Shown here: positions 1 to 64,000 of the stretch, piece after piece
How positions within the stretch are numbered: position 1 is the stretch's first letter
Layout of the letters: each line of letters begins with the position of its first letter
Origin: Flavobacteriaceae bacterium
Lineage (GTDB): Bacteria > Bacteroidota > Bacteroidia > Flavobacteriales > Flavobacteriaceae
DNA length: 64,000 bases
Assembly (NCBI GenBank): GCA_030835825.1
Contig: JAURRA010000022.1
Coordinates: 1 to 64,000, forward strand
Direction: 5' to 3'
Program-made: the position numbers and the translations under genes
Notes under the pieces: generated by a model
What the model was told of the DNA's origin: nothing
The model's input: the letters and a program-made list of their open reading frames with translations, nothing else
Databases searched by the model: none

Positions 1-171
1 TGAGTAAATAATCTTGAATTTATATTATATAATACCTGAACTTAATGAAGAGGATATTCCGATGATTTAATATGAAAAAACATATACCTTGCAGTAACTA
101 TTGAGATTTTGTAAATGATCCTAATGGTTGTTATTCTTTGATAACACTTGTGTGCAAATAGTGTGCAAGAA
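1..171. other. AT-rich gene-free left edge
   Basis: I see no coding frame here. The first 120 bases contain about 29 G or C (roughly 24%), clearly below the neighbouring genes. Around 151-169 there is a short tandem direct repeat, GTGTGCAA-ATA-GTGTGCAAG. Position downstream of a tRNA 3' end plus base composition suggest the margin of an integrated element or a decayed one, but no integrase is visible in the window. Confidence 0.4.
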
Positions 172-201
172 GAAAAAACCCCTCACTTTCGTGAAGGGCT
201 T
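172..201 (-). terminator. Intrinsic terminator of the tRNA-Asn unit
   Basis: Read on the minus strand, an 8-bp stem (CCCTTCAC / GTGAGGGG, one G-T pair) with a GAAA loop is followed by six T residues. It lies about 43 bases past the tRNA 3' end, the expected place for its terminator. Confidence 0.75.
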
Positions 202-243
202 TGATTGCTTGTTAGGTCTTGTGTAGTGTAGCGGTTACGCTTG

Positions 244-317
244 CTCCTCCTCTTGGGCTCGAACCAAGGACCCTCTGATTAACAGTCAGATGCTCTAACC
301 AACTGAGCTAAGGAGGA
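244..317 (-). tRNA. tRNA-Asn (anticodon GTT)
   Basis: A 74-nt cloverleaf can be folded by eye. It has a 7-bp acceptor stem (TCCTCCT / AGGAGGA), a D arm GCTC...GAGC, an anticodon stem TCTGA/TCAGA with loop CTGTTAA (anticodon GTT at 281-283 on the complementary strand), and a T arm CTTGG-TTCGAGC-CCAAG. The discriminator base is G and CCA is not encoded. The gene has its own consensus promoter upstream and a terminator downstream, so it is probably transcribed independently of rseP. Confidence 0.95.
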
Positions 318-334
318 AAGTTTCAATTGGTGGG

Positions 335-365
335 CAAATATAAATTATTTTTAAGTCCCACCAAA
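335..365 (-). promoter_or_regulatory. tRNA-Asn promoter (TTTG-N19-TATATTTG)
   Basis: The minus strand carries TTTG (362-365), a 19-bp spacer and TATATTTG (335-342), an exact match to the Bacteroidota -33/-7 consensus. Transcription would start near 331, about 14 bases before the tRNA 5' end. An 8-bp inverted repeat (327-334 and 357-364) brackets the core promoter. Confidence 0.65.
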
Positions 366-384
366 TAGAAATATCTTAAATCAT

Positions 385-1725
385 CTAGCCAGTAATGGCC
401 TTAAAAATATCGTTACCATTGGCAAATAGCACCAGGGCAATCAAAATGAAAAAACCAATGGTTTGGGCATATTCCATAAACTTATCGCTCGGTTTGCGAC
501 CACTGACCATTTCAAATAATAAAAACATCACATGACCGCCATCCAGCACTGGTATAGGCAGCAGGTTAAGTACACCTAACATGATCGATAAAAAGGCTGT
601 AATACTCCAAAAGGTTGACCAACTCCAACTGTCAGGAAAAATGTCGTAAATGGCTTTAAAACCACCTACGCCCTTGTAAGCCCCCGTACTCGGGCTAAAA
701 ATAAGCTGCAATTGTCCCCAGTAACTTCCCATTTTTTCAGCAAAAGTGCGGCCTCCAACCTCAATGCTCTCAACAAAACTGTAATTCTTTTGAACGATAT
801 CGAAATACCCCAAAGAGGCAAATTCATCATAAGTACCGCCGGGATACACCCCAATCATGCCGTTTTCATCTACCCTCATTGCTTGGGTCATTGTCTGCCC
901 ATTACGCAATATCTCGGCCGTAATACTTTGCCCCTTCAAACGGTTAAGGGTCTCACTCACCTGATCATAGAAGGGCGCCGAAACACCGTCAAAAGCTAAA
1001 AAGACATCTCCCGATTGAAGATCAACCGCCGTATTCAACGAAGAAGGATCGACGCTTCCTACCATAAATGGCATACGCAACTCCACAAAGCTCCGGTCAC
1101 CGCTATCACTCAACTGCCCCAAAAAGTCCTCGGGGAAATCCAATACCATGATGGCACCACTGCGCTCAATAGTCATGGTTTTGGTTTCTAGAAAATAAGC
1201 TTTAATATCGGAGTAATTCTCAATGGGATTGTCATTGATGGCAATGATATCATCTCCAGTTTGAAGGCCAAAGTCTTCAAGTAAAGGGTTAGCAATCCAA
1301 TAGCCTTCTTTGATACTACTGGTAGCAATATCCGACTCGCCATAACCAAAAGCCATACCGATATAGATGATGTAGGCCAAGAGGAAATTTACCGTTACAC
1401 CACCAACCATAATGATCAACCGCTGCCAAGCTGGCTTAGAGCGGAACTCCCATGGCTGAGGAGGACTTGCCATTTGTGCCTTATCCATACTCTCATCAAT
1501 CATTCCTGAGATTTTGACGTAGCCGCCTAAAGGCAACCAACCGATCCCATAAACCGTGTCGCCAATCTTCTTCTTAAACAGCGAAAACTTGACGTCAAAA
1601 AACAAATAGAACTTCTCTACTCTTGTCTTAAACAATTTCGCTGGTATAAAATGACCCAACTCGTGAAGGACGATGAGCAGGGACAAACTCGCCAGAAACT
1701 GGGCAATCTTAATTACAAATTCCAT
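385..1725 (-). CDS. rseP: RIP metalloprotease RseP (site-2 protease)
   Basis: Inner-membrane zinc protease that cuts membrane-anchored anti-sigma factors and clears signal-peptide remnants. The 446-residue protein has the zinc motif HELGH near residue 21 in the first membrane segment, two PDZ-like stretches in the middle, and the second catalytic motif LDGGH near residue 395 before the last membrane helices. This is full length for the family. The ATG at 1725 is preceded by a consensus promoter. The next gene on this strand is the tRNA-Asn, which has its own promoter. In Bacteroidota dxr often lies next to rseP, but it does not here. Confidence 0.93.
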   Translation of the reverse strand: MEFVIKIAQFLASLSLLIVLHELGHFIPAKLFKTRVEKFYLFFDVKFSLFKKKIGDTVYGIGWLPLGGYVKISGMIDESMDKAQMASPPQPWEFRSKPAWQRLIIMVGGVTVNFLLAYIIYIGMAFGYGESDIATSSIKEGYWIANPLLEDFGLQTGDDIIAINDNPIENYSDIKAYFLETKTMTIERSGAIMVLDFPEDFLGQLSDSGDRSFVELRMPFMVGSVDPSSLNTAVDLQSGDVFLAFDGVSAPFYDQVSETLNRLKGQSITAEILRNGQTMTQAMRVDENGMIGVYPGGTYDEFASLGYFDIVQKNYSFVESIEVGGRTFAEKMGSYWGQLQLIFSPSTGAYKGVGGFKAIYDIFPDSWSWSTFWSITAFLSIMLGVLNLLPIPVLDGGHVMFLLFEMVSGRKPSDKFMEYAQTIGFFILIALVLFANGNDIFKAITG

Positions 1726-1748
1726 AGATAGTGATTCATTTCGAAGGG

Positions 1749-1777
1749 CAAAGGTACTGCTTTGAAGTCAAATCAAA
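1749..1777 (-). promoter_or_regulatory. rseP promoter (TTTG-N17-TACCTTTG)
   Basis: The minus strand shows TTTG (1774-1777), 17 bases, then TACCTTTG (1749-1756). Predicted start is near 1745, about 20 bases before the rseP ATG. Confidence 0.6.
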
Positions 1778-1794
1778 TAACTGAAGCCTTCAGT

Positions 1795-3711
1795 CTATTG
1801 TTTAACGACAATTTTCTCCACTTCACCCTTATTGGTTTCAAAAACTAAAATCACTTGTCCCGCCGATACTTCCGATAAATCGATCTCGTTGGTACGTTTT
1901 AACTTGTTGAGCAATTGCCCTTGCAGGTTATATATACTCACCGATTTTATTTTGATGCCAGGAGCGTCAACACGCAGGCTATCACTCGTTGGATTGGGAT
2001 AGAGCCTCAATCCAGACTGCCATTGGTCACTCGGGAGGCCTAGCGTTAAACTGTTTCCATTAGAAAGAATATCCTTTTCAGGGTCAAAGACTAGGTCAGT
2101 AACCTCAAAATTGGTCGCCACCGCAAAAGACTGCCCGCTCGAAGTATGGTTGAGTAACACGTCTTGAACTTCACCATTATCACCTGTCATCCGAACTTTG
2201 ACCTCAGCTTCAAAGAAATCTACAGATTCGTGACTCTGTGTTTGATTTAGGGTGACCACAATCTCGTTAGAGCCAATAGCACTCCATTGAATGTCGTAAG
2301 AAGGATAGCCCTCATTGTACAACCAATCCTGAAAAAACTCTGTTAAACTATTCCCGTAGTGAGCCTCCATAATTGGGATAAAATCCACCGTTTTGGCATA
2401 AGCATAGGCCAAATCAGGATGACTGAGATACGATTGAACCCCTTGAAAAAAGGCCTCATCTCCCATCTTTTTGCGCAACATATGCAATACCATAGAACCC
2501 TTGTTATAGGTCAGCCTAGAACTGAAAATTCGCCCTACGTTGGTGGTGTCAGATTCTGATAAATAAACCGACCCATCGGGTTGCGAAGTAATAGAATTAA
2601 TTTTACTTTCTTTCCATGTCAAATGTCCCTCAGGACCATCCAAGTGCTCACTGACTAATCCCGTCAAAAAAGTAGCAAAGCCTTCATTGAGCCAAATATC
2701 TCTCCAGCTCCCACAGGTGATTTTATCGCCAAACCACTGGTGTGCCAATTCGTGTGCGATTAACCCACGGCTAAATCCACCCATAAAAGAAACCGTAGTA
2801 TGCTCCATACCACCGCCCCAGCCAAACTGAGCATGACCATATTTTTCATCTTCATAAGGATAGGGTTCAAACAGGTCAATAAATAAATTCATGATATCCA
2901 CGGTCACAGCAGTACTTGCCTGGCTTGTTTCTAATGATTCGGGATAAACATAATTGATGATCTCAAATGGATTGCCATTGTTCTCAACTGTATGGCTATA
3001 AATCGTATAATTAGTTACAGCAAAAGCTACCAAATAGGCGGGAATGGGATGTTGATGTCTGTAATGCGTCGTCTTGAGACCGTTAGATACTGTTTGACCT
3101 TGTTCCAAACCATTGGAAACAGCTACATATTCCTCTCCTTCGGCATTGGCAACTGGTGTGGTTATTTTCACATCCAAAATATCAATCTTGTCGTTCAAGT
3201 CTTGTTTACATGGCCACCAACCTTTAGCACCATAAGGCTCGGATAGGGTCCAAACAATGGGGTCATTGTTGTGGGTCGTTGCCTCATAGGAACCAAAACC
3301 CGAACTAATTGGATTGCCAGAATAGCTCACAACAATTTCTTCAACCTCATCAGCTGACATGGTATTCACAAAAGTAATTGTTAGTTCATCAGTTAAATCT
3401 TGGTTAAAGACCAAGGCCGTGCCATTCATCATCACACTACTCACCGCCATATTGTTGGATAGATCAAAAGTAATGCCCGCCATATCGGTTTTAGCGCGGA
3501 AGGTGGTTGTAACTGTCCCTGCGATTGAGGAGCTTGCAGGGTCAACTTGAATTTCCAACAACTGATGTTGAACATCATAATTGGCCGTATTTGGATTGAT
3601 CAGTAATTGTTTCATGGCTAGCGATCGCTCCGATTCCCACTGACTGAATTGATCTACATCTTGCTGAGCAAACATGGAGACAGTAAAAAATATAAAAAGT
3701 AGCTGTTTCAT
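1795..3711 (-). CDS. Secreted M1-family aminopeptidase with T9SS sorting domain
   Basis: Zinc aminopeptidase predicted to be exported by the type IX secretion system. A signal peptide covers about residues 1-15 (ends MFAQQ). The N-terminal beta domain carries GGGMEHTTVS, the M1 exopeptidase motif GxMEN in variant form with His for Asn. The catalytic motif HELAHQWFGD with the downstream NEGFA glutamate lies near residues 320-345. The last ~75 residues begin LRLYPNPTSD, the hallmark of a type A T9SS C-terminal sorting domain, and end in KIVVKQ. Residue count (638) fits a catalytic M1 core plus the tag. It is monocistronic and divergent from the SCO1-like gene. Confidence 0.9.
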   Translation of the reverse strand: MKQLLFIFFTVSMFAQQDVDQFSQWESERSLAMKQLLINPNTANYDVQHQLLEIQVDPASSSIAGTVTTTFRAKTDMAGITFDLSNNMAVSSVMMNGTALVFNQDLTDELTITFVNTMSADEVEEIVVSYSGNPISSGFGSYEATTHNNDPIVWTLSEPYGAKGWWPCKQDLNDKIDILDVKITTPVANAEGEEYVAVSNGLEQGQTVSNGLKTTHYRHQHPIPAYLVAFAVTNYTIYSHTVENNGNPFEIINYVYPESLETSQASTAVTVDIMNLFIDLFEPYPYEDEKYGHAQFGWGGGMEHTTVSFMGGFSRGLIAHELAHQWFGDKITCGSWRDIWLNEGFATFLTGLVSEHLDGPEGHLTWKESKINSITSQPDGSVYLSESDTTNVGRIFSSRLTYNKGSMVLHMLRKKMGDEAFFQGVQSYLSHPDLAYAYAKTVDFIPIMEAHYGNSLTEFFQDWLYNEGYPSYDIQWSAIGSNEIVVTLNQTQSHESVDFFEAEVKVRMTGDNGEVQDVLLNHTSSGQSFAVATNFEVTDLVFDPEKDILSNGNSLTLGLPSDQWQSGLRLYPNPTSDSLRVDAPGIKIKSVSIYNLQGQLLNKLKRTNEIDLSEVSAGQVILVFETNKGEVEKIVVKQ

Positions 3712-3753
3712 AACTTTATGTTGTTTTAGGCCAACGGTGTGACGATTGTATTG

Positions 3754-3761
3754 TAATTTTG
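3754..3761 (+). promoter_or_regulatory. -7 element (TAATTTTG) for the SCO1-like gene
   Basis: TAATTTTG matches TAnnTTTG. No convincing -33 TTG is found at the right spacing. A start near 3765 would place an upstream GTG (3763) outside the message, favouring the ATG at 3802. Confidence 0.4.
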
Positions 3762-3801
3762 TGTGAAGATAATAAAATTACCCTCTTCTATAACAATTTC
3801 T

Positions 3802-4476
3802 ATGTGGCGATTCGTCAAGCAATACCGTACACTTTGGCTAGTTCTTGGCCCGCTTTCTGTCATTATCGTTATATTGATGTACACAGCTCTCAAACCTGTA
3901 AAGAGGCTGCCCATTTATCAGCCAGCTATGGTCAACAAGGAATTGGTAGATAGCTCCATTCAACACCAAATCAATTACCATAAGATTGCCCCCTTTAACT
4001 TGATCAACCAAAATGGTGACATAGTCACAGAACAAACTTTTGACAATAAAATATACATCGCCGATTTCTTCTTTACAACCTGCCCTAGCATTTGCCCTAT
4101 TATGACCAAAAATATGGCCGACATTCAAGATGTCATTCGCGACGACCCAGAAGTGATGTTGTTGTCTCATACGGTTACCCCTGACATTGATTCCGTCGCT
4201 CAATTAAGAGCCTACGCCAATCTAAAAGGAGTGCTCGACAACAAATGGCATTTAGTTACTGGTGATAAAAAACAAATTTATGAGCTGGCTAGAAAGTCCT
4301 ACTTGGCAGTCAAAGAAGACGGCGACGGAGGACCAAATGACATGATCCATACCGAAAACTTTATGCTCATCGATAAGGAAAAACGAATTCGCGGGTACTA
4401 CGATGGAACAAATGATGAGGAAATCAAGCGACTGCTCGACGATATAAAAATTCTTAAGACGGCTTATCTAGACTGA
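3802..4476 (+). CDS. SCO1/SenC family copper chaperone
   Basis: Membrane-anchored thioredoxin-like protein that delivers copper or redox equivalents to the CuA site of cytochrome oxidase. An N-terminal membrane anchor (LWLVLGPLSVIIVILMY) is followed by a SCO fold with FFFTTCPSICP, giving the copper-binding CxxxC, and a conserved distal His in HTENFMLID. I chose the ATG at 3802 (224 residues) over an in-frame GTG at 3763, because the GTG lies before the predicted transcription start. The feoAB genes follow after 45 bases. Ends in TGA. Confidence 0.88.
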   Translation: MWRFVKQYRTLWLVLGPLSVIIVILMYTALKPVKRLPIYQPAMVNKELVDSSIQHQINYHKIAPFNLINQNGDIVTEQTFDNKIYIADFFFTTCPSICPIMTKNMADIQDVIRDDPEVMLLSHTVTPDIDSVAQLRAYANLKGVLDNKWHLVTGDKKQIYELARKSYLAVKEDGDGGPNDMIHTENFMLIDKEKRIRGYYDGTNDEEIKRLLDDIKILKTAYLD

Positions 4477-4487
4477 CTCTTTTTGTC

Positions 4488-4495
4488 TAAATTTG
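4488..4495 (+). promoter_or_regulatory. Possible -7 element (TAAATTTG) before feoA
   Basis: Exact TAnnTTTG match 26 bases upstream of the feoA ATG. No TTG at -33 was found, so transcription may depend on an activator or read through from the SCO1-like gene. I could not recognise a clear Fur box. Confidence 0.35.
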
Positions 4496-4521
4496 CTTCT
4501 TTAAAATCAATCTAAATAAGG

Positions 4522-4755
4522 ATGCCAACTATTGCTGACTTGCAGTTAGGCCAAACAGCCACCATCACTGAATGCTCTTCGGAAGCTATTCCCTTCAAGC
4601 TCTTGGAGATGGGTTGTCTGCCAGGCAATAAAGTCAAACTACTTCAAGTTGCACCCTTTTTAGATCCTCTTTATCTCAATATTGACGACGCCTTTGTAGC
4701 TATCCGTAGGGATACGGCTGCACTGATTTGCATTGAAATCGATTCGAATGAGTAA
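4522..4755 (+). CDS. feoA: Ferrous iron transport accessory protein FeoA
   Basis: Small cytosolic SH3-like protein that supports FeoB-mediated Fe(II) uptake. The 77 residues include the family pattern LxxLQxGQxATI near the N-terminus and KLLEMGCLPGNKVKLLQ in the middle, and end with a short beta strand (AFVAIRRDTAALI). The ATG at 4522 follows a purine-rich AATAAGG. Its stop codon overlaps the feoB start by 8 bases, so the two are translationally coupled. Confidence 0.92.
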   Translation: MPTIADLQLGQTATITECSSEAIPFKLLEMGCLPGNKVKLLQVAPFLDPLYLNIDDAFVAIRRDTAALICIEIDSNE

Positions 4756-6835
4756 ACAAATCAATGTCGCTCTCATTGGAAATCCAAATACTGGAAAAAC
4801 TTCGGTATTCAATGCCTTGACTGGGCTTAATCAAAAAGTAGCCAACTACCCTGGCATTACTGTAGATAAAAAAGAGGGGCTATGCAAACTGTCTCGTGTC
4901 CTCAAAGCTCACATTCTCGATCTTCCAGGAACCTATAGCCTGAACGCCTCCTCCTTGGACGAAAATATTGTCATTGAATTACTATTAAATAAAAACAATA
5001 AAGATTTTCCCGATGTAGCTATCATTGTAAGCGATGTAGAAAATCTCAAAAGAAACCTACTGTTATTTACCCAAATCAAGGATTTAGAGATCCCTACCAT
5101 ATTAGTTATCAATATGGCCGATCGCATGGCCACCAAAGGTATTTCTCTCGATATCCCTTTTTTAGAAGAAACGCTCAATACCAAAATAGCTCTCATAAGC
5201 GCTAGAAAAAATACGGGTATTGAATATCTCAAAACATTAATCGCCAATTACAGAGACCTTTCTGTTGAACCCTGTCTAAACGCCTCTTCCATTGACCCTG
5301 CCTATTTTGATCGCTTGCGCTCAGCTTTCCCCAATCAACAGCTCTATAAGTTATGGCTAGTAATTACACAAGACGTCAATTTTGGCAAAGTCAGCCGACA
5401 AGAAATGGATGTCGCAGCATTTAAAACCAAATCGAAGTCCGATCTCAAAAGGCTGCAACAAAAAGAAACTACAAAAAGGTATCAATTCATTAATAGTGTC
5501 TTGAAACAAGGGCAAATCATTGACATCAGCAAGGCCAGCGATTTCCGCTCCCGACTCGACCGTCTTACCATGCATAAGTTCTGGGGTTACGCCATTTTCT
5601 TTATGATTTTACTGTCTATTTTTCAGGCGATCTACGACTGGTCTAGCGCTCCAATGGACTTTATTGACACCTCCTTCGCCCAATTGTCTGAATGGACAAA
5701 GGCTACCCTTCCCGCAGGAGTATTTACAGATTTGCTGGCAGACGGAATCATTGCTGGTGTTGGCGGTATTGTTATCTTCATTCCTCAAATCGCCTTCTTG
5801 TTTCTTTTTATCTCCATTTTGGAAGAAAGCGGGTACATGAGCCGTGTGGTTTTCTTGATGGATCGTGTCATGCGGCGATTTGGATTGAGCGGCAAAAGTG
5901 TTATTCCACTGATATCTGGGGCTGCTTGCGCCATTCCTGCTATCATGGCAACCCGCAATATTGAAAACTGGAAAGAGCGGCTAATTACAATATTGGTCAC
6001 CCCTTTTATTACTTGCTCGGCACGACTTCCAGTATATTTGATCATCATTTCTTTAGTGATTCCTCAAGGTCGATTTTTAGGACTAAGCTATCAAGCACTT
6101 ACCCTAATGCTGTTGTATCTCATTGGATTTGGCATGGCCGTACTATCAGCTGCGGCCTTAAATCGTATTCTGAAATTTCGATCAAAGTCGTTTTTTGTAG
6201 TTGAAATGCCGTCTTTCAAGCTGCCCATGGTCAAAAATGTCGCCATTACAGTTTTGGAAAAGACCAAGGCTTTTGTTGTTGAAGCTGGAAAAATCATTTT
6301 AGCTATTTCTGTAGTGATATGGGTTTTGGCATCAAATGGCCCGGGAGAATCTTTTAACAATGCCTCAACAATTGTCCAGGAACAATACGAAGACCTGAAT
6401 TCTGAACTAGTCGAGCAAAAGATTGCAGCCCATAAATTAGAATACTCCTACATTGGCCTGATTGGCAAATCAATAGAACCTATAATTCGTCCCTTGGGTT
6501 ATGATTGGAAAATTGGCATTGGGTTGGTGACCTCATTTGCAGCTCGAGAGGTATTTGTGGGTACCTTGGCCACCATTTATAGTGTTGGGGGCAATAATCC
6601 GGACACCTTAAAGCAAAAAATGTCGTCCGAGAAGCGGGAGGATGGCAGTCCTGTATTTACATTGGCCAGTGGTATTTCTCTGCTGTTATTCTATGCTTTT
6701 GCTATGCAATGCATGAGTACGTTAGCGGTAGTGAGGCGAGAAACCAATTCGTGGAAGTGGCCCATCATCCAACTTATTGGGATGACTTTTATCGCCTATG
6801 TCATTTCATTAATTGCCTATCAACTAATCCAGTAA
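4748..6835 (+). CDS. feoB: Ferrous iron transporter FeoB
   Basis: Inner-membrane Fe(II) permease with an N-terminal G domain. G1 is GNPNTGKTS, G3 is DLPGT and G4 is NMAD, all within about the first 130 residues; a helical spacer follows. The membrane part carries the conserved gate segment GLSGKSVIPLISGAACAIPA and a second gate-like segment GIGLVTSFAAREVFVGT. I place the start at the ATG at 4748 (695 residues), inside the end of feoA as ATGAGTAA; an upstream TTG at 4733 is less likely. A tiny Cys-rich gene follows. Confidence 0.94.
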   Translation: MSKQINVALIGNPNTGKTSVFNALTGLNQKVANYPGITVDKKEGLCKLSRVLKAHILDLPGTYSLNASSLDENIVIELLLNKNNKDFPDVAIIVSDVENLKRNLLLFTQIKDLEIPTILVINMADRMATKGISLDIPFLEETLNTKIALISARKNTGIEYLKTLIANYRDLSVEPCLNASSIDPAYFDRLRSAFPNQQLYKLWLVITQDVNFGKVSRQEMDVAAFKTKSKSDLKRLQQKETTKRYQFINSVLKQGQIIDISKASDFRSRLDRLTMHKFWGYAIFFMILLSIFQAIYDWSSAPMDFIDTSFAQLSEWTKATLPAGVFTDLLADGIIAGVGGIVIFIPQIAFLFLFISILEESGYMSRVVFLMDRVMRRFGLSGKSVIPLISGAACAIPAIMATRNIENWKERLITILVTPFITCSARLPVYLIIISLVIPQGRFLGLSYQALTLMLLYLIGFGMAVLSAAALNRILKFRSKSFFVVEMPSFKLPMVKNVAITVLEKTKAFVVEAGKIILAISVVIWVLASNGPGESFNNASTIVQEQYEDLNSELVEQKIAAHKLEYSYIGLIGKSIEPIIRPLGYDWKIGIGLVTSFAAREVFVGTLATIYSVGGNNPDTLKQKMSSEKREDGSPVFTLASGISLLLFYAFAMQCMSTLAVVRRETNSWKWPIIQLIGMTFIAYVISLIAYQLIQ

Positions 6836-6844
6836 TTCCAATCT

Positions 6845-6973
6845 ATGACCGCTGTAATACAATATATCTTAACCGGAATAGTGGTGATTGGTGCTATGTG
6901 GTTTTTGATCCGCAAATTCTCACCCAAAAAATCAAAAAAGGCTTGCGGAACGGATGATTGTGGATGCCATTAG
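6845..6973 (+). CDS. FeoB-associated Cys-rich membrane protein (42 aa)
   Basis: Tiny protein of 42 residues with one membrane helix (about residues 4-22, ILTGIVVIGAMWFLI), a basic stretch KKSKK and a C-terminal CGTDDCGCH cluster. Position and architecture match the FeoB-associated Cys-rich family that follows feoB in many anaerobes and Bacteroidota, sometimes called FeoC-like although unrelated to gammaproteobacterial FeoC. The exact function is unknown; a metal or redox role of the CxxxxCxC tail is inferred. It ends 2 bases before the end of the convergent ZIP gene. Confidence 0.85.
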   Translation: MTAVIQYILTGIVVIGAMWFLIRKFSPKKSKKACGTDDCGCH

Positions 6974-6975
6974 CT

Positions 6976-7791
6976 TTAACCCAAAGCCACATCCAAGGTC
7001 ATCATAATTATAAAGCCTCCTATAAATCCGAGGGTGGCAATATCGGTGTATTTATCCTGCTGTGTTTCTGGAATTACTTCTTCAACGACAACAAAAATCA
7101 TAGCTCCCGCCGCGAAAGCCAAGGCATAGGGTAAAATAGGGGTGAAAAAGGTTACCGCCATCGCACCGATAACGGCGGCTACCGGTTCTACCAACGCCGA
7201 TGCTTGTCCATACATGAAACTCTTTCGGCGACTCAAACCATGTCTGCGCAATGGCATGGAAACAGCAATCCCTTCTGGAAAGTTTTGAATACCAATGCCC
7301 AGCGCTAAAACCACTGCACCGGCAATCGAAGCTTCGGGCATTCCTGCGGCAACGCCTCCAAAAAGGACCCCCACCGCCAATCCTTCGGGGATGTTGTGCA
7401 AAGTAATGGCCAAAACCAATAGCGTTGTTCTTTGCCAAGGGGTTTTGATCCCTTCGCTTTCTTTAAAATTGATATGAACATGAGGAAGTACCTTGTCTAA
7501 TGCAAAAATAAATAAGGCCCCAAAAGCGAATCCGATAGCCGCAGGCATGACCTTAACAAACCCCTCTCCTTCACTCATTTCAATTCCTGGAGCCAGAAGA
7601 CTCCAAAAGCTGGCGGCTACCATCACACCACCAGTAAACCCGAGCATACCATCCAACACAGCTCTATTCATGGATTTGAACATGAATACCACAGAGGCTC
7701 CTAGCGCAGTCATAGCCCAAGTGAAAACGGTTGCTAGAAAAGCTCCTATGACAGGGTCTATACTTTCAAAAAAATGAAACACCGAATCCAT
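6976..7791 (-). CDS. ZIP family divalent metal transporter
   Basis: Inner-membrane importer of zinc or related divalent metals. Its 271 residues form about eight hydrophobic helices. The metal-binding signatures HNIPEGLAVG (helix 4) and NFPEGIAVS (helix 5) are present, and an acidic EEVIPE motif follows. This is the compact, ZupT/GufA-like bacterial form without a long His loop. It converges on the feo operon. A 16-bp palindrome lies at its predicted transcription start and could be a metal-repressor operator. Substrate (Zn, Fe, Mn) cannot be decided from sequence. Confidence 0.88.
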   Translation of the reverse strand: MDSVFHFFESIDPVIGAFLATVFTWAMTALGASVVFMFKSMNRAVLDGMLGFTGGVMVAASFWSLLAPGIEMSEGEGFVKVMPAAIGFAFGALFIFALDKVLPHVHINFKESEGIKTPWQRTTLLVLAITLHNIPEGLAVGVLFGGVAAGMPEASIAGAVVLALGIGIQNFPEGIAVSMPLRRHGLSRRKSFMYGQASALVEPVAAVIGAMAVTFFTPILPYALAFAAGAMIFVVVEEVIPETQQDKYTDIATLGFIGGFIIMMTLDVALG

Positions 7792-7797
7792 ACACTA

Positions 7798-7822
7798 CCT
7801 TATGTTAATAAGGCCAAATTTA
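7798..7822 (-). promoter_or_regulatory. ZIP gene -7 element and overlapping palindrome
   Basis: On the minus strand TAAATTTG (7815-7822) matches the -7 consensus. Immediately downstream is CCTTAT-TAAC-ATAAGG (7798-7813), a perfect 6-bp-armed palindrome covering roughly +1 to +14, a typical repressor position. Confidence 0.4.
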
Positions 7823-7878
7823 ACAAATTTCTATGAGTACGTCACTGGCATTTAAGTCCGATTGCACCAAGAAATCCT

Positions 7879-7886
7879 TATATTTG
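7879..7886 (+). promoter_or_regulatory. -7 element (TATATTTG) of the bacilliredoxin gene
   Basis: Exact TAnnTTTG 22 bases before the ATG. The only nearby TTG (7862-7864) is 14 bases upstream, shorter than usual spacing. Confidence 0.4.
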
Positions 7887-7907
7887 TAGTTCTAAAAAAC
7901 AACTATT

Positions 7908-8318
7908 ATGTATCCACCCGAACTTGTACAACCCATGCGCGACGAACTTACAGCTGTAGGTTTTGAACAAATATCCGACGCCGACCGCGTAGAAGCAAAG
8001 ATTTCTCAAACTGGCACCACCTTAGTGGTGGTCAATTCGGTTTGTGGTTGCGCTGCTGCCAATGCTCGCCCGGGTGCTCGAATGTCATTGGCCAATGCCA
8101 AAAGACCCGATCATTTGGTGACGGTATTTGCTGGGGTCGATCAAGAAGCTACCACACGCGCCCGTGAATTGATGGTTCCATTTCCCCCCAGCTCTCCATG
8201 CATGGCCCTTTTCAAGGATGGTGAATTGGTGCACATGTTGGAAAGACATCATATCGAAGGCCGACCAGCACAATTGATCGCTGAAAATTTGATTGGAGCC
8301 TACAACAGCTACTGCTAA
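7908..8318 (+). CDS. BrxA/BrxB family bacilliredoxin
   Basis: Small cytosolic thioredoxin-like protein of the YphP/YqiW (DUF1094) family, which removes low-molecular-weight thiols from oxidised proteins in Bacillus. The 136 residues contain the diagnostic CGC active site in VVNSVCGCAAANARPG near residues 45-60, and the family motif HMLERHHIEGR near the C-terminus. Length is normal. In Bacteroidota the thiol partner is not established by sequence, so the bacillithiol link is family knowledge rather than something seen here. An acyltransferase follows on the same strand. Confidence 0.9.
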   Translation: MYPPELVQPMRDELTAVGFEQISDADRVEAKISQTGTTLVVVNSVCGCAAANARPGARMSLANAKRPDHLVTVFAGVDQEATTRARELMVPFPPSSPCMALFKDGELVHMLERHHIEGRPAQLIAENLIGAYNSYC

Positions 8319-8337
8319 AATTATAGCTGCGGTGCTG

Positions 8338-9072
8338 ATGCGGTTACTGTCTTATCCTTTGTCGGTTGTTTTCTATTTCTTTTTCATCACATCCCTATTG
8401 GTGTTTCATCCTATTCAATGGATAGCGTTGAACGGGTTTGGTTATACTGCTCACAAAAAATCAGTGGAAATCCTGCAATTTTTATTAATGGGATATCTGG
8501 GCCTTTTGGGTAGTAGGGTAAAAATGATAAACCTCCAGAAGTTACCAACTGACAGGCCGCTAATCATTGTTGCTAACCACCAAAGTATGTTTGATATTCC
8601 GCCTATCATCTACTACTTCAGAAAATATCATCCGAAGTTTGTCGGTAAAGCTTCCTTAGGCAGAGGCATCCCTTCAGTAAGTTATAATTTGAAGCATGGG
8701 GGGTCGGTATTGATCAATCGGAGTCACGCCAAATCGGCCTTAGAAATGATCAAAAAATTTGGACAATACGTTCAAAAAAATAATTATGCTGCCGTAATTT
8801 TTCCCGAAGGCACCAGAAGTGTCACTGGAGTGCCCAAGCCTTTCAAAATCAATGGGCTGAAATCCTTGCTGAAATTTATACCCAATGCACTAGTCGTGCC
8901 CATTACCATTAACAACACTTGGAAAACGACACAGTATGGCCATTTTCCCTTAGGCCTTGGAGCACAAATGACATTTACAGTTCATCAACCCATAGAAATT
9001 GGAAGTCAAGATCATATGACCCTGATCTCTAAAGTGGAATCTATAATTACCTCAAAGGTAGAAACGGCTTAA
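8338..9072 (+). CDS. 1-acyl-sn-glycerol-3-phosphate acyltransferase (PlsC family)
   Basis: Membrane-bound acyltransferase that makes phosphatidic acid from lysophosphatidic acid. The NHQSMFD motif (HX4D) lies near residue 82 and FPEGTRS near residue 160. An N-terminal hydrophobic helix begins at RLLSYPLSVVFYFFF. I start at the ATG at 8338 (244 residues). An in-frame TTG at 8293 would overlap the bacilliredoxin end and adds no conserved sequence. A second PlsC-family gene lies at about 36 kb. The stop overlaps the end of the convergent enoyl-CoA hydratase gene by 4 bases. Confidence 0.87.
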   Translation: MRLLSYPLSVVFYFFFITSLLVFHPIQWIALNGFGYTAHKKSVEILQFLLMGYLGLLGSRVKMINLQKLPTDRPLIIVANHQSMFDIPPIIYYFRKYHPKFVGKASLGRGIPSVSYNLKHGGSVLINRSHAKSALEMIKKFGQYVQKNNYAAVIFPEGTRSVTGVPKPFKINGLKSLLKFIPNALVVPITINNTWKTTQYGHFPLGLGAQMTFTVHQPIEIGSQDHMTLISKVESIITSKVETA

Positions 9073-9851
9073 TTCCCCGGAAAATTGGCTTTTCTTTTAT
9101 TGATAAAAGCACTTGTTCCCTCCTTGAAATCATTTGTATTAAAGCATTCGCTAAAAGCATCAATTTCGACTTGATAACCATTCACTCCATCTTGATAATT
9201 GGCATTAATAGCTTTAATAGCCGAAGCGATAGCTAGACTCGAATTTCCCATCATCTTCTCTGCTATTGAGTGACACAGGGGCATCAAGCTTTCTTGCTCT
9301 ACAACATGATTGACCAGACCCATAGCCAGTGCTTTCTGAGCGTCAACCATACCGCCTGTCATTATCATTTCGAAAGCCCTTCCTTTGCCGATTAACTGTG
9401 GCAATCGTTGGGTACCACCATACCCGGGAATAACGCCCAAAGAAACCTCTGGCAAAGCCATTTTTGCATTCTCACTGGCCACACGGATATGACAAGACAT
9501 CGCCAATTCTAGCCCACCTCCTAAACAAAATCCATTGACGGCAGCAATAACGGGCTTAGTCGATTGTTCTATTAAATCGCACAACTCGGAATGACCACGC
9601 TGCGCCAATCCTCTTGCTTGGGCCATAGAATATTCAGAAAACTCCTTGATGTCGGCTCCGGCAACAAAGGCCTTCTCTCCGCTTCCTGTGATGATGATTA
9701 CTTTGCAGGTCACATCTTTTTGTGCTGCAGTGATAGCCGCATTGAGATCCATAACCGTATCGTAATTCAATGCATTGAGTTTGTCTGGTCGGTTAATTGT
9801 TATGGTCGTCACTCCTTGGTCTAGGTGATAAATAAGATTGTTGAAAGTCAT
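9069..9851 (-). CDS. Enoyl-CoA hydratase/isomerase (crotonase family)
   Basis: Cytosolic hydratase of beta-oxidation or a related CoA pathway. It has 260 residues from the ATG at 9851, the start seen in homologous N-termini (MTFNNLIYHLDQ); a longer reading would run back into the kinase gene. The oxyanion-hole stretch AGADIKEF and both catalytic glutamates are visible, in GGGLELAMSCH and LPEVSLGVIPGYGG. The gene begins 4 bases after the kinase stop, so it is probably co-transcribed, though no functional link is evident. Confidence 0.88.
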   Translation of the reverse strand: MTFNNLIYHLDQGVTTITINRPDKLNALNYDTVMDLNAAITAAQKDVTCKVIIITGSGEKAFVAGADIKEFSEYSMAQARGLAQRGHSELCDLIEQSTKPVIAAVNGFCLGGGLELAMSCHIRVASENAKMALPEVSLGVIPGYGGTQRLPQLIGKGRAFEMIMTGGMVDAQKALAMGLVNHVVEQESLMPLCHSIAEKMMGNSSLAIASAIKAINANYQDGVNGYQVEIDAFSECFNTNDFKEGTSAFINKRKANFPGN

Positions 9852-9855
9852 ATGT

Positions 9856-11307
9856 TTAGGTTTTAGAAAATTCAATGAAAAATGTGGTTCCCTTGGAGGG
9901 TATAGATTCAAAAAAAATGCGCCCTCCATAACTGTCTAGGATAGTTTTGATAATGGGTAATCCAAGCCCCATGCCGCTACTTTTGGTTGTAAATTTGGGC
10001 TCAAAAACCTTTGTTTGGTTTTCAAGAGCAATTCCCAACCCGTTGTCCTTAACCCCAATTTGAACCCTATTTTCAAACGCTTTCACAGTGACCGATATGA
10101 CGGCCTTATCGCCTTTGGGAACAGATTGAAAAGCGTTTTTTATTAAGTTAGTCATGATTCGAATCAACTGAGTACGATCGAAATTGGCATAAATTTTTTC
10201 CTGAGGTAATTCAAGTGAAATGTCTTGATCGGCATACAATTCAATGGCCGACTTAACCACCTCTCCAACGTTCAACTGCTCCTTGTTTGGTTGAGGTAGG
10301 TCGGCAAAACTTGAAAACGCAGAGGCAATGGCATTGAGGGTGTCAATTTGCTCCATCATGGAACTACTAAAATCCTTGAGCTGCTGATCTGCATTGGGAT
10401 TATTTCCCTTAAACGAAGTCGCAAAACTCTGCAGATTCAGCCGCATTGGGGTTAGTGGGTTTTTAATTTCGTGAGCGACTTGCTTAGCCATTTCGCGCCA
10501 GGCCTGCTCGCGTTCCGACGCCGCTAGCTTAACAGCACTTTCTTCCAATTGGTCAATCATATTATTATAGGATTCTACCAGCTCAACTAATTCTTGACCT
10601 GCACCAATAGGGTCAATCTTAAGATTGCGTTTTTCCAAACGTGTTTCTTTCATTTTCTGAGTAATATTCATCAGAGAACGGGTGATAAATCTAGAAACAA
10701 AGAACGCAAAAGCAATAGCCACAAAAAGCAATATCAAATAGGCCAAGCCCAATCGAAATAAAAATTCTCTAAGTTCAGCATCATTGAGGGAATCGTCATC
10801 AAAATAGGGCACATATAAAATCCCCAGTGGATCATTATACGCATTGCTCAAAAGCAGATAGGAAGATCTTGTCAAAAATTGTTCTCCGTCTTCGCTAGTA
10901 ACAACACGGCTGACACCAGGTTGTAACAATTGACTTAACACATCTTTTGAAATTATGTCCTGATGTTCATTTTGAGTGCTGGTACTGAGCAATAATTGGC
11001 CTTCCAGATTGTAAAGACTGACAGCAATTTTTTGAATATCCGCAACTTCAAAAAGTTTCTCTTCAAAAAGTAGAGCAATGTTTTGTTCCGTTACGGGAAC
11101 ATCAGTCTGATTCAGAGCATAATCGATGCTAGTGAGCAATTGCATCTCCTTTCTTTCCAAACGTTCATTGTGATAATCGACTGCCTGCTCGCTATATTGG
11201 TAAACAGTAACCGCTGCTATGAGTAAAAAGGCGACCAAAACCAAAGAGATCATAAATACAAAAATGCGCGATCGCAAAGAACTGATATGCGACTTTCTGG
11301 ACTTCAT
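9856..11307 (-). CDS. Membrane sensor histidine kinase (NtrY-like)
   Basis: Two-component sensor of 483 residues. A membrane helix (about 15-38) is followed by a periplasmic domain of about 150 residues and a second helix near 190-208. A HAMP region comes next, then the H box MAKQVAHEIKNPLTPMRLNL near residue 280. The ATPase part has N box NLIKNAF, G1 KDNGLGI and G2 GMGLGLPIIK. The H box with NPLTPM is typical of NtrY-type kinases. No response regulator gene lies next to it, so it is an orphan. It overlaps hemJ by 4 bases (ATGA). Confidence 0.88.
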   Translation of the reverse strand: MKSRKSHISSLRSRIFVFMISLVLVAFLLIAAVTVYQYSEQAVDYHNERLERKEMQLLTSIDYALNQTDVPVTEQNIALLFEEKLFEVADIQKIAVSLYNLEGQLLLSTSTQNEHQDIISKDVLSQLLQPGVSRVVTSEDGEQFLTRSSYLLLSNAYNDPLGILYVPYFDDDSLNDAELREFLFRLGLAYLILLFVAIAFAFFVSRFITRSLMNITQKMKETRLEKRNLKIDPIGAGQELVELVESYNNMIDQLEESAVKLAASEREQAWREMAKQVAHEIKNPLTPMRLNLQSFATSFKGNNPNADQQLKDFSSSMMEQIDTLNAIASAFSSFADLPQPNKEQLNVGEVVKSAIELYADQDISLELPQEKIYANFDRTQLIRIMTNLIKNAFQSVPKGDKAVISVTVKAFENRVQIGVKDNGLGIALENQTKVFEPKFTTKSSGMGLGLPIIKTILDSYGGRIFFESIPSKGTTFFIEFSKT

Positions 11308-11852
11308 GATGATCTTCTTTCTCTTGAGCGTTTGTAAGATTTAATGGCAAAGAATAAACCTCCTACCAAAACAAATAGACCCAATAGGCCATATATCCAG
11401 TCGACAGTGTTTTTTAGCACTACCAAAAAAACAATGGCAAATAAAAAAATAGTGGCGCCCTCATTCAACAGCCTCATTGCTGTAGAACTGTATTTAAATA
11501 TATCCTTTTGTAGCTGATGGTACATTTGATGCAGCTTGAGGTGGTATAGAACCAATCCTAAAACAAAGGCCAGCTTGAGCCACATCCAGGGTTGCAACAG
11601 CAATGAAGGCACAATTCCTATGAGTGCCACTGCAAAAGCAGTCGCCAAAACAGCTGAGGGCCAGGTGATAATAAACCACAATCGTTTTTCCATAATTTTT
11701 AACTGCCGACTGAGAATATCCCTTTCCTGTGGTGTTTTCCTTTGGGCTTCAATATGATAGATAAAAAGTCTGGGGATATAGAATAAGCCAGCAAACCAAG
11801 TCACCACAAAGATCAAATGCAACGCCTTGAGATGAAGATAATAGTCAGCCAT
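11304..11852 (-). CDS. hemJ: Protoporphyrinogen IX oxidase HemJ
   Basis: Integral membrane enzyme catalysing the penultimate step of haem synthesis in many bacteria lacking HemG/HemY. The 182-residue protein starts with YLHLKALHLIFVVTWFAGLF, containing the conserved His of the first helix, followed by YIPRLFIYH. Three more hydrophobic helices follow, with a basic C-terminus. Length and motifs fit the HemJ (formerly UPF0093) family. Its place two genes from hemH and close to the hemA-B operon supports the assignment. Confidence 0.88.
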   Translation of the reverse strand: MADYYLHLKALHLIFVVTWFAGLFYIPRLFIYHIEAQRKTPQERDILSRQLKIMEKRLWFIITWPSAVLATAFAVALIGIVPSLLLQPWMWLKLAFVLGLVLYHLKLHQMYHQLQKDIFKYSSTAMRLLNEGATIFLFAIVFLVVLKNTVDWIYGLLGLFVLVGGLFFAIKSYKRSRERRSS

Positions 11853-11878
11853 TCTTTTGTTTTAAACCTTAAAAATAC

Positions 11879-13237
11879 TCAATTATTTGGAGTAGGGCTA
11901 TTTAACCGCAGTCTGATTTCTCGACGCAAAAACCACGCTGTAAGAACTGTCGATAAAACATCGGAAATCGGGAAAGCCAACCAAACTCCGGTTGCTCCAA
12001 AATATAGGGGCAAAACTAATATCAAAGGAATGAAGAAAAAGCCCTGTCGAGAGAGGGTGAGTAGTAAGGCTGGCGTTGCTCTGCCAACCGCTTGAAAATA
12101 GGCCGCCCCAATCAATTGTATGGCTATTATTGGAGTTGCGGCAAAAACCCATCTCATTGCGCTTGGTGTTTGCTCCAACACGGCTTGGTTGTCCGTAAAC
12201 ATGCGTGTAATGGCCTCTGGAAAGGTCATCAGCAAGACAAAAATGATTGTAGCTAAGGCCGAGGCGTATTTCAATGCTGTATAAATGGTTTCTTTCACAC
12301 GATCGTAATGCTGAGCGCCATAATTAAATCCTGCAATAGGTAAAAAGCCTTGAGTGATGCCAAATATGGGAAATAGTGCAAACATTAACATTCTTCCTAC
12401 AATGGCATAGGCAGTCACAGAATCCTCCCCTCCCAAATCAAATAGGATGGTATTCATTAAAAGGTAGGTAATACTAACTATGGCCTGTCGCGACAGGGTT
12501 ACAAACCCTAAGGCGCTAATTTCTTTGACTATTGGTAATTTCAATTTACAATGAGACCAATTGATTTTTAAGGCCGAATGCTTCGACGTGAAAAACCAAA
12601 AAATGTAGGCAAAACAAAGAAAATAAGAGCCTGTAGTCGCTAGGGCAGCACCAAACATGCCTAAATTCAAAAATTTGATGAAAATGACATCCAAAACTAA
12701 GTTAGAAACCGATGGAATCAGCATGGCCCACATGGCAAATTTAGGCTGACCTTCGGCCCGAATAACGGTATTCCCCATCATACTAAAACCTAAAAACAAC
12801 ACGCCCCAAAGCAATACGGTATAGTAGGTCTTTGCTGGCTCGTAAATTAAACCTCGACCTCCAAATGCCGGTACAATACTTTCGGTAAAATACAAGCATA
12901 GCCCAACCAATGCCGTGATTAAAATGAATGTCAGCGTAATTTGATTACCGAAGGTTTGCAATGCTTTGGGTTTATCCTTTTGACCCAAGGCTCGTGACAA
13001 AACCGAAGATCCCCCAATACCAATAGACATCCCCAATGCGGCAACAAAAAAAGATACAGGAAGAACCACATTTATAGCCGCAATAGCGACTGAACCAATC
13101 CAATTGCCAACAAAAATAGTGTCGACCAAAATATTCAACGACATGACTAAAATCCCAATCGACGCTGGAACGGCCTGTTTGATTAACAAACTTCCAATGG
13201 GTTGCGTCCCTAGAGCAGTCGTTTTAGCCTCTGACAT
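11879..13237 (-). CDS. MATE family efflux transporter
   Basis: Twelve-helix multidrug/toxin antiporter of 452 residues. Family features include the N-terminal PIGSLLIKQAVPASIGIL helix and the repeated half containing PIFGITQGFLPIAGFNYGAQ. Its ATG overlaps the hemH stop by one base (TGATG), so it is translated from the hemH message. A role in exporting haem intermediates or toxic compounds is suggested only by this location. Substrate and coupling ion cannot be read from the sequence. Confidence 0.9.
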   Translation of the reverse strand: MSEAKTTALGTQPIGSLLIKQAVPASIGILVMSLNILVDTIFVGNWIGSVAIAAINVVLPVSFFVAALGMSIGIGGSSVLSRALGQKDKPKALQTFGNQITLTFILITALVGLCLYFTESIVPAFGGRGLIYEPAKTYYTVLLWGVLFLGFSMMGNTVIRAEGQPKFAMWAMLIPSVSNLVLDVIFIKFLNLGMFGAALATTGSYFLCFAYIFWFFTSKHSALKINWSHCKLKLPIVKEISALGFVTLSRQAIVSITYLLMNTILFDLGGEDSVTAYAIVGRMLMFALFPIFGITQGFLPIAGFNYGAQHYDRVKETIYTALKYASALATIIFVLLMTFPEAITRMFTDNQAVLEQTPSAMRWVFAATPIIAIQLIGAAYFQAVGRATPALLLTLSRQGFFFIPLILVLPLYFGATGVWLAFPISDVLSTVLTAWFLRREIRLRLNSPTPNN

Positions 13238-14271
13238 CAGACAAAAGGCGTTTCGTTACTGGCCCAGTTGTTAATCCAGTGAGCCAATAAGGCTACCCAT
13301 TTTGGGTCATCGTTTAAGCAAGAGAGGGTATTAAAATGTGTTCCACCAGCTTCGTGAAAAAGTTCTTCGCCCTCCATGGCAATTTCTTCTAATGTTTCCA
13401 GACAGTCCGAAACAAAGGCAGGAGTAGCCACGGCCATAGATCGAACACCTTCTTTTGCCAAGCGTTCAATTGTACGGTCGGTATAGGGTCTCAACCACGG
13501 GTCAAACCCTAATCGCGACTGGAAAGAAGTTGAAAAGGAGCCCTCTGTCAGCTTCATCTTTTCTGCCACCAATCGGGTTACTTCTTTACACTGATGGCGA
13601 TAGCAGAACTCATGGGCCGGAGAGGAGGTCACACAACAAGTCCCATCAATTTTACAGTGTGATTTGGTGATATCGCTTTTACGAATGTGTCTTTCTGGAA
13701 CACCGTGATACGAAAATAACAAATGCTCGGGGGTATTCGCTTTGATTTGTTCACTGAGAGAATGGGCTAGGACATCGATATATTCTGGTTGGTTATAAAA
13801 GGCGGGCAGTGACGACATTTTAAGATTAGGAAATTGATCTCGGATCAATTCTTCGGCCAAAACCAATGTAGTTTCAGTAGTAGCCATGGCATATTGGGGA
13901 TAGAGCGGGACAACAAAAACCTCATCCACACCTTGATCCGACAATTCACGCAGGCCTGTTTCCATAGAAGGCTTACCGTAGCGCATAGCCAAAGCAACAG
14001 GTAAGTCTACTTGTGGCCGCAATGCTTGAGTGAGCCTCTCGGAAAGCACTATTAACGGCGAGCCTTCATCCCACCATATTTTCTTATAAGCTTTAGCAGA
14101 GGCCTTGGGTCGTGTATTCAGGATAATTCCTTTGACCAAAATTGACCTCAACCATTTCGGAAAATCGATCACACGACCATCCATCAAAAATTCACCTAAA
14201 TAATTTTTTACATCTTTAGGTTCTGGAGAGTCAGGAGAGCCCAAATTTACCAGTAAAACACCTTTACTCAT
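13237..14271 (-). CDS. hemH: Ferrochelatase HemH
   Basis: Inserts Fe(II) into protoporphyrin IX, the last step of protohaem synthesis. The start is the ATG at 14271 (344 residues); a GTG two codons upstream is possible but less likely. Recognisable motifs are LLVNLGSPDSP at the N-terminus, LFSYHGVPERHI with the catalytic His near residue 190, and GFDPWLRPYTD, with further conserved acidic residues (CLETLEEIAMEGEE). Three Cys residues around CKIDGTCC and CYRHQC lie in the region that binds a 2Fe-2S cluster in some ferrochelatases. Encoded back-to-back with the AraC regulator on the same strand. Confidence 0.94.
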   Translation of the reverse strand: MSKGVLLVNLGSPDSPEPKDVKNYLGEFLMDGRVIDFPKWLRSILVKGIILNTRPKASAKAYKKIWWDEGSPLIVLSERLTQALRPQVDLPVALAMRYGKPSMETGLRELSDQGVDEVFVVPLYPQYAMATTETTLVLAEELIRDQFPNLKMSSLPAFYNQPEYIDVLAHSLSEQIKANTPEHLLFSYHGVPERHIRKSDITKSHCKIDGTCCVTSSPAHEFCYRHQCKEVTRLVAEKMKLTEGSFSTSFQSRLGFDPWLRPYTDRTIERLAKEGVRSMAVATPAFVSDCLETLEEIAMEGEELFHEAGGTHFNTLSCLNDDPKWVALLAHWINNWASNETPFV

Positions 14272-14286
14272 GGCCACAAAATTTGC

Positions 14287-15168
14287 TCACGAAGATACAG
14301 ACATTATATATTTTTTGGGCGTGGTTCCATATTTCTTTTTGAAGGCCGAAATAAAATGACTGGCTGTACTGTACCCTACTTTTAGGCCTACCTCATTGAC
14401 GTTAGACTCTCCGGATTCGAGTAAACGTCGGGACACTTCCATTTTGTAATCGAAAAGAAATTGATAAACGGTTGCACCATAAATTTGCTTAAACCCTTCC
14501 TTTAACTTGCGCAAACTCAAGCCTGCCATTTCTGCCAACTCCTGCAAACTAGGTGGCTCAGTCATTCTATTGATAATTATATCTTTGGCCTTTTTAATTT
14601 TTGCTACGTTGGAAGCATCAACCAAAAAAGGACATTGTTCCGCACCACCTTCAACGGTTTGATTAAAATAATGACTCAAGAGTTCGTAGACCTTACCCTT
14701 GAAATACAAAGTTTGGATAGAGGCGTTGAGGTTAAAATGCATCAATTGATTTAAAATAATGGCCATTGAGGGTGAAATTACGCCATCTTGATAATATTTT
14801 TTGTCGATATTTTCCTCACTCAAAAAACTAATCGAATCCGATTCCGAAGAGAATAGGGCATGGAATTTTTTAATTGAAATCACTACAGAAACTGTCCAGG
14901 TATTGGGATCCAATTCCATGTGGATGGGTAAATCTCGTTGTGGATTGTACAACAGTAATGACTTGTCCTCGGCATTGTTAAGACTGTAATTTCCCTCATT
15001 AAAAACCAGTTTAGACGAGCCTTTCAAAGTAAAGTGAAATTGTATTAAAGACCTGTCCAAATCATGAACAAAAACCTGTGGGCGAGCGCTGTCATTATTG
15101 GCCGTTAGTACGCAAAACCCCGTCTCTATGTCAACAATGACAAATTGTCCTTTAGCGATATTTTCCAT
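14287..15168 (-). CDS. AraC-family transcriptional regulator, probable hem regulator
   Basis: DNA-binding regulator of 293 residues. The C-terminal ~100 residues hold two helix-turn-helix motifs, LQELAEMAGLSLRKLKEGFK and VNEVGLKVGYSTASHFISAF, ending with KYGTTPKKY. The N-terminal ~180 residues are an unassigned sensor domain. It is divergent from hemA with 195 bases between, and lies 15 bases before hemH on its own strand. This arrangement, a regulator between hemH and hemACDEFB, recurs in Flavobacteriia, so control of haem synthesis is a reasonable inference; the signal is unknown. Confidence 0.85.
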   Translation of the reverse strand: MENIAKGQFVIVDIETGFCVLTANNDSARPQVFVHDLDRSLIQFHFTLKGSSKLVFNEGNYSLNNAEDKSLLLYNPQRDLPIHMELDPNTWTVSVVISIKKFHALFSSESDSISFLSEENIDKKYYQDGVISPSMAIILNQLMHFNLNASIQTLYFKGKVYELLSHYFNQTVEGGAEQCPFLVDASNVAKIKKAKDIIINRMTEPPSLQELAEMAGLSLRKLKEGFKQIYGATVYQFLFDYKMEVSRRLLESGESNVNEVGLKVGYSTASHFISAFKKKYGTTPKKYIMSVSS

Positions 15169-15195
15169 ATGTATTTTATAATTAGGATCCTAGAG

Positions 15196-15209
15196 CACAG
15201 TGCACTGTG
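15196..15209. promoter_or_regulatory. Perfect 14-bp palindrome upstream of the AraC gene
   Basis: CACAGTGCACTGTG is its own reverse complement and lies 28-41 bases upstream of the regulator's ATG. Size and position fit a dimeric repressor or autoregulatory site. No link to a named regulator is shown. Confidence 0.4.
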
Positions 15210-15262
15210 GGTAAAGTAAAAATTAGAATATGCCGTAAAAATAAGCTATTTGAGTGTTTTTT

Positions 15263-15344
15263 TAGCGTTATTTTAAATTAATCCGAGTCCGACATTTAAA
15301 GTCCTTCTAGCGTTATTTTTTAAATATCACTCGCTTTATTTTTG
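15263..15344 (+). promoter_or_regulatory. hemA promoter with paired direct repeats
   Basis: A -7 element TATTTTTG lies at 15337-15344, predicting a start near 15348. No TTG occurs at -33. Instead the sequence TAGCGTTATTTT(TT)AAAT occurs twice, at 15263-15278 and 15308-15325, 45 bases apart, with the second copy covering the -33 region; a weaker third copy (CGCTTTATTTTTGC) overlaps the -7. Direct repeats replacing a -33 box are typical of AraC-type activation, so these are candidate operators for the divergent regulator. Confidence 0.5.
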
Positions 15345-15363
15345 CTTCAAATCGAATCATCCA

Positions 15364-16617
15364 TTGTCAACACTAACCCCAGTCACTCCTTTTTCCGTTC
15401 TCGGCCTGAGTTATAAAAAGGCTGACGCCCATATCCGCGGGCTATTTAGCTTGGACCAACAGGGGAAAACGAATCTAATTAAAGATGCTCAAGCCAAAGG
15501 CTTGAAGAGCCTTTGTGTCATTTCGACATGCAACCGCACAGAAATTTATGCTGGAACTTCCGACTACGATTTGTTGATGGATTTGATGTGCGCCCATACT
15601 TTAGGTGATAAAGAAACACTTCAAAAAGTAGCCTATTTCTATGCCGATGATTTGGCTATTGATCATCTTTTTAATGTAGGCTCAGGCTTAGATAGTCAAA
15701 TTTTAGGTGATTTCGAAATCATAGGACAACTCAAAAATAGTGCCCGATTGTCAAAAGAACTTGGCCTTATGGACGCTCATTTGGAGCGACTTATTAATTC
15801 TGTTCTACAGGCCAGTAAGGGAATCAAGCATTTTACACAATTGTCATCGGGGGCCACATCGGTTTCCTTTGCCGCTGTGCAGTACATTCTTTCCCATGTC
15901 CAAGAGACTTCCGACAAAAATATCCTTCTTTTTGGAACAGGTAAAATTGGTCGAAATACCTGTGAGAATTTGGTGAAGCATACCCAAAACAGACATATTA
16001 CACTAATCAATAGAACCAAGTCCCTAGCTGAAAAAGTAGCTGGAAAATTTAATTTGATGGTAAAAGAATACGGGCAACTTCAGGAAGTTATTCGCAAGAC
16101 AGATATCATGATTGTCGCCACAGGAGCACAACAGCCGACGGTCAATAAAAATATCGTCCGAACGGAAAAACATCTATTAATCCTTGACTTGTCCATTCCA
16201 AGAAACGTCGACCCTAATGTGGAAGACTTGAGTAATGTCACACTGGTACATTTAGACAATCTGACCCAAATCACAGACGAGGCCTTGGAAAACAGACAGC
16301 AAGAGGTCCCCAAAGCACAAAGTATAATTAGTCAAATCAAAGCAGAATTTTATGAGTGGTGTCATTCAAGAAAATATGTCCCCACTCTGCGAGCCTTACA
16401 AGATAAATTACACCAAATCAAAGCCGATGAACTGACCTCATTGTCTAAAAAAGGTGAGGTCGTAGATGCTGTAAGTGTCGAACTCGTAACTGATCATTTG
16501 ATTCAAAAAATTACAAATCAACTCGCGCATCATTTGCGTCATTCTCAAATTGAGAGTGATGAAAAATTGCAACTGATACAGTCGGTTTTTCAACTCAACA
16601 TCCAAGGCAATGACTAG
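15364..16617 (+). CDS. hemA: Glutamyl-tRNA reductase HemA
   Basis: Catalyses the first committed step of C5-pathway tetrapyrrole synthesis, reducing glutamyl-tRNA to glutamate-1-semialdehyde. The 417-residue protein has the N-terminal VLGLSYKKADA, the catalytic Cys in CVISTCNRTEIYAG, the NADPH-binding segment LLFGTGKIGRNTCENL and a C-terminal helical dimerisation domain. The start must be the TTG at 15364: the frame upstream offers no ATG, and the next in-frame ATG lies far inside the catalytic domain. A weak start may limit entry into the pathway. First gene of hemA-C-D-E-F-B; the end overlaps hemC by 8 bases. Confidence 0.94.
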   Translation: MSTLTPVTPFSVLGLSYKKADAHIRGLFSLDQQGKTNLIKDAQAKGLKSLCVISTCNRTEIYAGTSDYDLLMDLMCAHTLGDKETLQKVAYFYADDLAIDHLFNVGSGLDSQILGDFEIIGQLKNSARLSKELGLMDAHLERLINSVLQASKGIKHFTQLSSGATSVSFAAVQYILSHVQETSDKNILLFGTGKIGRNTCENLVKHTQNRHITLINRTKSLAEKVAGKFNLMVKEYGQLQEVIRKTDIMIVATGAQQPTVNKNIVRTEKHLLILDLSIPRNVDPNVEDLSNVTLVHLDNLTQITDEALENRQQEVPKAQSIISQIKAEFYEWCHSRKYVPTLRALQDKLHQIKADELTSLSKKGEVVDAVSVELVTDHLIQKITNQLAHHLRHSQIESDEKLQLIQSVFQLNIQGND

Positions 16618-17521
16618 CCCAATTCGCATAGGGACCAGAAAAAGTCCTTTAGCCCTATGGCAGGCGCAACAAGTGCAAGACCACTTTTCGGCGCTTGGTA
16701 TTACTAGCGTTCTCGTGACAATAACATCGGAGGGTGATGCCAACCAAACAACGCCCCTCTATGCTATGGGCATTACCGGGGTATTTACAAAAAATTTGGA
16801 CTTGGCGCTTCTTGAAAATAGAATTGACATTGCCGTGCACAGTATGAAAGATGTTCCTACCACTTTAGGGGAAGGACTCGTTCAAGCTGCCGTTTTAGAA
16901 CGAGGATCTGTCCACGACCTGTTCATCAGTGCCTCAAATTCTCCCATCGGTGACAATAGCACCATTGCAACAGGGAGTATGCGTCGCGCAGCGCAATGGA
17001 AAAGCCGATTCCCCAATCATCATATGGTCGACTTACGGGGCAACATACAAACAAGATTAGATCGATTAAACTCATTTGGAATAGATGGTATCATTATGGC
17101 CGCTGCAGGTATAGAACGCCTGGGTATCAACCCTTCTTACAGCGAAACTTTGGACTGGATGGTTCCCGCTCCAGCTCAAGGTGCAGTTATGGTGGTATGT
17201 CGGGAAAAATCCCAACATATCATTGAACTGTGTCAATCGTTTAATCATATACCGACCGCCATTTGTACCGCTATCGAAAGGAGCTTTTTAAAAACGCTTG
17301 AAGGCGGATGTACAGCTCCGATTGGCGCTCTGGCGACCATTGAGAATACCAAAATAAATTTTCAAGGGGTTTTATCGTCTGTTGATGGTAAACACAAGAT
17401 TACTGTTGATGAAAGTTGTAACGGTGACCGTACAGACAACTTTGGAGAACGGTGTGCTGCATCTGTCCTCAAAAAAGGGGGCAAAGAACTGATGGCGGCT
17501 ATTAAAGCCCAGATGTCATGA
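16610..17521 (+). CDS. hemC: Hydroxymethylbilane synthase (porphobilinogen deaminase) HemC
   Basis: Polymerises four porphobilinogens into hydroxymethylbilane. The 303 residues start with IRIGTRKSPLALWQAQQV. They contain HSMKDVPT, GSMRRAAQ and RGNIQTRLDRL for substrate binding, and LEGGCTAPIGA with the Cys that carries the dipyrromethane cofactor near residue 238. Start ATG at 16610 overlaps hemA; the stop overlaps hemD as ATGA. Confidence 0.95.
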   Translation: MTSPIRIGTRKSPLALWQAQQVQDHFSALGITSVLVTITSEGDANQTTPLYAMGITGVFTKNLDLALLENRIDIAVHSMKDVPTTLGEGLVQAAVLERGSVHDLFISASNSPIGDNSTIATGSMRRAAQWKSRFPNHHMVDLRGNIQTRLDRLNSFGIDGIIMAAAGIERLGINPSYSETLDWMVPAPAQGAVMVVCREKSQHIIELCQSFNHIPTAICTAIERSFLKTLEGGCTAPIGALATIENTKINFQGVLSSVDGKHKITVDESCNGDRTDNFGERCAASVLKKGGKELMAAIKAQMS

Positions 17522-18165
17522 AAGTATTATCGACCAAAATATTATCCCCGGCACAACAGTCCCACCTCATGTTAGCGGATATCGCATTGGTGCAATTTGA
17601 CGCTATACAAGTCGTTCCAACTGACTTCAAGGCACCAAAAAATATTTCCAGTGCCATTGTAAGTAGTCACAATGCTGTCAAGCAATTAATGTCCGAAAAA
17701 ATCACTGCACAAAATTGGTATTGTGTCGGTGAAAAGTCGAAAAATCATTTAATTCAAAATGGTCAAAATGTGGCTAAAACAGCTCAAAATGCCTCAGAAT
17801 TAGCCGATTTTATAACAAAATACGCCAATAATGACGAATTTCTGTTTTTCTGTGGTGATAGAAAAAGAGATGAATTACCCGATATTTTACGGCAAAATGA
17901 TGTCCGATTGAAACTTTTGGAGATCTATCGGACCGAGCTCAATCCCCAGCGCATTTCGGGTGATTTTGATGCCATCTTATTTTTTAGTCCGTCTGCAGTT
18001 CAAAGTTTTGTATCCCTCAATACCATGAATAACTGCATGGCATTTTGTATTGGACATACTACGGCGAATGAAGCTTTGAAACACACCTCAAACATTGTGG
18101 TGGCCAAAAAGGCAACCATTGACAACGTATTAATTCAACTGATAAAATATAAACAACATGCCTAA
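17518..18165 (+). CDS. hemD: Uroporphyrinogen-III synthase HemD
   Basis: Cyclises and inverts ring D of hydroxymethylbilane. The family is poorly conserved. The 215-residue length, [12 protein letters not shown] and [10 protein letters not shown] motifs, plus position between hemC and hemE, support the assignment. Overlaps hemC by 4 and hemE by 8 bases. Confidence 0.85.
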
Positions 18166-19189
18166 AAACGATTTGTTTTTAAAAGCTTTAAATGGCGCAA
18201 CTGTGGAGCGACCTCCTGTGTGGATGATGCGTCAGGCTGGTCGTTATCTGCCTGAATTCATTGCTATTCGTGAAAAATACGACTTCTTTACCCGCTGCCG
18301 TACCCCGGAGCTAGCCAGCGAAATCACCATGCAGCCCATACGTCGGTATGGCATGGATGCCGCAATTCTATTCAGCGATATTTTGGTTGTTCCTCAAGCG
18401 ATGAATATAGAGGTTGAAATGAAACCCAATTTTGGACCCTACCTTTCCAACCCTGTGAGAGACCAAAAAGGGGTCGATCGTGTTGTAGTCCCTGATGTTG
18501 CCGTTGAATTGGACTATGTTATGAAGGCCATAGAAGCGACAAAAGTGCTTTTGAATGACGACATTCCTCTGATCGGATTCGCTGGTTCGCCATGGACCAT
18601 ATTGTGTTATGTGGTTCAAGGACAAGGCAGCAAGACCTTTGATCAAGCGAAAGGGTTTTGCTTTTCTAACCCGTCCGCTGCGCATGAATTATTGCAAAAA
18701 ATAACCGACACTACCATTGCCTATTTGAAGGCGAAAGTAGCTCATGGTGTCGATGTTGTGCAAATTTTTGATTCTTGGGGCGGCTTACTTGGCCCTGAAG
18801 ATTATAAAGAATTTTCCATGAATTATACCCAACAAATCGTCAGCGCTTTGAAGGATTCTGCCCATGTGATTCTTTTTGGGAAAGGTTGTTGGTTTGCGCT
18901 CAGCGATATGGCAAAAAGTGGCGCCAGTGCCTTAGGTGTGGACTGGACCTGTTCTGCTCGTAACGCACGCTATCTCAGCGGAGGTCAAATAACCCTTCAA
19001 GGGAATTTCGATCCCGCACGTTTGTTGTCGCCACCCAAACTCATCAAAAAAATGGTACACAACATGATTGACGACTTTGGTAAAGATCGGTATATCGTAA
19101 ATCTCGGTCATGGGATTTTGCCAAACATTCCTTTGGATCATGCTCAAGCCTTCGTAGATGCGGTTAAGAATTATCCCCATGAAAGATAA
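18158..19189 (+). CDS. hemE: Uroporphyrinogen decarboxylase HemE
   Basis: Converts uroporphyrinogen III to coproporphyrinogen III in the cytosol. The 343-residue protein shows the N-terminal signature [15 protein letters not shown] with the two essential arginines, the aspartate in LFSDILVVP, the [12 protein letters not shown] segment and [13 protein letters not shown]. Start ATG at 18158 lies within the end of hemD. The 3' end overlaps hemF by 11 bases. Confidence 0.96.
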
Positions 19190-20093
19190 ATTCTACAACT
19201 ACATCTGCCAGCTTCAAGATGAAATTTGCGAATCATTCACATCTATTGATGGGAAGGCCTGTTTTCAAGAAGACTTATGGTCCCGTGCGGAGGGTGGCGG
19301 TGGACGAACTAGGATTATTGAGAACGGTGCTGTTTTTGAAAAAGGTGGCGTTAATATTTCGGCGGTTCACGGGCCTTTGGCACCAGCAATGCAGGCCTAT
19401 TTCAAAATAGGTGAGGTAGATTTCTTTGCTTGTGGCCTAAGTTTGGTAATGCATCCCAAGAATCCCATGGCACCTACTGTCCATGCCAATTGGCGCTATT
19501 TTGAAATGTACGACAAATCGGGAGCTCCCATAGATGCCTGGTTTGGGGGAGGCTTGGATTTAACGCCTTACTATTTGTTTGAAGAAGATGCCGAGCATTT
19601 CCATCGGATATGCAAAGCCTCTTGTGACCAACATGACCCTTCCTTTTACCCAAAATACAAAGTACAATGCGATGCGTATTTTTACAATCAGCATCGCCAA
19701 GAAGCGCGCGGCATTGGAGGATTATTTTTCGATTATCTCAAAGCCGATCAGGAAAGAAATTTAGAGCAGTGGTATGATTTCGTAACTGACAACGCAAACC
19801 ATTTTTTGGAGGCATATGTCCCAATAGTGACTCGTCGTAAAGACATGACTTACACTGACAAGGAACGAGAATGGCAAGAAATTAGACGTGGCCGTTATGT
19901 GGAATTCAATTTGGTACACGACAAAGGCACCCTTTTCGGCCTCAAAACCAACGGCCGTATTGAAAGTATTTTGATGAGTTTACCTCCAAAAGTTCAATGG
20001 CAATATGACCATCAGCCAGAAGAGAATTCGGCCGAAGCAGCATTAATAGAAGTTCTTACCTCACCGAGAGATTGGTGCAAAACAAATAGTTAA
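19179..20093 (+). CDS. hemF: Oxygen-dependent coproporphyrinogen III oxidase HemF
   Basis: Aerobic oxidative decarboxylase producing protoporphyrinogen IX. The 304 residues from the ATG at 19179 carry [18 protein letters not shown] and [18 protein letters not shown], both family signatures, and [16 protein letters not shown] near the C-terminus. An in-frame ATG at 19158 would only extend into hemE. Use of HemF indicates that haem is made aerobically; an oxygen-independent HemN could lie elsewhere. Confidence 0.95.
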
Positions 20094-20094
20094 T

Positions 20095-21069
20095 ATGTAT
20101 CCATTCAACAGAAACCGCAGACTACGTCAAAGCGAAGCCATCAGGTCATTAGTGCGGGAGCATTCTCTCAGCCCACAAGATTTTTTGGTACCCCTATTTG
20201 TAGTAGAAGGTAAAGCGGTGAAAGAGACTATTCCTTCAATGCCCAACTACTATCGGTATAGTCTGGATAAATTGGAGGAAGAAATCAAAACACTTTGGTC
20301 CCTAGGATTGAGAGCTGTTTTGTTATTTGTCAAAGTCGATGATACTCTCAAAGATAATGAAGGAACTGAAGCTATCAATCCGAAGGGTTTGATGCAACGA
20401 GCGATTCAGAGGGTAAAGGAAGTCTGTCCCGACATGTTGGTTATGACTGACGTTGCTCTTGATCCTTACTCGTCCTTTGGCCACGATGGTGTCGTTCAAA
20501 ACGGTAAAATTGTCAACGATCCCACTACTGTTATTTTAGCGGAAATGAGCGTCTCTCATGCCAGGGCAGGAGCAGATTTTGTAGCCCCTAGTGATATGAT
20601 GGACGGTCGGGTTTTTGCCATCAGACAAGCGCTAGAAGAGGCTTCCTTTATCGATACTGGCATCATGAGTTATAGCGCCAAATACGCCTCTGGATTCTAT
20701 GGCCCCTTCCGAGATGCCTTGGACTCGGCTCCTGGCTTTGGCGACAAAAAAACCTATCAAATGGATTTTGGCAACAGTCAAGAAGCCTTAAGAGAGGTGG
20801 CAGCGGACATTGATGAAGGCGCAGACATTGTTATGGTCAAACCCGGGATGGCCTGCCTTGATATCGTAAGTCAGGTGGCTCAAAATTTTCACGTTCCTGT
20901 GGCTGCCTACCAAGTCAGTGGGGAATACGCCATGATTAAGGCGGCGGCTGAAAAAGGCTGGTTGGATCACGATCAAATTATGATTGAGAGCCTGACAGCC
21001 TTCAAACGTGCAGGTGCCAGAATCATTGCATCCTATTTCGCTAAAGATGTCGTCAAACTACTCGGATAG
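20095..21069 (+). CDS. hemB: Porphobilinogen synthase (ALA dehydratase) HemB
   Basis: Condenses two 5-aminolevulinate molecules. The 324-residue protein has both Schiff-base lysines, in MSYSAKYASGFYGPFRDA and in MVKPGMACLDI. The metal-site segment reads DVALDPYSSFGHDG, with Ala/Asp in place of the Cys residues of zinc enzymes, so it should be a magnesium-type, zinc-independent enzyme. Last gene of the hem operon, one base after the hemF stop region. Its stop lies one base from the end of the convergent nuclease gene. Confidence 0.95.
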   Translation: MYPFNRNRRLRQSEAIRSLVREHSLSPQDFLVPLFVVEGKAVKETIPSMPNYYRYSLDKLEEEIKTLWSLGLRAVLLFVKVDDTLKDNEGTEAINPKGLMQRAIQRVKEVCPDMLVMTDVALDPYSSFGHDGVVQNGKIVNDPTTVILAEMSVSHARAGADFVAPSDMMDGRVFAIRQALEEASFIDTGIMSYSAKYASGFYGPFRDALDSAPGFGDKKTYQMDFGNSQEALREVAADIDEGADIVMVKPGMACLDIVSQVAQNFHVPVAAYQVSGEYAMIKAAAEKGWLDHDQIMIESLTAFKRAGARIIASYFAKDVVKLLG

Positions 21070-21070
21070 T

Positions 21071-21841
21071 CTAGCCGTAAATATCATTCAATACTGCGGC
21101 TAAGCGCAATCCTCCCTTTTGAATTTGCGTTCGCACGAGGCCGATATATTGCTCGCGGTAATTGTAGCTCAAACGGCTATCAGCTGGTGTGTTATCATAT
21201 ATTCCTTTTACCAGTTCGTGAGACTCTTCGACCCATATCATTAGGGGTGCTGCCTGTATGGTTTTAATCTCTCCCTTTGATAAGCGCGGCAAATTGATTG
21301 ACAATTCGGTATAACTCATTTGATAGCTATCAATGATGTCACTATCCCAAACACGATGTAAATTGGTATTGCCGCCAAACCACTTCATTTTAATGTCATT
21401 GCCCCCTTTATCTTCTTCGCGACCAACATGCATCGGTTGGTGAAGATCACCAATAAAGTGAACTAGCAGTTTTAAAAAAAACTTTTGGTCGGCTTTCGAG
21501 GACTCTGGGTTCTTTAAAACCGCGACACAATGTTCTATTGCTTGTATAATGTCTCCTTCTTCCTTGTGAGGGATTTCGTGATAGGCTTTGTCAAATGGCA
21601 TATTGACATAATGCCAAGGTGCATATGAATTATATTGGCTATCGGAACGGATTTCATCGGCATAGGTCGAAACAAAGGCCAAGGATTCGCCCTGCAATAT
21701 CTTGTCGATCGCTTTAGAGGCCTTGCGACTCAAGTTTTGAGTTGCAACTTCTCCAATAGCGCGGTGGCCTGTAGCGCCCCATTCTTCTGACGAGTTTACA
21801 CTTAAAAATAATGCCGAAGTAAAAATTAATAATAGTCTCAT
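21071..21841 (-). CDS. Secreted S1/P1-type nuclease
   Basis: Predicted periplasmic or secreted zinc nuclease cutting single-stranded nucleic acid. A signal peptide (residues 1 to about 18) is followed by WGATGHRAIGEVA, giving the mature N-terminal Trp and His ligands of the tri-zinc site. Further ligands lie in HYVNMPF, VHFIGDLHQPMHVG and NLHRVWDSDII. The 256 residues match bacterial family members. It may help scavenge phosphate and nucleosides. Single gene between hemB and a gene-poor 298-base stretch. Confidence 0.9.
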   Translation of the reverse strand: MRLLLIFTSALFLSVNSSEEWGATGHRAIGEVATQNLSRKASKAIDKILQGESLAFVSTYADEIRSDSQYNSYAPWHYVNMPFDKAYHEIPHKEEGDIIQAIEHCVAVLKNPESSKADQKFFLKLLVHFIGDLHQPMHVGREEDKGGNDIKMKWFGGNTNLHRVWDSDIIDSYQMSYTELSINLPRLSKGEIKTIQAAPLMIWVEESHELVKGIYDNTPADSRLSYNYREQYIGLVRTQIQKGGLRLAAVLNDIYG

Positions 21842-22139
21842 GGTCTGGTTTTATCTGCCTCAAAAATACATAAGTTCGCAATAAATAGCACGTTCAAAAA
21901 GAAAGAATAACATCACCATTCCAGAGATGTCCTTAAAGACTATCTCACTTTGGCATGCAATTACACCTCTTATTCGGTCATCTTTAGATATGGATATTTT
22001 TCAAAAGATTATGTCCGCAAATATTTAAGGCAGCCGTTTTCTTCACTTCGTACTTTGAAAATATTTTTTACCTTTAACCAAGCCATCGTGCAGCAAAATG
22101 TTGGTTGTTGTTTCAATTTAACGGTCTATCCCTCATAAC
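21842..22139. other. Intergenic region between nuclease and serine hydrolase
   Basis: A -7 element TATTTTTG on the minus strand (21861-21868) probably serves the nuclease gene. I see no RNA gene, repeat or convincing coding frame in the rest; a 62-codon frame here has no family features. Confidence 0.4.
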
Positions 22140-23291
22140 ATGAAATGTTTAAAAAAATCCTTGAAGCGGCTCGTCATTGGGCTTTTTGGTCTGACGGTAT
22201 TGCTCTACGTCTTTGACTTGGATTATCTGATTAAAGCAGTCCGAACCATCTATGCGAGAGGCTATACCACGGCCTATCTTGAAGATTATAAAGTATTTGA
22301 CAACCGCGTCATAGAGGCCGGAGAAGCTCAGCCTTGGGCTATTCACAAGGACTATAATACCGTTACAGCTACGGCGCCCTTACAAGTCTTTCACGATAGG
22401 TCAGAATCGGTAGCATTTCTCATCATCAAAAATGACAGTATTTGGCATGAATCCTATTTTCAGGGCTATGATCAAAACTCGAAAAGCAACTCTTTCTCGA
22501 TGGCTAAAAGTATCGTCTCGGCACTATTGGGGAAGGCTATTATGGAGGGCTATATCAGTGGCCTAGACCAAAAGGTTTCAGACTTTTTTCCTCAGTTTAG
22601 AGAAGGGTTGGGAGCCCGACTGACGGTAGGCGACTTGTCGTCGATGAGTTCTGGTCTCAACTGGGACGAAGCCTATTATTCCCCGCTGTCCATTACCACC
22701 CGAAGTTATTTTGATGACGATTTAGAAAAAGTGATTTTAGGGCTCAAAGTGGTTGAAGAACCAGAACAATCCTTCAAATACCTTAGCGGCAGCACTGAAT
22801 TACTTGCCATGGTCATTACAAAAGCAACGGGTAAAAAACTGTCGTCATACCTCAGCGATAGTTTTTGGAAGCCATTGGGGGCAGAAAATGAAGCGTTTTG
22901 GCAACTGGACAGTGAAGCAAAAGGCTTGGAAAAAGCCTATTGCTGTATTGGGAGTAATGCCAGAGATTTTGCCAGATTTGGCAAACTTTACAAACAAAAT
23001 GGCAAATGGCAAGGTCAACAATTACTCGACTCAGCCTTTGTGGCCAAGTCCATAAGACCTCGTTTTCCTTCGAGTCCTGAATACGGTTACGGTTGGTGGC
23101 TAGCCAATCATTTGGGGAAAGAGATCTTTTACATGCGAGGTCACTTGGGTCAACTCGTAATTGTTATTCCTGAGGATGACCTCATTGTTGTCCGCCTTGG
23201 CCGGACCATTACCAAAAACGACGTGGCGGTGGATGCCCATTCTCCTGACTTCTATACCATTATTGATGAAGTTTATAAAATGACGCCCTAA
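22140..23291 (+). CDS. Serine hydrolase of the beta-lactamase (class C-like) family
   Basis: Membrane-anchored serine hydrolase of 383 residues. An N-terminal hydrophobic anchor (about residues 9-27) precedes the catalytic domain. The SxxK motif is in SFSMAKSIVSALLG, followed by LSSMSSGLNWDE. The third motif appears as RGHLGQLVIVIPEDDLIVV (HxG). Such proteins include esterases, D-peptidases and 6-aminohexanoate-dimer hydrolases, so the substrate is undetermined; true beta-lactamase activity is unlikely. Its stop overlaps the next start by one base (TAATG). Confidence 0.82.
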   Translation: MKCLKKSLKRLVIGLFGLTVLLYVFDLDYLIKAVRTIYARGYTTAYLEDYKVFDNRVIEAGEAQPWAIHKDYNTVTATAPLQVFHDRSESVAFLIIKNDSIWHESYFQGYDQNSKSNSFSMAKSIVSALLGKAIMEGYISGLDQKVSDFFPQFREGLGARLTVGDLSSMSSGLNWDEAYYSPLSITTRSYFDDDLEKVILGLKVVEEPEQSFKYLSGSTELLAMVITKATGKKLSSYLSDSFWKPLGAENEAFWQLDSEAKGLEKAYCCIGSNARDFARFGKLYKQNGKWQGQQLLDSAFVAKSIRPRFPSSPEYGYGWWLANHLGKEIFYMRGHLGQLVIVIPEDDLIVVRLGRTITKNDVAVDAHSPDFYTIIDEVYKMTP

Positions 23292-24004
23292 TGCTTCAAA
23301 AATTACCCCTTGCCAACCTGATTTTTCTTGACGTAGAAACTGTGCCTCAACATGCCAATTTCAAGGATTTGGATGAAGAATGGCAAGAGTTATGGGCAAA
23401 GAAATCGGCCTATCAGCGCAAAGATCAATTTACCCCTGAAGCGTTTTATGACCGCGCCGCCATTTGGGCAGAGTTTGGTAAAATCATTTGCATTTCTGTG
23501 GCCTACATTAATCCCGATACTAATTATCGACAACTCCGAGTGACTTCCTTTGCTGGAGAGGAAGCCGATTTGCTCAAGAAATTCAAGAACATTTTGGAAG
23601 GGCATTTTGCGCACAGAAAATATGTCCTTTGCGCTCACAATGGAAAGGAATTTGACTTCCCCTACATAGCGCGCAGAATGCTAATTCACGGTATTACTCT
23701 GCCCGAAAAACTGAATCTTTTTGGCAAAAAACCATGGGAAATTCCCCATCTAGACACTATGGATTTATGGAAATTTGGAGACTTTAAACATTTTACTTCC
23801 TTAAAATTATTGACTAAAATTTTTGGGATTCCCTCGCCAAAAGATGATATTGATGGCAGTCAAGTCAGAGATGTTTTCTACAATGATCAGAATTTAGAAC
23901 GCATTATACAATATTGCGAAAAAGACACCATTGCAGTAGCGCAATTGGTCTTAAAAATGCGTGGCGAAGCCTTGTTGGAAGAACATGAAATTATTACCGT
24001 ATGA
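23291..24004 (+). CDS. 3'-5' exonuclease, DEDD family (PolB-like exonuclease)
   Basis: Predicted RNase H-fold exonuclease of 237 residues. Acidic motifs of the DEDD active site are visible: FLDVETVPQ (Exo I), CAHNGKEFDFPYIARR (Exo II) and YCEKDTIAVAQL (Exo III). It resembles the stand-alone PolB-type exonuclease family of Bacteroidota. A role in DNA repair or RNA maturation is inferred from the fold. Translationally coupled on both sides (TAATG upstream, ATGA downstream). Confidence 0.83.
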   Translation: MLQKLPLANLIFLDVETVPQHANFKDLDEEWQELWAKKSAYQRKDQFTPEAFYDRAAIWAEFGKIICISVAYINPDTNYRQLRVTSFAGEEADLLKKFKNILEGHFAHRKYVLCAHNGKEFDFPYIARRMLIHGITLPEKLNLFGKKPWEIPHLDTMDLWKFGDFKHFTSLKLLTKIFGIPSPKDDIDGSQVRDVFYNDQNLERIIQYCEKDTIAVAQLVLKMRGEALLEEHEIITV

Positions 24005-25683
24005 GCGATTCTAACAAGGCCATATTGACAATAAACCATTTAACCGTGACCATTGAGGATCGCGAGGTAGTCAGGGATTTATCCTTTGAACTTTACCCGA
24101 GTGAAATCTTGGGCATTGTTGGTGCATCAGGTAGCGGTAAATCAATTACAAGCTTGGCTATCATGGGTCTTCTGCCTAAACACGGCAGTATTTCGTCGGG
24201 AGACATTTTGTTTGATAATCAGAATTTAGCGACATGTGATAATGACATCTTGCTTAGCCTTAGGGGCCGAAAAATTTCAATGATTTTTCAAGAGCCCATG
24301 ACAGCTTTAAACCCATCCATGAGATGTGGGCGTCAAGTAGCAGAAGTGTTGTCAACCCATACCGCAATGTCTTCTCCAGAGATCAAGGCAGAGGTGATCA
24401 ATTTATTTGAAAAGGTACAACTTCCCGATCCCGAAAATTCGTTCGCCAAGTATCCCCACGAAATTTCAGGTGGTCAGCAGCAGCGCGTGATGATTGCTAT
24501 GGCATTGGCCTGTAAACCGGATATACTGATTGCAGATGAGCCAACAACTGCTTTGGATGTCACTGTTCAGAAAGAAATCCTTGACCTGTTGATCGCATTG
24601 CAAAAAGAGTATCATATGGGAATTATATTCATATCTCACGATTTGCCATTAGTTGGTCAACTTGCCAACAGGGTTGTGGTGATGCAAGCTGGACAAATGG
24701 TGGAGAGTGGCAAAACTTCAGAACTATTTGGGCAACCCAAGCACCCTTATACCAAAGCTTTGTTAAAGGCGAGACCTCCTTTAAATTCGCGTCCTGCCAG
24801 ACTACCAACTCTCGAGGACTGCATCCGTGAACGGGAACCCTCCCCACCAATTGATCTGCAAACCCGTGCAAATCGACATAAAGCCATGTACGATAAACCT
24901 CCTTTGTTAGAAGTCATTGATTTGGAAAAAAACTATACCAAAACTATACATTGGTGGTCAAACTCTAAGACTTTTAAGGCGCTCAATCAAGTTAGTTTTA
25001 AAATATACGAAGGAGAAACACTTGGGCTTGTCGGAGAATCGGGATGTGGCAAGTCAACCTTGGCAAAAAGTCTGTTATTGCTTGACCCACCAAATGACGG
25101 CCAAATACTATACCGCGGAAAAGATATCTGTAATTTGTCGAAAAGCGACCTTCGAGACATAAGGAAAGACCTTCAAATTGTTTTTCAAGACCCCTATGGG
25201 TCGTTAAACCCTCGAATGACCATTGGTGAGGCTATTGGCGAACCCATGATAGTCCATGGTCTTCAAAACAACAAGGAGGACAGAAAACAAGCCGTATTGG
25301 AGTTATTAGCAAGGGTTGGACTTCTTGCAGAACACTACGAACGTTATCCTCACGAGTTTTCTGGCGGACAACGCCAGCGCATTGGTATTGCAAGGGCACT
25401 CGCCGTGAAGCCCAAACTCATCATTTGCGATGAATCTGTCTCAGCTCTCGACCTGTCAGTTCAAGCTCAAATACTTAATTTATTAGCAGATCTGCAAGAA
25501 GATTTTGGTTTCAGCTATTTGTTCATATCTCACGATTTGGTTGTGGTGAAATACATTTCAGACAGACTCATGGTAATGAAAAATGGTCAAATTGAAGAGA
25601 TAGGGGAGGCCGATGAAGTATATAACGCTCCAAAATCAGCCTACACCAAAAATCTGATTTCAGCGATACCTGATAATTTTTGA
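24001..25683 (+). CDS. ABC transporter ATP-binding protein, two fused domains (oligopeptide/nickel type)
   Basis: 560 residues forming two complete ATPase domains, equivalent to a DppD-DppF fusion as in YejF. Domain 1 has Walker A GASGSGKS, signature SGGQQQRV and Walker B ILIADEPT. Domain 2 has GESGCGKS, SGGQRQRI and LIICDESVSALD. The C-terminal halves of both domains resemble the oligopeptide-family extension. No permease or binding-protein gene is adjacent, so the partners must be encoded elsewhere. It starts inside the exonuclease stop (ATGA). Confidence 0.9.
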   Translation: MSDSNKAILTINHLTVTIEDREVVRDLSFELYPSEILGIVGASGSGKSITSLAIMGLLPKHGSISSGDILFDNQNLATCDNDILLSLRGRKISMIFQEPMTALNPSMRCGRQVAEVLSTHTAMSSPEIKAEVINLFEKVQLPDPENSFAKYPHEISGGQQQRVMIAMALACKPDILIADEPTTALDVTVQKEILDLLIALQKEYHMGIIFISHDLPLVGQLANRVVVMQAGQMVESGKTSELFGQPKHPYTKALLKARPPLNSRPARLPTLEDCIREREPSPPIDLQTRANRHKAMYDKPPLLEVIDLEKNYTKTIHWWSNSKTFKALNQVSFKIYEGETLGLVGESGCGKSTLAKSLLLLDPPNDGQILYRGKDICNLSKSDLRDIRKDLQIVFQDPYGSLNPRMTIGEAIGEPMIVHGLQNNKEDRKQAVLELLARVGLLAEHYERYPHEFSGGQRQRIGIARALAVKPKLIICDESVSALDLSVQAQILNLLADLQEDFGFSYLFISHDLVVVKYISDRLMVMKNGQIEEIGEADEVYNAPKSAYTKNLISAIPDNF

Positions 25684-25762
25684 ATTTTATTTATATTTGT
25701 TCAGCCCATTAACCAGACCTTTTAGTCGCTTTTGGCGTTTTTAAGGTTCTAAACCAAATCTA

Positions 25763-26155
25763 ATGAACAAACCTATACTGCCCTTTTTGGGACTCCTTTT
25801 CGTTTGCAGTTTTCATGCTTTTAGTCAATCTTCGATGGCAAAAATTGAAGCTATTCTTGAGCAAAAATTTAAAAACGTAGTCAACCGTTGCCACGATCCA
25901 AACACCTATTTTTTCGAGGTATTGAATACTATAGATATTGCAGAAATAAAGGATAGTAAAGCCTTTAGGGTATCAGGAGATTATACTTTTCTCTGTGGCA
26001 AAGATACTTACTACAATAAATTTAAGGCATCACTGAAAAAATATCAAGACACCTTTGTTGTGACTGAAATCAAAACCACAAATTCAAAAAAGTTGAGTGA
26101 ATATTGGGTTGTTTACCCAAAGCACGCTCAAACAAGAAGACCAAATAATTATTGA
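25763..26155 (+). CDS. Hypothetical secreted protein
   Basis: I do not recognise a family. The 130 residues begin with a clear signal peptide (LPFLGLLFVCSFHAFSQ, cleavage near residue 21). The mature part has two Cys residues (NRCHDP and FLCGKD) that could form a disulphide. The frame has normal codon use and overlaps the convergent typA end by 7 bases. A periplasmic or exported location is inferred from the signal peptide. Confidence 0.65.
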   Translation: MNKPILPFLGLLFVCSFHAFSQSSMAKIEAILEQKFKNVVNRCHDPNTYFFEVLNTIDIAEIKDSKAFRVSGDYTFLCGKDTYYNKFKASLKKYQDTFVVTEIKTTNSKKLSEYWVVYPKHAQTRRPNNY

Positions 26156-27954
26156 AACTGCTTCTCGTTGCGCTTGCGCTCATTCTCGTCCAAATAAACT
26201 TTTCGAAGTCTCAAGGACTTTGGTGTTACCTCAACGTATTCGTCCTTTTGGATGTATTCCAAAGCTTCTTCTAGACTAAATTGAATGGGTGGCGCGAGTT
26301 TTACTTTGTCATCTGTTCCTGAAGACCTCACATTACTCAATTTTTTTGTTTTTGTCACATTGACCACCATATCATCACCACGAGAATTTTCACCGATAAC
26401 TTGGCCGGTATATATTTCATCTCCTGGATGAATGAAAAACTTCCCACGTTCTTGTAATTTGTCTAACGAATAGGGAATGGCTGTTCCTTTTTCCATGGAG
26501 ATAAGAGAGCCGTTATTTCGCTCTGCTATTGGCCCTCTGAATGCCTCAAAAGCTAAAAAACGATGATTCATAATGGCTTCACCAGCCGTTGCAGTGAGTA
26601 ATTGATTTCTCAATCCTATGATCCCTCGCGAGGGAATAAGAAATTTGCAAATCATCCTGGAGCCTTTTGGCTCCATGGCCGTCATTTCGCCTTTCCGTAA
26701 GCAAACTAGCTCGACGGCACGACCTGAGACCTCTTCAGGCAGGTCAATTGTTAATTCCTCAATAGGCTCGCATTTTACACCGTCAATTTCTTTGATGATG
26801 ACTTGTGGTTGACCAATTTGAAGCTCATAACCTTCCCGTCTCATGGTTTCAATTAAAACCGACAGATGCAAAACACCTCGTCCGAAAACCATAAATTTAT
26901 CCGCTGCACCTGTTTCCTCTAGGCGCATGGCCAAGTTGCGTTCTAATTCCTTTTCTAACCGATCTTTAATATGTCTGGAGGTGACAAACTTACCATCCTT
27001 ACCGAAAAAGGGAGAGTCGTTAATGGTAAATAACATGCTCATTGTAGGTTCATCAATGGCGATAGTTGGAAGTCCCTCGGGGTTTTCGGCATCGGCAACA
27101 GTATCACCAATTTCAAAATTCTCTAGTCCAACAATAGCACATATATCGCCAGAAGATACCGATTCCACTTTTTTGCGACCAAGGCCGTCAAAAACAAACA
27201 GTTCCTTGATTCTGGTTTTTTCAATGGACAAGTCCCGCTTGACCAAAGAGACAAATTGGCCTGTTTTCAACTCTCCGCGCTGTAATCTACCAATAGCAAT
27301 TCGACCAGTAAAAGAGGAGAAGTCGAGCGAAGTAATCAGCATTTGAGTAGATCCCTCCGTGATTTTTGGAGCTGGTATATGTTCAACAACTGCTTCTAGT
27401 AGAGGCGCAATGGAATCTGTTTGATTCTTCCAATCATCAGACATCCAATTGTTTTTAGCCGACCCATAGAGCACAGGGAAATCGAGTTGCCATTCTTCGG
27501 CACCTAGTTCAAACATAAGATCGAACACGGATTCATAGACTTCCTCAGGCGTACAATTTTCTTTGTCAACTTTATTGATTACCACGATTGGTTTGAGCTT
27601 TAAACTCAATGCTTTTTGAAGAACAAATCGGGTTTGGGGCATAGGTCCTTCAAAAGCATCCACGAGCAACAAAACCCCGTCAGCCATATTTAATACCCGT
27701 TCCACTTCGCCACCAAAATCGGCGTGACCTGGAGTATCAATGATGTTGATTTTAGTATCCCCAAATTTGACAGATACATTTTTTGACAGAATAGTAATCC
27801 CACGTTCTCGCTCCAAATCGTTGTTGTCCAAAATGAGATCTCCTGTACTTTCATTCTCGCGAAATAGTTGACAGTGATGAAGGATTTTATCAACGAGGGT
27901 GGTTTTCCCGTGATCTACGTGCGCTATAATAGCTATGTTTCTGATATCTTGCAT
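26149..27954 (-). CDS. typA: Ribosome-associated GTPase TypA/BipA
   Basis: Translational GTPase of the EF-G superfamily that binds the ribosome and acts in 50S assembly and stress or cold growth. The 601 residues have G1 [11 protein letters not shown]3 [16 protein letters not shown] and G4 NKVDK. Domain II, the EF-G-like domain ([16 protein letters not shown]) and the specific BipA C-terminal domain ([29 protein letters not shown]) follow. Full length. A -7 element on the minus strand precedes the ATG. Confidence 0.96.
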
Positions 27955-27974
27955 GGCCTATTTTTAGGTCGCGG

Positions 27975-27982
27975 CAAATGTA
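27975..27982 (-). promoter_or_regulatory. typA -7 element (TACATTTG)
   Basis: Exact TAnnTTTG match on the minus strand, 20 bases before the typA ATG; no TTG at -33 was recognised. Confidence 0.4.
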
Positions 27983-28062
27983 CTGCTATTTTGTTGTGTA
28001 ACAGCGCATAGACTCATTATTCGTAAAGTTTATGAAATAGGGCGCTTAACCAGAAGGAACTT

Positions 28063-28713
28063 CTAAATCATTTCTGGAATTTCGCCCTCGATGACTAGCC
28101 TGCCATCAGTTGCTGCTTTTATCTGTTCGATACTAACATTTGGTGCGCGCTCAAGTAGTTTGAATCCATCTTTAGTAACGTCAAGCACAGCTAAATTGGT
28201 CACAATTTTCTTGACACAACGCACTCCGGTCAGTGGCAAAGAGCAGTGTTTTAGTAATTTAGACGCTCCAGCCTTATTGGTGTGCATCATAGCTACGATG
28301 ATATTATCTGCACTCGCCACCAAATCCATGGCGCCACCCATACCCTTGACCATGCGGCCAGGTATTTTCCAGTTAGCAATGTCGCCATCTTCGGACACTT
28401 CCATAGCTCCTAGAATGGTCAAATCGACATGTTGACCTCTAATCATAGAGAAACTGGTTGCGGAATCGAAATAGCTAGCTCCTGGAAGGGCAGTAATGGT
28501 CTGCTTGCCAGCATTGATCAGATCGGCGTCTTCTTCACCTTCAAAGGGGAAGGGTCCCATGCCAAGAATACCATTTTCACTTTGAAACTCTACCTCAATG
28601 TCTGTTCTGACAAAATTGGCTACTAATGTTGGTATGCCGATACCTAGGTTGACGTAGTAGCCATTTTTAACTTCTTTGGCAATTCGTTTTGCTATTCCAA
28701 ATTTATCTAACAT
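28063..28713 (-). CDS. scoB: 3-oxoacid CoA-transferase subunit B
   Basis: Beta subunit of succinyl-CoA:3-ketoacid CoA-transferase, which activates acetoacetate. 216 residues; the catalytic glutamate is in FQSENGILGMGPFP near residue 46. Family segments YYVNLGIGIPTLV, GGAMDLVASADNI and LPLTGVRCV follow. It is preceded by the alpha subunit 9 bases upstream. Together they link ketone body or amino-acid catabolism to the TCA cycle. Confidence 0.93.
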   Translation of the reverse strand: MLDKFGIAKRIAKEVKNGYYVNLGIGIPTLVANFVRTDIEVEFQSENGILGMGPFPFEGEEDADLINAGKQTITALPGASYFDSATSFSMIRGQHVDLTILGAMEVSEDGDIANWKIPGRMVKGMGGAMDLVASADNIIVAMMHTNKAGASKLLKHCSLPLTGVRCVKKIVTNLAVLDVTKDGFKLLERAPNVSIEQIKAATDGRLVIEGEIPEMI

Positions 28714-28722
28714 AACACTAGC

Positions 28723-29424
28723 TTAGGGTTGAGGTCTGGTTGTGCGTTGTTCAATACGTTTTTCATAATTACTACCTTGAACGATCCGTTGAACAAATAT
28801 CCCAGGGATATGAATTTGGTTGGGGTCTAGTTCACCAGCAGGTACTAGTTCTTCTACTTCTGCAATGGTAATATTAGCAGCGCCACACATATTAGGATTG
28901 AAATTTCTGGCCGTTCCTTTAAAAATGAGGTTTCCTGAGGTATCGCCTTTCCAGGCCTTGACGATAGAAAAATCGGCTTTAACAGCCTGCTCCAAAACAT
29001 ACATCTTGCCGTCAAACGCTCTGGTTTCTTTACCTTCGGCCACTTCGGTTCCAAAGCCTGCGGGGGTATAAAAAGCAGGAAATCCAGCCTGAGCTGCCCG
29101 ACACCGCTCGGCAAGGGTGCCTTGAGGAATAAGTTCAACCTCCAATTCGCCGCTCAACATTTGTCTTTCAAATTCGTCGTTTTCTCCGACATAAGAGGCC
29201 ACCATTTTTTTGATTTGCCGATTTTGGAGTAACAACCCCAGTCCAAAATCATCGACACCGGCATTGTTTGAAATACAAGTCAAATCCTTAACCCCCAATC
29301 TTACTAATTCAGAGATGGCATTTTCAGGAATGCCACATAAACCAAATCCCCCTAATAAAAGAGTCATGCCATCAGAGACACCCTCTAGCGCTTCTTGAAT
29401 TGAATTTACAGTTTTAGTAATCAT
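28723..29424 (-). CDS. scoA: 3-oxoacid CoA-transferase subunit A
   Basis: Alpha subunit of the CoA-transferase. 233 residues with the family signature [16 protein letters not shown] (CoA-binding glycine-rich loop) near residue 21, and [14 protein letters not shown] and [18 protein letters not shown] further on. It follows pbp1A by 11 bases in the same direction, so it is probably part of the ricT-gldH-pbp1A transcript even though the functions differ. Confidence 0.93.
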
Positions 29425-29435
29425 AATTTGACACT

Positions 29436-31751
29436 TTAAAAATCGAAGTCGGGCAATGGAGTAACGGTCTGATGGGTATCGGAGTCGCTAGTGCAATCTA
29501 CCCGAATTCTCAAATTATTCGGCGCTTCAAACTCATCTGTCGAAATGGACAAACTGGCATCATTATAGCATTTTTTCATATATAACCCCCAAATAGGTAA
29601 GGCCATAGATGCGCCTTGACCGTAGGTAATGGTTCTAAAATGGGCCGCACGATCTTCTCCCCCTACCCAAACTCCTGTGACCAAATTTGGCACCATACCC
29701 ATAAACCAACCATCGGACTGATTCTGAGTCGTTCCGGTTTTACCTGCTATTGGGTTTGTAAATTGGTAGGGATATCCAGTAACAATTTCCTGATATTCTT
29801 TGCGATACTTGTCGGCACCAGTAGTTCTGAGTCTAATTCCTGAACCTGAATCAGTAACTCCTTCCATCAATTTTACAGTAACATAGGCTGTTTCTTCGCT
29901 CAAAACATCTTGGGTCTCTGGCATATTTTGAAAGAGAATTGTACCGTTTTTATCTTCAATTCTAAGTACCATCACTGGCCTAGTGTATATTCCCTTGTTA
30001 GCGAATGTGCTGTAGGCGCCTACCATTTCGAAAAGACTAATATCTGGTGTCCCCAAACAAATGGACGGAACAACGGGTAAATCGGAGGTGATTCCTAATT
30101 TTCTGGCAAGATCAACGACCTGCTGGGGTCCAACGCGGTCTATAAGTTTTGCGCTGATGGTGTTTATCGAATTGGCTAAGGCCGCTTTATAGGTATAGGT
30201 AGCACCATAGGTGCCTCCCGAATTCTTAGGGGTCCAAGGTAATGGATTGCCATATTTATTTGCTTCAATGGTAATTTGGGTGTCAGGAACTGAATCGCAA
30301 GGAGACAGCTGTAATTGGTCTATAGCTGAGGCGTACAAAAATGGTTTAAATGTAGAGCCTACTTGGCGACGACCCTGATTGACCATATCATACTTGAAAT
30401 GCTTGTAATTAATACCGCCTACCCAAGCCTTAACGTGACCCGTCTGAGGCTCCATGGACATGATTGAGGATCTTAAAAAAGTTTTGTAATAGCGCATGGA
30501 ATCCATGGGGGTCATGATGGTATCGATTTCGCCTTGCCATGAAAACACTCTCATCGGAATAGGAATCTTGAATGCCTTTACGATTTCCGCCTCGGTAATC
30601 CCATTTTTTTTCATGACCCTCCAGCGCTCCGATCTCTTCATGCTCGTGTTCATCAGCTGTTCTACTTCACCTTTGCTGAGCTCTAGGAAGGGAGCTGTTG
30701 GATTTCTTTTTGGGGTATTTTGTACATAAAACTCTTTTTGAAGCCGCGGCATATGTTCGCTCACAGCCTCTTCAGCATATTTCTGCATGCGAGAATCAAT
30801 AGTGGTATATACTCTTAGGCCATCTCTATAAATATCATAGGCTGTGCCATCTGGCTTTTTGTTCTCCTCTCGGGAAGACCAATCTTTGAGATAGGCTCTC
30901 AGGTATTCTCGAAAGTATGCTGCAGGACCTTGCTGATGTGATTCTGGCGAATAGGTCAGAGAAATAGGTAGTGATTGCAGAGAATCTTTCCATTTTTCCT
31001 CTATAAAATTATATTTCGCAAGTTGAGACAATACAACATCACGACGATTCTTTGTGCCAACTGGATTTTGTAAAGGATTGTAGAGCGAGGAGTTTTTAAA
31101 CATTCCCACAAGCATTGCCGATTCCTCAATTTTTAACTCCTGGGGTTCCTTGCCAAAATATATTCTAGATGCTGAGCGAATACCGTCGGCGTTGTTCCCA
31201 AAATCATATATATTGAAATACATGGCTATGATTTCTTCTTTAGTATATTGGCGCTCCAAACGAGTGGCAATCACCCATTCTTTGACTTTTTGATGCAGAC
31301 GTTCAAATTTATTATTGGCAACTATTCCCGTAAAAAATTGCTTTGCCAACTGTTGAGAAATGGTACTGGCTCCTCCTCGGCTTCCCAAAAACAACGCGGC
31401 CCTAATAGTGCCTCTAACATCGATACCCGAATGGCTTTTAAATCGGACATCTTCAGTAGCAATTAAGGCATCAACCAAGTGCTGTGGCAATTCATCATAG
31501 GGCAATAGGGTTCGATTGTCTTCAAAATAAAATTTACCAATTGTTTGACTATCGGAAGAAATGATTTCCGTTGCCAAATTGGTTTGAGGGTTTTCTAATC
31601 GGGTGTGGTCTGGCATTTCGCCTAAGAGACCCAAAGAAGCCGATAAAAACAACAGTAGGATCGCACTGATTCCTAGAATAAAAAGTACCCAAAGCCTTTT
31701 TATCAATTTGTATTTTCTGGGTTTTACTTTGGTTTGTTTCTTGGCTGTCAT
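29436..31751 (-). CDS. Class A penicillin-binding protein 1A
   Basis: Bifunctional peptidoglycan glycosyltransferase and transpeptidase of 771 residues. A basic N-terminus and one membrane helix (about 20-41) precede the GT51 domain with [14 protein letters not shown] and [14 protein letters not shown]. The transpeptidase has the active-site STFK in [15 protein letters not shown] in [13 protein letters not shown] and [15 protein letters not shown]. Full length. It overlaps gldH by 4 bases (ATGA). Confidence 0.95.
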
Positions 31752-32242
31752 TCTGTTGAGGGTTTTACGATTTGCAGACCCACGTCTGTAATACCTTGGA
31801 GTTTAGCTACTGCGTCAATTTCCTTGGCTCGTCTCATGGCATGTTCAACATCAAAACTATAAACGCCAATTTCGTTAAAATCATATGACTCCTTGTACCA
31901 AAGTTTATGCGTTTTTACTGCAGTGAGTCCACCTCCCATTTGACGCCCATCAGGAAAGCTCATCTCATACTCTAGAGTATCAACTTGAACAACACCACTT
32001 GGCGTTGTCAACTTCGCTATTACAAATAGGTTACTAAATTCATAGGTTGGAGTTGTTCTGATTACAATAAAAACATCACTCGACAGTGGCTTGACGTTCT
32101 TGTATTTAAAATTAATAGCTGTTTGGTTTGCCCAACCGCTGGGGGTTTCATAAAAGAAAGTATACAGATCTGGAGACTGGCACGTCCAAACTGTTGCGCC
32201 GATCACAAGTGCGGCAAATCCTATTTTCAATTTACTTACCAT
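31748..32242 (-). CDS. gldH: Gliding motility lipoprotein GldH
   Basis: Lipoprotein required for gliding motility and T9SS function in Flavobacterium. The 164 residues begin with a lipoprotein signal (lipobox VWTC, Cys near residue 21) followed by SPDLYTFFYETPSGWA, a characteristic GldH start. The rest is predicted beta-rich. The gene order ricT-gldH-pbp1A is common in Bacteroidota and supports the call. It starts 11 bases inside ricT. Whether this strain glides cannot be told, since GldH also serves secretion. Confidence 0.88.
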   Translation of the reverse strand: MVSKLKIGFAALVIGATVWTCQSPDLYTFFYETPSGWANQTAINFKYKNVKPLSSDVFIVIRTTPTYEFSNLFVIAKLTTPSGVVQVDTLEYEMSFPDGRQMGGGLTAVKTHKLWYKESYDFNEIGVYSFDVEHAMRRAKEIDAVAKLQGITDVGLQIVKPSTE

Positions 32243-33383
32243 TTGAGTTCCTCGGTCTTCTTCGTGACTTGCCTCTATGAGAGCGACGTTTTACATCAAA
32301 TCGTGTTAAGCTATCCTGTCCAACAACGTTTTCAAATGCCACTTGAGTATCCGTTTCTTGAACCAAGGCATAGGCTTCCAAGCTTTCAGCCTTCAAGCCG
32401 TTTTTATTGAGCTCAACGATGGTTGATACCTCTCCTACTTCAATGGGAAACCAAGTAATCCATTCGCCCTTGTAGGCGTACCACATAATGCCTTTAAAGA
32501 TATCTGATTTTTGACAAACAGCTTCTCCTTTCTCAGTTAGCAGCTTAATGTCGGTACTGGGAAATGCCTTCAAAGCTTCTATATATGAATCCAGTTCAAA
32601 ATTCAAGCAACATTTAAGTTTGCCGCATTGACCTGCCAATTTTTGAGGATTTAAAGACAGTTGCTGGTATCGGGCTGCCGAAGTAGTAACTGTTCGAAAG
32701 TCTGTTAGCCATGTAGAGCAGCACAATTCTCTGCCGCAGGAGCCTATGCCGCCAAGACGAGCGGCCTCCTGTCTTAATCCAACTTGGCGCATTTCTATTC
32801 TGGTACCGAACTCACGAGCAAATATTTTAATCATATCCCTAAAATCAACCCTCTGATTGGCGGTATAAAAAAAAGTGACCTTACTGCCATCTCCCTGATA
32901 TTCCAAGTCGGAAATTTTCATTTTGAGACTCAAATCAATGGCTATTTGACGCGCTAGTACTTGCATAGCCTCCTCTTTTTCTCTCAATTCAATCCACTTG
33001 TCAATATCTCTTTGCGAAGCAATTCTGTATATTTTTTGGATTTTTGATTCATCCTCAAAGTCAACTTTTTTACGTTGCATTTGAACCTTTACCAACTGGC
33101 CTGTCAGCGTCACTGTTCCTATATCATGGCCAAATTCTGCCTGAGTTACCACCACATCTCCCATTTTTAGTGGAAGGTTATCAGTGTTTTTAAAAAACTC
33201 TTTGCGGCTATTCTTAAACCTTACTTCAACCCCGTCGAAAGGGACTTCCCCTTCTGCGAGTTCCATATTAGCCAACCAATCAAACACTGTCAATTTGTTG
33301 CAGCCATCCGTGCCACAGGTGCCATTGTTTTTGCATCCCTTTGGCTGACCATTAGATCCACTACTACAACTGTTACATGCCAT
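32232..33383 (-). CDS. ricT: PSP1 domain protein, RicT-like
   Basis: Cytosolic protein of the PSP1/YaaT family, in Bacillus part of the Fe-S-containing Ric complex that affects RNase Y. The N-terminus has a lineage-typical Cys-rich stretch with CNSCSS and CGTDGC. The core has GSCGRELCCSTWL and GQCGKLKCCLNFELDSY, the conserved cysteine pairs of the family. Length 383, with a basic tail (RRSHRGKSRRRPRN). First gene of ricT-gldH-pbp1A. The Bacteroidota function is not established. Confidence 0.85.
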   Translation of the reverse strand: MACNSCSSGSNGQPKGCKNNGTCGTDGCNKLTVFDWLANMELAEGEVPFDGVEVRFKNSRKEFFKNTDNLPLKMGDVVVTQAEFGHDIGTVTLTGQLVKVQMQRKKVDFEDESKIQKIYRIASQRDIDKWIELREKEEAMQVLARQIAIDLSLKMKISDLEYQGDGSKVTFFYTANQRVDFRDMIKIFAREFGTRIEMRQVGLRQEAARLGGIGSCGRELCCSTWLTDFRTVTTSAARYQQLSLNPQKLAGQCGKLKCCLNFELDSYIEALKAFPSTDIKLLTEKGEAVCQKSDIFKGIMWYAYKGEWITWFPIEVGEVSTIVELNKNGLKAESLEAYALVQETDTQVAFENVVGQDSLTRFDVKRRSHRGKSRRRPRNSNGK

Positions 33384-33474
33384 TTGATTGTTTCGGGTGT
33401 TGGTAAAAATCGTATTAATCTACTGCTTTAGCAATTGTATAAAGGTAGCACTATCCATCGATTTAAAAAAAACA

Positions 33475-34548
33475 CTAATATGATGGGTTTTTAAAGACCT
33501 TTCGGATGTCCCTCAAATTTTTTTTGAAGGGCAAATGATCTGCCCGCCCTTTCTTAAAAATATCATTACTATTGCCTTGGCCTTTCCTCAATTCTTTTTG
33601 CTGTTCTTCTGGCAAGTGGTGTATGTCCATGCAGGTTTCAGAGCAACAGTTGTCCATTTCATCTTGACACTTTTCACATTGGATAAATAGCAAATGACAA
33701 GCCTCGTTGGCGCAATTGGTATGCGTGTCACACGGCGACCCACACTGGTGACATTGCGCAATGATTTCATCACTTATTCGCTCCCCTCTTCGCTGGTCGA
33801 AAACAAAATTCTTCCCTTTGAATTTATTCTCCAATCCGTTCTGCTGCACTTGACGTGCGTATTCAATAATGCCTCCTTCCAGCTGGTATACGTTTTCAAA
33901 TCCAACATGCTTGAAGTAGGCACTGGCCTTTTCGCAACGGATTCCGCCAGTACAATACATCACCAAATTTTTGTCTTTTTTAAATTCTGATAAATCTTGC
34001 TCAATCTTCGGCAAAGACTCTCGAAAAGTATCTACATCTGGGGTTATGGCATTGTCAAAATGGCCAATCTCGCTCTCGTAGTGATTGCGCATATCAACTA
34101 AAATAGTGTCTTCTCTAGCCACCAATTCATTGAATTTTTCTGCGTTCAAATGAACTCCACGGTTGGTCACATCAAAGGTTTGGTCATTCAATCCGTCAGA
34201 GACAATTTTAGGTCTGACTTTAATGGTCAATTTTAAAAATGAAAAATCGTCGTGTTCGATAGCGATATTCAATCTAACGCCTTTTAAAAAGTCAATAGAA
34301 TCTAGCCGTAATTTAAAATCGTCAAATCGTTCAGCGGGAACAGAGAGTTGGGCGTTTATCCCTTCATGAGCTACATAGATACGGCCCAATACATCTAGGG
34401 TATTCCATTGTATAAATAGTGCATCTCGAAACTGCTGAGGATCATTTATTTTAGCATATTGGTAGAAGGACAAAGTCATTCTTCTTTGTCCAGCTTCAGC
34501 AATGAGCCTCGCGCGTTCGTCTGCACTTAATGTGTTGTACAGTTGCAT
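33475..34548 (-). CDS. trhO: tRNA uridine(34) hydroxylase TrhO (rhodanese family)
   Basis: Oxygen-dependent enzyme that makes 5-hydroxyuridine at tRNA position 34 (formerly YceA). From the ATG at 34548 it has 357 residues: an N-terminal acylphosphatase-like domain, a rhodanese domain with the catalytic Cys in MYCTGGIRCEKA, and a C-terminal Cys-rich zinc-like region (CHQCGSPCDTHTNC...CEKC...CCSETC). A longer reading to 34596 would start before the predicted transcription start, so it is rejected. Divergent from recA. Confidence 0.93.
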   Translation of the reverse strand: MQLYNTLSADERARLIAEAGQRRMTLSFYQYAKINDPQQFRDALFIQWNTLDVLGRIYVAHEGINAQLSVPAERFDDFKLRLDSIDFLKGVRLNIAIEHDDFSFLKLTIKVRPKIVSDGLNDQTFDVTNRGVHLNAEKFNELVAREDTILVDMRNHYESEIGHFDNAITPDVDTFRESLPKIEQDLSEFKKDKNLVMYCTGGIRCEKASAYFKHVGFENVYQLEGGIIEYARQVQQNGLENKFKGKNFVFDQRRGERISDEIIAQCHQCGSPCDTHTNCANEACHLLFIQCEKCQDEMDNCCSETCMDIHHLPEEQQKELRKGQGNSNDIFKKGRADHLPFKKNLRDIRKVFKNPSY

Positions 34549-34582
34549 GCTATACTTGGTTAAGTTAAACAAATTTCTGACG

Positions 34583-34613
34583 CAAAGATAGTACATTGTG
34601 TAGGAGGGTCAAA
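34583..34613 (-). promoter_or_regulatory. trhO promoter (TTTG-N19-TATCTTTG)
   Basis: The minus strand has TTTG (34610-34613), a 19-bp spacer and TATCTTTG (34583-34590), an exact consensus. Start is predicted near 34579, about 31 bases before the trhO ATG. Confidence 0.65.
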
Positions 34614-34620
34614 AATCTGT

Positions 34621-34653
34621 TGGTCAATGTCTAAAAGAATTGGATATTGACCA
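34621..34653. promoter_or_regulatory. Inverted repeat in the trhO-recA divergent region
   Basis: TGGTCAAT (34621-34628) and ATTGACCA (34646-34653) are perfect reverse complements separated by 17 bases. They overlap the likely -33 area of recA and lie just upstream of the trhO promoter, a possible shared operator. No SOS-box match to a known LexA consensus was recognised. Confidence 0.35.
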
Positions 34654-34671
34654 GAGAAATTAGTAAATTAG
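34640..34671 (+). promoter_or_regulatory. Possible recA promoter (TTG-N21-TAAATTAG)
   Basis: TTG at 34640-34642 and TAAATTAG at 34664-34671 resemble the consensus with two mismatches in the -7 element. The recA ATG is 28 bases downstream. Confidence 0.3.
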
Positions 34672-34699
34672 CACACCGCAATTAAAAAAGAAAAATACC

Positions 34700-35698
34700 A
34701 TGAGTTCAGACAAAGCTGCAAAAATAAAAGCCCTACAGTTAACGCTAGACAAACTAGATAAATCCTATGGCAAGGGAACGGTCATGCGCATGAGCGACAA
34801 GGCCGTAGTTGATGTAGAATCAATTTCATCTGGGTCTTTAGGATTGGATATTGCCATGGGTGTTGGCGGTTACCCAAAGGGTCGGGTAATAGAGATATAC
34901 GGTCCTGAATCATCTGGAAAAACCACCTTGACATTGCATGCCATCGCTGAGGCTCAGAAAGCTGGTGGAATTGCAGCCTTTATAGATGCCGAACAAGCTT
35001 TTGACTGATTTTATGCAGAAAAACTTGGTGTAGATATTGATAATTTAATCATCTCCCAACCCGATCACGGTGAACAAGCTTTAGAAATCGCCGATAATTT
35101 GGTACGCTCTGGAGCAGTTGATATTATTGTTATTGACTCCGTGGCGGCACTGACACCAAAAAGTGAGATTGAAGGAGAAATGGGAGATTCAAAAATGGGT
35201 CTTCATGCCCGCCTCATGTCTCAGGCTTTGAGAAAATTAACAGGATCTATTAGCAAAACCAATTGCACCATGATTTTCATCAACCAACTCCGAGAAAAAA
35301 TTGGGGTAATGTTTGGTAATCCTGAAACAACTACAGGGGGTAATGCCCTGAAATTTTACGCCTCTGTGCGATTAGATATCCGTCGATCGACTCAAATTAA
35401 AGATACCGATGGTAACGTCCTTGGCAACAAGACAAGAGTGAAAGTTGTGAAAAACAAAGTGGCCCCTCCTTTTAAAACTACTGAATTCGACATTATGTTT
35501 GGCAAAGGAATTTCAAAAGTTGGTGAAATTATTGATGTGGCGGTTGAGCAAGAACTGATCAAAAAAAGTGGATCATGGTTCAGTTATGGCGAAACCAAAT
35601 TAGGTCAAGGAAGAGACGCTGTAAAAACACTTCTTGAGGACAATGTAGAATTGATGGAAGAACTGGAAACCAAGATTAAAGAAAACTTAAAAGGTTAA
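34700..35698 (+). pseudogene. recA: Recombinase RecA, interrupted by one in-frame UGA
   Basis: The frame encodes a complete RecA of 332 codons except for a TGA at 35006-35008 (codon 103). Before it come [19 protein letters not shown] and the Walker [10 protein letters not shown]. After it the frame continues without a shift: [13 protein letters not shown], the Walker B region [22 protein letters not shown] and [17 protein letters not shown]. The sequence around the stop reads DAEQAFD-stop-FYAEKLG; flavobacterial RecA normally has DAEHAFDRFYAEKLG, so a CGA arginine codon appears changed to TGA. Codon 99, four before the stop, has Gln where His is nearly invariant. Read as written, the product would be a 102-residue fragment. 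A recent nonsense mutation and a base error are both possible. Confidence 0.9.
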
Positions 35699-36435
35699 AC
35701 CCCTCTTTTTAGCACTTCCCTGAGCATCAATTCTCTGGTAGTCTTTTTTAATTCAGCTAGGTCTTTATTATTCATGCCCTTTGTTTCAATTATTGGCATG
35801 ACGTGGGTGGATAATTTACCTGGGCCTCCGCTAAAAAAAGTGAAGGAGAACAATTTTTTTGGACCGACAAATATTAGAGGTACAATAGGGATTTGATATT
35901 GGATGGCCAAACGGAAGGCGCCATTCTTAAAATCATCTAAATCTACTGACTCATCGGGAACACCGCCTTCTGGAAAAATACCAATGCTGAAACCCGCATC
36001 CAAGCGGGCCTGAGCTTGAGGATATACATTTATCCGACTTTCGGTTGTCGCTCGGTCTACCAATATGCATGATTTTCGATAGAAGTACCCAAATATTGGA
36101 ATCTTTTCCAATTCTTGTTTGCCAACAAAGACAATTGGATTGTGCTTGACAACATCCAACATGAGCATAGGGTCGAGCATGGAGGTGTGATTGCCAATAA
36201 ACATATAGTTCCTGCCTTTTTCCAACTGAGTCTCGGAGGTGACCGTCCACCTGTATCCCATGCCGATCAGCAAAACACGACCCCAAAGTCGGGCCAATTT
36301 ATAAAATGTTGGATACCATTTTAACCTTGATAAAAAGATCAACATCGCAGGGGCTACTACTATAATTATCAGCGCAGCAAGCACATAAAACCAACTGCGA
36401 TACAGTATCCAAAAAAGACATTTAAACAAGTGCAT
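35695..36435 (-). CDS. 1-acyl-sn-glycerol-3-phosphate acyltransferase family protein
   Basis: Membrane-associated acyltransferase with two N-terminal hydrophobic stretches. The HX4D motif is in [13 protein letters not shown] and the substrate motif in [10 protein letters not shown], a variant of FPEGTRS. I start at the ATG at 36435 (246 residues); an in-frame alternative at 36471 adds only a basic stretch. Its stop overlaps the recA end by 4 bases. It is the second PlsC-type gene of the window and may act on other acceptors. Confidence 0.85.
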
Positions 36436-36547
36436 TGCAGTCCTACGGTTTTTATTTGGCAATGCGAACATAGGGAAAATAGATGGTAGATTTTGGTTTT
36501 GTACTAATTTTTGACGTCAACGCATGCCACTGGATGGTCAAAAGTCA

Positions 36548-36555
36548 TAAATTTG
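36548..36555 (+). promoter_or_regulatory. trpS -7 element (TAAATTTG)
   Basis: Exact TAnnTTTG 20 bases before the trpS ATG; predicted start near 36559. No good -33 TTG at normal spacing. Confidence 0.4.
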
Positions 36556-36574
36556 CAGCTCAAGGACTTTACCC

Positions 36575-37549
36575 ATGGCACGTATTTTAACAGGCATTCA
36601 AAGCACCGGCACACCTCATTTGGGCAATATTTTAGGCGCCATACTGCCTGCCGTAAAAATGAGTAATGATCCCAATAACGAGTCCTTTTTATTTATCGCG
36701 GACTTGCATTCCCTGACTCAAATAAAAGACGCTACGGCCCTAAAAGAGAATACCTACGCCACTGCTGCTGCGTGGCTAGCTATGGGACTTGATCATCACC
36801 AAACTGTTTTTTACAGACAAAGTGATGTGGCTCAGGTGAACGAATTGGCTTGGTATCTGAGTTGTTTTTATCCTTATCAACGACTGACATTAGCACACAG
36901 CTTCAAGGATAAGTCCGACCATTTAGAAGATGTTAACGCCGGTCTGTTTACATATCCTATGTTAATGGCTGCCGATATACTGCTTTACGACGCCAACATT
37001 GTTCCGGTCGGCAAAGATCAATTACAGCATATAGAAATGACTAGAGATGTGGCAGGACGTTTTCATGCTCAAATGGGTGACACATTCGTGCTTCCCGAGG
37101 CTCAAGTCCAACAAGCAACCATGTATATTCCTGGCGTTGACGGTCAAAAAATGAGTAAAAGCAAGAACAATACCATCAATATTTTCTTGCCTGAAAAAGC
37201 CTTGCGCAAGCAAATTATGAGTATCCATACAAACAGCACACCTTTAGAGGAACCCAAAGATCCTGACAACTGTAATTGCTTCGCCCTGTACCGACTGGTT
37301 GCTTCTGAAGCTGAGGTTGCCCAGATGAAACAGAACTATATAAACGGTGGTTATGGCTATGGTCACGCCAAACAAGCTTTATTCGAACAGTTGCTAGAGA
37401 CATTTAAAGAAGCCCGACAGAAATTCGATTACTTCATGGCGCATCAAGAAGATCTTGATACCATTCTGGAGATAGGCGCAAAACGGGCTAAACTCATAGC
37501 GGATGATGTCCTTCATAGGGTAAGGGAGAAACTGGGATATGGTGTTTAA
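36575..37549 (+). CDS. trpS: Tryptophanyl-tRNA synthetase
   Basis: Class I aminoacyl-tRNA synthetase charging tRNA-Trp. 324 residues. The HIGH-equivalent is in TGIQSTGTPHLGNILGAI, and the KMSKS loop is exact (GQKMSKSKNN near residue 193). GKDQLQHIEMTRDVA is the tryptophan-binding helix. Its stop overlaps the convergent dprA stop by 4 bases. Confidence 0.95.
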   Translation: MARILTGIQSTGTPHLGNILGAILPAVKMSNDPNNESFLFIADLHSLTQIKDATALKENTYATAAAWLAMGLDHHQTVFYRQSDVAQVNELAWYLSCFYPYQRLTLAHSFKDKSDHLEDVNAGLFTYPMLMAADILLYDANIVPVGKDQLQHIEMTRDVAGRFHAQMGDTFVLPEAQVQQATMYIPGVDGQKMSKSKNNTINIFLPEKALRKQIMSIHTNSTPLEEPKDPDNCNCFALYRLVASEAEVAQMKQNYINGGYGYGHAKQALFEQLLETFKEARQKFDYFMAHQEDLDTILEIGAKRAKLIADDVLHRVREKLGYGV

Positions 37550-38646
37550 ATGACTTCGAACATTTTCCCTGGCAGGGATCTAATTGCACCTTTCAGTTCT
37601 AATTGAACCAAGCTTCCAGCAGCCTGATGGGTCGTCATCTTACAATTCAATGCCAATTGATCCAAATGTTCCTTTCCAGCTTCCTTGAGGCAATTGTACA
37701 ACTTCAATTCCATATCCGTTAAATCTAAAAAAAGGCCTTTTTGAATGGGCTTGCTGGCTTCTTCAGGTTGCCACCCCATCCAATATATTAAATCTTCTGC
37801 AGAGCATATCATTTGCGCCTTTTGAGACATTATGAGTCTGTTACAACCCTCACTTCCTCGGTCGGATGGTCGTCCAGCTACCGCGAACACATCACGATTG
37901 TAATCCAAAGCCATCTCGGCAGTAATCAAACTACCGCCTACAGCGCCAGATTCAACGACTACCGTGGCTTGTGACAAGCCAGCTATTAGTCTATTACGAC
38001 GCACAAAATGCTTGCTTGTAAAATTAGTAGTACTCCACAATTCGGAGACCAAGGCGCCATGTTTTTCCACGCTGTGGGCAATATGCGTGTGTTGATGTGG
38101 GTATATTCGGTGCAGTCCATGACCCAAGCATGCAATGGTTTCCATGTCGTTTTCTAGGGCTACTTTGTGTGCGATAATATCGGCCCCAAAGGCCAATCCC
38201 GAAACAATTGCAACATTTGCGATAGCCAACCCTTCAACTAAAGACTTACAAAATGACGCCCCATGAGCAGTTATTTTTCTTGTTCCAACAATAGCTACAG
38301 GCCTTCTTGATTTGAAATCCGATTTGCCTTTCACAAATAGCACTAAGGGACCGTCTAGGCAATGTTTCAGGTAGTTTGGATAGTTGTCATCTGCGAAATA
38401 AAGGCCTTTAATTCCAGTCTTGTCCATGAAAGCCAATTCAGCCTCAGCGGCCTTAAGGTCATCAGATCTCTTTAACTGGGAAACAATGGTGGTTCCAATC
38501 CCGTCAATCTTGAGTAATCGAGATGATTTTTCCTTAAAAACCGCTTCTGGTGTGCCACAATATGAAATCAATTTTTTTGCAGTGATGTCACCAACTAGGG
38601 ATGCGTGTTGCAATGCCATGGCATAAAGTAGGTTGTCTGAGGCCAT
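37546..38646 (-). CDS. dprA: DNA-processing protein DprA
   Basis: Single-strand DNA binding protein that loads RecA during natural transformation. From the ATG at 38646 (366 residues) it has a helix-hairpin-helix-like start (LLKIDGIGTTIVSQL). The Rossmann core follows with VAIVGTRKITAHGASFC, IVSGLAFGADIIAH and VVESGAVGGSLITAEMALD. A C-terminal winged helix (MTTHQAAGSLVQLELKGAI) ends the protein. The reading frame extends upstream but that part is not DprA-like and crosses the promoter region. Its partner RecA is interrupted 2.6 kb away. Confidence 0.93.
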   Translation of the reverse strand: MASDNLLYAMALQHASLVGDITAKKLISYCGTPEAVFKEKSSRLLKIDGIGTTIVSQLKRSDDLKAAEAELAFMDKTGIKGLYFADDNYPNYLKHCLDGPLVLFVKGKSDFKSRRPVAIVGTRKITAHGASFCKSLVEGLAIANVAIVSGLAFGADIIAHKVALENDMETIACLGHGLHRIYPHQHTHIAHSVEKHGALVSELWSTTNFTSKHFVRRNRLIAGLSQATVVVESGAVGGSLITAEMALDYNRDVFAVAGRPSDRGSEGCNRLIMSQKAQMICSAEDLIYWMGWQPEEASKPIQKGLFLDLTDMELKLYNCLKEAGKEHLDQLALNCKMTTHQAAGSLVQLELKGAIRSLPGKMFEVI

Positions 38647-38710
38647 TATTTTTTTTTTGAAACATAGGGTAGTTAAAAATAAAAAAACTCTAGCGAAAAT
38701 GAAATTTGGC

Positions 38711-38740
38711 TTTGAAAAGATGGAAAAATTTTTATCTTTG
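38711..38740 (+). promoter_or_regulatory. Promoter of the HU/SPOR gene (TTTG-N18-TATCTTTG), leaderless
   Basis: TTTG (38711-38714), 18 bases, TATCTTTG (38733-38740). Transcription should begin about 4 bases later, at or within a base or two of the ATG at 38745, so the message would have almost no leader. Confidence 0.55.
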
Positions 38741-38744
38741 ATCA

Positions 38745-39647
38745 ATGCAATTACACGATTATATTGGCGATTTGCTCTACCGTTACGACTGTGTGGTAGT
38801 GCCTGCTTTTGGGGCTTTTTTAACTCAAAATCAGCCTTCCAAAAGTCACGATCTGTCCCATGCATTTTACCCTCCTTCAAAGCAACTTTCTTTCAATAAT
38901 CAGTTAACTAATAACGACGGATTACTTGCAAACCACATTGCTCTATTAGAGGGTATCCCATACGAAAACGCTTGTCAAAAAATTACTCGGAGTGTGCTGC
39001 AATGGCAAACAGACCTGGCTCGGGGCGAAACTGTTGTTTTAAAACATATTGGCCAATTACGTCAAACTGAGGGCGCTCTATTTTTTGAGCCTTCCTATCA
39101 TATTAACTATTTGACCGATTCTTTTGGCCTTTCGGCTATCGTTGCAAAACCCATTATCAGGGAAGAAGAGATTGCTGTTGTACCCCTAGTAACCAAGAAG
39201 ACTAGCAGCAGTTTTGTGAAATATGCTGCTATTTTTGTTGTTGCTTTAGGTGTTTCGGGCTTTTATTTAAACCATCGATTGCAGCAAATCAATGATTACA
39301 ATACCTTGGTGGAACAAAATGTTCAAAATGATCTGAACAAAGAAATTCAGCAAGCGACTTTTGTTATCGATAACCCGCTGCCTGCGGTAACCATTGAAGT
39401 GCCTCAAGAAGATCCTAAATTTCATATTATTGCTGGGGCCTTTCGTGTTGAGAGCAACTCTCTTAAAGCCCTCAAGAGCTTGATTAATCTAGGGTTTGAT
39501 AAAGCCGAATTGTTAGGTCAAAACAGCTACGGCCTGCACCAAGTTGCTTATGGTAGTTATCACACCGCTGAAGAAGCAAGAGATGCGCTGGCGGATATTC
39601 GATCAATTTACAACCCTTCTGCTTGGTTATTGATTGACAAAGAGTAA
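38745..39647 (+). CDS. HU-CCDC81-like and SPOR domain membrane protein
   Basis: 300-residue protein with three parts. The N-terminal ~130 residues resemble the paired HU-like (CCDC81-type) domains found in Bacteroidota SPOR proteins (LHDYIGDLLYRYDCVVVPAFG; KITRSVLQWQTDLARGETV). One membrane helix lies near residues 160-178 (YAAIFVVALGVSGFYL). The C-terminal ~75 residues form a SPOR domain (FHIIAGAFRVESNSLKALK), which binds denuded peptidoglycan at division sites. The protein may join a cytosolic HU-like module to the septal wall; this is inference. Start fits homologous N-termini. Confidence 0.85.
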   Translation: MQLHDYIGDLLYRYDCVVVPAFGAFLTQNQPSKSHDLSHAFYPPSKQLSFNNQLTNNDGLLANHIALLEGIPYENACQKITRSVLQWQTDLARGETVVLKHIGQLRQTEGALFFEPSYHINYLTDSFGLSAIVAKPIIREEEIAVVPLVTKKTSSSFVKYAAIFVVALGVSGFYLNHRLQQINDYNTLVEQNVQNDLNKEIQQATFVIDNPLPAVTIEVPQEDPKFHIIAGAFRVESNSLKALKSLINLGFDKAELLGQNSYGLHQVAYGSYHTAEEARDALADIRSIYNPSAWLLIDKE

Positions 39648-39681
39648 TTTTGACTCCTGGTAAAGCATCCAAACTAATAAC

Positions 39682-40194
39682 ATGATGAAGACTCCTAAAG
39701 AATCGTTAACTGTGATGACAGACTTGGTGTTGCCAAGTGAGACAAATCCACTGAATAACCTCTTTGGCGGAGAGCTTTTGGCACGAATGGATAGAGCGGC
39801 AAGTATCACTGCCCGCCGACATTCAAATCAACTGGTAGTAACAGCCTCAGTCAATCACGTGAGTTTCGGGCGCACTGTTCCGCTTGGAAGCATTGTCACA
39901 GTAGAAGCGAAAGTGTCGAGAGCATTTAAAACATCTATGGAAATTTATATTGACGTATGGGTCAATGACAGTCTTGTAGGGCAGAGAAAAAAAGCCAATG
40001 AGGGTATCTATACATTTGTCGCTGTTAACCAGGACGGACGTCCTGTAGAAGTGCCCCAATTGCAACCAGAAACCGAAGAAGAAAAGGACCGTTATGCCAG
40101 CGCTCTTAGACGCAAACAACTCAGTCTTATTCTAGCAAAAAAAATGCACCCCATGGACGCTACCGAACTAAAAGCGTTGTTTCTAAAAGACTGA
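39682..40194 (+). CDS. Acyl-CoA thioesterase, hotdog fold (YciA-like)
   Basis: 170-residue single-hotdog thioesterase hydrolysing acyl-CoA. Family signatures are LVLPSETNPLNNLFGGELLARMD with the catalytic Asp and Asn region, and VNHVSFGRTVPLGSIVTVEAKV. Start is the ATG at 39682, or the next codon. It follows the SPOR gene by 34 bases and may share its message. Confidence 0.9.
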   Translation: MMKTPKESLTVMTDLVLPSETNPLNNLFGGELLARMDRAASITARRHSNQLVVTASVNHVSFGRTVPLGSIVTVEAKVSRAFKTSMEIYIDVWVNDSLVGQRKKANEGIYTFVAVNQDGRPVEVPQLQPETEEEKDRYASALRRKQLSLILAKKMHPMDATELKALFLKD

Positions 40195-40743
40195 TGATAA
40201 AGTTTAGCCCCTTCCCCCGCATAATATTGTAAAGGTTTGTAAGGTTTTACATCTTATTGATATGTTTTTTTATACTCTTGACACCGTCAGAATTCCCAAC
40301 TGATTAAAACATGTGATAATCTAACCATCTTAACCTATTTATGACAACTCATAAATATTTAATTTCAAATTTGGCTTTTAGCTTTGACGGCTTCGTACCC
40401 AAAAAAATGAGTTACAAGTGGCCTCCTTTATTCAATTGATACCTGTTAAGACAACGCAAATTGATTAATATATTCAAACAGGGCTTAGGTTTGGGCATTA
40501 TGATCAAATATTTTACCACCTTCGATGGGGTGCTTACATATGATCCTTTAAACTATAATGTTGAGATTTCTGATAAGGGGAACAAAGGCATTGTTTTAGG
40601 GTGTCATTTTGGATTTGCTTTAAGACTTCCATTTGAGCAACGGATTATTGATCCTCGCATTCTCTTTTCTAACGACTTCAACGAAAATGACTTCAGTGCT
40701 TTTAATTTAAAAATAAGTTGGCAGTAGAAGTAGAGATTAGTCA
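40195..40743. other. Intergenic region with a possible decayed gene
   Basis: 549 bases without an intact recognised gene. The first ~145 bases contain a loose inverted repeat TGTAAA...TTTACA (about 40229-40252) followed by AT-rich sequence. The remainder is the interrupted frame described separately. Confidence 0.4.
40341..40727 (+). pseudogene. Possible outer-membrane protein remnant, interrupted by UGA
   Basis: A 129-codon frame begins with ATG at 40341 and is closed only by a TGA at 40437-40439 (codon 33). It resumes in the same frame to a TAG at 40725-40727. The downstream part alternates polar and hydrophobic residues (GIVLGCHFGFALRLPF) and ends FSAFNLKISWQ, like the last strand of an outer-membrane beta-barrel with a terminal aromatic-rich strand. 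No upstream barrel, signal peptide or clear ribosome site is visible. It could be a truncated remnant or a short 88-residue gene using a start at 40461; family unknown. Confidence 0.35.
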
Positions 40744-41961
40744 CTACATTTTATAAATCCAATTGGCTGGATTTTGGGGCTTTGTATCTTTGAAGACGCT
40801 AAAGTTGAGAACCGATTCTCCACTGACTTTATTCTTCAGCACCTTTCCAATGACTTGCTTGGCGTCAACCTTATCCCCTTTTTTTACTGCAATTTCAGTG
40901 AGATTACGGTAGATTGTGAAGTAGTTTCCATGTTGAATCATGACTGTTGTGTTGCCATATTTGGGTGCCATTATAGCATAAACTTCACCTTGGAAAACGG
41001 CTCTTACACTTTCATTTTCCGGGGTAGCAATACGCACACCTTGCGAGTCAATAATTGCGGTCTTCACTACGGGATGTGGCTGTTTGCCAAACCGTAAAAC
41101 CACCACGCCCTTTTCAACAGGCCAGGGCAATTTACCATTGTTGGCTGCAAAGCTGGCTGCCAATGCTTTATCCTCAGGGGTTAGCGAAAATGTTTTAGAA
41201 TTCGCGGCCTTTCCAGCGGCAGTATTAGACTTTTCTCGAGCCAATCGAATTAAGGCCGCAATTTCACGATCAATGGCATTAGATTCTTTCTGCTTTTGCT
41301 TTATTTGACTTTCATATGTAGACAGATTCCGCATAATATCAGTCATTAACGTATTATTTCGTTGTCGATCCAACTCAATAATCCGCTTGGCCTCGCGATT
41401 GGCCCGAATCAAGTCGTCTTTTTCAGCTTTTTGAGCCATATAGGCTTTAGTTTGAGTCTGAAGAACTTCTGTTTGTTCTGCAATAAGATTGGCTTGCTTT
41501 TTTTGATATTCAGCATACTGCTTGATGTATCTCAATCGCAGAAAGGCTTGTTGAAAGTTTTCCGCACTGAGAATAAACATCAACTTACTTTTTTCATTTC
41601 TCGCCTTGAAAGAGCGCACAATCATGGCTGCATAATCGTCTTTACGCCTCGATAAATCTTTACGCAATTTGGCGTTTTGGTCCTGATTGATACTAATCTG
41701 CCGAGTTAACCAATTGATTTGGTCATTAGTCACTTCGATAAGGTTTTGACGCACTTTCAACTTCAAATCCAAGTCCTCAATTTGTGCGAGAACAGACTTT
41801 TGCGCCGTCTGTCCTTTAACTACCAAATTATTAATTTGATCGATTTCTTTTTGTAGCGCTTGTCGCCGTTCCTCTAACTGCGCTTGACTTTTTTGGGCCT
41901 GAATTTCATTTACCGATACTAATATTACTGTTAAAGACAAAAAAACTTGTTTCCAAATCAT
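40744..41961 (-). CDS. EnvC-type murein hydrolase activator (coiled coil plus M23 domain)
   Basis: Periplasmic protein of 405 residues. A signal peptide (about 1-22) is followed by a long coiled coil (about 25-245), with repeated KQKES/LDRQR-type heptads. A C-terminal LytM/M23 domain starts near residue 275 (LPWPVEKGVVVLRFG). The M23 metal ligands appear lost: GVRIATPEN lacks the His/Asp pair and YRNL replaces the YAHL/YSHL motif. This matches EnvC, which activates amidases rather than cutting peptidoglycan itself. Overlaps the DUF4292 gene by 4 bases. Confidence 0.88.
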   Translation of the reverse strand: MIWKQVFLSLTVILVSVNEIQAQKSQAQLEERRQALQKEIDQINNLVVKGQTAQKSVLAQIEDLDLKLKVRQNLIEVTNDQINWLTRQISINQDQNAKLRKDLSRRKDDYAAMIVRSFKARNEKSKLMFILSAENFQQAFLRLRYIKQYAEYQKKQANLIAEQTEVLQTQTKAYMAQKAEKDDLIRANREAKRIIELDRQRNNTLMTDIMRNLSTYESQIKQKQKESNAIDREIAALIRLAREKSNTAAGKAANSKTFSLTPEDKALAASFAANNGKLPWPVEKGVVVLRFGKQPHPVVKTAIIDSQGVRIATPENESVRAVFQGEVYAIMAPKYGNTTVMIQHGNYFTIYRNLTEIAVKKGDKVDAKQVIGKVLKNKVSGESVLNFSVFKDTKPQNPANWIYKM

Positions 41962-42734
41962 AATTCTGTCCGTTGATATCCAGATGGGATGTTGAAAGGG
42001 AAATTGAGTTGATCTACAAAAGACAAGTCAAGAAGATTGAGCTCCAATTGTGTAACCTCATTGCCATCTCTGGCGGTTAGCACAATAACTTCCGGGATGG
42101 TTTTGTCACCGATAGTTTGATAGCTCAGATAATTAATAGTAACCGATCTTTCGCCTTCACTTTGAGCAAAATACTGTTGATCTGCCAATAACCGACCTGC
42201 ATTAATTCTAATTCTGTAATCAGTACCAACGCTATTCTTTGTGCGCAATTGATACTGGGTGTCGGAGAACGTCAAGTCTAGGTCCCTAGCGGCATAGTCC
42301 ATGATAGCCTGACCTAAAATGAGATTTTGAAGCTGAGAAAAATTCAACTCTATACCCAGCCATTTTGACAAAACACCAAAACTGCCTTCAAAGTATGTCC
42401 GATCGATTTTATTGTAAAACTGCACGCCTTGAGTGGTCGCCATGACCCTTACAATATTTAGCGTTGCGTTTAACCATAGTTTTTCATCTTTAGCCATCCT
42501 CATAGAAAGATTGTAACCCATTTCGCGGCCGTCATTCAACAAAGAAATTCTCAATTTTCCTTGAAGATGACTAAAATTGGCTGCCGAACCGTGGTGTGAG
42601 TCAAGCAATGATTGGACACTAATTTTGGTGATGGGCTTGCTGCTTGCTTTCAATGTCCTAGAGCTTCCGCAGGTTATTAGGGAAAAGGTCAATATCACAC
42701 GAATCAACAGCAATACAAGTCTTCTTAGGATCAT
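41958..42734 (-). CDS. DUF4292 lipoprotein
   Basis: 258-residue lipoprotein with lipobox LITC (Cys near residue 22) after a hydrophobic signal. The mature part is beta-rich and contains segments typical of Bacteroidota DUF4292 proteins (LRISLLNDGREMGYNLSM, EGSFGVLSKWLGIELN). Some weak similarity in fold to LolA/LolB-like lipoprotein carriers is plausible but not shown. It lies between a TPR gene and the EnvC gene with 4-base overlaps on both sides, an arrangement frequent in Flavobacteriia. Confidence 0.82.
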   Translation of the reverse strand: MILRRLVLLLIRVILTFSLITCGSSRTLKASSKPITKISVQSLLDSHHGSAANFSHLQGKLRISLLNDGREMGYNLSMRMAKDEKLWLNATLNIVRVMATTQGVQFYNKIDRTYFEGSFGVLSKWLGIELNFSQLQNLILGQAIMDYAARDLDLTFSDTQYQLRTKNSVGTDYRIRINAGRLLADQQYFAQSEGERSVTINYLSYQTIGDKTIPEVIVLTARDGNEVTQLELNLLDLSFVDQLNFPFNIPSGYQRTEL

Positions 42735-43786
42735 TCTAAATCAGCTTTTTTTGATCTGTACAAATCTACCATTTCCTGTTGATTCAAAGCAGTATAAGTA
42801 ACAATCAATTCGTCGTAGAACTGTACAAACGAAGCTTGCCCTTGGATGAGGAACGTCAAACCCATCTCCAATATTGCAGACGCTTCTTCCCATCTTTCGA
42901 GCCTATTGAGCGCCATACCATTGCGCAAATACAACATGGCTTGTGCTGGATATAACGCCAAGCCTTCTTCAGACAGCCGCAAAGATTCTTGGAATTGTCC
43001 TAATTCAAAGTGAATTTCGCTCTTTAATAACAACACATTTAGTTCGTAAAATAGTTCCGATTGATCCAGTGCGTCAAGTAGCTCCAAGGGCTTCGCTTTG
43101 ATAAAATTATAGGTAATTAACTCAATAAGTTCAGCTTTAGCTTCTTTGGTTTGTGATGAGCTTGTCAAGCATTTGGAAACTACAGTCAAAGCAGTGTCCC
43201 AGTCGGATACTGCTATCAAATTTTTTATGTTGTTAGTAATGCTCGACTGTTCGGGATTCATCAAACGGTCTAAAAGAAGTCTTTTCTCTAACCTAGAAGG
43301 CGTGGTAGCATACTTTGCTTCTAATTCCTGTAATGCCCTGTTGGCGTCTACATAACGTCCTTGCTCGATATAAAATGACACTAAGTCTTCTTGATAATCG
43401 GGGTGCTTCAAGGCCAGTTTTTGCATGGTTTGCAATAGCTTGTGATAGGCGGCAGTATCTTCATAGAGAAGACACAATTCATTTAAAATCCATTCGTCAT
43501 CGTTGCGCAAGTCAAGCGCCTTAAAAAAAACCCTTTCCGACTGATCGTAGCGTTTTGTCAATCTGTAGTTTTTCCCCAGCTCAAAATAGAGGCCTGCTTG
43601 TGTTGAGTCCAGATCAATTGCTGTTTCTAAAAGCTTCGTGGCCCTTTCAAAATCCCCCAAGGCACGCTCTTTGACAGCATCAAAAAAAAGGGCTTGGACC
43701 GAGGTCTCAGATTTTGTCGTTACGGGCTGGGCGTAAAGACTTACTACACTCAACAATCCGCAGAAAAAAACAACAAGAGGCTTCAT
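42731..43786 (-). CDS. Tetratricopeptide repeat protein
   Basis: 351-residue exported protein: a signal peptide (residues 1-19, ends SLYAQP) followed by TPR-like helix pairs across the length. The clearest are ATKLLETAIDLDSTQAGLYFELGKNY, SERVFFKALDLRNDDEWIL and ESLRLSEEGLALYPAQAM. It probably acts as a scaffold for envelope proteins together with its operon partners (DUF4292 lipoprotein, EnvC). Ends in TGA overlapping the next ATG. Confidence 0.85.
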   Translation of the reverse strand: MKPLVVFFCGLLSVVSLYAQPVTTKSETSVQALFFDAVKERALGDFERATKLLETAIDLDSTQAGLYFELGKNYRLTKRYDQSERVFFKALDLRNDDEWILNELCLLYEDTAAYHKLLQTMQKLALKHPDYQEDLVSFYIEQGRYVDANRALQELEAKYATTPSRLEKRLLLDRLMNPEQSSITNNIKNLIAVSDWDTALTVVSKCLTSSSQTKEAKAELIELITYNFIKAKPLELLDALDQSELFYELNVLLLKSEIHFELGQFQESLRLSEEGLALYPAQAMLYLRNGMALNRLERWEEASAILEMGLTFLIQGQASFVQFYDELIVTYTALNQQEMVDLYRSKKADLE

Positions 43787-43794
43787 CTGTTCAT

Positions 43795-44229
43795 TTATTT
43801 TGAGCCAGTACTCCCAAAGCCGCCTGAGCTTCTCTCAGAATCCGATAGAATATTAACTGCCTCCCATGTCACTTGTTCGTGTTTGGCCACTACCAGTTGT
43901 GCTATGCGCTCGTGTGGCTCAATTTGAACTGATTGATTGGAAAGATTGACTAAAATAACCCCTATCTCTCCTCTATAATCGGCGTCAATCGTACCTGGTG
44001 AATTCAAGACGGTCAATCCTTTGTTGGCGGCCAGTCCGCTTCTCGGCCTGACCTGAGCCTCATACCCTGCAGGTAATTGCAGAAACAGGCCGGTTTTCAC
44101 AATGAAACGATCCAAAGGTCCCAAACTAATTGTTGACTCTAAAACTGCCCTGAGATCCATGCCAGCGGCACCTGGGGTCGCATAGCTTGGTAGCTCCATG
44201 CCGCTATTATTAATAATTTTGACTTTCAT
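43795..44229 (-). CDS. dut: dUTP diphosphatase (dUTPase)
   Basis: Homotrimeric enzyme hydrolysing dUTP to dUMP, keeping uracil out of DNA. From the ATG at 44229 (144 residues) all five motifs can be followed: [10 protein letters not shown] (1), RPRSGLA (2), [13 protein letters not shown] (3), RIAQLVV (4) and GGFGSTGSK (5). An in-frame GTG at 44238 is an alternative start overlapping the flippase stop. Confidence 0.95.
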
Positions 44230-44234
44230 ATGAT

Positions 44235-45737
44235 TCACTTATTTTTTTGGTAATTATCGGTGGAACTATTTCCTAATATGATCGATTTTATTTGTTTGAT
44301 GTGCTCCAGTTCGGTCCAAATAATGAGCAATATAAACAGCAGGAGCAATGAAATACCCACCAATTGAACACCTCTAAAATAATAAAAGGATAAAAAGGCT
44401 GCAACAGAACTGAAAATGATGTACCGTGTGATTTTTGACCAATTATAAGGTATAGGGTATTTGCGTTGACCAACAATAGCCGAAAGTATCGCCATCAAAC
44501 CATAGGCCGATAAGGTGGCTATCGCAGACCCCTTAAATCCAATCATTGGAATAAGCCAAAAATTTACGCCTAAAGTAACAACGGCTCCAATAACAGAAAA
44601 TACCAATCCATAGTTCGTGCGATCGGTAACCTTATACCAAACTGATAGATTGTGGTAGATGCCCAGAAAGAAATTAGCCAACAATATAATGGGCACAATC
44701 CACATGGCCTCCCAAAAAGAATCGCTTCGCACAATAACTACCTTGATAAGGTCGGCAAAAACAACCACCATCAAAAATATTAGGCTTCCAATAATGACAA
44801 AAACCTCCAAAATACGCGCATACTGTCTTTGAGGGTTTTGCTGGTTGGCTTGCTGAAAATAAAACGGTTCAATACCCAACCGAAATGCTGTACTAAAAAG
44901 AGTCATGAAAATAGTTATCTTATAACAGGCCGAATACATTCCTATTTGCGCATCGGCCACCGCTGAGGGCAGTAGTCGATCGAGGAGGATTCTATCGAAA
45001 GTTTCGTTTATGGCGAAAGCCAATCCTGCCACTAAAATGGGCCACGCATACCGCAACATGGCACGTAATAACTTCCAATCGAATCGGTAACTACATTGTC
45101 TGTAAAAAGGCACTAGCAAGACTAAGGTCAACCCACTAGCTATGAGATTGGCAATAAATATATAATTGATTTCATACTGCTGCCGAATAGCAAAATCATA
45201 CCACGCCCCTGTTCTGGTCCAAGTTTTTAAGTCTAATAAAAAAAAGACGTTGAGCGCAAGCGCCACTGCAACGTTCGTGATTTTGATCAGCGCATATTTT
45301 TTGGCCTTCCCCTTAGCTCTCAACCAAGCGAAAGGAATAACAACCATAGCGTCGAGTGCCAAGATTTTAGCCACTAATGAAAAATGGCTCTGTTTTATAT
45401 CTAAAACTTCGGACAGTTGAGGTGCGCCAAAATAGGATACCAACAGAAAAGTCAATGTGGTCACTAGGAGAGCTATAGCTGCTGTTCCTTCCACCTTTTT
45501 GGGTTCCTTTTCTTTGTAAAAAAACCTAAAAAAGGCGGTCTCCATGCCATAAGAAAGCATCACATTGAAAAGCACAAACCAAGAAAAGATCAATGAAACA
45601 GTACCGTAATCGGCTACGGAGTTGAGAACGCCCTCGGTGGTGTAAAGCGGCACTAGAATAAAGCTCAACATCCTTGGTATGACAGTGGCCAAACCATAAA
45701 TTGTTGTCTGCTGAAAAAGTTTAGTGTAGAGCTTCAA
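44235..45737 (-). CDS. Oligosaccharide flippase family protein (Wzx-like)
   Basis: Polytopic inner-membrane protein of 500 residues with about 14 helices, of the MOP/polysaccharide exporter superfamily. The N-terminus [20 protein letters not shown] is typical of Bacteroidota members. It likely flips lipid-linked oligosaccharides or another isoprenoid-linked precursor. The start is a TTG that directly follows the TAG of the upstream lipoprotein gene, with no suitable ATG. No glycosyltransferase cluster is adjacent; the conserved partners here are dut and the TPR gene. Confidence 0.86.
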
Positions 45738-46214
45738 CTACTGTTCTTTAAATTTAACTTTTCCAGGATAATACAAAGCCGCACGCTCTTCAAGATTTTC
45801 AATTTTGAAGCGACCTGTTTTATTTTGATAGGTATATCGGATCACACAATTCAAATCTGTTTGTCGAGGATAATTGGGCTTGTTCATTGTGGGCATTTGA
45901 TTGCCGTACTCCTCCTTAGGATTGGAGGACATAATCATATCTGCAGTGCTGGTAAGATTGAATCTCGCCTTAAAACCGTTTGAGGTGGGTGTCATCGCCT
46001 GATGCTGATTTATAAAACTGACGGAATCCAAAATAACGGCAGGATTATCTAACGCCAGGACCAGTTCGTATCCTCTTCCCGAATCGGACTGTCCAGAAAT
46101 ATATTCGTAGAAATAGGCTGAAAGCACAGGAGATGGTGGCGTGTCTTGAAGGGTCATTGCCGATTTACATGAGGTCAAAAGTAGGACAAATAGAAAATAG
46201 GGTTTAACATTCAT
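45738..46214 (-). CDS. Hypothetical lipoprotein
   Basis: 158 residues from the ATG at 46214, with a signal and lipobox (LLLTSC, Cys near residue 16). The mature part is probably beta-rich and I do not recognise a family. Start choice is supported by a -7 element TAGCTTTG at 46233-46240 on the minus strand. It abuts the flippase start and is probably its operon partner. Confidence 0.7.
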   Translation of the reverse strand: MNVKPYFLFVLLLTSCKSAMTLQDTPPSPVLSAYFYEYISGQSDSGRGYELVLALDNPAVILDSVSFINQHQAMTPTSNGFKARFNLTSTADMIMSSNPKEEYGNQMPTMNKPNYPRQTDLNCVIRYTYQNKTGRFKIENLEERAALYYPGKVKFKEQ

Positions 46215-46310
46215 ATTAACTGATTTAGTTAACAAAGCTAAGCAAAGTATTTTAGCTTATACCATATGCGGATCATCCAATAGTTGTGCAAAACAGCTTT
46301 GTCCTATTAA

Positions 46311-46330
46311 TCGCGCAAGACCCTGCGCGA
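46311..46330. other. GC-rich hairpin downstream of atpG
   Basis: TCGCGCA-AGACCC-TGCGCGA forms a perfect 7-bp stem with a 6-base loop. No T run follows on either strand, so it is not a standard intrinsic terminator, though it lies where the atp operon should end. Confidence 0.35.
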
Positions 46331-46457
46331 CAGCAGCAGATGTCGTACAACCCTAAACAAGATCTTGTAATTGATTCAAAGAAAATATCCCCTTGAGACA
46401 GCCTACGGCTTAGAGGTTAAGTCTGAAAGATTGAACAAAACGAGCATCAGAAACTGG

Positions 46458-47312
46458 CTAACCATTCAAGGCCTCAGCACCGCCAACGATTTCAAGAATT
46501 TCATTGGTAATGGCAGCTTGCCTAGCCTTGTTGTAGGTCAATTTAAGCTGATCTCTTAGCTCAGTTGCATTGTCTGTGGCCTTGTGCATGGCAGTCATAC
46601 GAGCGCCGTGTTCACTGGCGAAAGAATCGCGCACAGCTTTATAAAGCTGGGTTTTCAAGGCCTTTGGAATAAGTTGAGAGACTATTTCTATTTTGTTAGG
46701 TTCAAAAATATAGTCCCCTTCAGCCTTTATCCCTTGAGCAGGAATTAATGGCAGAAAATTTTCAACCATCACTTCTTGGGTAGCCGCGTTTTTGAATTTA
46801 TTGTAGACTATTTCAATTTTGTCGTATTCACCTGCTGCAAATCGCGTCATTAATTCGTCTGCAATTAAAGCAACGTTTCCAAAGGTCAAATCGTCGAAAA
46901 CTGCACTGTGATTTGATATTACAACATCCTTTTTTGAAAAATTGTCATGTGCTTTTTTACCAATGGCCAAAAAATCTAATTGGGCATCGGTATACTGCTC
47001 TTTTATACCGGCAGCTGCCTTAAGTATATTGGAGTTAAACGCACCGCAAAGACCCCTGTTCGACGTAATTACGGCGACCAGCACTTTTGTTACTGGACGC
47101 TGTTGCGTGAATTGACTGCCTGTATCTGAGTCCATAGTAGCGCTCAGGTTTTGAAGCAAATCAGTTAACTTATTGGAATAAGGACGCATGGCAGTAATAG
47201 CGTCTTGCGCCTTTTTGAGTTTTGCAGCAGACACCATTTTCATGGCACTAGTGATTTGCATGGTTGATGAAACCGATGCGATCCTATTCCGTATGTCCTT
47301 TAAGTTAGCCAT
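46458..47312 (-). CDS. atpG: ATP synthase F1 subunit gamma
   Basis: Rotor shaft of F1. 284 residues with the N-terminal helix KDIRNRIASVSSTMQITSAMKMV, the segment VITSNRGLCGAFN near residue 80 and the C-terminal helix KLTYNKARQAAITNEILEIVGGAEAL. Last gene of the atp operon here; atpD and atpC are not in the window, as in other Bacteroidota where they form a separate unit. Confidence 0.96.
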   Translation of the reverse strand: MANLKDIRNRIASVSSTMQITSAMKMVSAAKLKKAQDAITAMRPYSNKLTDLLQNLSATMDSDTGSQFTQQRPVTKVLVAVITSNRGLCGAFNSNILKAAAGIKEQYTDAQLDFLAIGKKAHDNFSKKDVVISNHSAVFDDLTFGNVALIADELMTRFAAGEYDKIEIVYNKFKNAATQEVMVENFLPLIPAQGIKAEGDYIFEPNKIEIVSQLIPKALKTQLYKAVRDSFASEHGARMTAMHKATDNATELRDQLKLTYNKARQAAITNEILEIVGGAEALNG

Positions 47313-47331
47313 TACTTAATTTAGTTGCTCA

Positions 47332-48906
47332 TTAATATTTAGAGGACAAATCCTTACAAACAGCCGTCAAGGTGTCTGTAATTTCGTCGGTAAGTTTGCC
47401 CGCTTTGAGTGCATCTAAAACATCTCGGTGCTTAGCATTCAAAAATTCTATAAAGTCTCGCTCAAATTCTTTTACCTTTTCAACAGGTACATTTCTTAAC
47501 AGGTTTTTCGATCCAGCGTAAATAATAGCCACTTGATCTTCCACTGTGTACGGATCGTTTTGAGCCTGTTTCAATATTTCCACATTGCGTTTTCCTTTTT
47601 CGATAACGTTCAGTGTGGCTGCATCAAGGTCAGAACCAAATTTGGCAAAAGCCTCCAATTCACGATATTGCGCCTGATCTAATTTAAGTGTTCCTGCAAC
47701 CTTTTTCATCGACTTGATTTGAGCCGAACCGCCCACTCTCGACACGGAAATTCCAACGTTAATCGCTGGACGTACCCCTGAGTTAAACAAATCCGATTCA
47801 AGGAAAATTTGACCATCCGTAATAGAAATCACATTAGTTGGGATATAGGCCGATACATCTCCCGCCTGAGTTTCAATAATTGGCAAGGCTGTAAGTGAAC
47901 CGCCACCTTTAACCACTGGTCTTAAGGATTCTGGTAAGTCGTTCATGTTTTTGGCGATATCGTCATCGGCAATAACCTTGGCGGCACGCTCAAGTAAACG
48001 GGAGTGTAAATAAAATACATCCCCTGGATAGGCCTCACGTCCTGGAGGACGACGTAGCAACAGGGATACCTCACGGTAAGCCACTGCCTGCTTTGACAAA
48101 TCGTCATAGATAATCAGTGCTGGTCTTCCAGTATCTCTAAAATACTCTCCAATCGCAGCACCAGCAAAAGGGGCATAAACCTGCATAGGCGCAGGATCAG
48201 AAGCATTAGCAGCTACGATGACCGTGTAGGCCATAGCTCCCTTATCTTCTAAAGTCTTAGCAATCCCTGCCACGGTTGATGCCTTTTGGCCCACTGCAAC
48301 ATAGACACAAAAAACCGGCTCACCTGCATCGTAAAATTCCTTTTGATTTAAAATGGTGTCGATGCAAACCGTTGTTTTTCCAGTTTGACGATCCCCAATA
48401 ACCAATTCTCGTTGTCCACGTCCAACAGGAATCATAGCATCAATAGACTTTATTCCAGTCTGTAATGGCTCGTCTACAGGTTGACGGAAAATAACTCCTG
48501 GTGCTTTGCGCTCCAAAGGCATTTCGTATAAGTCTCCTCCGATTGGGCCCTTGCCATCAATTGGATTCCCCAGCGTGTCGACAACTCTTCCAACCATATT
48601 ATCGCCTACTTTAATAGAAGCGATACGCTCTGTGCGTTTAACCGTTGCGCCTTCTTTAATGTCTTGTGAAGGACCTAATAACACAACTCCCACATTGTCT
48701 TCTTCCAAGTTCAAGACAATCCCTTCAAGGCCATTTCCAAAATCTACAAGCTCGCCATATTGGGCGTTAGACAAACCATATACCCGGGCAATACCATCGC
48801 CAATGGTCAATACAGTTCCTACCTCATCCAGGGTTGCTCCAGAATGAACACCATCTAGTTGTTGTTTTAATATTGCTGAAATTTCAGCTGGTTTAACGTT
48901 TGACAT
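47332..48906 (-). CDS. atpA: ATP synthase F1 subunit alpha
   Basis: Non-catalytic nucleotide-binding subunit. 524 residues with P-loop GDRQTGKTT near residue 170, [15 protein letters not shown] (Walker B) and the family signature [17 protein letters not shown]. Full length. Begins 4 bases after the atpH stop. Confidence 0.97.
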
Positions 48907-48910
48907 GATT

Positions 48911-49447
48911 CTATTGTAATGTTAATACTCTTTCTAATTGATTCAATTGATTGGTAATGCTCGCGTCATATTGTTGGTCTCCAATACGTAAAACGAAGCC
49001 TCCAACAATACTCGGATCGATTACTTGCTCCAAGTTTACAGTTTTGTCGGTTAAAGCCTTTATTTTGGCTAATACTTGTGCCTCCAATTCAGCACTCATT
49101 GCGACTGCTGTGGTGACTTGTGCGGTGATTTTTCCTTGAGAAATATCAAAGGCAGACATATAAGCTTTCGCAACATCAGCCATTAGAGCCAGTCGTTTAT
49201 TGGACTCTAAAAGTTCAAATAATTTGATTGAAAGCTCATGTGACGCGGGAAATCCCGACTTTAGAACACTAAGTTTCGTGGCGCCTTTGATGACTGCACT
49301 TGCCAATAAATTCTTCAAGGCTTCTGAGGCTTGGATAGATCCAGAAATCAAGACCATATCATCAAACACCTCTTGGGCCACCTGCTGTTCTTGGGCAGCA
49401 CCCAACAGTGCTTTGGCATATCTTAAAGAAGCGCGATTTCCTGACAT
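48911..49447 (-). CDS. atpH: ATP synthase F1 subunit delta
   Basis: Peripheral stalk subunit joining F1 to the b subunits. 178 residues, with [13 protein letters not shown] at the N-terminus and the C-terminal signature [21 protein letters not shown]. Located between atpF and atpA as usual, 2 bases after atpF. Confidence 0.94.
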
Positions 49448-49449
49448 TG

Positions 49450-49950
49450 TTAGTTGATTTTAGCGTCCTTTAACAATGATTCAACCAGGGCTTCTTGTTT
49501 TTGATCGTCGGACAATTCCGATTTCAATACTTTCTCTGCTATTTCAATGGAAAGCAGGGCTACTTGAGCTTTCAGCTCAGCAATGGCCGACTCCTTCTCA
49601 GTAACTATGGCTAATTGTGCTTGTTGCATCAATTTGGTAGCCTCGGAACGCGCCTCGTCTTTAGCATCCTCAATCATTTTATTTTTCAAATCGCGAGCTT
49701 CTTTCAGCATAGCGTCTCTTTCCAAACGGGCTTCTTTGAGCAGTTTTTCGTTATCTGCCTGGAGATTTTTCATCTCCATTTTTGCTTTTTCGGCCGATTC
49801 GAGCGCTGTTTTGATACCTTGTTCGCGTTCGTCAACCGCGTCGAGGATAGGCTTCCAAGCGAATTTCTTTAACAAAAACAATAGTATAACAAAAGCGAGA
49901 GATTGCCATACAAATAGTCCGAGTGAAAATTCTTCTAATAGTTTTTCCAT
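49450..49950 (-). CDS. atpF: ATP synthase F0 subunit b
   Basis: Peripheral stalk subunit of 166 residues. One membrane helix (FVWQSLAFVILLFLLKKFAW, about 13-32) is followed by a long charged coiled coil rich in Lys/Glu/Ala to the end. It begins 36 bases past the hairpin that separates it from atpE. Confidence 0.94.
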   Translation of the reverse strand: MEKLLEEFSLGLFVWQSLAFVILLFLLKKFAWKPILDAVDEREQGIKTALESAEKAKMEMKNLQADNEKLLKEARLERDAMLKEARDLKNKMIEDAKDEARSEATKLMQQAQLAIVTEKESAIAELKAQVALLSIEIAEKVLKSELSDDQKQEALVESLLKDAKIN

Positions 49951-49985
49951 AGTCTAAAACTTAAATTGCATCAATTTTTAATAAA

Positions 49986-50020
49986 AAACAATCTTGTAAC
50001 CAACCGTTACAAGATTGTTT
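49986..50020 (-). terminator. Hairpin between atpE and atpF (internal terminator or mRNA processing/stability element)
   Basis: A perfect 15-bp inverted repeat (49986-50000 and 50006-50020) has a 5-base loop and, on the minus strand, a run of six T residues overlapping the stem base. It starts 10 bases past the atpE stop and ends 36 bases before atpF. As a partial terminator or 3' stabiliser it would raise the c-subunit message over the downstream genes. Confidence 0.7.
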
Positions 50021-50029
50021 AAGCATTCA

Positions 50030-50221
50030 TTAGACAGCGAATAAGGCTGCGAAACCAATACCTTCAATAAGTGCAGCTGCGATAAGCATAGCAGTTTGAA
50101 TTTTTCCATAAGCCTCAGGCTGACGCGCGATAGCTTCCATTGCGGAACCACCGATACGACCAATACCCATACCTACTCCAATTACTACTAAACCTGCACC
50201 TACGATTGCTGGAATTTCCAT
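50030..50221 (-). CDS. atpE: ATP synthase F0 subunit c
   Basis: Rotor ring subunit of 63 residues: two membrane helices joined by the polar loop ARQPEAYGK. The ion-binding glutamate is in AALIEGIGFA near residue 54. The sodium-type ligand pattern is not obvious, so proton coupling is assumed. Short but normal for Bacteroidota. Confidence 0.96.
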   Translation of the reverse strand: MEIPAIVGAGLVVIGVGMGIGRIGGSAMEAIARQPEAYGKIQTAMLIAAALIEGIGFAALFAV

Positions 50222-50257
50222 GATATATATATTAAAAATTAAACATTCAACTTACTA

Positions 50258-51334
50258 CTAATGCGCTTCTTCATGATGTTCCTCTACCGCAAAGCCAAAA
50301 TACAAGGCCGAAAGCATTGTAAAAATGTAGGCTTGCAGTAAGGCTACCAGTACTTCGATCAAAGAAATGGCAAATGCCAATCCAAATGAAAGGGTACTTC
50401 CTAGCCAACTTTTGAAAATAAACATCAGTCCGATTAAACTCATTAACACAATGTGACCGGCTTGCATGTTCGCATACAAACGAATCAAGAGTGAAAACGG
50501 CTTAATAAATACCCCTAATAATTCAATGGGGGCTAAAATAATTTTCATCGGTATTGGAACACCTGGCATCCAAAAAATGTGTTTCCAATAGTTCTTGTTT
50601 CCAGTTAAATTGGTAATCAAAAAAGTCAAAAGGGCTAAAGAAAATGTAATGGCGATGTTCCCAGTTACATTCACTCCGAGAGGTGTCAGACCAAAAATAT
50701 TGAGAAACCAGATAAAGAAAAAGATAGTCAACAAATAGCTCATGTAGCGTTTATAGTGTTTTTCACCAATATTTGGGATGGCGATATCATCCCTGATATA
50801 TAAAACAATAGGCTCAAAAAAACGTCCGGCACCGCTTGCAACTCCCCGATTTGAGGCATATGATCGGGCCAAGCTGCGGAATAGGAAAAACATGAGCAGG
50901 CCTGTGATAAATATCATCACTACACTTTTAGTAATAGACAAATCCAAAGGCTTTGGGTTTGCAGGGTGATGCTGCTCGTCGTAGTTAATTGTTCCAGCCT
51001 CGTCGGTCTTGTAAATTTTATTGTGTTCAATGGCATAAAAAGCTCCATCTACTTCAGCCACAGACTCGCCGTGGTGAAATTTAGACGAGGAAAATACCTT
51101 TAAACCATTATCCCATAGAATAATAGGTAAAGGAAAGCCTACGTAATGGTGAACGCCCTGCTGGTCTGTGTAAGAGGTAAGACTAAAATCGTAGGAATCT
51201 TGAAGGTGATGGGTGATATAGGCTTTAATTTCAGCCTTTTTGTCTGTTCCCTGCGTCTCGTTTGAGGCAGAAAGCATGGAGGTGAATCCTAAGAAAATGG
51301 ATAAAAAAAGATTGTACTTAAATGCTCTATACAT
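50258..51334 (-). CDS. atpB: ATP synthase F0 subunit a
   Basis: Membrane stator channel subunit. From the ATG at 51334 it has 358 residues: a signal-like N-terminus, an extended periplasmic region (about 30-120) typical of Bacteroidota, then five or six helices. The essential Arg is in FSLLIRLYANMQAGH. An in-frame TTG at 51349 is less likely. A consensus promoter lies just upstream, so the F0F1 genes can be transcribed separately from the sprE end. Confidence 0.95.
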   Translation of the reverse strand: MYRAFKYNLFLSIFLGFTSMLSASNETQGTDKKAEIKAYITHHLQDSYDFSLTSYTDQQGVHHYVGFPLPIILWDNGLKVFSSSKFHHGESVAEVDGAFYAIEHNKIYKTDEAGTINYDEQHHPANPKPLDLSITKSVVMIFITGLLMFFLFRSLARSYASNRGVASGAGRFFEPIVLYIRDDIAIPNIGEKHYKRYMSYLLTIFFFIWFLNIFGLTPLGVNVTGNIAITFSLALLTFLITNLTGNKNYWKHIFWMPGVPIPMKIILAPIELLGVFIKPFSLLIRLYANMQAGHIVLMSLIGLMFIFKSWLGSTLSFGLAFAISLIEVLVALLQAYIFTMLSALYFGFAVEEHHEEAH

Positions 51335-51365
51335 TATGCGCGATTTCAACTGCTTTAAATCGCTG

Positions 51366-51393
51366 CAAAGGTATGTTATTATGCATTAAACAA
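51366..51393 (-). promoter_or_regulatory. atp operon promoter (TTG-N17-TACCTTTG)
   Basis: The minus strand has TTG (51391-51393), 17 bases and TACCTTTG (51366-51373). Start is predicted near 51362, 28 bases before the atpB ATG. Confidence 0.6.
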
Positions 51394-51446
51394 AAAAGAA
51401 TATTTTCCCTTTATTTTGGGCCTTATTAGTTCAATAAATACAGGGA

Positions 51447-51971
51447 TTACATCCGTTCAAATTCAATAGACAGCAACACTTCTCCCTGAAGATCTAGGGG
51501 CAACATCAGTTGTTCAAAGGGGAGGATCGCAGAAAACACCAAATTGCCCTCTGTCAACACATCGATAGTAAAAACTGTTGTTTCTCCCAGAAATTGGATA
51601 GTTAGTAAATCTCCCGACTTCGTCCAAAACGAATCGGTCTCAAAAAGATTGTTTGGCGTCATATAGTCCTCGGAACACTCGAAGTCGCTTACAGTTGTCA
51701 TAAAGCCATAAGAGCCATCAGCAATAAAGCGGTTTGGGTTTTCTTGAAAATCGAAAGCAAAATCTTCATCGTAGCCAAGGGAAATGATGTTTAAAGGCTC
51801 GTCTGGGCTGTAAAGATAACTCATGTTCGTGCCTGTAAAACTAATATTGACACCTTTCCATAAGCCCACAATACTTGGGTCGGGTAATTTTTGAGGTGTG
51901 ATGGAGTCAGCATTACAGCCAGAAAAACATAAAACCGACAACATCAAAACGGATGTTAAGTAAGATCTCAT
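51447..51971 (-). CDS. Hypothetical lipoprotein, lipocalin-like
   Basis: 174-residue lipoprotein with lipobox LCFSGC (Cys near residue 19). The mature part contains IVGLWKGVNISF near the start and several predicted strands (DLLTIQFLGETTVFTIDVL), resembling the lipocalin-like lipoproteins of Bacteroidota. No specific ligand can be proposed. It sits between the DUF6168 gene and atpB, an unusual interruption of the atp neighbourhood. Confidence 0.7.
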   Translation of the reverse strand: MRSYLTSVLMLSVLCFSGCNADSITPQKLPDPSIVGLWKGVNISFTGTNMSYLYSPDEPLNIISLGYDEDFAFDFQENPNRFIADGSYGFMTTVSDFECSEDYMTPNNLFETDSFWTKSGDLLTIQFLGETTVFTIDVLTEGNLVFSAILPFEQLMLPLDLQGEVLLSIEFERM

Positions 51972-52038
51972 AAGTAGGATGTTTTTAACCTGAATACAAG
52001 CACAGGATTCTAAAGAATTCTTGGCTTATGACAGTAAT

Positions 52039-52434
52039 TTATTTAATCAAAAACCGCGCCAAAGCCCTTGTTTCCATAAATAATGCTATCAAATAGGGTA
52101 CAAAAAAACCTCCGCTCTCAAGCAAAGTTATCTGACCATCCTGCAAGTATATTGGGCGGAAAACGAGGAAAAAAACTAGTATTTTTACGGTGCTGCCCGC
52201 CAAAAATAAAAAGCCCACATAGGTCCTGACAGCATTGTAAAACCAAAAGATCAGACTTACTATGGCCCAAGCTAAAACAAAATTGAAGCCATAGGCCCTC
52301 AACAGAAAAGCATCCTTAGGCTGAAAATGATTCAGAGATAGTAGGCTCCAGTGTATGGCAAGGCCAACAGACAAGACTAAAAAAAGTTGCGTTGAAAATC
52401 GAAAAATAGCCTGTCTTTGCTCTTTTGGCGTCAT
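52039..52434 (-). CDS. DUF6168-like membrane protein
   Basis: 131 residues from the ATG at 52434, which overlaps the atpZ stop as ATGA. Four predicted membrane helices cover most of the length. The position between atpZ and atpB matches the small membrane protein (DUF6168-type) of flavobacterial atp clusters, comparable to AtpI by place. A role in F0 assembly is inference. Confidence 0.75.
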   Translation of the reverse strand: MTPKEQRQAIFRFSTQLFLVLSVGLAIHWSLLSLNHFQPKDAFLLRAYGFNFVLAWAIVSLIFWFYNAVRTYVGFLFLAGSTVKILVFFLVFRPIYLQDGQITLLESGGFFVPYLIALFMETRALARFLIK

Positions 52435-52667
52435 GAGTGAAAGTTTTTTAATTGTCGATTTAAAAAATAGAATGACACCACAATGCCAAATAAGCAGCAA
52501 ATAATCACAAAGAGCTTTTTGTCGTTGTTATATTGGGAATCAAGCCATAAACCCAATTTGACAAAAAGGAATATAGTAACTCCCATTTGTCCACTGAAAG
52601 CGGTCAAACTAAGGGCCTTCTTAAGCTGTTTTTTCTTCTTTCTGGGGGCCTGAGGCTCTTTGCTCAC
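52431..52667 (-). CDS. AtpZ/AtpI family ATP synthase accessory protein
   Basis: 78 residues: a basic N-terminus (APRKKKKQLKKA) and two membrane helices with FSGQMGVTIFLFVKLGLWLD, the family signature. AtpZ/AtpI proteins help assemble the c-ring or move Mg/Ca. The start is GTG at 52667, since the only in-frame ATG lies inside the first helix. Its first 47 bases lie inside the end of the bactofilin gene. Confidence 0.85.
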   Translation of the reverse strand: MSKEPQAPRKKKKQLKKALSLTAFSGQMGVTIFLFVKLGLWLDSQYNNDKKLFVIICCLFGIVVSFYFLNRQLKNFHS

Positions 52668-53046
52668 TTCCTAAGGATTTAATAGCGCCTCTCATACTAC
52701 AGTTGGCATTGAACGTAGCGCCTGGCTCGACCGACAACTTTCCAATAATTACTTCTCCGTCAATATGAGCTGTATCCTTGAGCACAAGTGTGCCTGTTAA
52801 TTCAATTTTCCCTGAAAACTTTCCTTCAATATCGGCATTGACTCCTTTGAGCTGTCCCTTTATCGATCCCATTTTCCCAACAACAACTTTACCCTGTGTT
52901 GTCAAATTTCCTTCAAGGGAGCCGTCGATACGAATGGGGGAGTTAGAAGTAATATTGCCAATCAATTTGGTGTCTTGCGCTATGATATTTTGCTGTGCGC
53001 CATTTGAATTCAATCCCATATGCTGGTATTTTGATTTTAGTAACAT
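52621..53046 (-). CDS. Bactofilin (polymer-forming cytoskeletal protein)
   Basis: 141-residue bactofilin that polymerises into filaments at the membrane. The core of repeated short beta strands (NITSNSPIRIDGSLEGNLT, GKVVVGKMGSIKG, GTLVLKDTAHIDGEVIIG) forms a right-handed beta helix. Tails are short and polar. Start ATG at 53046, or 53019. It lies 3 bases after sprE and overlaps atpZ by 47 bases, so the three are translated together. Confidence 0.92.
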   Translation of the reverse strand: MLLKSKYQHMGLNSNGAQQNIIAQDTKLIGNITSNSPIRIDGSLEGNLTTQGKVVVGKMGSIKGQLKGVNADIEGKFSGKIELTGTLVLKDTAHIDGEVIIGKLSVEPGATFNANCSMRGAIKSLGSEQRASGPQKEEKTA

Positions 53047-53049
53047 CGT

Positions 53050-55539
53050 TTAGTTAAGGTCTAAGTATTGTTCAATATTCTTGTGTACTTGAATGATTTG
53101 ATAATTGTAAGAAGACATCGGGATAAAATCTCTTTCGATTTTGATCTCTGATTCTTTCAAAATTTCGGCAAATCCCTCAGCACCTTCTATACTTTTTAAA
53201 CCGTTGACTACCACAAATGTAGTGTTTTGATCGTAAAGTTCCACAGAAGTGCTCAAATTGAAGTGTTTAACTTTGAGGATCGCTTTACTAAGTTTGTCTG
53301 CAAATATATTCATGGCATCATTTTCAGATCTCGAAAAGGAATATAGAACTTTGAACTCTTTCGCAGACTCGTTGCTTTCAAACTCCTTATTTTCTAGGGT
53401 ATTTATGACGGAGCCCAAGAGATCTGACGCCCGTTGGCCTTCCTTGCTGTTAGGGTAATTCGTGGACAATTCTTTCAATCCCTCTTTGTAATAATCGAAC
53501 CCAAACAGCCTAGCTCCTGCGGTTATGCCGAGCATTTCAAAACGGGGAACCATAGGATCTCCATCGAAATCAAAAATGGCTTGCTCGCATTGTTGAATCA
53601 CGGTTTCCAAATCCCCTTCTTCATACTTTTGATATATGGCATCATAGGTAAGTTGAGGGCTATTGGCTAATTCCGCCAAGGCAGACTTGGGGTTCAAAAT
53701 CAATGCCACATATCTGCTTTCTGGGTAATATTCAATCAGCCGAGATTTGACTTTTTCCGCTTTCTCTCTTTGATTTGATTCTTCGTAGAGTCGGAAAAGG
53801 TGATAGGTTGCTGGAAGTGCAAGTTTATCTTGAGCATCGACCAAATCGAGCAAGGTCTCCAAACGGTCCTGTGCAATTGGATAGGCTTTGAATCGATCTT
53901 TATACAACAAGCCAAGTTGATACAAAGCCTTATTTCTATCTTGAGTCAAACTATCCAAAACAACGGGGTCGGTTGGAATTTGAGACAAATAAGTATCTAT
54001 GGCATAACGGCCCATGTTCTCCTGAGTCACTTCTACCTCCTCAACCGCTTGCTCAACTGGGTCAGAGGTGGCAGGATTCCATCTCCAATTATCCTCTAAT
54101 TTGACATCTCCCCAAAGCATCTCAAAAGCCGATTTGCCAAAAGCCACAGTGTTGGCATTGTAAAAGTAAAATTTGCTTGTCGCTGACAAAGTTGGCAGCG
54201 ATGCATTGACTGGCTGCAGCTGCTCTCCAGCTGCCTTTCGTTTTTCATCTGCAGACTTCAAATCCTCGACGAACAACCTTACAAAGTCGCGCTGCTCGGC
54301 CTGGGACAGTTGGGATAAACGAAGTATACTATCACTAACCGTCAGTTGGTTCTCGTAAAAAACGACCTCCTCGAGATTGTCTCTTTTTCTTTTAACGCTT
54401 CTTAAAGGCTTGGTGTCTTTGACCATGGCTGTTAAGGTACTGTCGTAATAGACTCCAGCTTCTTTAAATTGAGCCTTGTCAAAATTGATGTCTCCAATGG
54501 CTTCATAATTTCGGGCTAACAACACAGCGTCTGAGGAAGGGGTTTTTAACGACGATTTGAACAGCATTTCGGCCTCATCCGTCAATTCTTGTTTTAATTT
54601 AAGATTAGCCCAAGTGTGGTAAACATTCCCTACATATGGTCTGTTTTCTCTATTATCTAGAAGATCTTCGAAAAACTCCCGTGTTTTCAGAGAGTCTTGG
54701 ACTGGAATATTTCTATTAATGTATCCTTTCAATTTTGCCTGAACCCACATTCCTCTTGGGATTTTTCTGTTCATAGCCACAATCTTACTAAAGTAGTGGT
54801 AGGCGCTATCGGATTGATTGTTCAATTCGTAGAATTGTCCTTTAATAAACCAATAGCGTGCCCGGCGAACGCGTTGTTTGACCACTTTTGCCGCGTCTTG
54901 AAGAGCCACTTGGGCACTATCCAGGTGATTGAGATTAATATAAGCCTGAGCCAGTGCTGCTTGAGCTTCTGCACGTTCAAAATCTTCTAGTCTTTCCTGG
55001 GTCAATAACCGTTTTAAATTTTTGGCAGCTTGTGCGTCATTATCCAATCTGATATTGGTTTTAGCTCTCCAAATGAGCGCTAAATTAATTTTATCGCTGG
55101 CTGGATATTTTGACAAAATATAGTTAAACGCCTCAAGTGCTGGAATAAATCGTTGGTCATAATAGCGCGATTTGCCCAGCAGCATATAAGCCTCATCCAT
55201 TTGACTGTTATACTCTTTACCTTTGACATTTACACTGTGCTTTTGAACCGCCTTTACAGCTTTCTCTTCTGCACGAAGGAAATTACTGTTATCGGAAGGG
55301 CCTACTCTAATAGCGTCCTCATCTACAGTTAAAGGTTCTATTGGTAATATGTCCCAATAATTTTCGTTGTAGGTACTAAACAGTTGTTCAACCTCGCGAT
55401 CTAGTGCTTCGTTCCCATGAAATAGGACGTTGTATTTGGCTGTGAGAGCAAACATATTTCGGCTAACAAAAGTATTTTTCTTACGGGAACAGCCTATTGC
55501 AGTCAAGCAAATAACGCCAAATAATATAAAACGGTACAT
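53050..55539 (-). CDS. sprE: Gliding/T9SS lipoprotein SprE (PorW family)
   Basis: 829-residue TPR lipoprotein needed for T9SS secretion and gliding (SprE in Flavobacterium, PorW in Porphyromonas). From the ATG at 55539 a lipoprotein signal with lipobox AIGC is followed by KYNVLFHGNEALD and LLGKSRYYDQRFIPALEAFNYI, typical of the family start. TPR-type helices run through the middle, and a C-terminal domain near residues 720-829 repeats partly (VLYSFSRSENDAMNIFADKL). The order sprE-bactofilin-atpZ is common in Flavobacteriia. Confidence 0.9.
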   Translation of the reverse strand: MYRFILFGVICLTAIGCSRKKNTFVSRNMFALTAKYNVLFHGNEALDREVEQLFSTYNENYWDILPIEPLTVDEDAIRVGPSDNSNFLRAEEKAVKAVQKHSVNVKGKEYNSQMDEAYMLLGKSRYYDQRFIPALEAFNYILSKYPASDKINLALIWRAKTNIRLDNDAQAAKNLKRLLTQERLEDFERAEAQAALAQAYINLNHLDSAQVALQDAAKVVKQRVRRARYWFIKGQFYELNNQSDSAYHYFSKIVAMNRKIPRGMWVQAKLKGYINRNIPVQDSLKTREFFEDLLDNRENRPYVGNVYHTWANLKLKQELTDEAEMLFKSSLKTPSSDAVLLARNYEAIGDINFDKAQFKEAGVYYDSTLTAMVKDTKPLRSVKRKRDNLEEVVFYENQLTVSDSILRLSQLSQAEQRDFVRLFVEDLKSADEKRKAAGEQLQPVNASLPTLSATSKFYFYNANTVAFGKSAFEMLWGDVKLEDNWRWNPATSDPVEQAVEEVEVTQENMGRYAIDTYLSQIPTDPVVLDSLTQDRNKALYQLGLLYKDRFKAYPIAQDRLETLLDLVDAQDKLALPATYHLFRLYEESNQREKAEKVKSRLIEYYPESRYVALILNPKSALAELANSPQLTYDAIYQKYEEGDLETVIQQCEQAIFDFDGDPMVPRFEMLGITAGARLFGFDYYKEGLKELSTNYPNSKEGQRASDLLGSVINTLENKEFESNESAKEFKVLYSFSRSENDAMNIFADKLSKAILKVKHFNLSTSVELYDQNTTFVVVNGLKSIEGAEGFAEILKESEIKIERDFIPMSSYNYQIIQVHKNIEQYLDLN

Positions 55540-55753
55540 GATGTTATGAATCACAGGGGACGAGTTGTTTCTATTGTATAACTGTAAAACTAGTTATTTA
55601 TGATAACTGAAGGTAAATTAAGAGAAAAATTTGTTTTGCAAAGAGGAAAGATGGTGAAATTGAAAGGCCATGACCCCTTAGTACCCAAATTCTTCGCAAC
55701 ACCACATTGAACGCTCTAACAAAAACAATTATATTGCATAAAATTTATCTCTT

Positions 55754-57892
55754 ATGAAATCTATCTATACACTCCTTCTGATGTTATTACTGAGCTCTTG
55801 CAAGACGACTCCTCCAGCCCCTGAATATCCTTCCACCACTAAAATTCCAGTTTCCGAAACGCATTTTGGGACCGAGGTAGTGGATAACTACCGGTGGCTA
55901 GAAGACGACAACAGCCAAGAAACTGCCGATTGGGTCGGTGCACAAAATGAAGTGACTTTTGAATATTTGAACAGAATACCATTTCGTTCGCAATTAAAAG
56001 ACAGGCTTGAAAAGTTATGGAATTATGAAAAACTAGGCTCACCATTTAAAGAAGGTGACTACACGTATTTCTACAAAAATGACGGCTTACAAAATCAGTA
56101 TGTTGTCTATCGTGAAGATAGCGACGGAAATACGGAGGTGTTCTTAGATCCTAATAAATTTTCGATGGATGGCACCATTTCTCTTGGGGGTCTTAGTTTT
56201 GCCAAAGACGGCAATATCGCAGCCTATTCCATTAGCGAAGGTGGTAGCGACTGGCGCAAGGTTATTGTTCTTGATGTCCCAAGTAAAAAAATTATTGAAG
56301 ACACCCTAGTAGATGTAAAGTTTAGTGGAATTTCGTGGAAAAAAAATGAAGGCTTTTTTTATTCGAGTTATGACAAGCCAAAGGGCAGTGAATTATCAGA
56401 AATGACTGACCAGCACAAATTGTACTACCATAAACTTGGCACTACTCAGGATCAAGATGAATTAATTTTTGGCGGAACAGAGACGCAAAAGCATCGCTAT
56501 GTGGGTTGTCAAGTCACAGATGACGGTCGCTATCTGTTTATCTCTGGCGCCAAGTCGACCTCTGGCAATGTGCTCTTTGTGAAAGATCTTGAAAACCCAT
56601 CGCGGCCGCTTGTTTTAATGGATGATGACTATGGCAGCGACAGCTATGTCTTGGACACGCTTGATGATTTGTTTTTCATCGTGACCAATAAAAATGCCCC
56701 CAATCAAAAGGTTGTCACCGCAACCGCCACAAAGCCTCAGGAAGCATATTGGAAGGATTTTATTCCTGAAACCGAAAATGTCTTATCTCCAAGCAGTGGA
56801 GGCGGTTATTTTTTTGCCAGTTATATGATCGACGCCACCTCAAAAGTGTTTCAGTTTGACATGAAAGGTCAGAATTTGGGTGAAATCGAACTTCCCGGCG
56901 TTGGTTCAGCTGGTGGATGGAACGGAGACAAAGACGATGACGTATTGTATTATAGTTTTACAAACTATCACACGCCTGGAGTTATTTACTCCTACAACCC
57001 CAAAGAACGGGTTTCGTCAAAATATTGGTCTCCAGCAATTGACTTTGATTCGGATAATTATGTGTCCTCTCAAGTCTTTTACACTTCTAAGGACGGCACC
57101 AAGGTGCCAATGATAATCACTCACAAAAAGGGATTAGATTATAATGGGAGAAACCCAACTATTCTATATGGTTACGGCGGATTTAACATCAGTCTGACGC
57201 CATCTTTTAGCATTCAAAATGCCGTTTGGATGGAGCAAGGAGGTGTTTATGCTGTTCCTAATTTGCGCGGCGGCGGTGAATATGGCAAGGCGTGGCATAA
57301 CGCCGGGACTCAAATGAAAAAGCAAAATGTTTTTGACGATTTTATTGCTGCTGCAGAGTATTTAATAGCTAACAATATCACCTCTTCCGATTTCCTAGCG
57401 ATACAGGGAGGTAGCAACGGAGGCCTTCTAGTGGGCGCCACAATGACCCAACGCCCCGATTTGATGAAAGTAGCTCTACCAGCCGTAGGAGTTTTAGACA
57501 TGCTGCGCTATCACACCTTTACCGCAGGTGCTGGCTGGGCCTATGACTATGGCACAGCAGATGATTCTGAAGAAATGTTTGACTATTTGCTTGGCTACTC
57601 TCCCGTTCACAACGTTCTTGCAGGGACATCCTATCCCGCCACTTTGATTACAACCGGAGATCATGATGATCGTGTGGTGCCCGCTCATTCTTTCAAGTTT
57701 GCCGCCGAATTACAGGACAAACAAAGCGGCGAAAACCCAGTGATGATTCGCATTGAAACTAACGCAGGTCACGGTGCGGGCACTCCTGTTTCGAAACGCA
57801 TCGAGCAAGCCGCTGATATCTTTGGATTTACACTTTACAATATGGGTTTTGAGGTGCTTCCAGAAAAGATTAACAATACATTGAAAGATTAA
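55754..57892 (+). CDS. Prolyl oligopeptidase family (S9) lipoprotein
   Basis: 712-residue serine peptidase cutting after proline in short peptides. A lipoprotein signal with LLSSC (Cys near residue 16) is followed by a seven-bladed propeller and a C-terminal alpha/beta hydrolase. The catalytic triad is visible: Ser in [12 protein letters not shown], Asp in [12 protein letters not shown] and His in NAGHGAGTP. It lies alone and convergent with the ABC exporter genes. Export to the periplasm or outer membrane is inferred from the lipobox. Confidence 0.93.
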
Positions 57893-57895
57893 TAA

Positions 57896-58603
57896 TTAAT
57901 CGTCTAGAGGCTCTGAAAAGTATTTTTCCAACGCTTTCAGGGTTTCTGGGCTGGTTTTCAAATCATTGATAACTTGTCCTTTTTCAAGTACTACAATGCG
58001 CTCACAAACTTCTGTGACGTGGGTTAGGTCATGACTAGAAATCAAAAAAGTGGTTTGGGTATCTTTGGTTTCTGACTTGATCAATTGCTTTAACCTGATT
58101 TGTGTCGTTGGATCTAGGTTCGCAAATGGCTCGTCAAGAATAACGACTTCGGGGCCACCAATCAACGCCCCGATTAAACCCACTTTTTTCTGATTTCCCT
58201 TGCTGAGATCTCTCAAATACTTTCTCTTGCCCAGAATTTCATCATTAAAAAAAACCTCATACTTGGCAATAAATTGAGTAACATCAGTGTTAGATTGTCC
58301 TCGTAATTTACCAATAAAGAAAAAATACTCTTCAGGGGTTAGGTATCCAATTAAAAAGCTCTCGTCTATAAAGGCTGAGGTGAACGGTTTCCATTCCTCC
58401 GAGCGATCGATGCGGACTCCATTAGACTGGATATACCCTGTTGTCGGTTGAATCAAGTCTAACAAAAGACTGAAAAAAGTAGTTTTTCCAGCGCCATTAT
58501 TACCTACTAAACCAAAACTTTGTCCCTTGGGTATGCTCATTTCGTTGATGTTCAAAACTTCAACGCCTTGGTAGGCTTTTGTTAAATTTTCTACTTGGAT
58601 CAT
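57896..58603 (-). CDS. ABC transporter ATP-binding protein
   Basis: 235-residue ATPase with Walker A GNNGAGKTTFF, signature LSKGNQKKVGL, Walker B VVILDEPFANLD and the switch His in ISSHDLTH. It pairs with the DUF5687 permease 12 bases upstream to form an exporter of unknown substrate. Confidence 0.92.
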   Translation of the reverse strand: MIQVENLTKAYQGVEVLNINEMSIPKGQSFGLVGNNGAGKTTFFSLLLDLIQPTTGYIQSNGVRIDRSEEWKPFTSAFIDESFLIGYLTPEEYFFFIGKLRGQSNTDVTQFIAKYEVFFNDEILGKRKYLRDLSKGNQKKVGLIGALIGGPEVVILDEPFANLDPTTQIRLKQLIKSETKDTQTTFLISSHDLTHVTEVCERIVVLEKGQVINDLKTSPETLKALEKYFSEPLDD

Positions 58604-58615
58604 AGCATTACTATT

Positions 58616-60091
58616 TTAGGATTCTTGGTCAAAGGCAGCGACAGTTTTGTACTTTCCTTTGGTATAAATTTTTTCGATTAAGGTGAGAAATTGGGCTCGA
58701 AATACCAAGCCAAGAGCCCCAGCTCCCGCAACACAAATTAACCCGACATTAAAGCTGATGAGCTTATAAGGAAGGTAAAACAGCAGCATCGGCAAAATGA
58801 CCTTTGGTAGTCCAATCAATAATTGGGTTGGATTAAAGCCATTGGTATTGGCAAAAGCTTTGGCCTTTTCGTTCAGAACAATGGGGGTTCGGTTGAGAGC
58901 TCCTCCAATTAAGGTTATGAATGAATTTAAGCCAATATTAAACAGTGCGCCAGCGGCAATCATGGCATAAATATCCCAGCCAAAATAGAGGTAGGGCAAG
59001 CTCAAAACGAAAGAAACTACAACGCCAAAAACCATAAGCATCCATTTGGCGTTCAAATACTGTCGATAGGGAATATTTTGACTCATAAGAAGCTTGTAAT
59101 ACTGACTATCCCAAGAGGGAACTTGTTGGCCAAAAGTCATTAGGAACCCACCGGTAATAAAAATGGAAGCGAAAACCAAAATAGCTGGGAGCTCGGAATA
59201 GCTGTCTTGGGTGTAAAAAAACAAGCCGTAGAATAAAAACATGAAGGAAGCCAAAAGCACCTGTTTTGGTCTAACATTTCGGCGAATCAGTTTGATGTCA
59301 TTTTCAAGAAATGGGGCGACTGGCCCAAACCGTTGTAACCATGTGAAATTTGAGCCCCCTGCTAAAGTCACTTTCTGCGCCACCTTATCGTCCAGATAAA
59401 ACCCTTTAAAAAGCAGATTCCAATTGGCTCGGTACAGAAAAAATAACAATATGAGAGGAAGGGTCACCCAAAAGGGTTGGTCATAGAGGGCATTAAATCC
59501 TATGCCAGCAATTGCTGCCGCATCAAAAATACCGAAGTAATTAAGGGTTCCTGCAAGAAAAAACAGTGACAATAAGGCCAACAAATATTTATTGTTTTTG
59601 TTGACTAAAAAGTTGGCGAAATTAATACTTAAAGAAATACTCAAAATACCAACAAACCAGGCCAAAACTTGAAAGGGGTTGTAATCTTGAAAAACAAGAA
59701 CAACGGCAAAGGGGATGTAGATTAATAGTGGTAAAATATTAAAAAATGAAATCAATGACTTTAACAATACAAAACGCACCACACGATGACGCGAAACTGG
59801 TAAGCTCATAAGCGGCTTTACATTCAATACAGGTAATTGTTGAAAGAAATATCTCAACAAGACATCAGCTACTATCCAAAGAATTAAAACATTATTTACC
59901 GTTACTAAAGGGTCTACATCAGGTACTGTTTTTTTTGCAATGAAAAATACACCTACGCCCAACAACAAGGCCGTTGCTGAGAAATAGAGTACTATGAAAG
60001 CAAGAAATATTTTTACTATCAGCCCTTTTTGAAAATAGGCTGCTCTTCTAAACTGTAACCACTCTAGGCGTAAGAAATCAGAAATCTGCAT
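58616..60091 (-). CDS. DUF5687 family ABC permease
   Basis: 491-residue membrane protein with about 12-14 hydrophobic helices. The N-terminus FLRLEWLQFRRAAYFQKGL and the segments SLPVSRHRVVRFVLLKSL and FGQQVPSWDSQYYKLLMSQNI are typical of Bacteroidota DUF5687 proteins, which are found next to an ABC ATPase. Function beyond ABC-2-type export is unknown. Confidence 0.85.
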   Translation of the reverse strand: MQISDFLRLEWLQFRRAAYFQKGLIVKIFLAFIVLYFSATALLLGVGVFFIAKKTVPDVDPLVTVNNVLILWIVADVLLRYFFQQLPVLNVKPLMSLPVSRHRVVRFVLLKSLISFFNILPLLIYIPFAVVLVFQDYNPFQVLAWFVGILSISLSINFANFLVNKNNKYLLALLSLFFLAGTLNYFGIFDAAAIAGIGFNALYDQPFWVTLPLILLFFLYRANWNLLFKGFYLDDKVAQKVTLAGGSNFTWLQRFGPVAPFLENDIKLIRRNVRPKQVLLASFMFLFYGLFFYTQDSYSELPAILVFASIFITGGFLMTFGQQVPSWDSQYYKLLMSQNIPYRQYLNAKWMLMVFGVVVSFVLSLPYLYFGWDIYAMIAAGALFNIGLNSFITLIGGALNRTPIVLNEKAKAFANTNGFNPTQLLIGLPKVILPMLLFYLPYKLISFNVGLICVAGAGALGLVFRAQFLTLIEKIYTKGKYKTVAAFDQES

Positions 60092-60155
60092 GGTTTTAAT
60101 TTGACATAGGGATAAATAGGAATAGGCTAATTTAACTATTATCTTTTAAGTTCCT

Positions 60156-60163
60156 TATTTTTG
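60156..60163 (+). promoter_or_regulatory. -7 element (TATTTTTG) of the PaaE-type gene
   Basis: Exact TAnnTTTG 17 bases before the ATG; no clear -33. Confidence 0.35.
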
Positions 60164-60179
60164 AAGTCAAATTCAGACT

Positions 60180-61217
60180 ATGAGTCAATTTCATCAACTT
60201 CGAATTGCTTCCGTAAAACCTTTAACTGCTGATGCCGTATCCATTACTTTTGAGCCAACCGATGAGGTGAAGAGCAAATTTACTTTCCTGGCCGGTCAAT
60301 ACATAAGTCTAAAGGCCGAAATTAATGGTGAAACCGTTATTCGCGATTATTCTATTTGCAGTTGCCCTTCATCTGGCGCGTTGTCTGTTGGCATCAAAAC
60401 CTTAAAAGGTGGTTTATTTTCAAGCTATGCTCAGACCCTGAAACCGGGAGATACTTTATTAGCTAGAGTGCCACAAGGAAAATTCACACTAGATTCAAAT
60501 ATTGAAAATTTTATTGGGATAGCGGCTGGTAGTGGGATCACGCCAATGATGAGTTTACTCCAAGATTTCCTTGAACATTCTGCGGGCACAGCCTATTTGA
60601 TGTATGGCAACAAAAGTCCTGAAGACAGCATGTTTCTCAAGGCATTAAAAACTTTAAAAAACACCTATAGAGACAGGTTCCAGCTGCGTTGGATGTTTAG
60701 CAGACAAGAAATGCCTGAAGCAGGATTTGGCAGAATTAATGGCGACCAATTAGTCGATTTCCTAAAAGAACACGCTATCCATGTTGGGCATGGACACTTT
60801 TATCTGTGTGGCCCTAATGATATGGTACAAGACTTAAGGGCCAAATTGTCCGAAATTGGACACGCAGACTCCAATGTCAGATACGAGTTGTTTTTTGCTC
60901 CGCCAACAGGTGAGGCGTTGCATCCCACTTCAAAGGGGCAGTGTCAGGTCTCTATGGTTTTAGACGGCGAATCCGTTGTTTTTGAAATGACTAATAATCA
61001 GTTTGTTTTGGACGCCGCATTAGATCAAGACTTGGACGCCCCCTATTCATGCCGGGGCGGTGTTTGCAGTAGTTGTATTGCCAAAGTTACCGAGGGGAGT
61101 GTTGAAATGGCACAAAACAATGTACTAACAGATGCTGATTTGAGTTCAGGATATATTCTAACATGTCAAGCCCGTCCAACTAGTTCTTCTCTTTCTGTCG
61201 ATTTTGATGATGTTTAA
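60180..61217 (+). CDS. PaaE-type ferredoxin-NAD(P)H reductase with 2Fe-2S domain
   Basis: 345-residue electron-transfer protein resembling the reductase subunit of phenylacetyl-CoA epoxidase. The FAD domain has RDYSICSCP, and the NAD(P) domain has GIAAGSGITPMMSLL and YLCGPNDMV. The plant-type 2Fe-2S domain has CRGGVCSSC plus a later Cys in LTCQA. No other paa genes are adjacent, so it may serve another oxygenase or desaturase. Its 3' end overlaps the convergent GT9 gene by 38 bases. Confidence 0.88.
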   Translation: MSQFHQLRIASVKPLTADAVSITFEPTDEVKSKFTFLAGQYISLKAEINGETVIRDYSICSCPSSGALSVGIKTLKGGLFSSYAQTLKPGDTLLARVPQGKFTLDSNIENFIGIAAGSGITPMMSLLQDFLEHSAGTAYLMYGNKSPEDSMFLKALKTLKNTYRDRFQLRWMFSRQEMPEAGFGRINGDQLVDFLKEHAIHVGHGHFYLCGPNDMVQDLRAKLSEIGHADSNVRYELFFAPPTGEALHPTSKGQCQVSMVLDGESVVFEMTNNQFVLDAALDQDLDAPYSCRGGVCSSCIAKVTEGSVEMAQNNVLTDADLSSGYILTCQARPTSSSLSVDFDDV

Positions 61218-62226
61218 GTCGCTGGCGGCACAATTGAGCAATCATATCGGGAGTAACCGTTCTAATTGCTTTCTCATAGCCTTCTGGCATTTTATTCCCG
61301 TAGACTGAGGTTGGGATTTTGTCAAAAATGGCTTTATTGGCCAACAGACTATTAGAGGAAGGTTGACCAAAAGGTGCAAAGCCTAACACTGGATCGGTGA
61401 TGCCCCAAACAGAAATAACCTCAACGCCGAGCATAGCTGCCAAATGGGCATTGCTCGAATCCATCGCGATCATTATATTCAGGTTTGATATCAGTTGAAT
61501 TTCGGCTGACAAAGTCAGTTTTCCAGCATAACAAATCACGTTGTCAAATTTAGACGCCAGCTCGTTCAACGCTTTTATCTCTGCTGAACCGCCCCCAAAT
61601 AATATGACTTTAACCTGTTTTTCTAATTGCGCTATCAGCTCCAAAGACAGGTCTTTGGGATAGGTTTTGCTCTCATAGCCAGCGAAAGGGGCAAACCCAA
61701 CGAGCTGTTCTCCATTCGTTAACTGAATCCCTGGCGGGAAATCAAATTTCGTTTTGGGTAAGTAACCATCTGTTAGACTAAAATCATAGCCTAGATTTAT
61801 GAATACATCGGCATATCTCTGATGGGTAGATTTTAACTGAAGTTTCTTTCCTTGATTAACCACCAATTGTTTTTCATGTCTTCCTTTATGGATAACAGCC
61901 CAAAGGTAGCCAATTAAAAAACCCCTCAGCAATTTGGTTCTGATCACATTATGAAGATCGGCGATAACAGTCGGGTTTAGCGATTTAATTTCTTTTGAAA
62001 GTCTCCATAATCCTCCGATGCCCTTGTGACGTCCTCCAAAATCGACGGGATAAATAGAAATACCTTTCAAGTGTTCAAAAATAGGCGCAAACTCCTTTCT
62101 CGTCAACATGGTAATCTGGATCTCAGGAAACTGATCTCGCAATGCTCTCAGAACAGGAGCGGTCATCGCCACGTCACCCATTGCAGACAATCTAATAACT
62201 AAAATATGTGATTTGCTTGATGTCAA
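61180..62226 (-). CDS. Glycosyltransferase family 9 (heptosyltransferase-like)
   Basis: 348-residue GT-B enzyme. The N-terminal ILVIRLSAMGDVAMTAPVLRAL and the C-terminal IAMDSSNAHLAAMLGVEVISVWG are GT9 signatures. It probably adds a heptose or other sugar to the lipid A core. The start is a TTG directly after the TAG of the DUF4254 gene. The two genes form a recurring pair in Bacteroidota. Confidence 0.9.
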   Translation of the reverse strand: MTSSKSHILVIRLSAMGDVAMTAPVLRALRDQFPEIQITMLTRKEFAPIFEHLKGISIYPVDFGGRHKGIGGLWRLSKEIKSLNPTVIADLHNVIRTKLLRGFLIGYLWAVIHKGRHEKQLVVNQGKKLQLKSTHQRYADVFINLGYDFSLTDGYLPKTKFDFPPGIQLTNGEQLVGFAPFAGYESKTYPKDLSLELIAQLEKQVKVILFGGGSAEIKALNELASKFDNVICYAGKLTLSAEIQLISNLNIMIAMDSSNAHLAAMLGVEVISVWGITDPVLGFAPFGQPSSNSLLANKAIFDKIPTSVYGNKMPEGYEKAIRTVTPDMIAQLCRQRLKHHQNRQKEKN

Positions 62227-62838
62227 CTATCCCTTGAGCTTTCTAAGTACTGGATTCAATTCATCATCATTGTACATTTTCATCTGTTTGTAGACTTTCA
62301 TGTACTTATGTCCCGATGCAATATCAGCGATTAGGTGGTCAATAGCTTCGGACAAATCCTGCCTTTGCTCTAAAAGAACATTTAACTTACTTTGACAAGC
62401 TTTTTTATGGCTATCCGATGCATCTGTCCTAACGGTTTCAACCTGCATGTGATAAATCTTTAGGGCCAAAATCGACAAGCGGTCAATGGCCCAAGCAGGA
62501 CTTTCCGAATTAATTGTAGCCTCTTTGGAAGGAACGATCGATTCAAATTGTTTTAAAAAGTAGCCGTCAATATATTCAACCGTATCCGTTCTGTCCTGAT
62601 TGGAAGCGTCAATTTTTCTTTTTAGTGCCAGCGCTTCTTTTGGATCGATATTAGGGTCTCTGATGATGTCTTCGTAGGCCCACTGCACGGTGTCAATCCA
62701 ACACTTTCGATATAATAAATGGCCTAGGGGATCGGTATCGTGATCTATTGGGTTAGCGAATGACTGTTCAACAGTATTTAAAACTTTATAATCGGCAATA
62801 GCCTTTTGGAAGATGGCATTAGCTTTGGCTGCAATCAT
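62227..62838 (-). CDS. DUF4254 protein, partner of GT9
   Basis: 203-residue soluble, mostly helical protein of the Bacteroidota DUF4254 family. Recognisable parts are an N-terminal helix, HLLYRKCWIDTVQWAYEDIIRDP and DRLSILALKIYHMQVE. It abuts the GT9 gene and has a possible -7 element upstream (62856-62863). It is probably linked to lipopolysaccharide or glycan assembly; the function is inferred only from the pairing. Confidence 0.8.
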   Translation of the reverse strand: MIAAKANAIFQKAIADYKVLNTVEQSFANPIDHDTDPLGHLLYRKCWIDTVQWAYEDIIRDPNIDPKEALALKRKIDASNQDRTDTVEYIDGYFLKQFESIVPSKEATINSESPAWAIDRLSILALKIYHMQVETVRTDASDSHKKACQSKLNVLLEQRQDLSEAIDHLIADIASGHKYMKVYKQMKMYNDDELNPVLRKLKG

Positions 62839-62855
62839 GGTGCGTTAATTTAGTG

Positions 62856-62863
62856 CAAATATA
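62856..62863 (-). promoter_or_regulatory. -7 element (TATATTTG) of the DUF4254-GT9 operon
   Basis: Exact TAnnTTTG on the minus strand, 18 bases before the ATG; no clear -33. Confidence 0.4.
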
Positions 62864-62910
62864 GTTTGAATTACAGAAACTCTTTATTCCTGTGTATTCC
62901 AATAATAAAT

Positions 62911-62942
62911 TTTGTCAAGACAGTCGCGCTTTATTATCTTTG
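62911..62942 (+). promoter_or_regulatory. Promoter (TTTG-N20-TATCTTTG) of the DUF6341-like gene
   Basis: TTTG (62911-62914), 20 bases, TATCTTTG (62935-62942). Start predicted near 62946, leaving an 18-base leader. Confidence 0.65.
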
Positions 62943-62963
62943 CGACACTAAATTATTTATGCC

Positions 62964-63191
62964 ATGACCGCATTTTTTAACGCCTTAGGAGATTTATTTA
63001 CAAATGTGCTTTTTTTGCCTTTTTCTTTTCTCGCAGAAATTGAATTAGATAACTGGTGGATTGCTAATGTGATGACATGGCTATTTGCCGCCATTGGAAT
63101 GGCTGCTTTTACTTATTGGATGGGTCAGTTAAGGCAATACGACCAGAATGGAGAAGAAGATAAGTCGATAAGTGCACACGCTTACTTATAA
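62964..63191 (+). CDS. Small membrane protein, DUF6341-like
   Basis: 75 residues with two predicted membrane stretches (LFLPFSFLAEIE and NVMTWLFAAIGMAAFTYW) and a polar tail. It resembles the short flavobacterial DUF6341 proteins, sometimes misannotated as uracil phosphoribosyltransferase because of their neighbourhood. It has a good promoter and overlaps the convergent purD end by 6 bases. Function unknown. Confidence 0.78.
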   Translation: MTAFFNALGDLFTNVLFLPFSFLAEIELDNWWIANVMTWLFAAIGMAAFTYWMGQLRQYDQNGEEDKSISAHAYL

Positions 63192-64000
63192 ATCGAATCC
63201 TATATCTTTACGGTAGTTTTTTCCTTCAAATTGAATTGAATCAATTTGCCCGTATATTTTCTTAGTTGCTTCGGAATGATTTGCGCCGAAAGCTGTTAGG
63301 GCCATAACACGTCCACCGCTGGTCACCAAGTTGTTTTCTTTTAATTTAGTTCCAGCATGAAATAAATGTATCTCATCCAATTTGTTGTCCACACTAATTA
63401 AGATATCCTTCTTGTAATCTCCTGGATAACCGCCAGACACTAGCATCACAGTGGCGGCAGTCCGTTCGTCAATTTCTAAATCATACGCCTCTAATGTCCC
63501 CCTACTTAGTGCTAAAAACAAGTCCAGCAGATCTGATTTGATACGGGGGATAACAACCTCTGTTTCTGGATCGCCAAAGCGCACATTGTATTCAATGACC
63601 AAAGGATGGTCACCGACCTTGATTAGGCCAATAAAAATTACACCAACATAAGGTAATTGATCTTTTTTCAGGCCTTCGACAGTTGGCTTGACAATTAGAG
63701 ACTCCACCTTGTCATAAAATTCCTTATTCACAAAAGGGACTGGAGATATCGCTCCCATACCGCCGGTGTTTAGGCCTGTATCTCCTTCGCCGATACGCTT
63801 ATAATCTTTGGCCATGGGCAAAATTTTATAACTATTACCATCCGTCAATACAAAACAACTCAATTCAATCCCGGACAAGAATTCCTCTATGACTACGGTC
63901 TTGCTAGCCTCGCCAAAAGTTTGGTTCTCAAGCATGTCTCTCAAAGCATTTTGGGCTTCCGTTAAATCATCGATAATGAGAACACCCTTCCCCGCCGCGA
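63186..64000 (-). CDS. purD: Phosphoribosylamine-glycine ligase (PurD), C-terminal part
   Basis: ATP-grasp enzyme of purine synthesis, step two. Only the C-terminal ~270 residues are in the window; the 5' end lies beyond position 64000. Seen are the ATP-loop segment AAGKGVLIIDD at the edge, VVIEEFLSGIELSCFVL, NTGGMGAISPVPF and YNVRFGDPETEVVIPRI (the metal- and ATP-binding signature), then the C-terminal domain ending DSIQFEGKNYRKDIGFDL. Truncation is due to the window boundary. Confidence 0.95.
   Translation of the reverse strand, partial: AAGKGVLIIDDLTEAQNALRDMLENQTFGEASKTVVIEEFLSGIELSCFVLTDGNSYKILPMAKDYKRIGEGDTGLNTGGMGAISPVPFVNKEFYDKVESLIVKPTVEGLKKDQLPYVGVIFIGLIKVGDHPLVIEYNVRFGDPETEVVIPRIKSDLLDLFLALSRGTLEAYDLEIDERTAATVMLVSGGYPGDYKKDILISVDNKLDEIHLFHAGTKLKENNLVTSGGRVMALTAFGANHSEATKKIYGQIDSIQFEGKNYRKDIGFDL

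Follow-up and report, generated by a model that had tools for sequence, protein, structure and literature searches.

In the ara control region of E. coli, the half-sites of the regulator AraC are spaced 21 bp apart. Two of its sites, araI1 and araO2, lie about 200 bp apart and are described as being held in a DNA loop, from which binding shifts to araI1-araI2 (PMC6018408). For the hfp operon of F. psychrophilum, a response to iron and haem is described; the authors discuss Fur in this connection, and AraC is not named in the main text of their report (PMC9331221). Within the open-licence PMC literature, subscription papers lying outside the scope of the search, we found no description of a hem-linked AraC regulator or of its site in these bacteria.

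The locus analyzed here lies in a window of 64,000 nucleotides (contig JAURRA010000022.1, positions 1 to 64,000) from a Flavobacteriaceae genome of 1,624,941 bases that is 95% complete. Like E. coli araC-araBAD, the locus combines a divergent AraC-family gene, promoter-adjacent tandem half-sites and a distant half-site on the araC side; unlike E. coli ara, the module stands at haem genes in Bacteroidota and has a TAnnTTTG promoter (Table 1). The features of an ara-type control region that it displays are a tandem of about 21 bp over -35/-33 and a distant half-site at a near-fixed distance. We consider it likely that the region is a haem-dedicated AraC-family regulatory module laid out like its E. 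coli counterpart, including the loop and the ligand switch. At the level of sequence comparison, the anatomy, the spacing, the selection on the DNA and the co-occurrence with araC are established.

The hemA, hemC, hemD, hemE, hemF and hemB genes follow one another on the plus strand, with neighbors that overlap, abut or are separated by small gaps, and hemC to hemB probably share one transcription unit with hemA. On the other strand, hemH and araC probably form one transcription unit as well. In most relatives' loci araC is flanked by hemH and hemA, and elsewhere one of the flanking genes was not found within 1.5 kb. A second hemA-like gene, 27-28% identical, occurs in G310 and G115 (L113, L114).

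Table 1. Features of the araC-hemA region, in coordinates of the window.
Feature	Position	Strand	Basis or remark
hemH (ferrochelatase)	13237..14277	-	Pfam Ferrochelatase; 9 bases behind araC
araC (AraC-family regulator)	14287..15168	-	Pfam HTH_18, predicted model, fold matches, alignment A1
O2 AGCGATATTTTC	15154..15165	+	over araC codons 2-5 (araC on opposite strand); 155 bp from O1 half-site 2
Putative araC -7 box TATTTTTA (TAATTTTG in L011)	15236..15243	-	CAAAnnTA in relatives
Distal repeat AGCGTTATTTTA	15264..15275	+	starts 20 nt from putative araC -7 box; weak R1 match, E 0.46
O1 half-site 1 TCCGACATTTAA	15288..15299	+	21 bp ahead of half-site 2; in alignment A2, CGA hardly varies
O1 half-site 2 AGCGTTATTTTT (proximal repeat)	15309..15320	+	28 nt before TAnnTTTG in relatives; best R1 site
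hemA -7 box TATTTTTG	15337..15344	+	TAnnTTTG at same place in relatives
hemA (glutamyl-tRNA reductase), first gene of operon	15364..16617	+	Pfam GlutR_N; true start codon uncertain
hemC, hemD, hemE, hemF, hemB	16610..21069	+	ORF list; hemD by Pfam, others named from sequence

The araC product carries a double helix-turn-helix C domain, recognized by PF12833 (HTH_18) at 70.4 bits against a cut-off of 33.6. In a predicted model (pLDDT 86.3, pTM 0.57, with the linker at residues 171-183 poorly predicted), the DNA-binding domain matches 3oio with a Z score of 15.2 and the AraC domain 2k9s with a Z score of 13.9, and the predicted cupin-like N domain aligns with the AraC dimerisation domain 2ara over 134 residues at 3.6 A (Z 10.4). 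As modeled, the protein shares the domain plan and both folds of AraC, ToxT and Rns, members of the AraC/XylS family with a cupin-type ligand domain, and differs from them in an invariant linker Cys-Pro and in its linkage to hem or haem-uptake-type genes. Unlike the regulator of E. coli ara, it falls far below the NCBIfam cut-off for the AraC equivalog (PRK10572, 45.1 bits against 208), and is therefore not E. coli AraC. Because a protein search of the window genome at E<=0.001 returned a single match for this product, it may be the sole AraC-type regulator encoded there.

The linker pair Cys179-Pro180, together with His103, is invariant in all 39 proteins of alignment A1. Cys-Pro recurs in 7/7 further orthologs, and CPF or CPY is present in 18 of 20 class-level matches outside the family, the exceptions (L181 and L182) being the weakest. 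Cys-Pro is absent from all 27 AraC paralog proteins, which come from 26 loci. Because Cys-Pro is a known haem-regulatory motif, we propose the araC product as a candidate haem sensor acting through this pair.

The first-pass annotation of this DNA had described paired direct repeats upstream of hemA, and two copies of TAGCGTTATTTT do occur on the same (+) strand at 15263-15274 and 15308-15319, 45 bp apart. No further exact copy occurs in the genome, for which a composition estimate expects 0.46. The annotation's reading of the hemA promoter as a good -7 box without a -33 box stands, the -33 place being taken by the proximal repeat, and it is the proposal of the pair as a single operator that we reject, because outside the genus only the proximal copy (15308) is kept. 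The proximal repeat is found in most of the family and the distal repeat in the window's genus only, where it is clear in L009, L011 and L012. A weaker third copy reported over the -7 box (15331, two mismatches) was likewise discarded as a site, since the match is at chance level and the 16-nt spacer in which it lies varies among relatives; within the window, 18 matches to the repeat with two or fewer mismatches were found and 9.6 were expected. Overlooked at that stage were a one-mismatch copy, TAGCGATATTTT, at 15153-15164 inside araC codons 2-6, and, 21 bp upstream of the proximal repeat, a weaker half-site that contains CCGACA.

TAnnTTTG is the sigma-A -7 consensus of F. psychrophilum, where it is placed at -12 to -5 (PMC9723704). 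If the hemA -7 box takes these positions, half-site 2 runs from -40 to -29 and half-site 1 from -61 to -50, giving an O1 tandem of half-sites 21 bp apart at about -57 and -35; on this numbering, half-site 2 covers the -33 position and the operator replaces the -33 box. Relatives have the same layout, in which AGCGTTnnTTTT is followed by 16 nt and then by TAnnTTTG (anchored on the best core match), and a frequent form of the tandem in genus g54, presumably Flavobacterium, is AGCGATAC / AGCGTTAC. A combined sigma-70 and terminator scan found promoter-like sites no more often than in shuffled sequence.

Conservation of the site in relatives with the same gene order, on which the annotation's reading depended, is borne out. 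In a named set of the 80 closest of 562 relatives, 11 of which overlap earlier loci and 69 of which are new, the core AGCGTTnnTTTT lies 28 nt before the hemA -7 box in 79 of the 80 loci and in every one of the 69 new ones. The O1 score is at least 15 of 17 in the same proportions (79/80 and 69/69), always at 28 nt, a value reached by 1 of 1600 shuffles. A first scan of this set permitted spacings of 28 or 29 nt only; a second left the spacing free between 13 and 49 nt and gave a perfect TAnnTTTG at 28 nt in 79 loci, at 47 nt in one and nowhere in one. Half-site 1 is also kept, with CG at the 21-bp position in 69/69 new loci and CGAYA in 65/69, and in the window itself it shares little beyond CG with half-site 2, which counts against our preferred explanation. 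The exception in the named set is L268, a member of the window's own genus; L268 and L269 are the same contigs as G002 and G001, both of that genus. On its short contig, L010/L268 has the proximal repeat with no -7 box at 28 nt and no hemA found, possibly through an assembly break or a rearrangement; this locus is a further point against the preferred explanation.

Could AGCGTTnnTTTT be merely an unusual, strong -33 promoter element and no operator at all? Its fixed distance to the -7 box is what such an element would show, and we nevertheless regard this as scarcely credible. The exact 36-nt pattern is rare, occurring in 45 of 296 genomes of the order (41/50 in the family and 4/246 elsewhere) and mostly once in each, against 2 of 296 for the reversed pattern; the upstream half-site and O2 would, moreover, be left unexplained. 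In each of the nine family genomes with no exact match, hemA is present and a variant of the site lies at 28 or 29 nt. Thirty loci were fetched from the 36-nt pattern, 28 of them at hemA; L053 is not at hemA, and in L039 (G273) the regulator is present and the downstream gene is other than hemA. Additional matches occur in G066, where the site is far from hemA, in G164 and G216, and as second matches in G300 and G100. An alignment of 28 loci gave the 28-nt spacing in 24 rows; for L017, L022 and L032 the spacing was read to a chance match lying before the box, and the anchor of L038 was its araC-side copy.

A sequence-only model, R1, was built from 38 sites with the window's genus left out. Alignment A2 and R1 drew on 45 non-redundant O1 sequences, from which seven (L029, L035, L036 and L115-L118) were omitted. 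The best R1 site of the window genome is 15290-15344 (E 2.1e-11), and the next has an E value of 0.0025. At E<=0.05, R1 matches 117 of 120 family genomes, some of these matches lying away from hemA (at a PD40 gene in G011 and at a TonB receptor in G636) and two, in G621 and G679 (E 0.036 and 0.0053), probably being due to chance, as neither an araC ortholog nor hemA was found there. The three genomes missed are G026 and G615, which have no araC ortholog, and G028, in which araC is unlinked from hemA.

The distant half-site differs from its E. coli counterpart in lying over the first araC codons, and its spacing from O1 is also different, at 165-168 bp in 76 of the 78 named loci with both sites (152 and 154 bp in the remaining two). 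The distance is 155 bp in the window and 130-177 or 244-260 bp in a number of other lineages. Relatives keep O2 as a AAAAATATCGCTAAA-like sequence on the araC strand, reaching 9 of 11 in 68 of 69 new named loci (23 of 1600 shuffles); in genus g54 it abuts the start codon chosen by the script, while the other genera begin farther upstream in that frame. In some loci that bear O1, such as those of G230, G038 and G273, O2 is absent or unrecognisable, which weighs against our preferred explanation. Within O2, the codon in alignment column 4 has C as its third base in all 32 orthologs, though it encodes I, V, N or T, while the next best of 230 columns reaches 54% and the median is 20.5%. This test was run on protein columns with the DNA match ignored; an earlier version had picked sites by score and was hence biased. 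Judged from these columns, O2 is selected as DNA and not merely as coding sequence.

A natural rearrangement bears on what O2 serves. In four genomes of genus g54 (G265, G060, G163 and G061), inserted genes part araC from hemA, and O2 is still found 166-167 bp upstream of O1, now in non-coding DNA; no O2 was found in the araC genes of these four. Between L063 and the other three, the region is 59-60% identical, and O2 itself is identical at 12/12 positions, with flanks identical at 11/40 and 16/40 columns. Because O2 stayed with the hemA promoter after araC moved away, the comparison ties O2 to hemA, with the reservation that the four may share one insertion event and are not four independent cases. 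The third-base test and the moved-araC genomes together led us to reject O2 as plain conserved coding sequence, and the latter also speak against a mere translation-start signal. A second hemA promoter was rejected too, there being no TAnnTTTG 28 nt downstream of O2 in the window. The inserted genes in L129 (2041-3079), L130, L131 and L132 include proteins of 144 to 154 and of 194 to 198 aa, the latter, tested from L129, having no Pfam match.

These genomes also weigh on a simpler scheme without a loop, in which the same regulator and operator would activate hemA from the -35/-57 tandem and O2 would separately block araC transcription or translation. In most loci O2 overlaps the araC start or lies directly against it, autorepression is common among AraC-family regulators, and helical phasing of the O2-O1 spacings is unsupported (V-test p 0.19 at 10.5 bp for 18 off-mode lineages; a scan of periods from 6 to 16 bp peaks at 14.6, and we claim no periodicity), all of which suit this scheme. 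We nonetheless think it unlikely, since O2 has kept its distance to O1 where araC has moved and no longer shows a -7 box beside it (absent in 4/4 such genomes, present in 55/65 loci elsewhere), and the departed araC copies show no O2. Because phasing is unsupported, looping in the preferred reading rests on the analogy and on the near-fixed spacing, and unlike in E. coli ara it is here an analogy-based proposal.

Activation from O1 and a looped O2 state are, by that analogy, the natural reading because the anatomy matches araBAD; we infer binding, activation, looping and the ligand on this footing. The araC product would bind DNA as a dimer, which at hemA would occupy the tandem half-sites 15288 and 15309, and protein bound at half-site 2 would bring RNA polymerase to a promoter whose only other element is a -7 box. 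O2 (15154) would pair with O1 by a DNA loop or other long-range contact, placing the promoter in a different, presumably repressed, state. The signal would most likely be haem or one of its precursors; sensed via the Cys-Pro linker motif and/or the cupin domain, it would move the dimer between two binding modes, O2-O1 and tandem O1. In the window's genus, the third copy at 15264 near the araC -33 position may add self-regulation.

The first-pass annotation had noted the divergent AraC-family gene beside the promoter, and the comparisons point to its product as the likely binder of the repeats, as operator presence tracks the araC ortholog. None of the five hemA genes examined in genomes with no araC ortholog (G026, G040, G053, G048 and G615) has a recognisable O1. 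G028, whose ortholog lies elsewhere, gave no operator match and counts against our preferred explanation. G636 and G670 have no hemA match, and in both an araC ortholog accompanies an O1 placed 28 nt before the -7 box of a TonB-receptor-like gene. In G670 this box is imperfect (TATTTTTA) and the gene was named from its sequence; the G636 receptor was confirmed by Pfam, and receptors for colicin I, B12 and haem are among the solved structures closest to it. The same change appears in O1 and O2 of G628 and G670 (ATCG) and of G463/L167 (AGAGGTATT), as expected if one protein reads both sites. The first bases of O1 and O2 differ in G036, G005, G006, G019 and G364/L170, and those of G626 agree only with the second-ranked O2 candidate; these mismatches weigh against the preferred reading.

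This pattern makes it very improbable that the repeats serve a different DNA-binding protein, such as a repressor of the iron or haem type, with araC a bystander. The 15264 copy without a counterpart outside the genus, and a different palindromic box carried in the same region by relatives (48 of 65 loci outside the genus), would fit such a protein. Against it stand the tracking of the araC ortholog, at non-hem genes too, the joint change of O1 and O2 in some lineages and not in others, and half-sites in a 21-bp tandem, which is an AraC-like arrangement.

In G589, outside the order, AGCGATATTTTT and GGCGATACTTAT stand 21 bp apart, 28 nt before the -7 box TAGTTTTG of an HmuY-family gene, and in G273, from another family of the order, one half-site stands 28 nt before the -7 box of a gene with no Pfam match. 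As in HmuY/HfpY-type haem acquisition loci, some orthologs outside the family have as their divergent neighbors HmuY-family secreted proteins (scoring above the Pfam cut-off in L165, L175 and L180 and below it in L171) or TonB receptors (L168 and L169). We tentatively speculate that this is an ancient haem-sensing AraC regulator of Bacteroidota, with a Cys-Pro linker and an ara-like loop switch, whose promoter geometry is kept while its target switches between haem synthesis, at the hemA operon, and haem uptake through HmuY or TonB receptors.

The analysis names a regulator and a residue that is a candidate sensor, places the operator half-sites to the base, yields a spacing rule and points to natural experiments in which araC has moved or hemA is missing, and so offers a precise target for studying haem control in these bacteria. 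It also presents a distant AraC-family relative in another phylum whose control region is arranged like the textbook ara system.

A wider regulon, sought near hemN, cytochrome or haem uptake genes in the first-pass proposal, took a narrower form: the genome search gave one additional clear site, before a PD40-repeat lipoprotein gene. This second site (G000:C29:75949-76005) has the 21-bp tandem and the 28-nt spacing. Among 22 family orthologs of the lipoprotein, six have a full site, with scores of 19-20 (2200 shuffles reach at most 17), and a seventh (L237) scores 16; the PD40 site also occurs in G003 and G671. With a full site in only 6/22 orthologs, this promoter was rejected as a universal second target. 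In L219 (G000:C29:73900-76500), the predicted PD40-lipoprotein operator is divergent from a peptidase-like gene.

On the araC side, CAAAnnTA lies mostly at one position between O2 and O1 in those 55 of 65 loci outside the genus that have it (13% of shuffles), and within the genus one of three loci, L011, has an exact match. The distal repeat has same-place counterparts in L011 and L012, is degenerate in L010 and is missing from that position in the rest of the 28-locus alignment. Since it starts 20 nt away from the putative araC -7 box, it may be a third site on the araC -33 position, serving a self-regulation particular to the genus.

Several palindromes share the region. A perfect 14-bp palindrome, CACAGTGCACTGTG, at 15196-15209 between araC and the repeats is absent from the loci of the genus's three other genomes. 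A perfect 10-bp palindrome, TAGGATCCTA, at 15183-15192 near the araC start, is absent from the loci of other genus members and lies about where other genera carry TTTAGA-N-TCTAAA. The box of those genera, TTTAGA-N3-7-TCTAWA (for example in L013), occurs in 0/3 loci within the genus and in 48/65 outside it, mostly 32-36 nt from O2; our guess is that it resembles an iron-type repressor site. It is kept at hemA in one of the four moved-araC genomes (L063).
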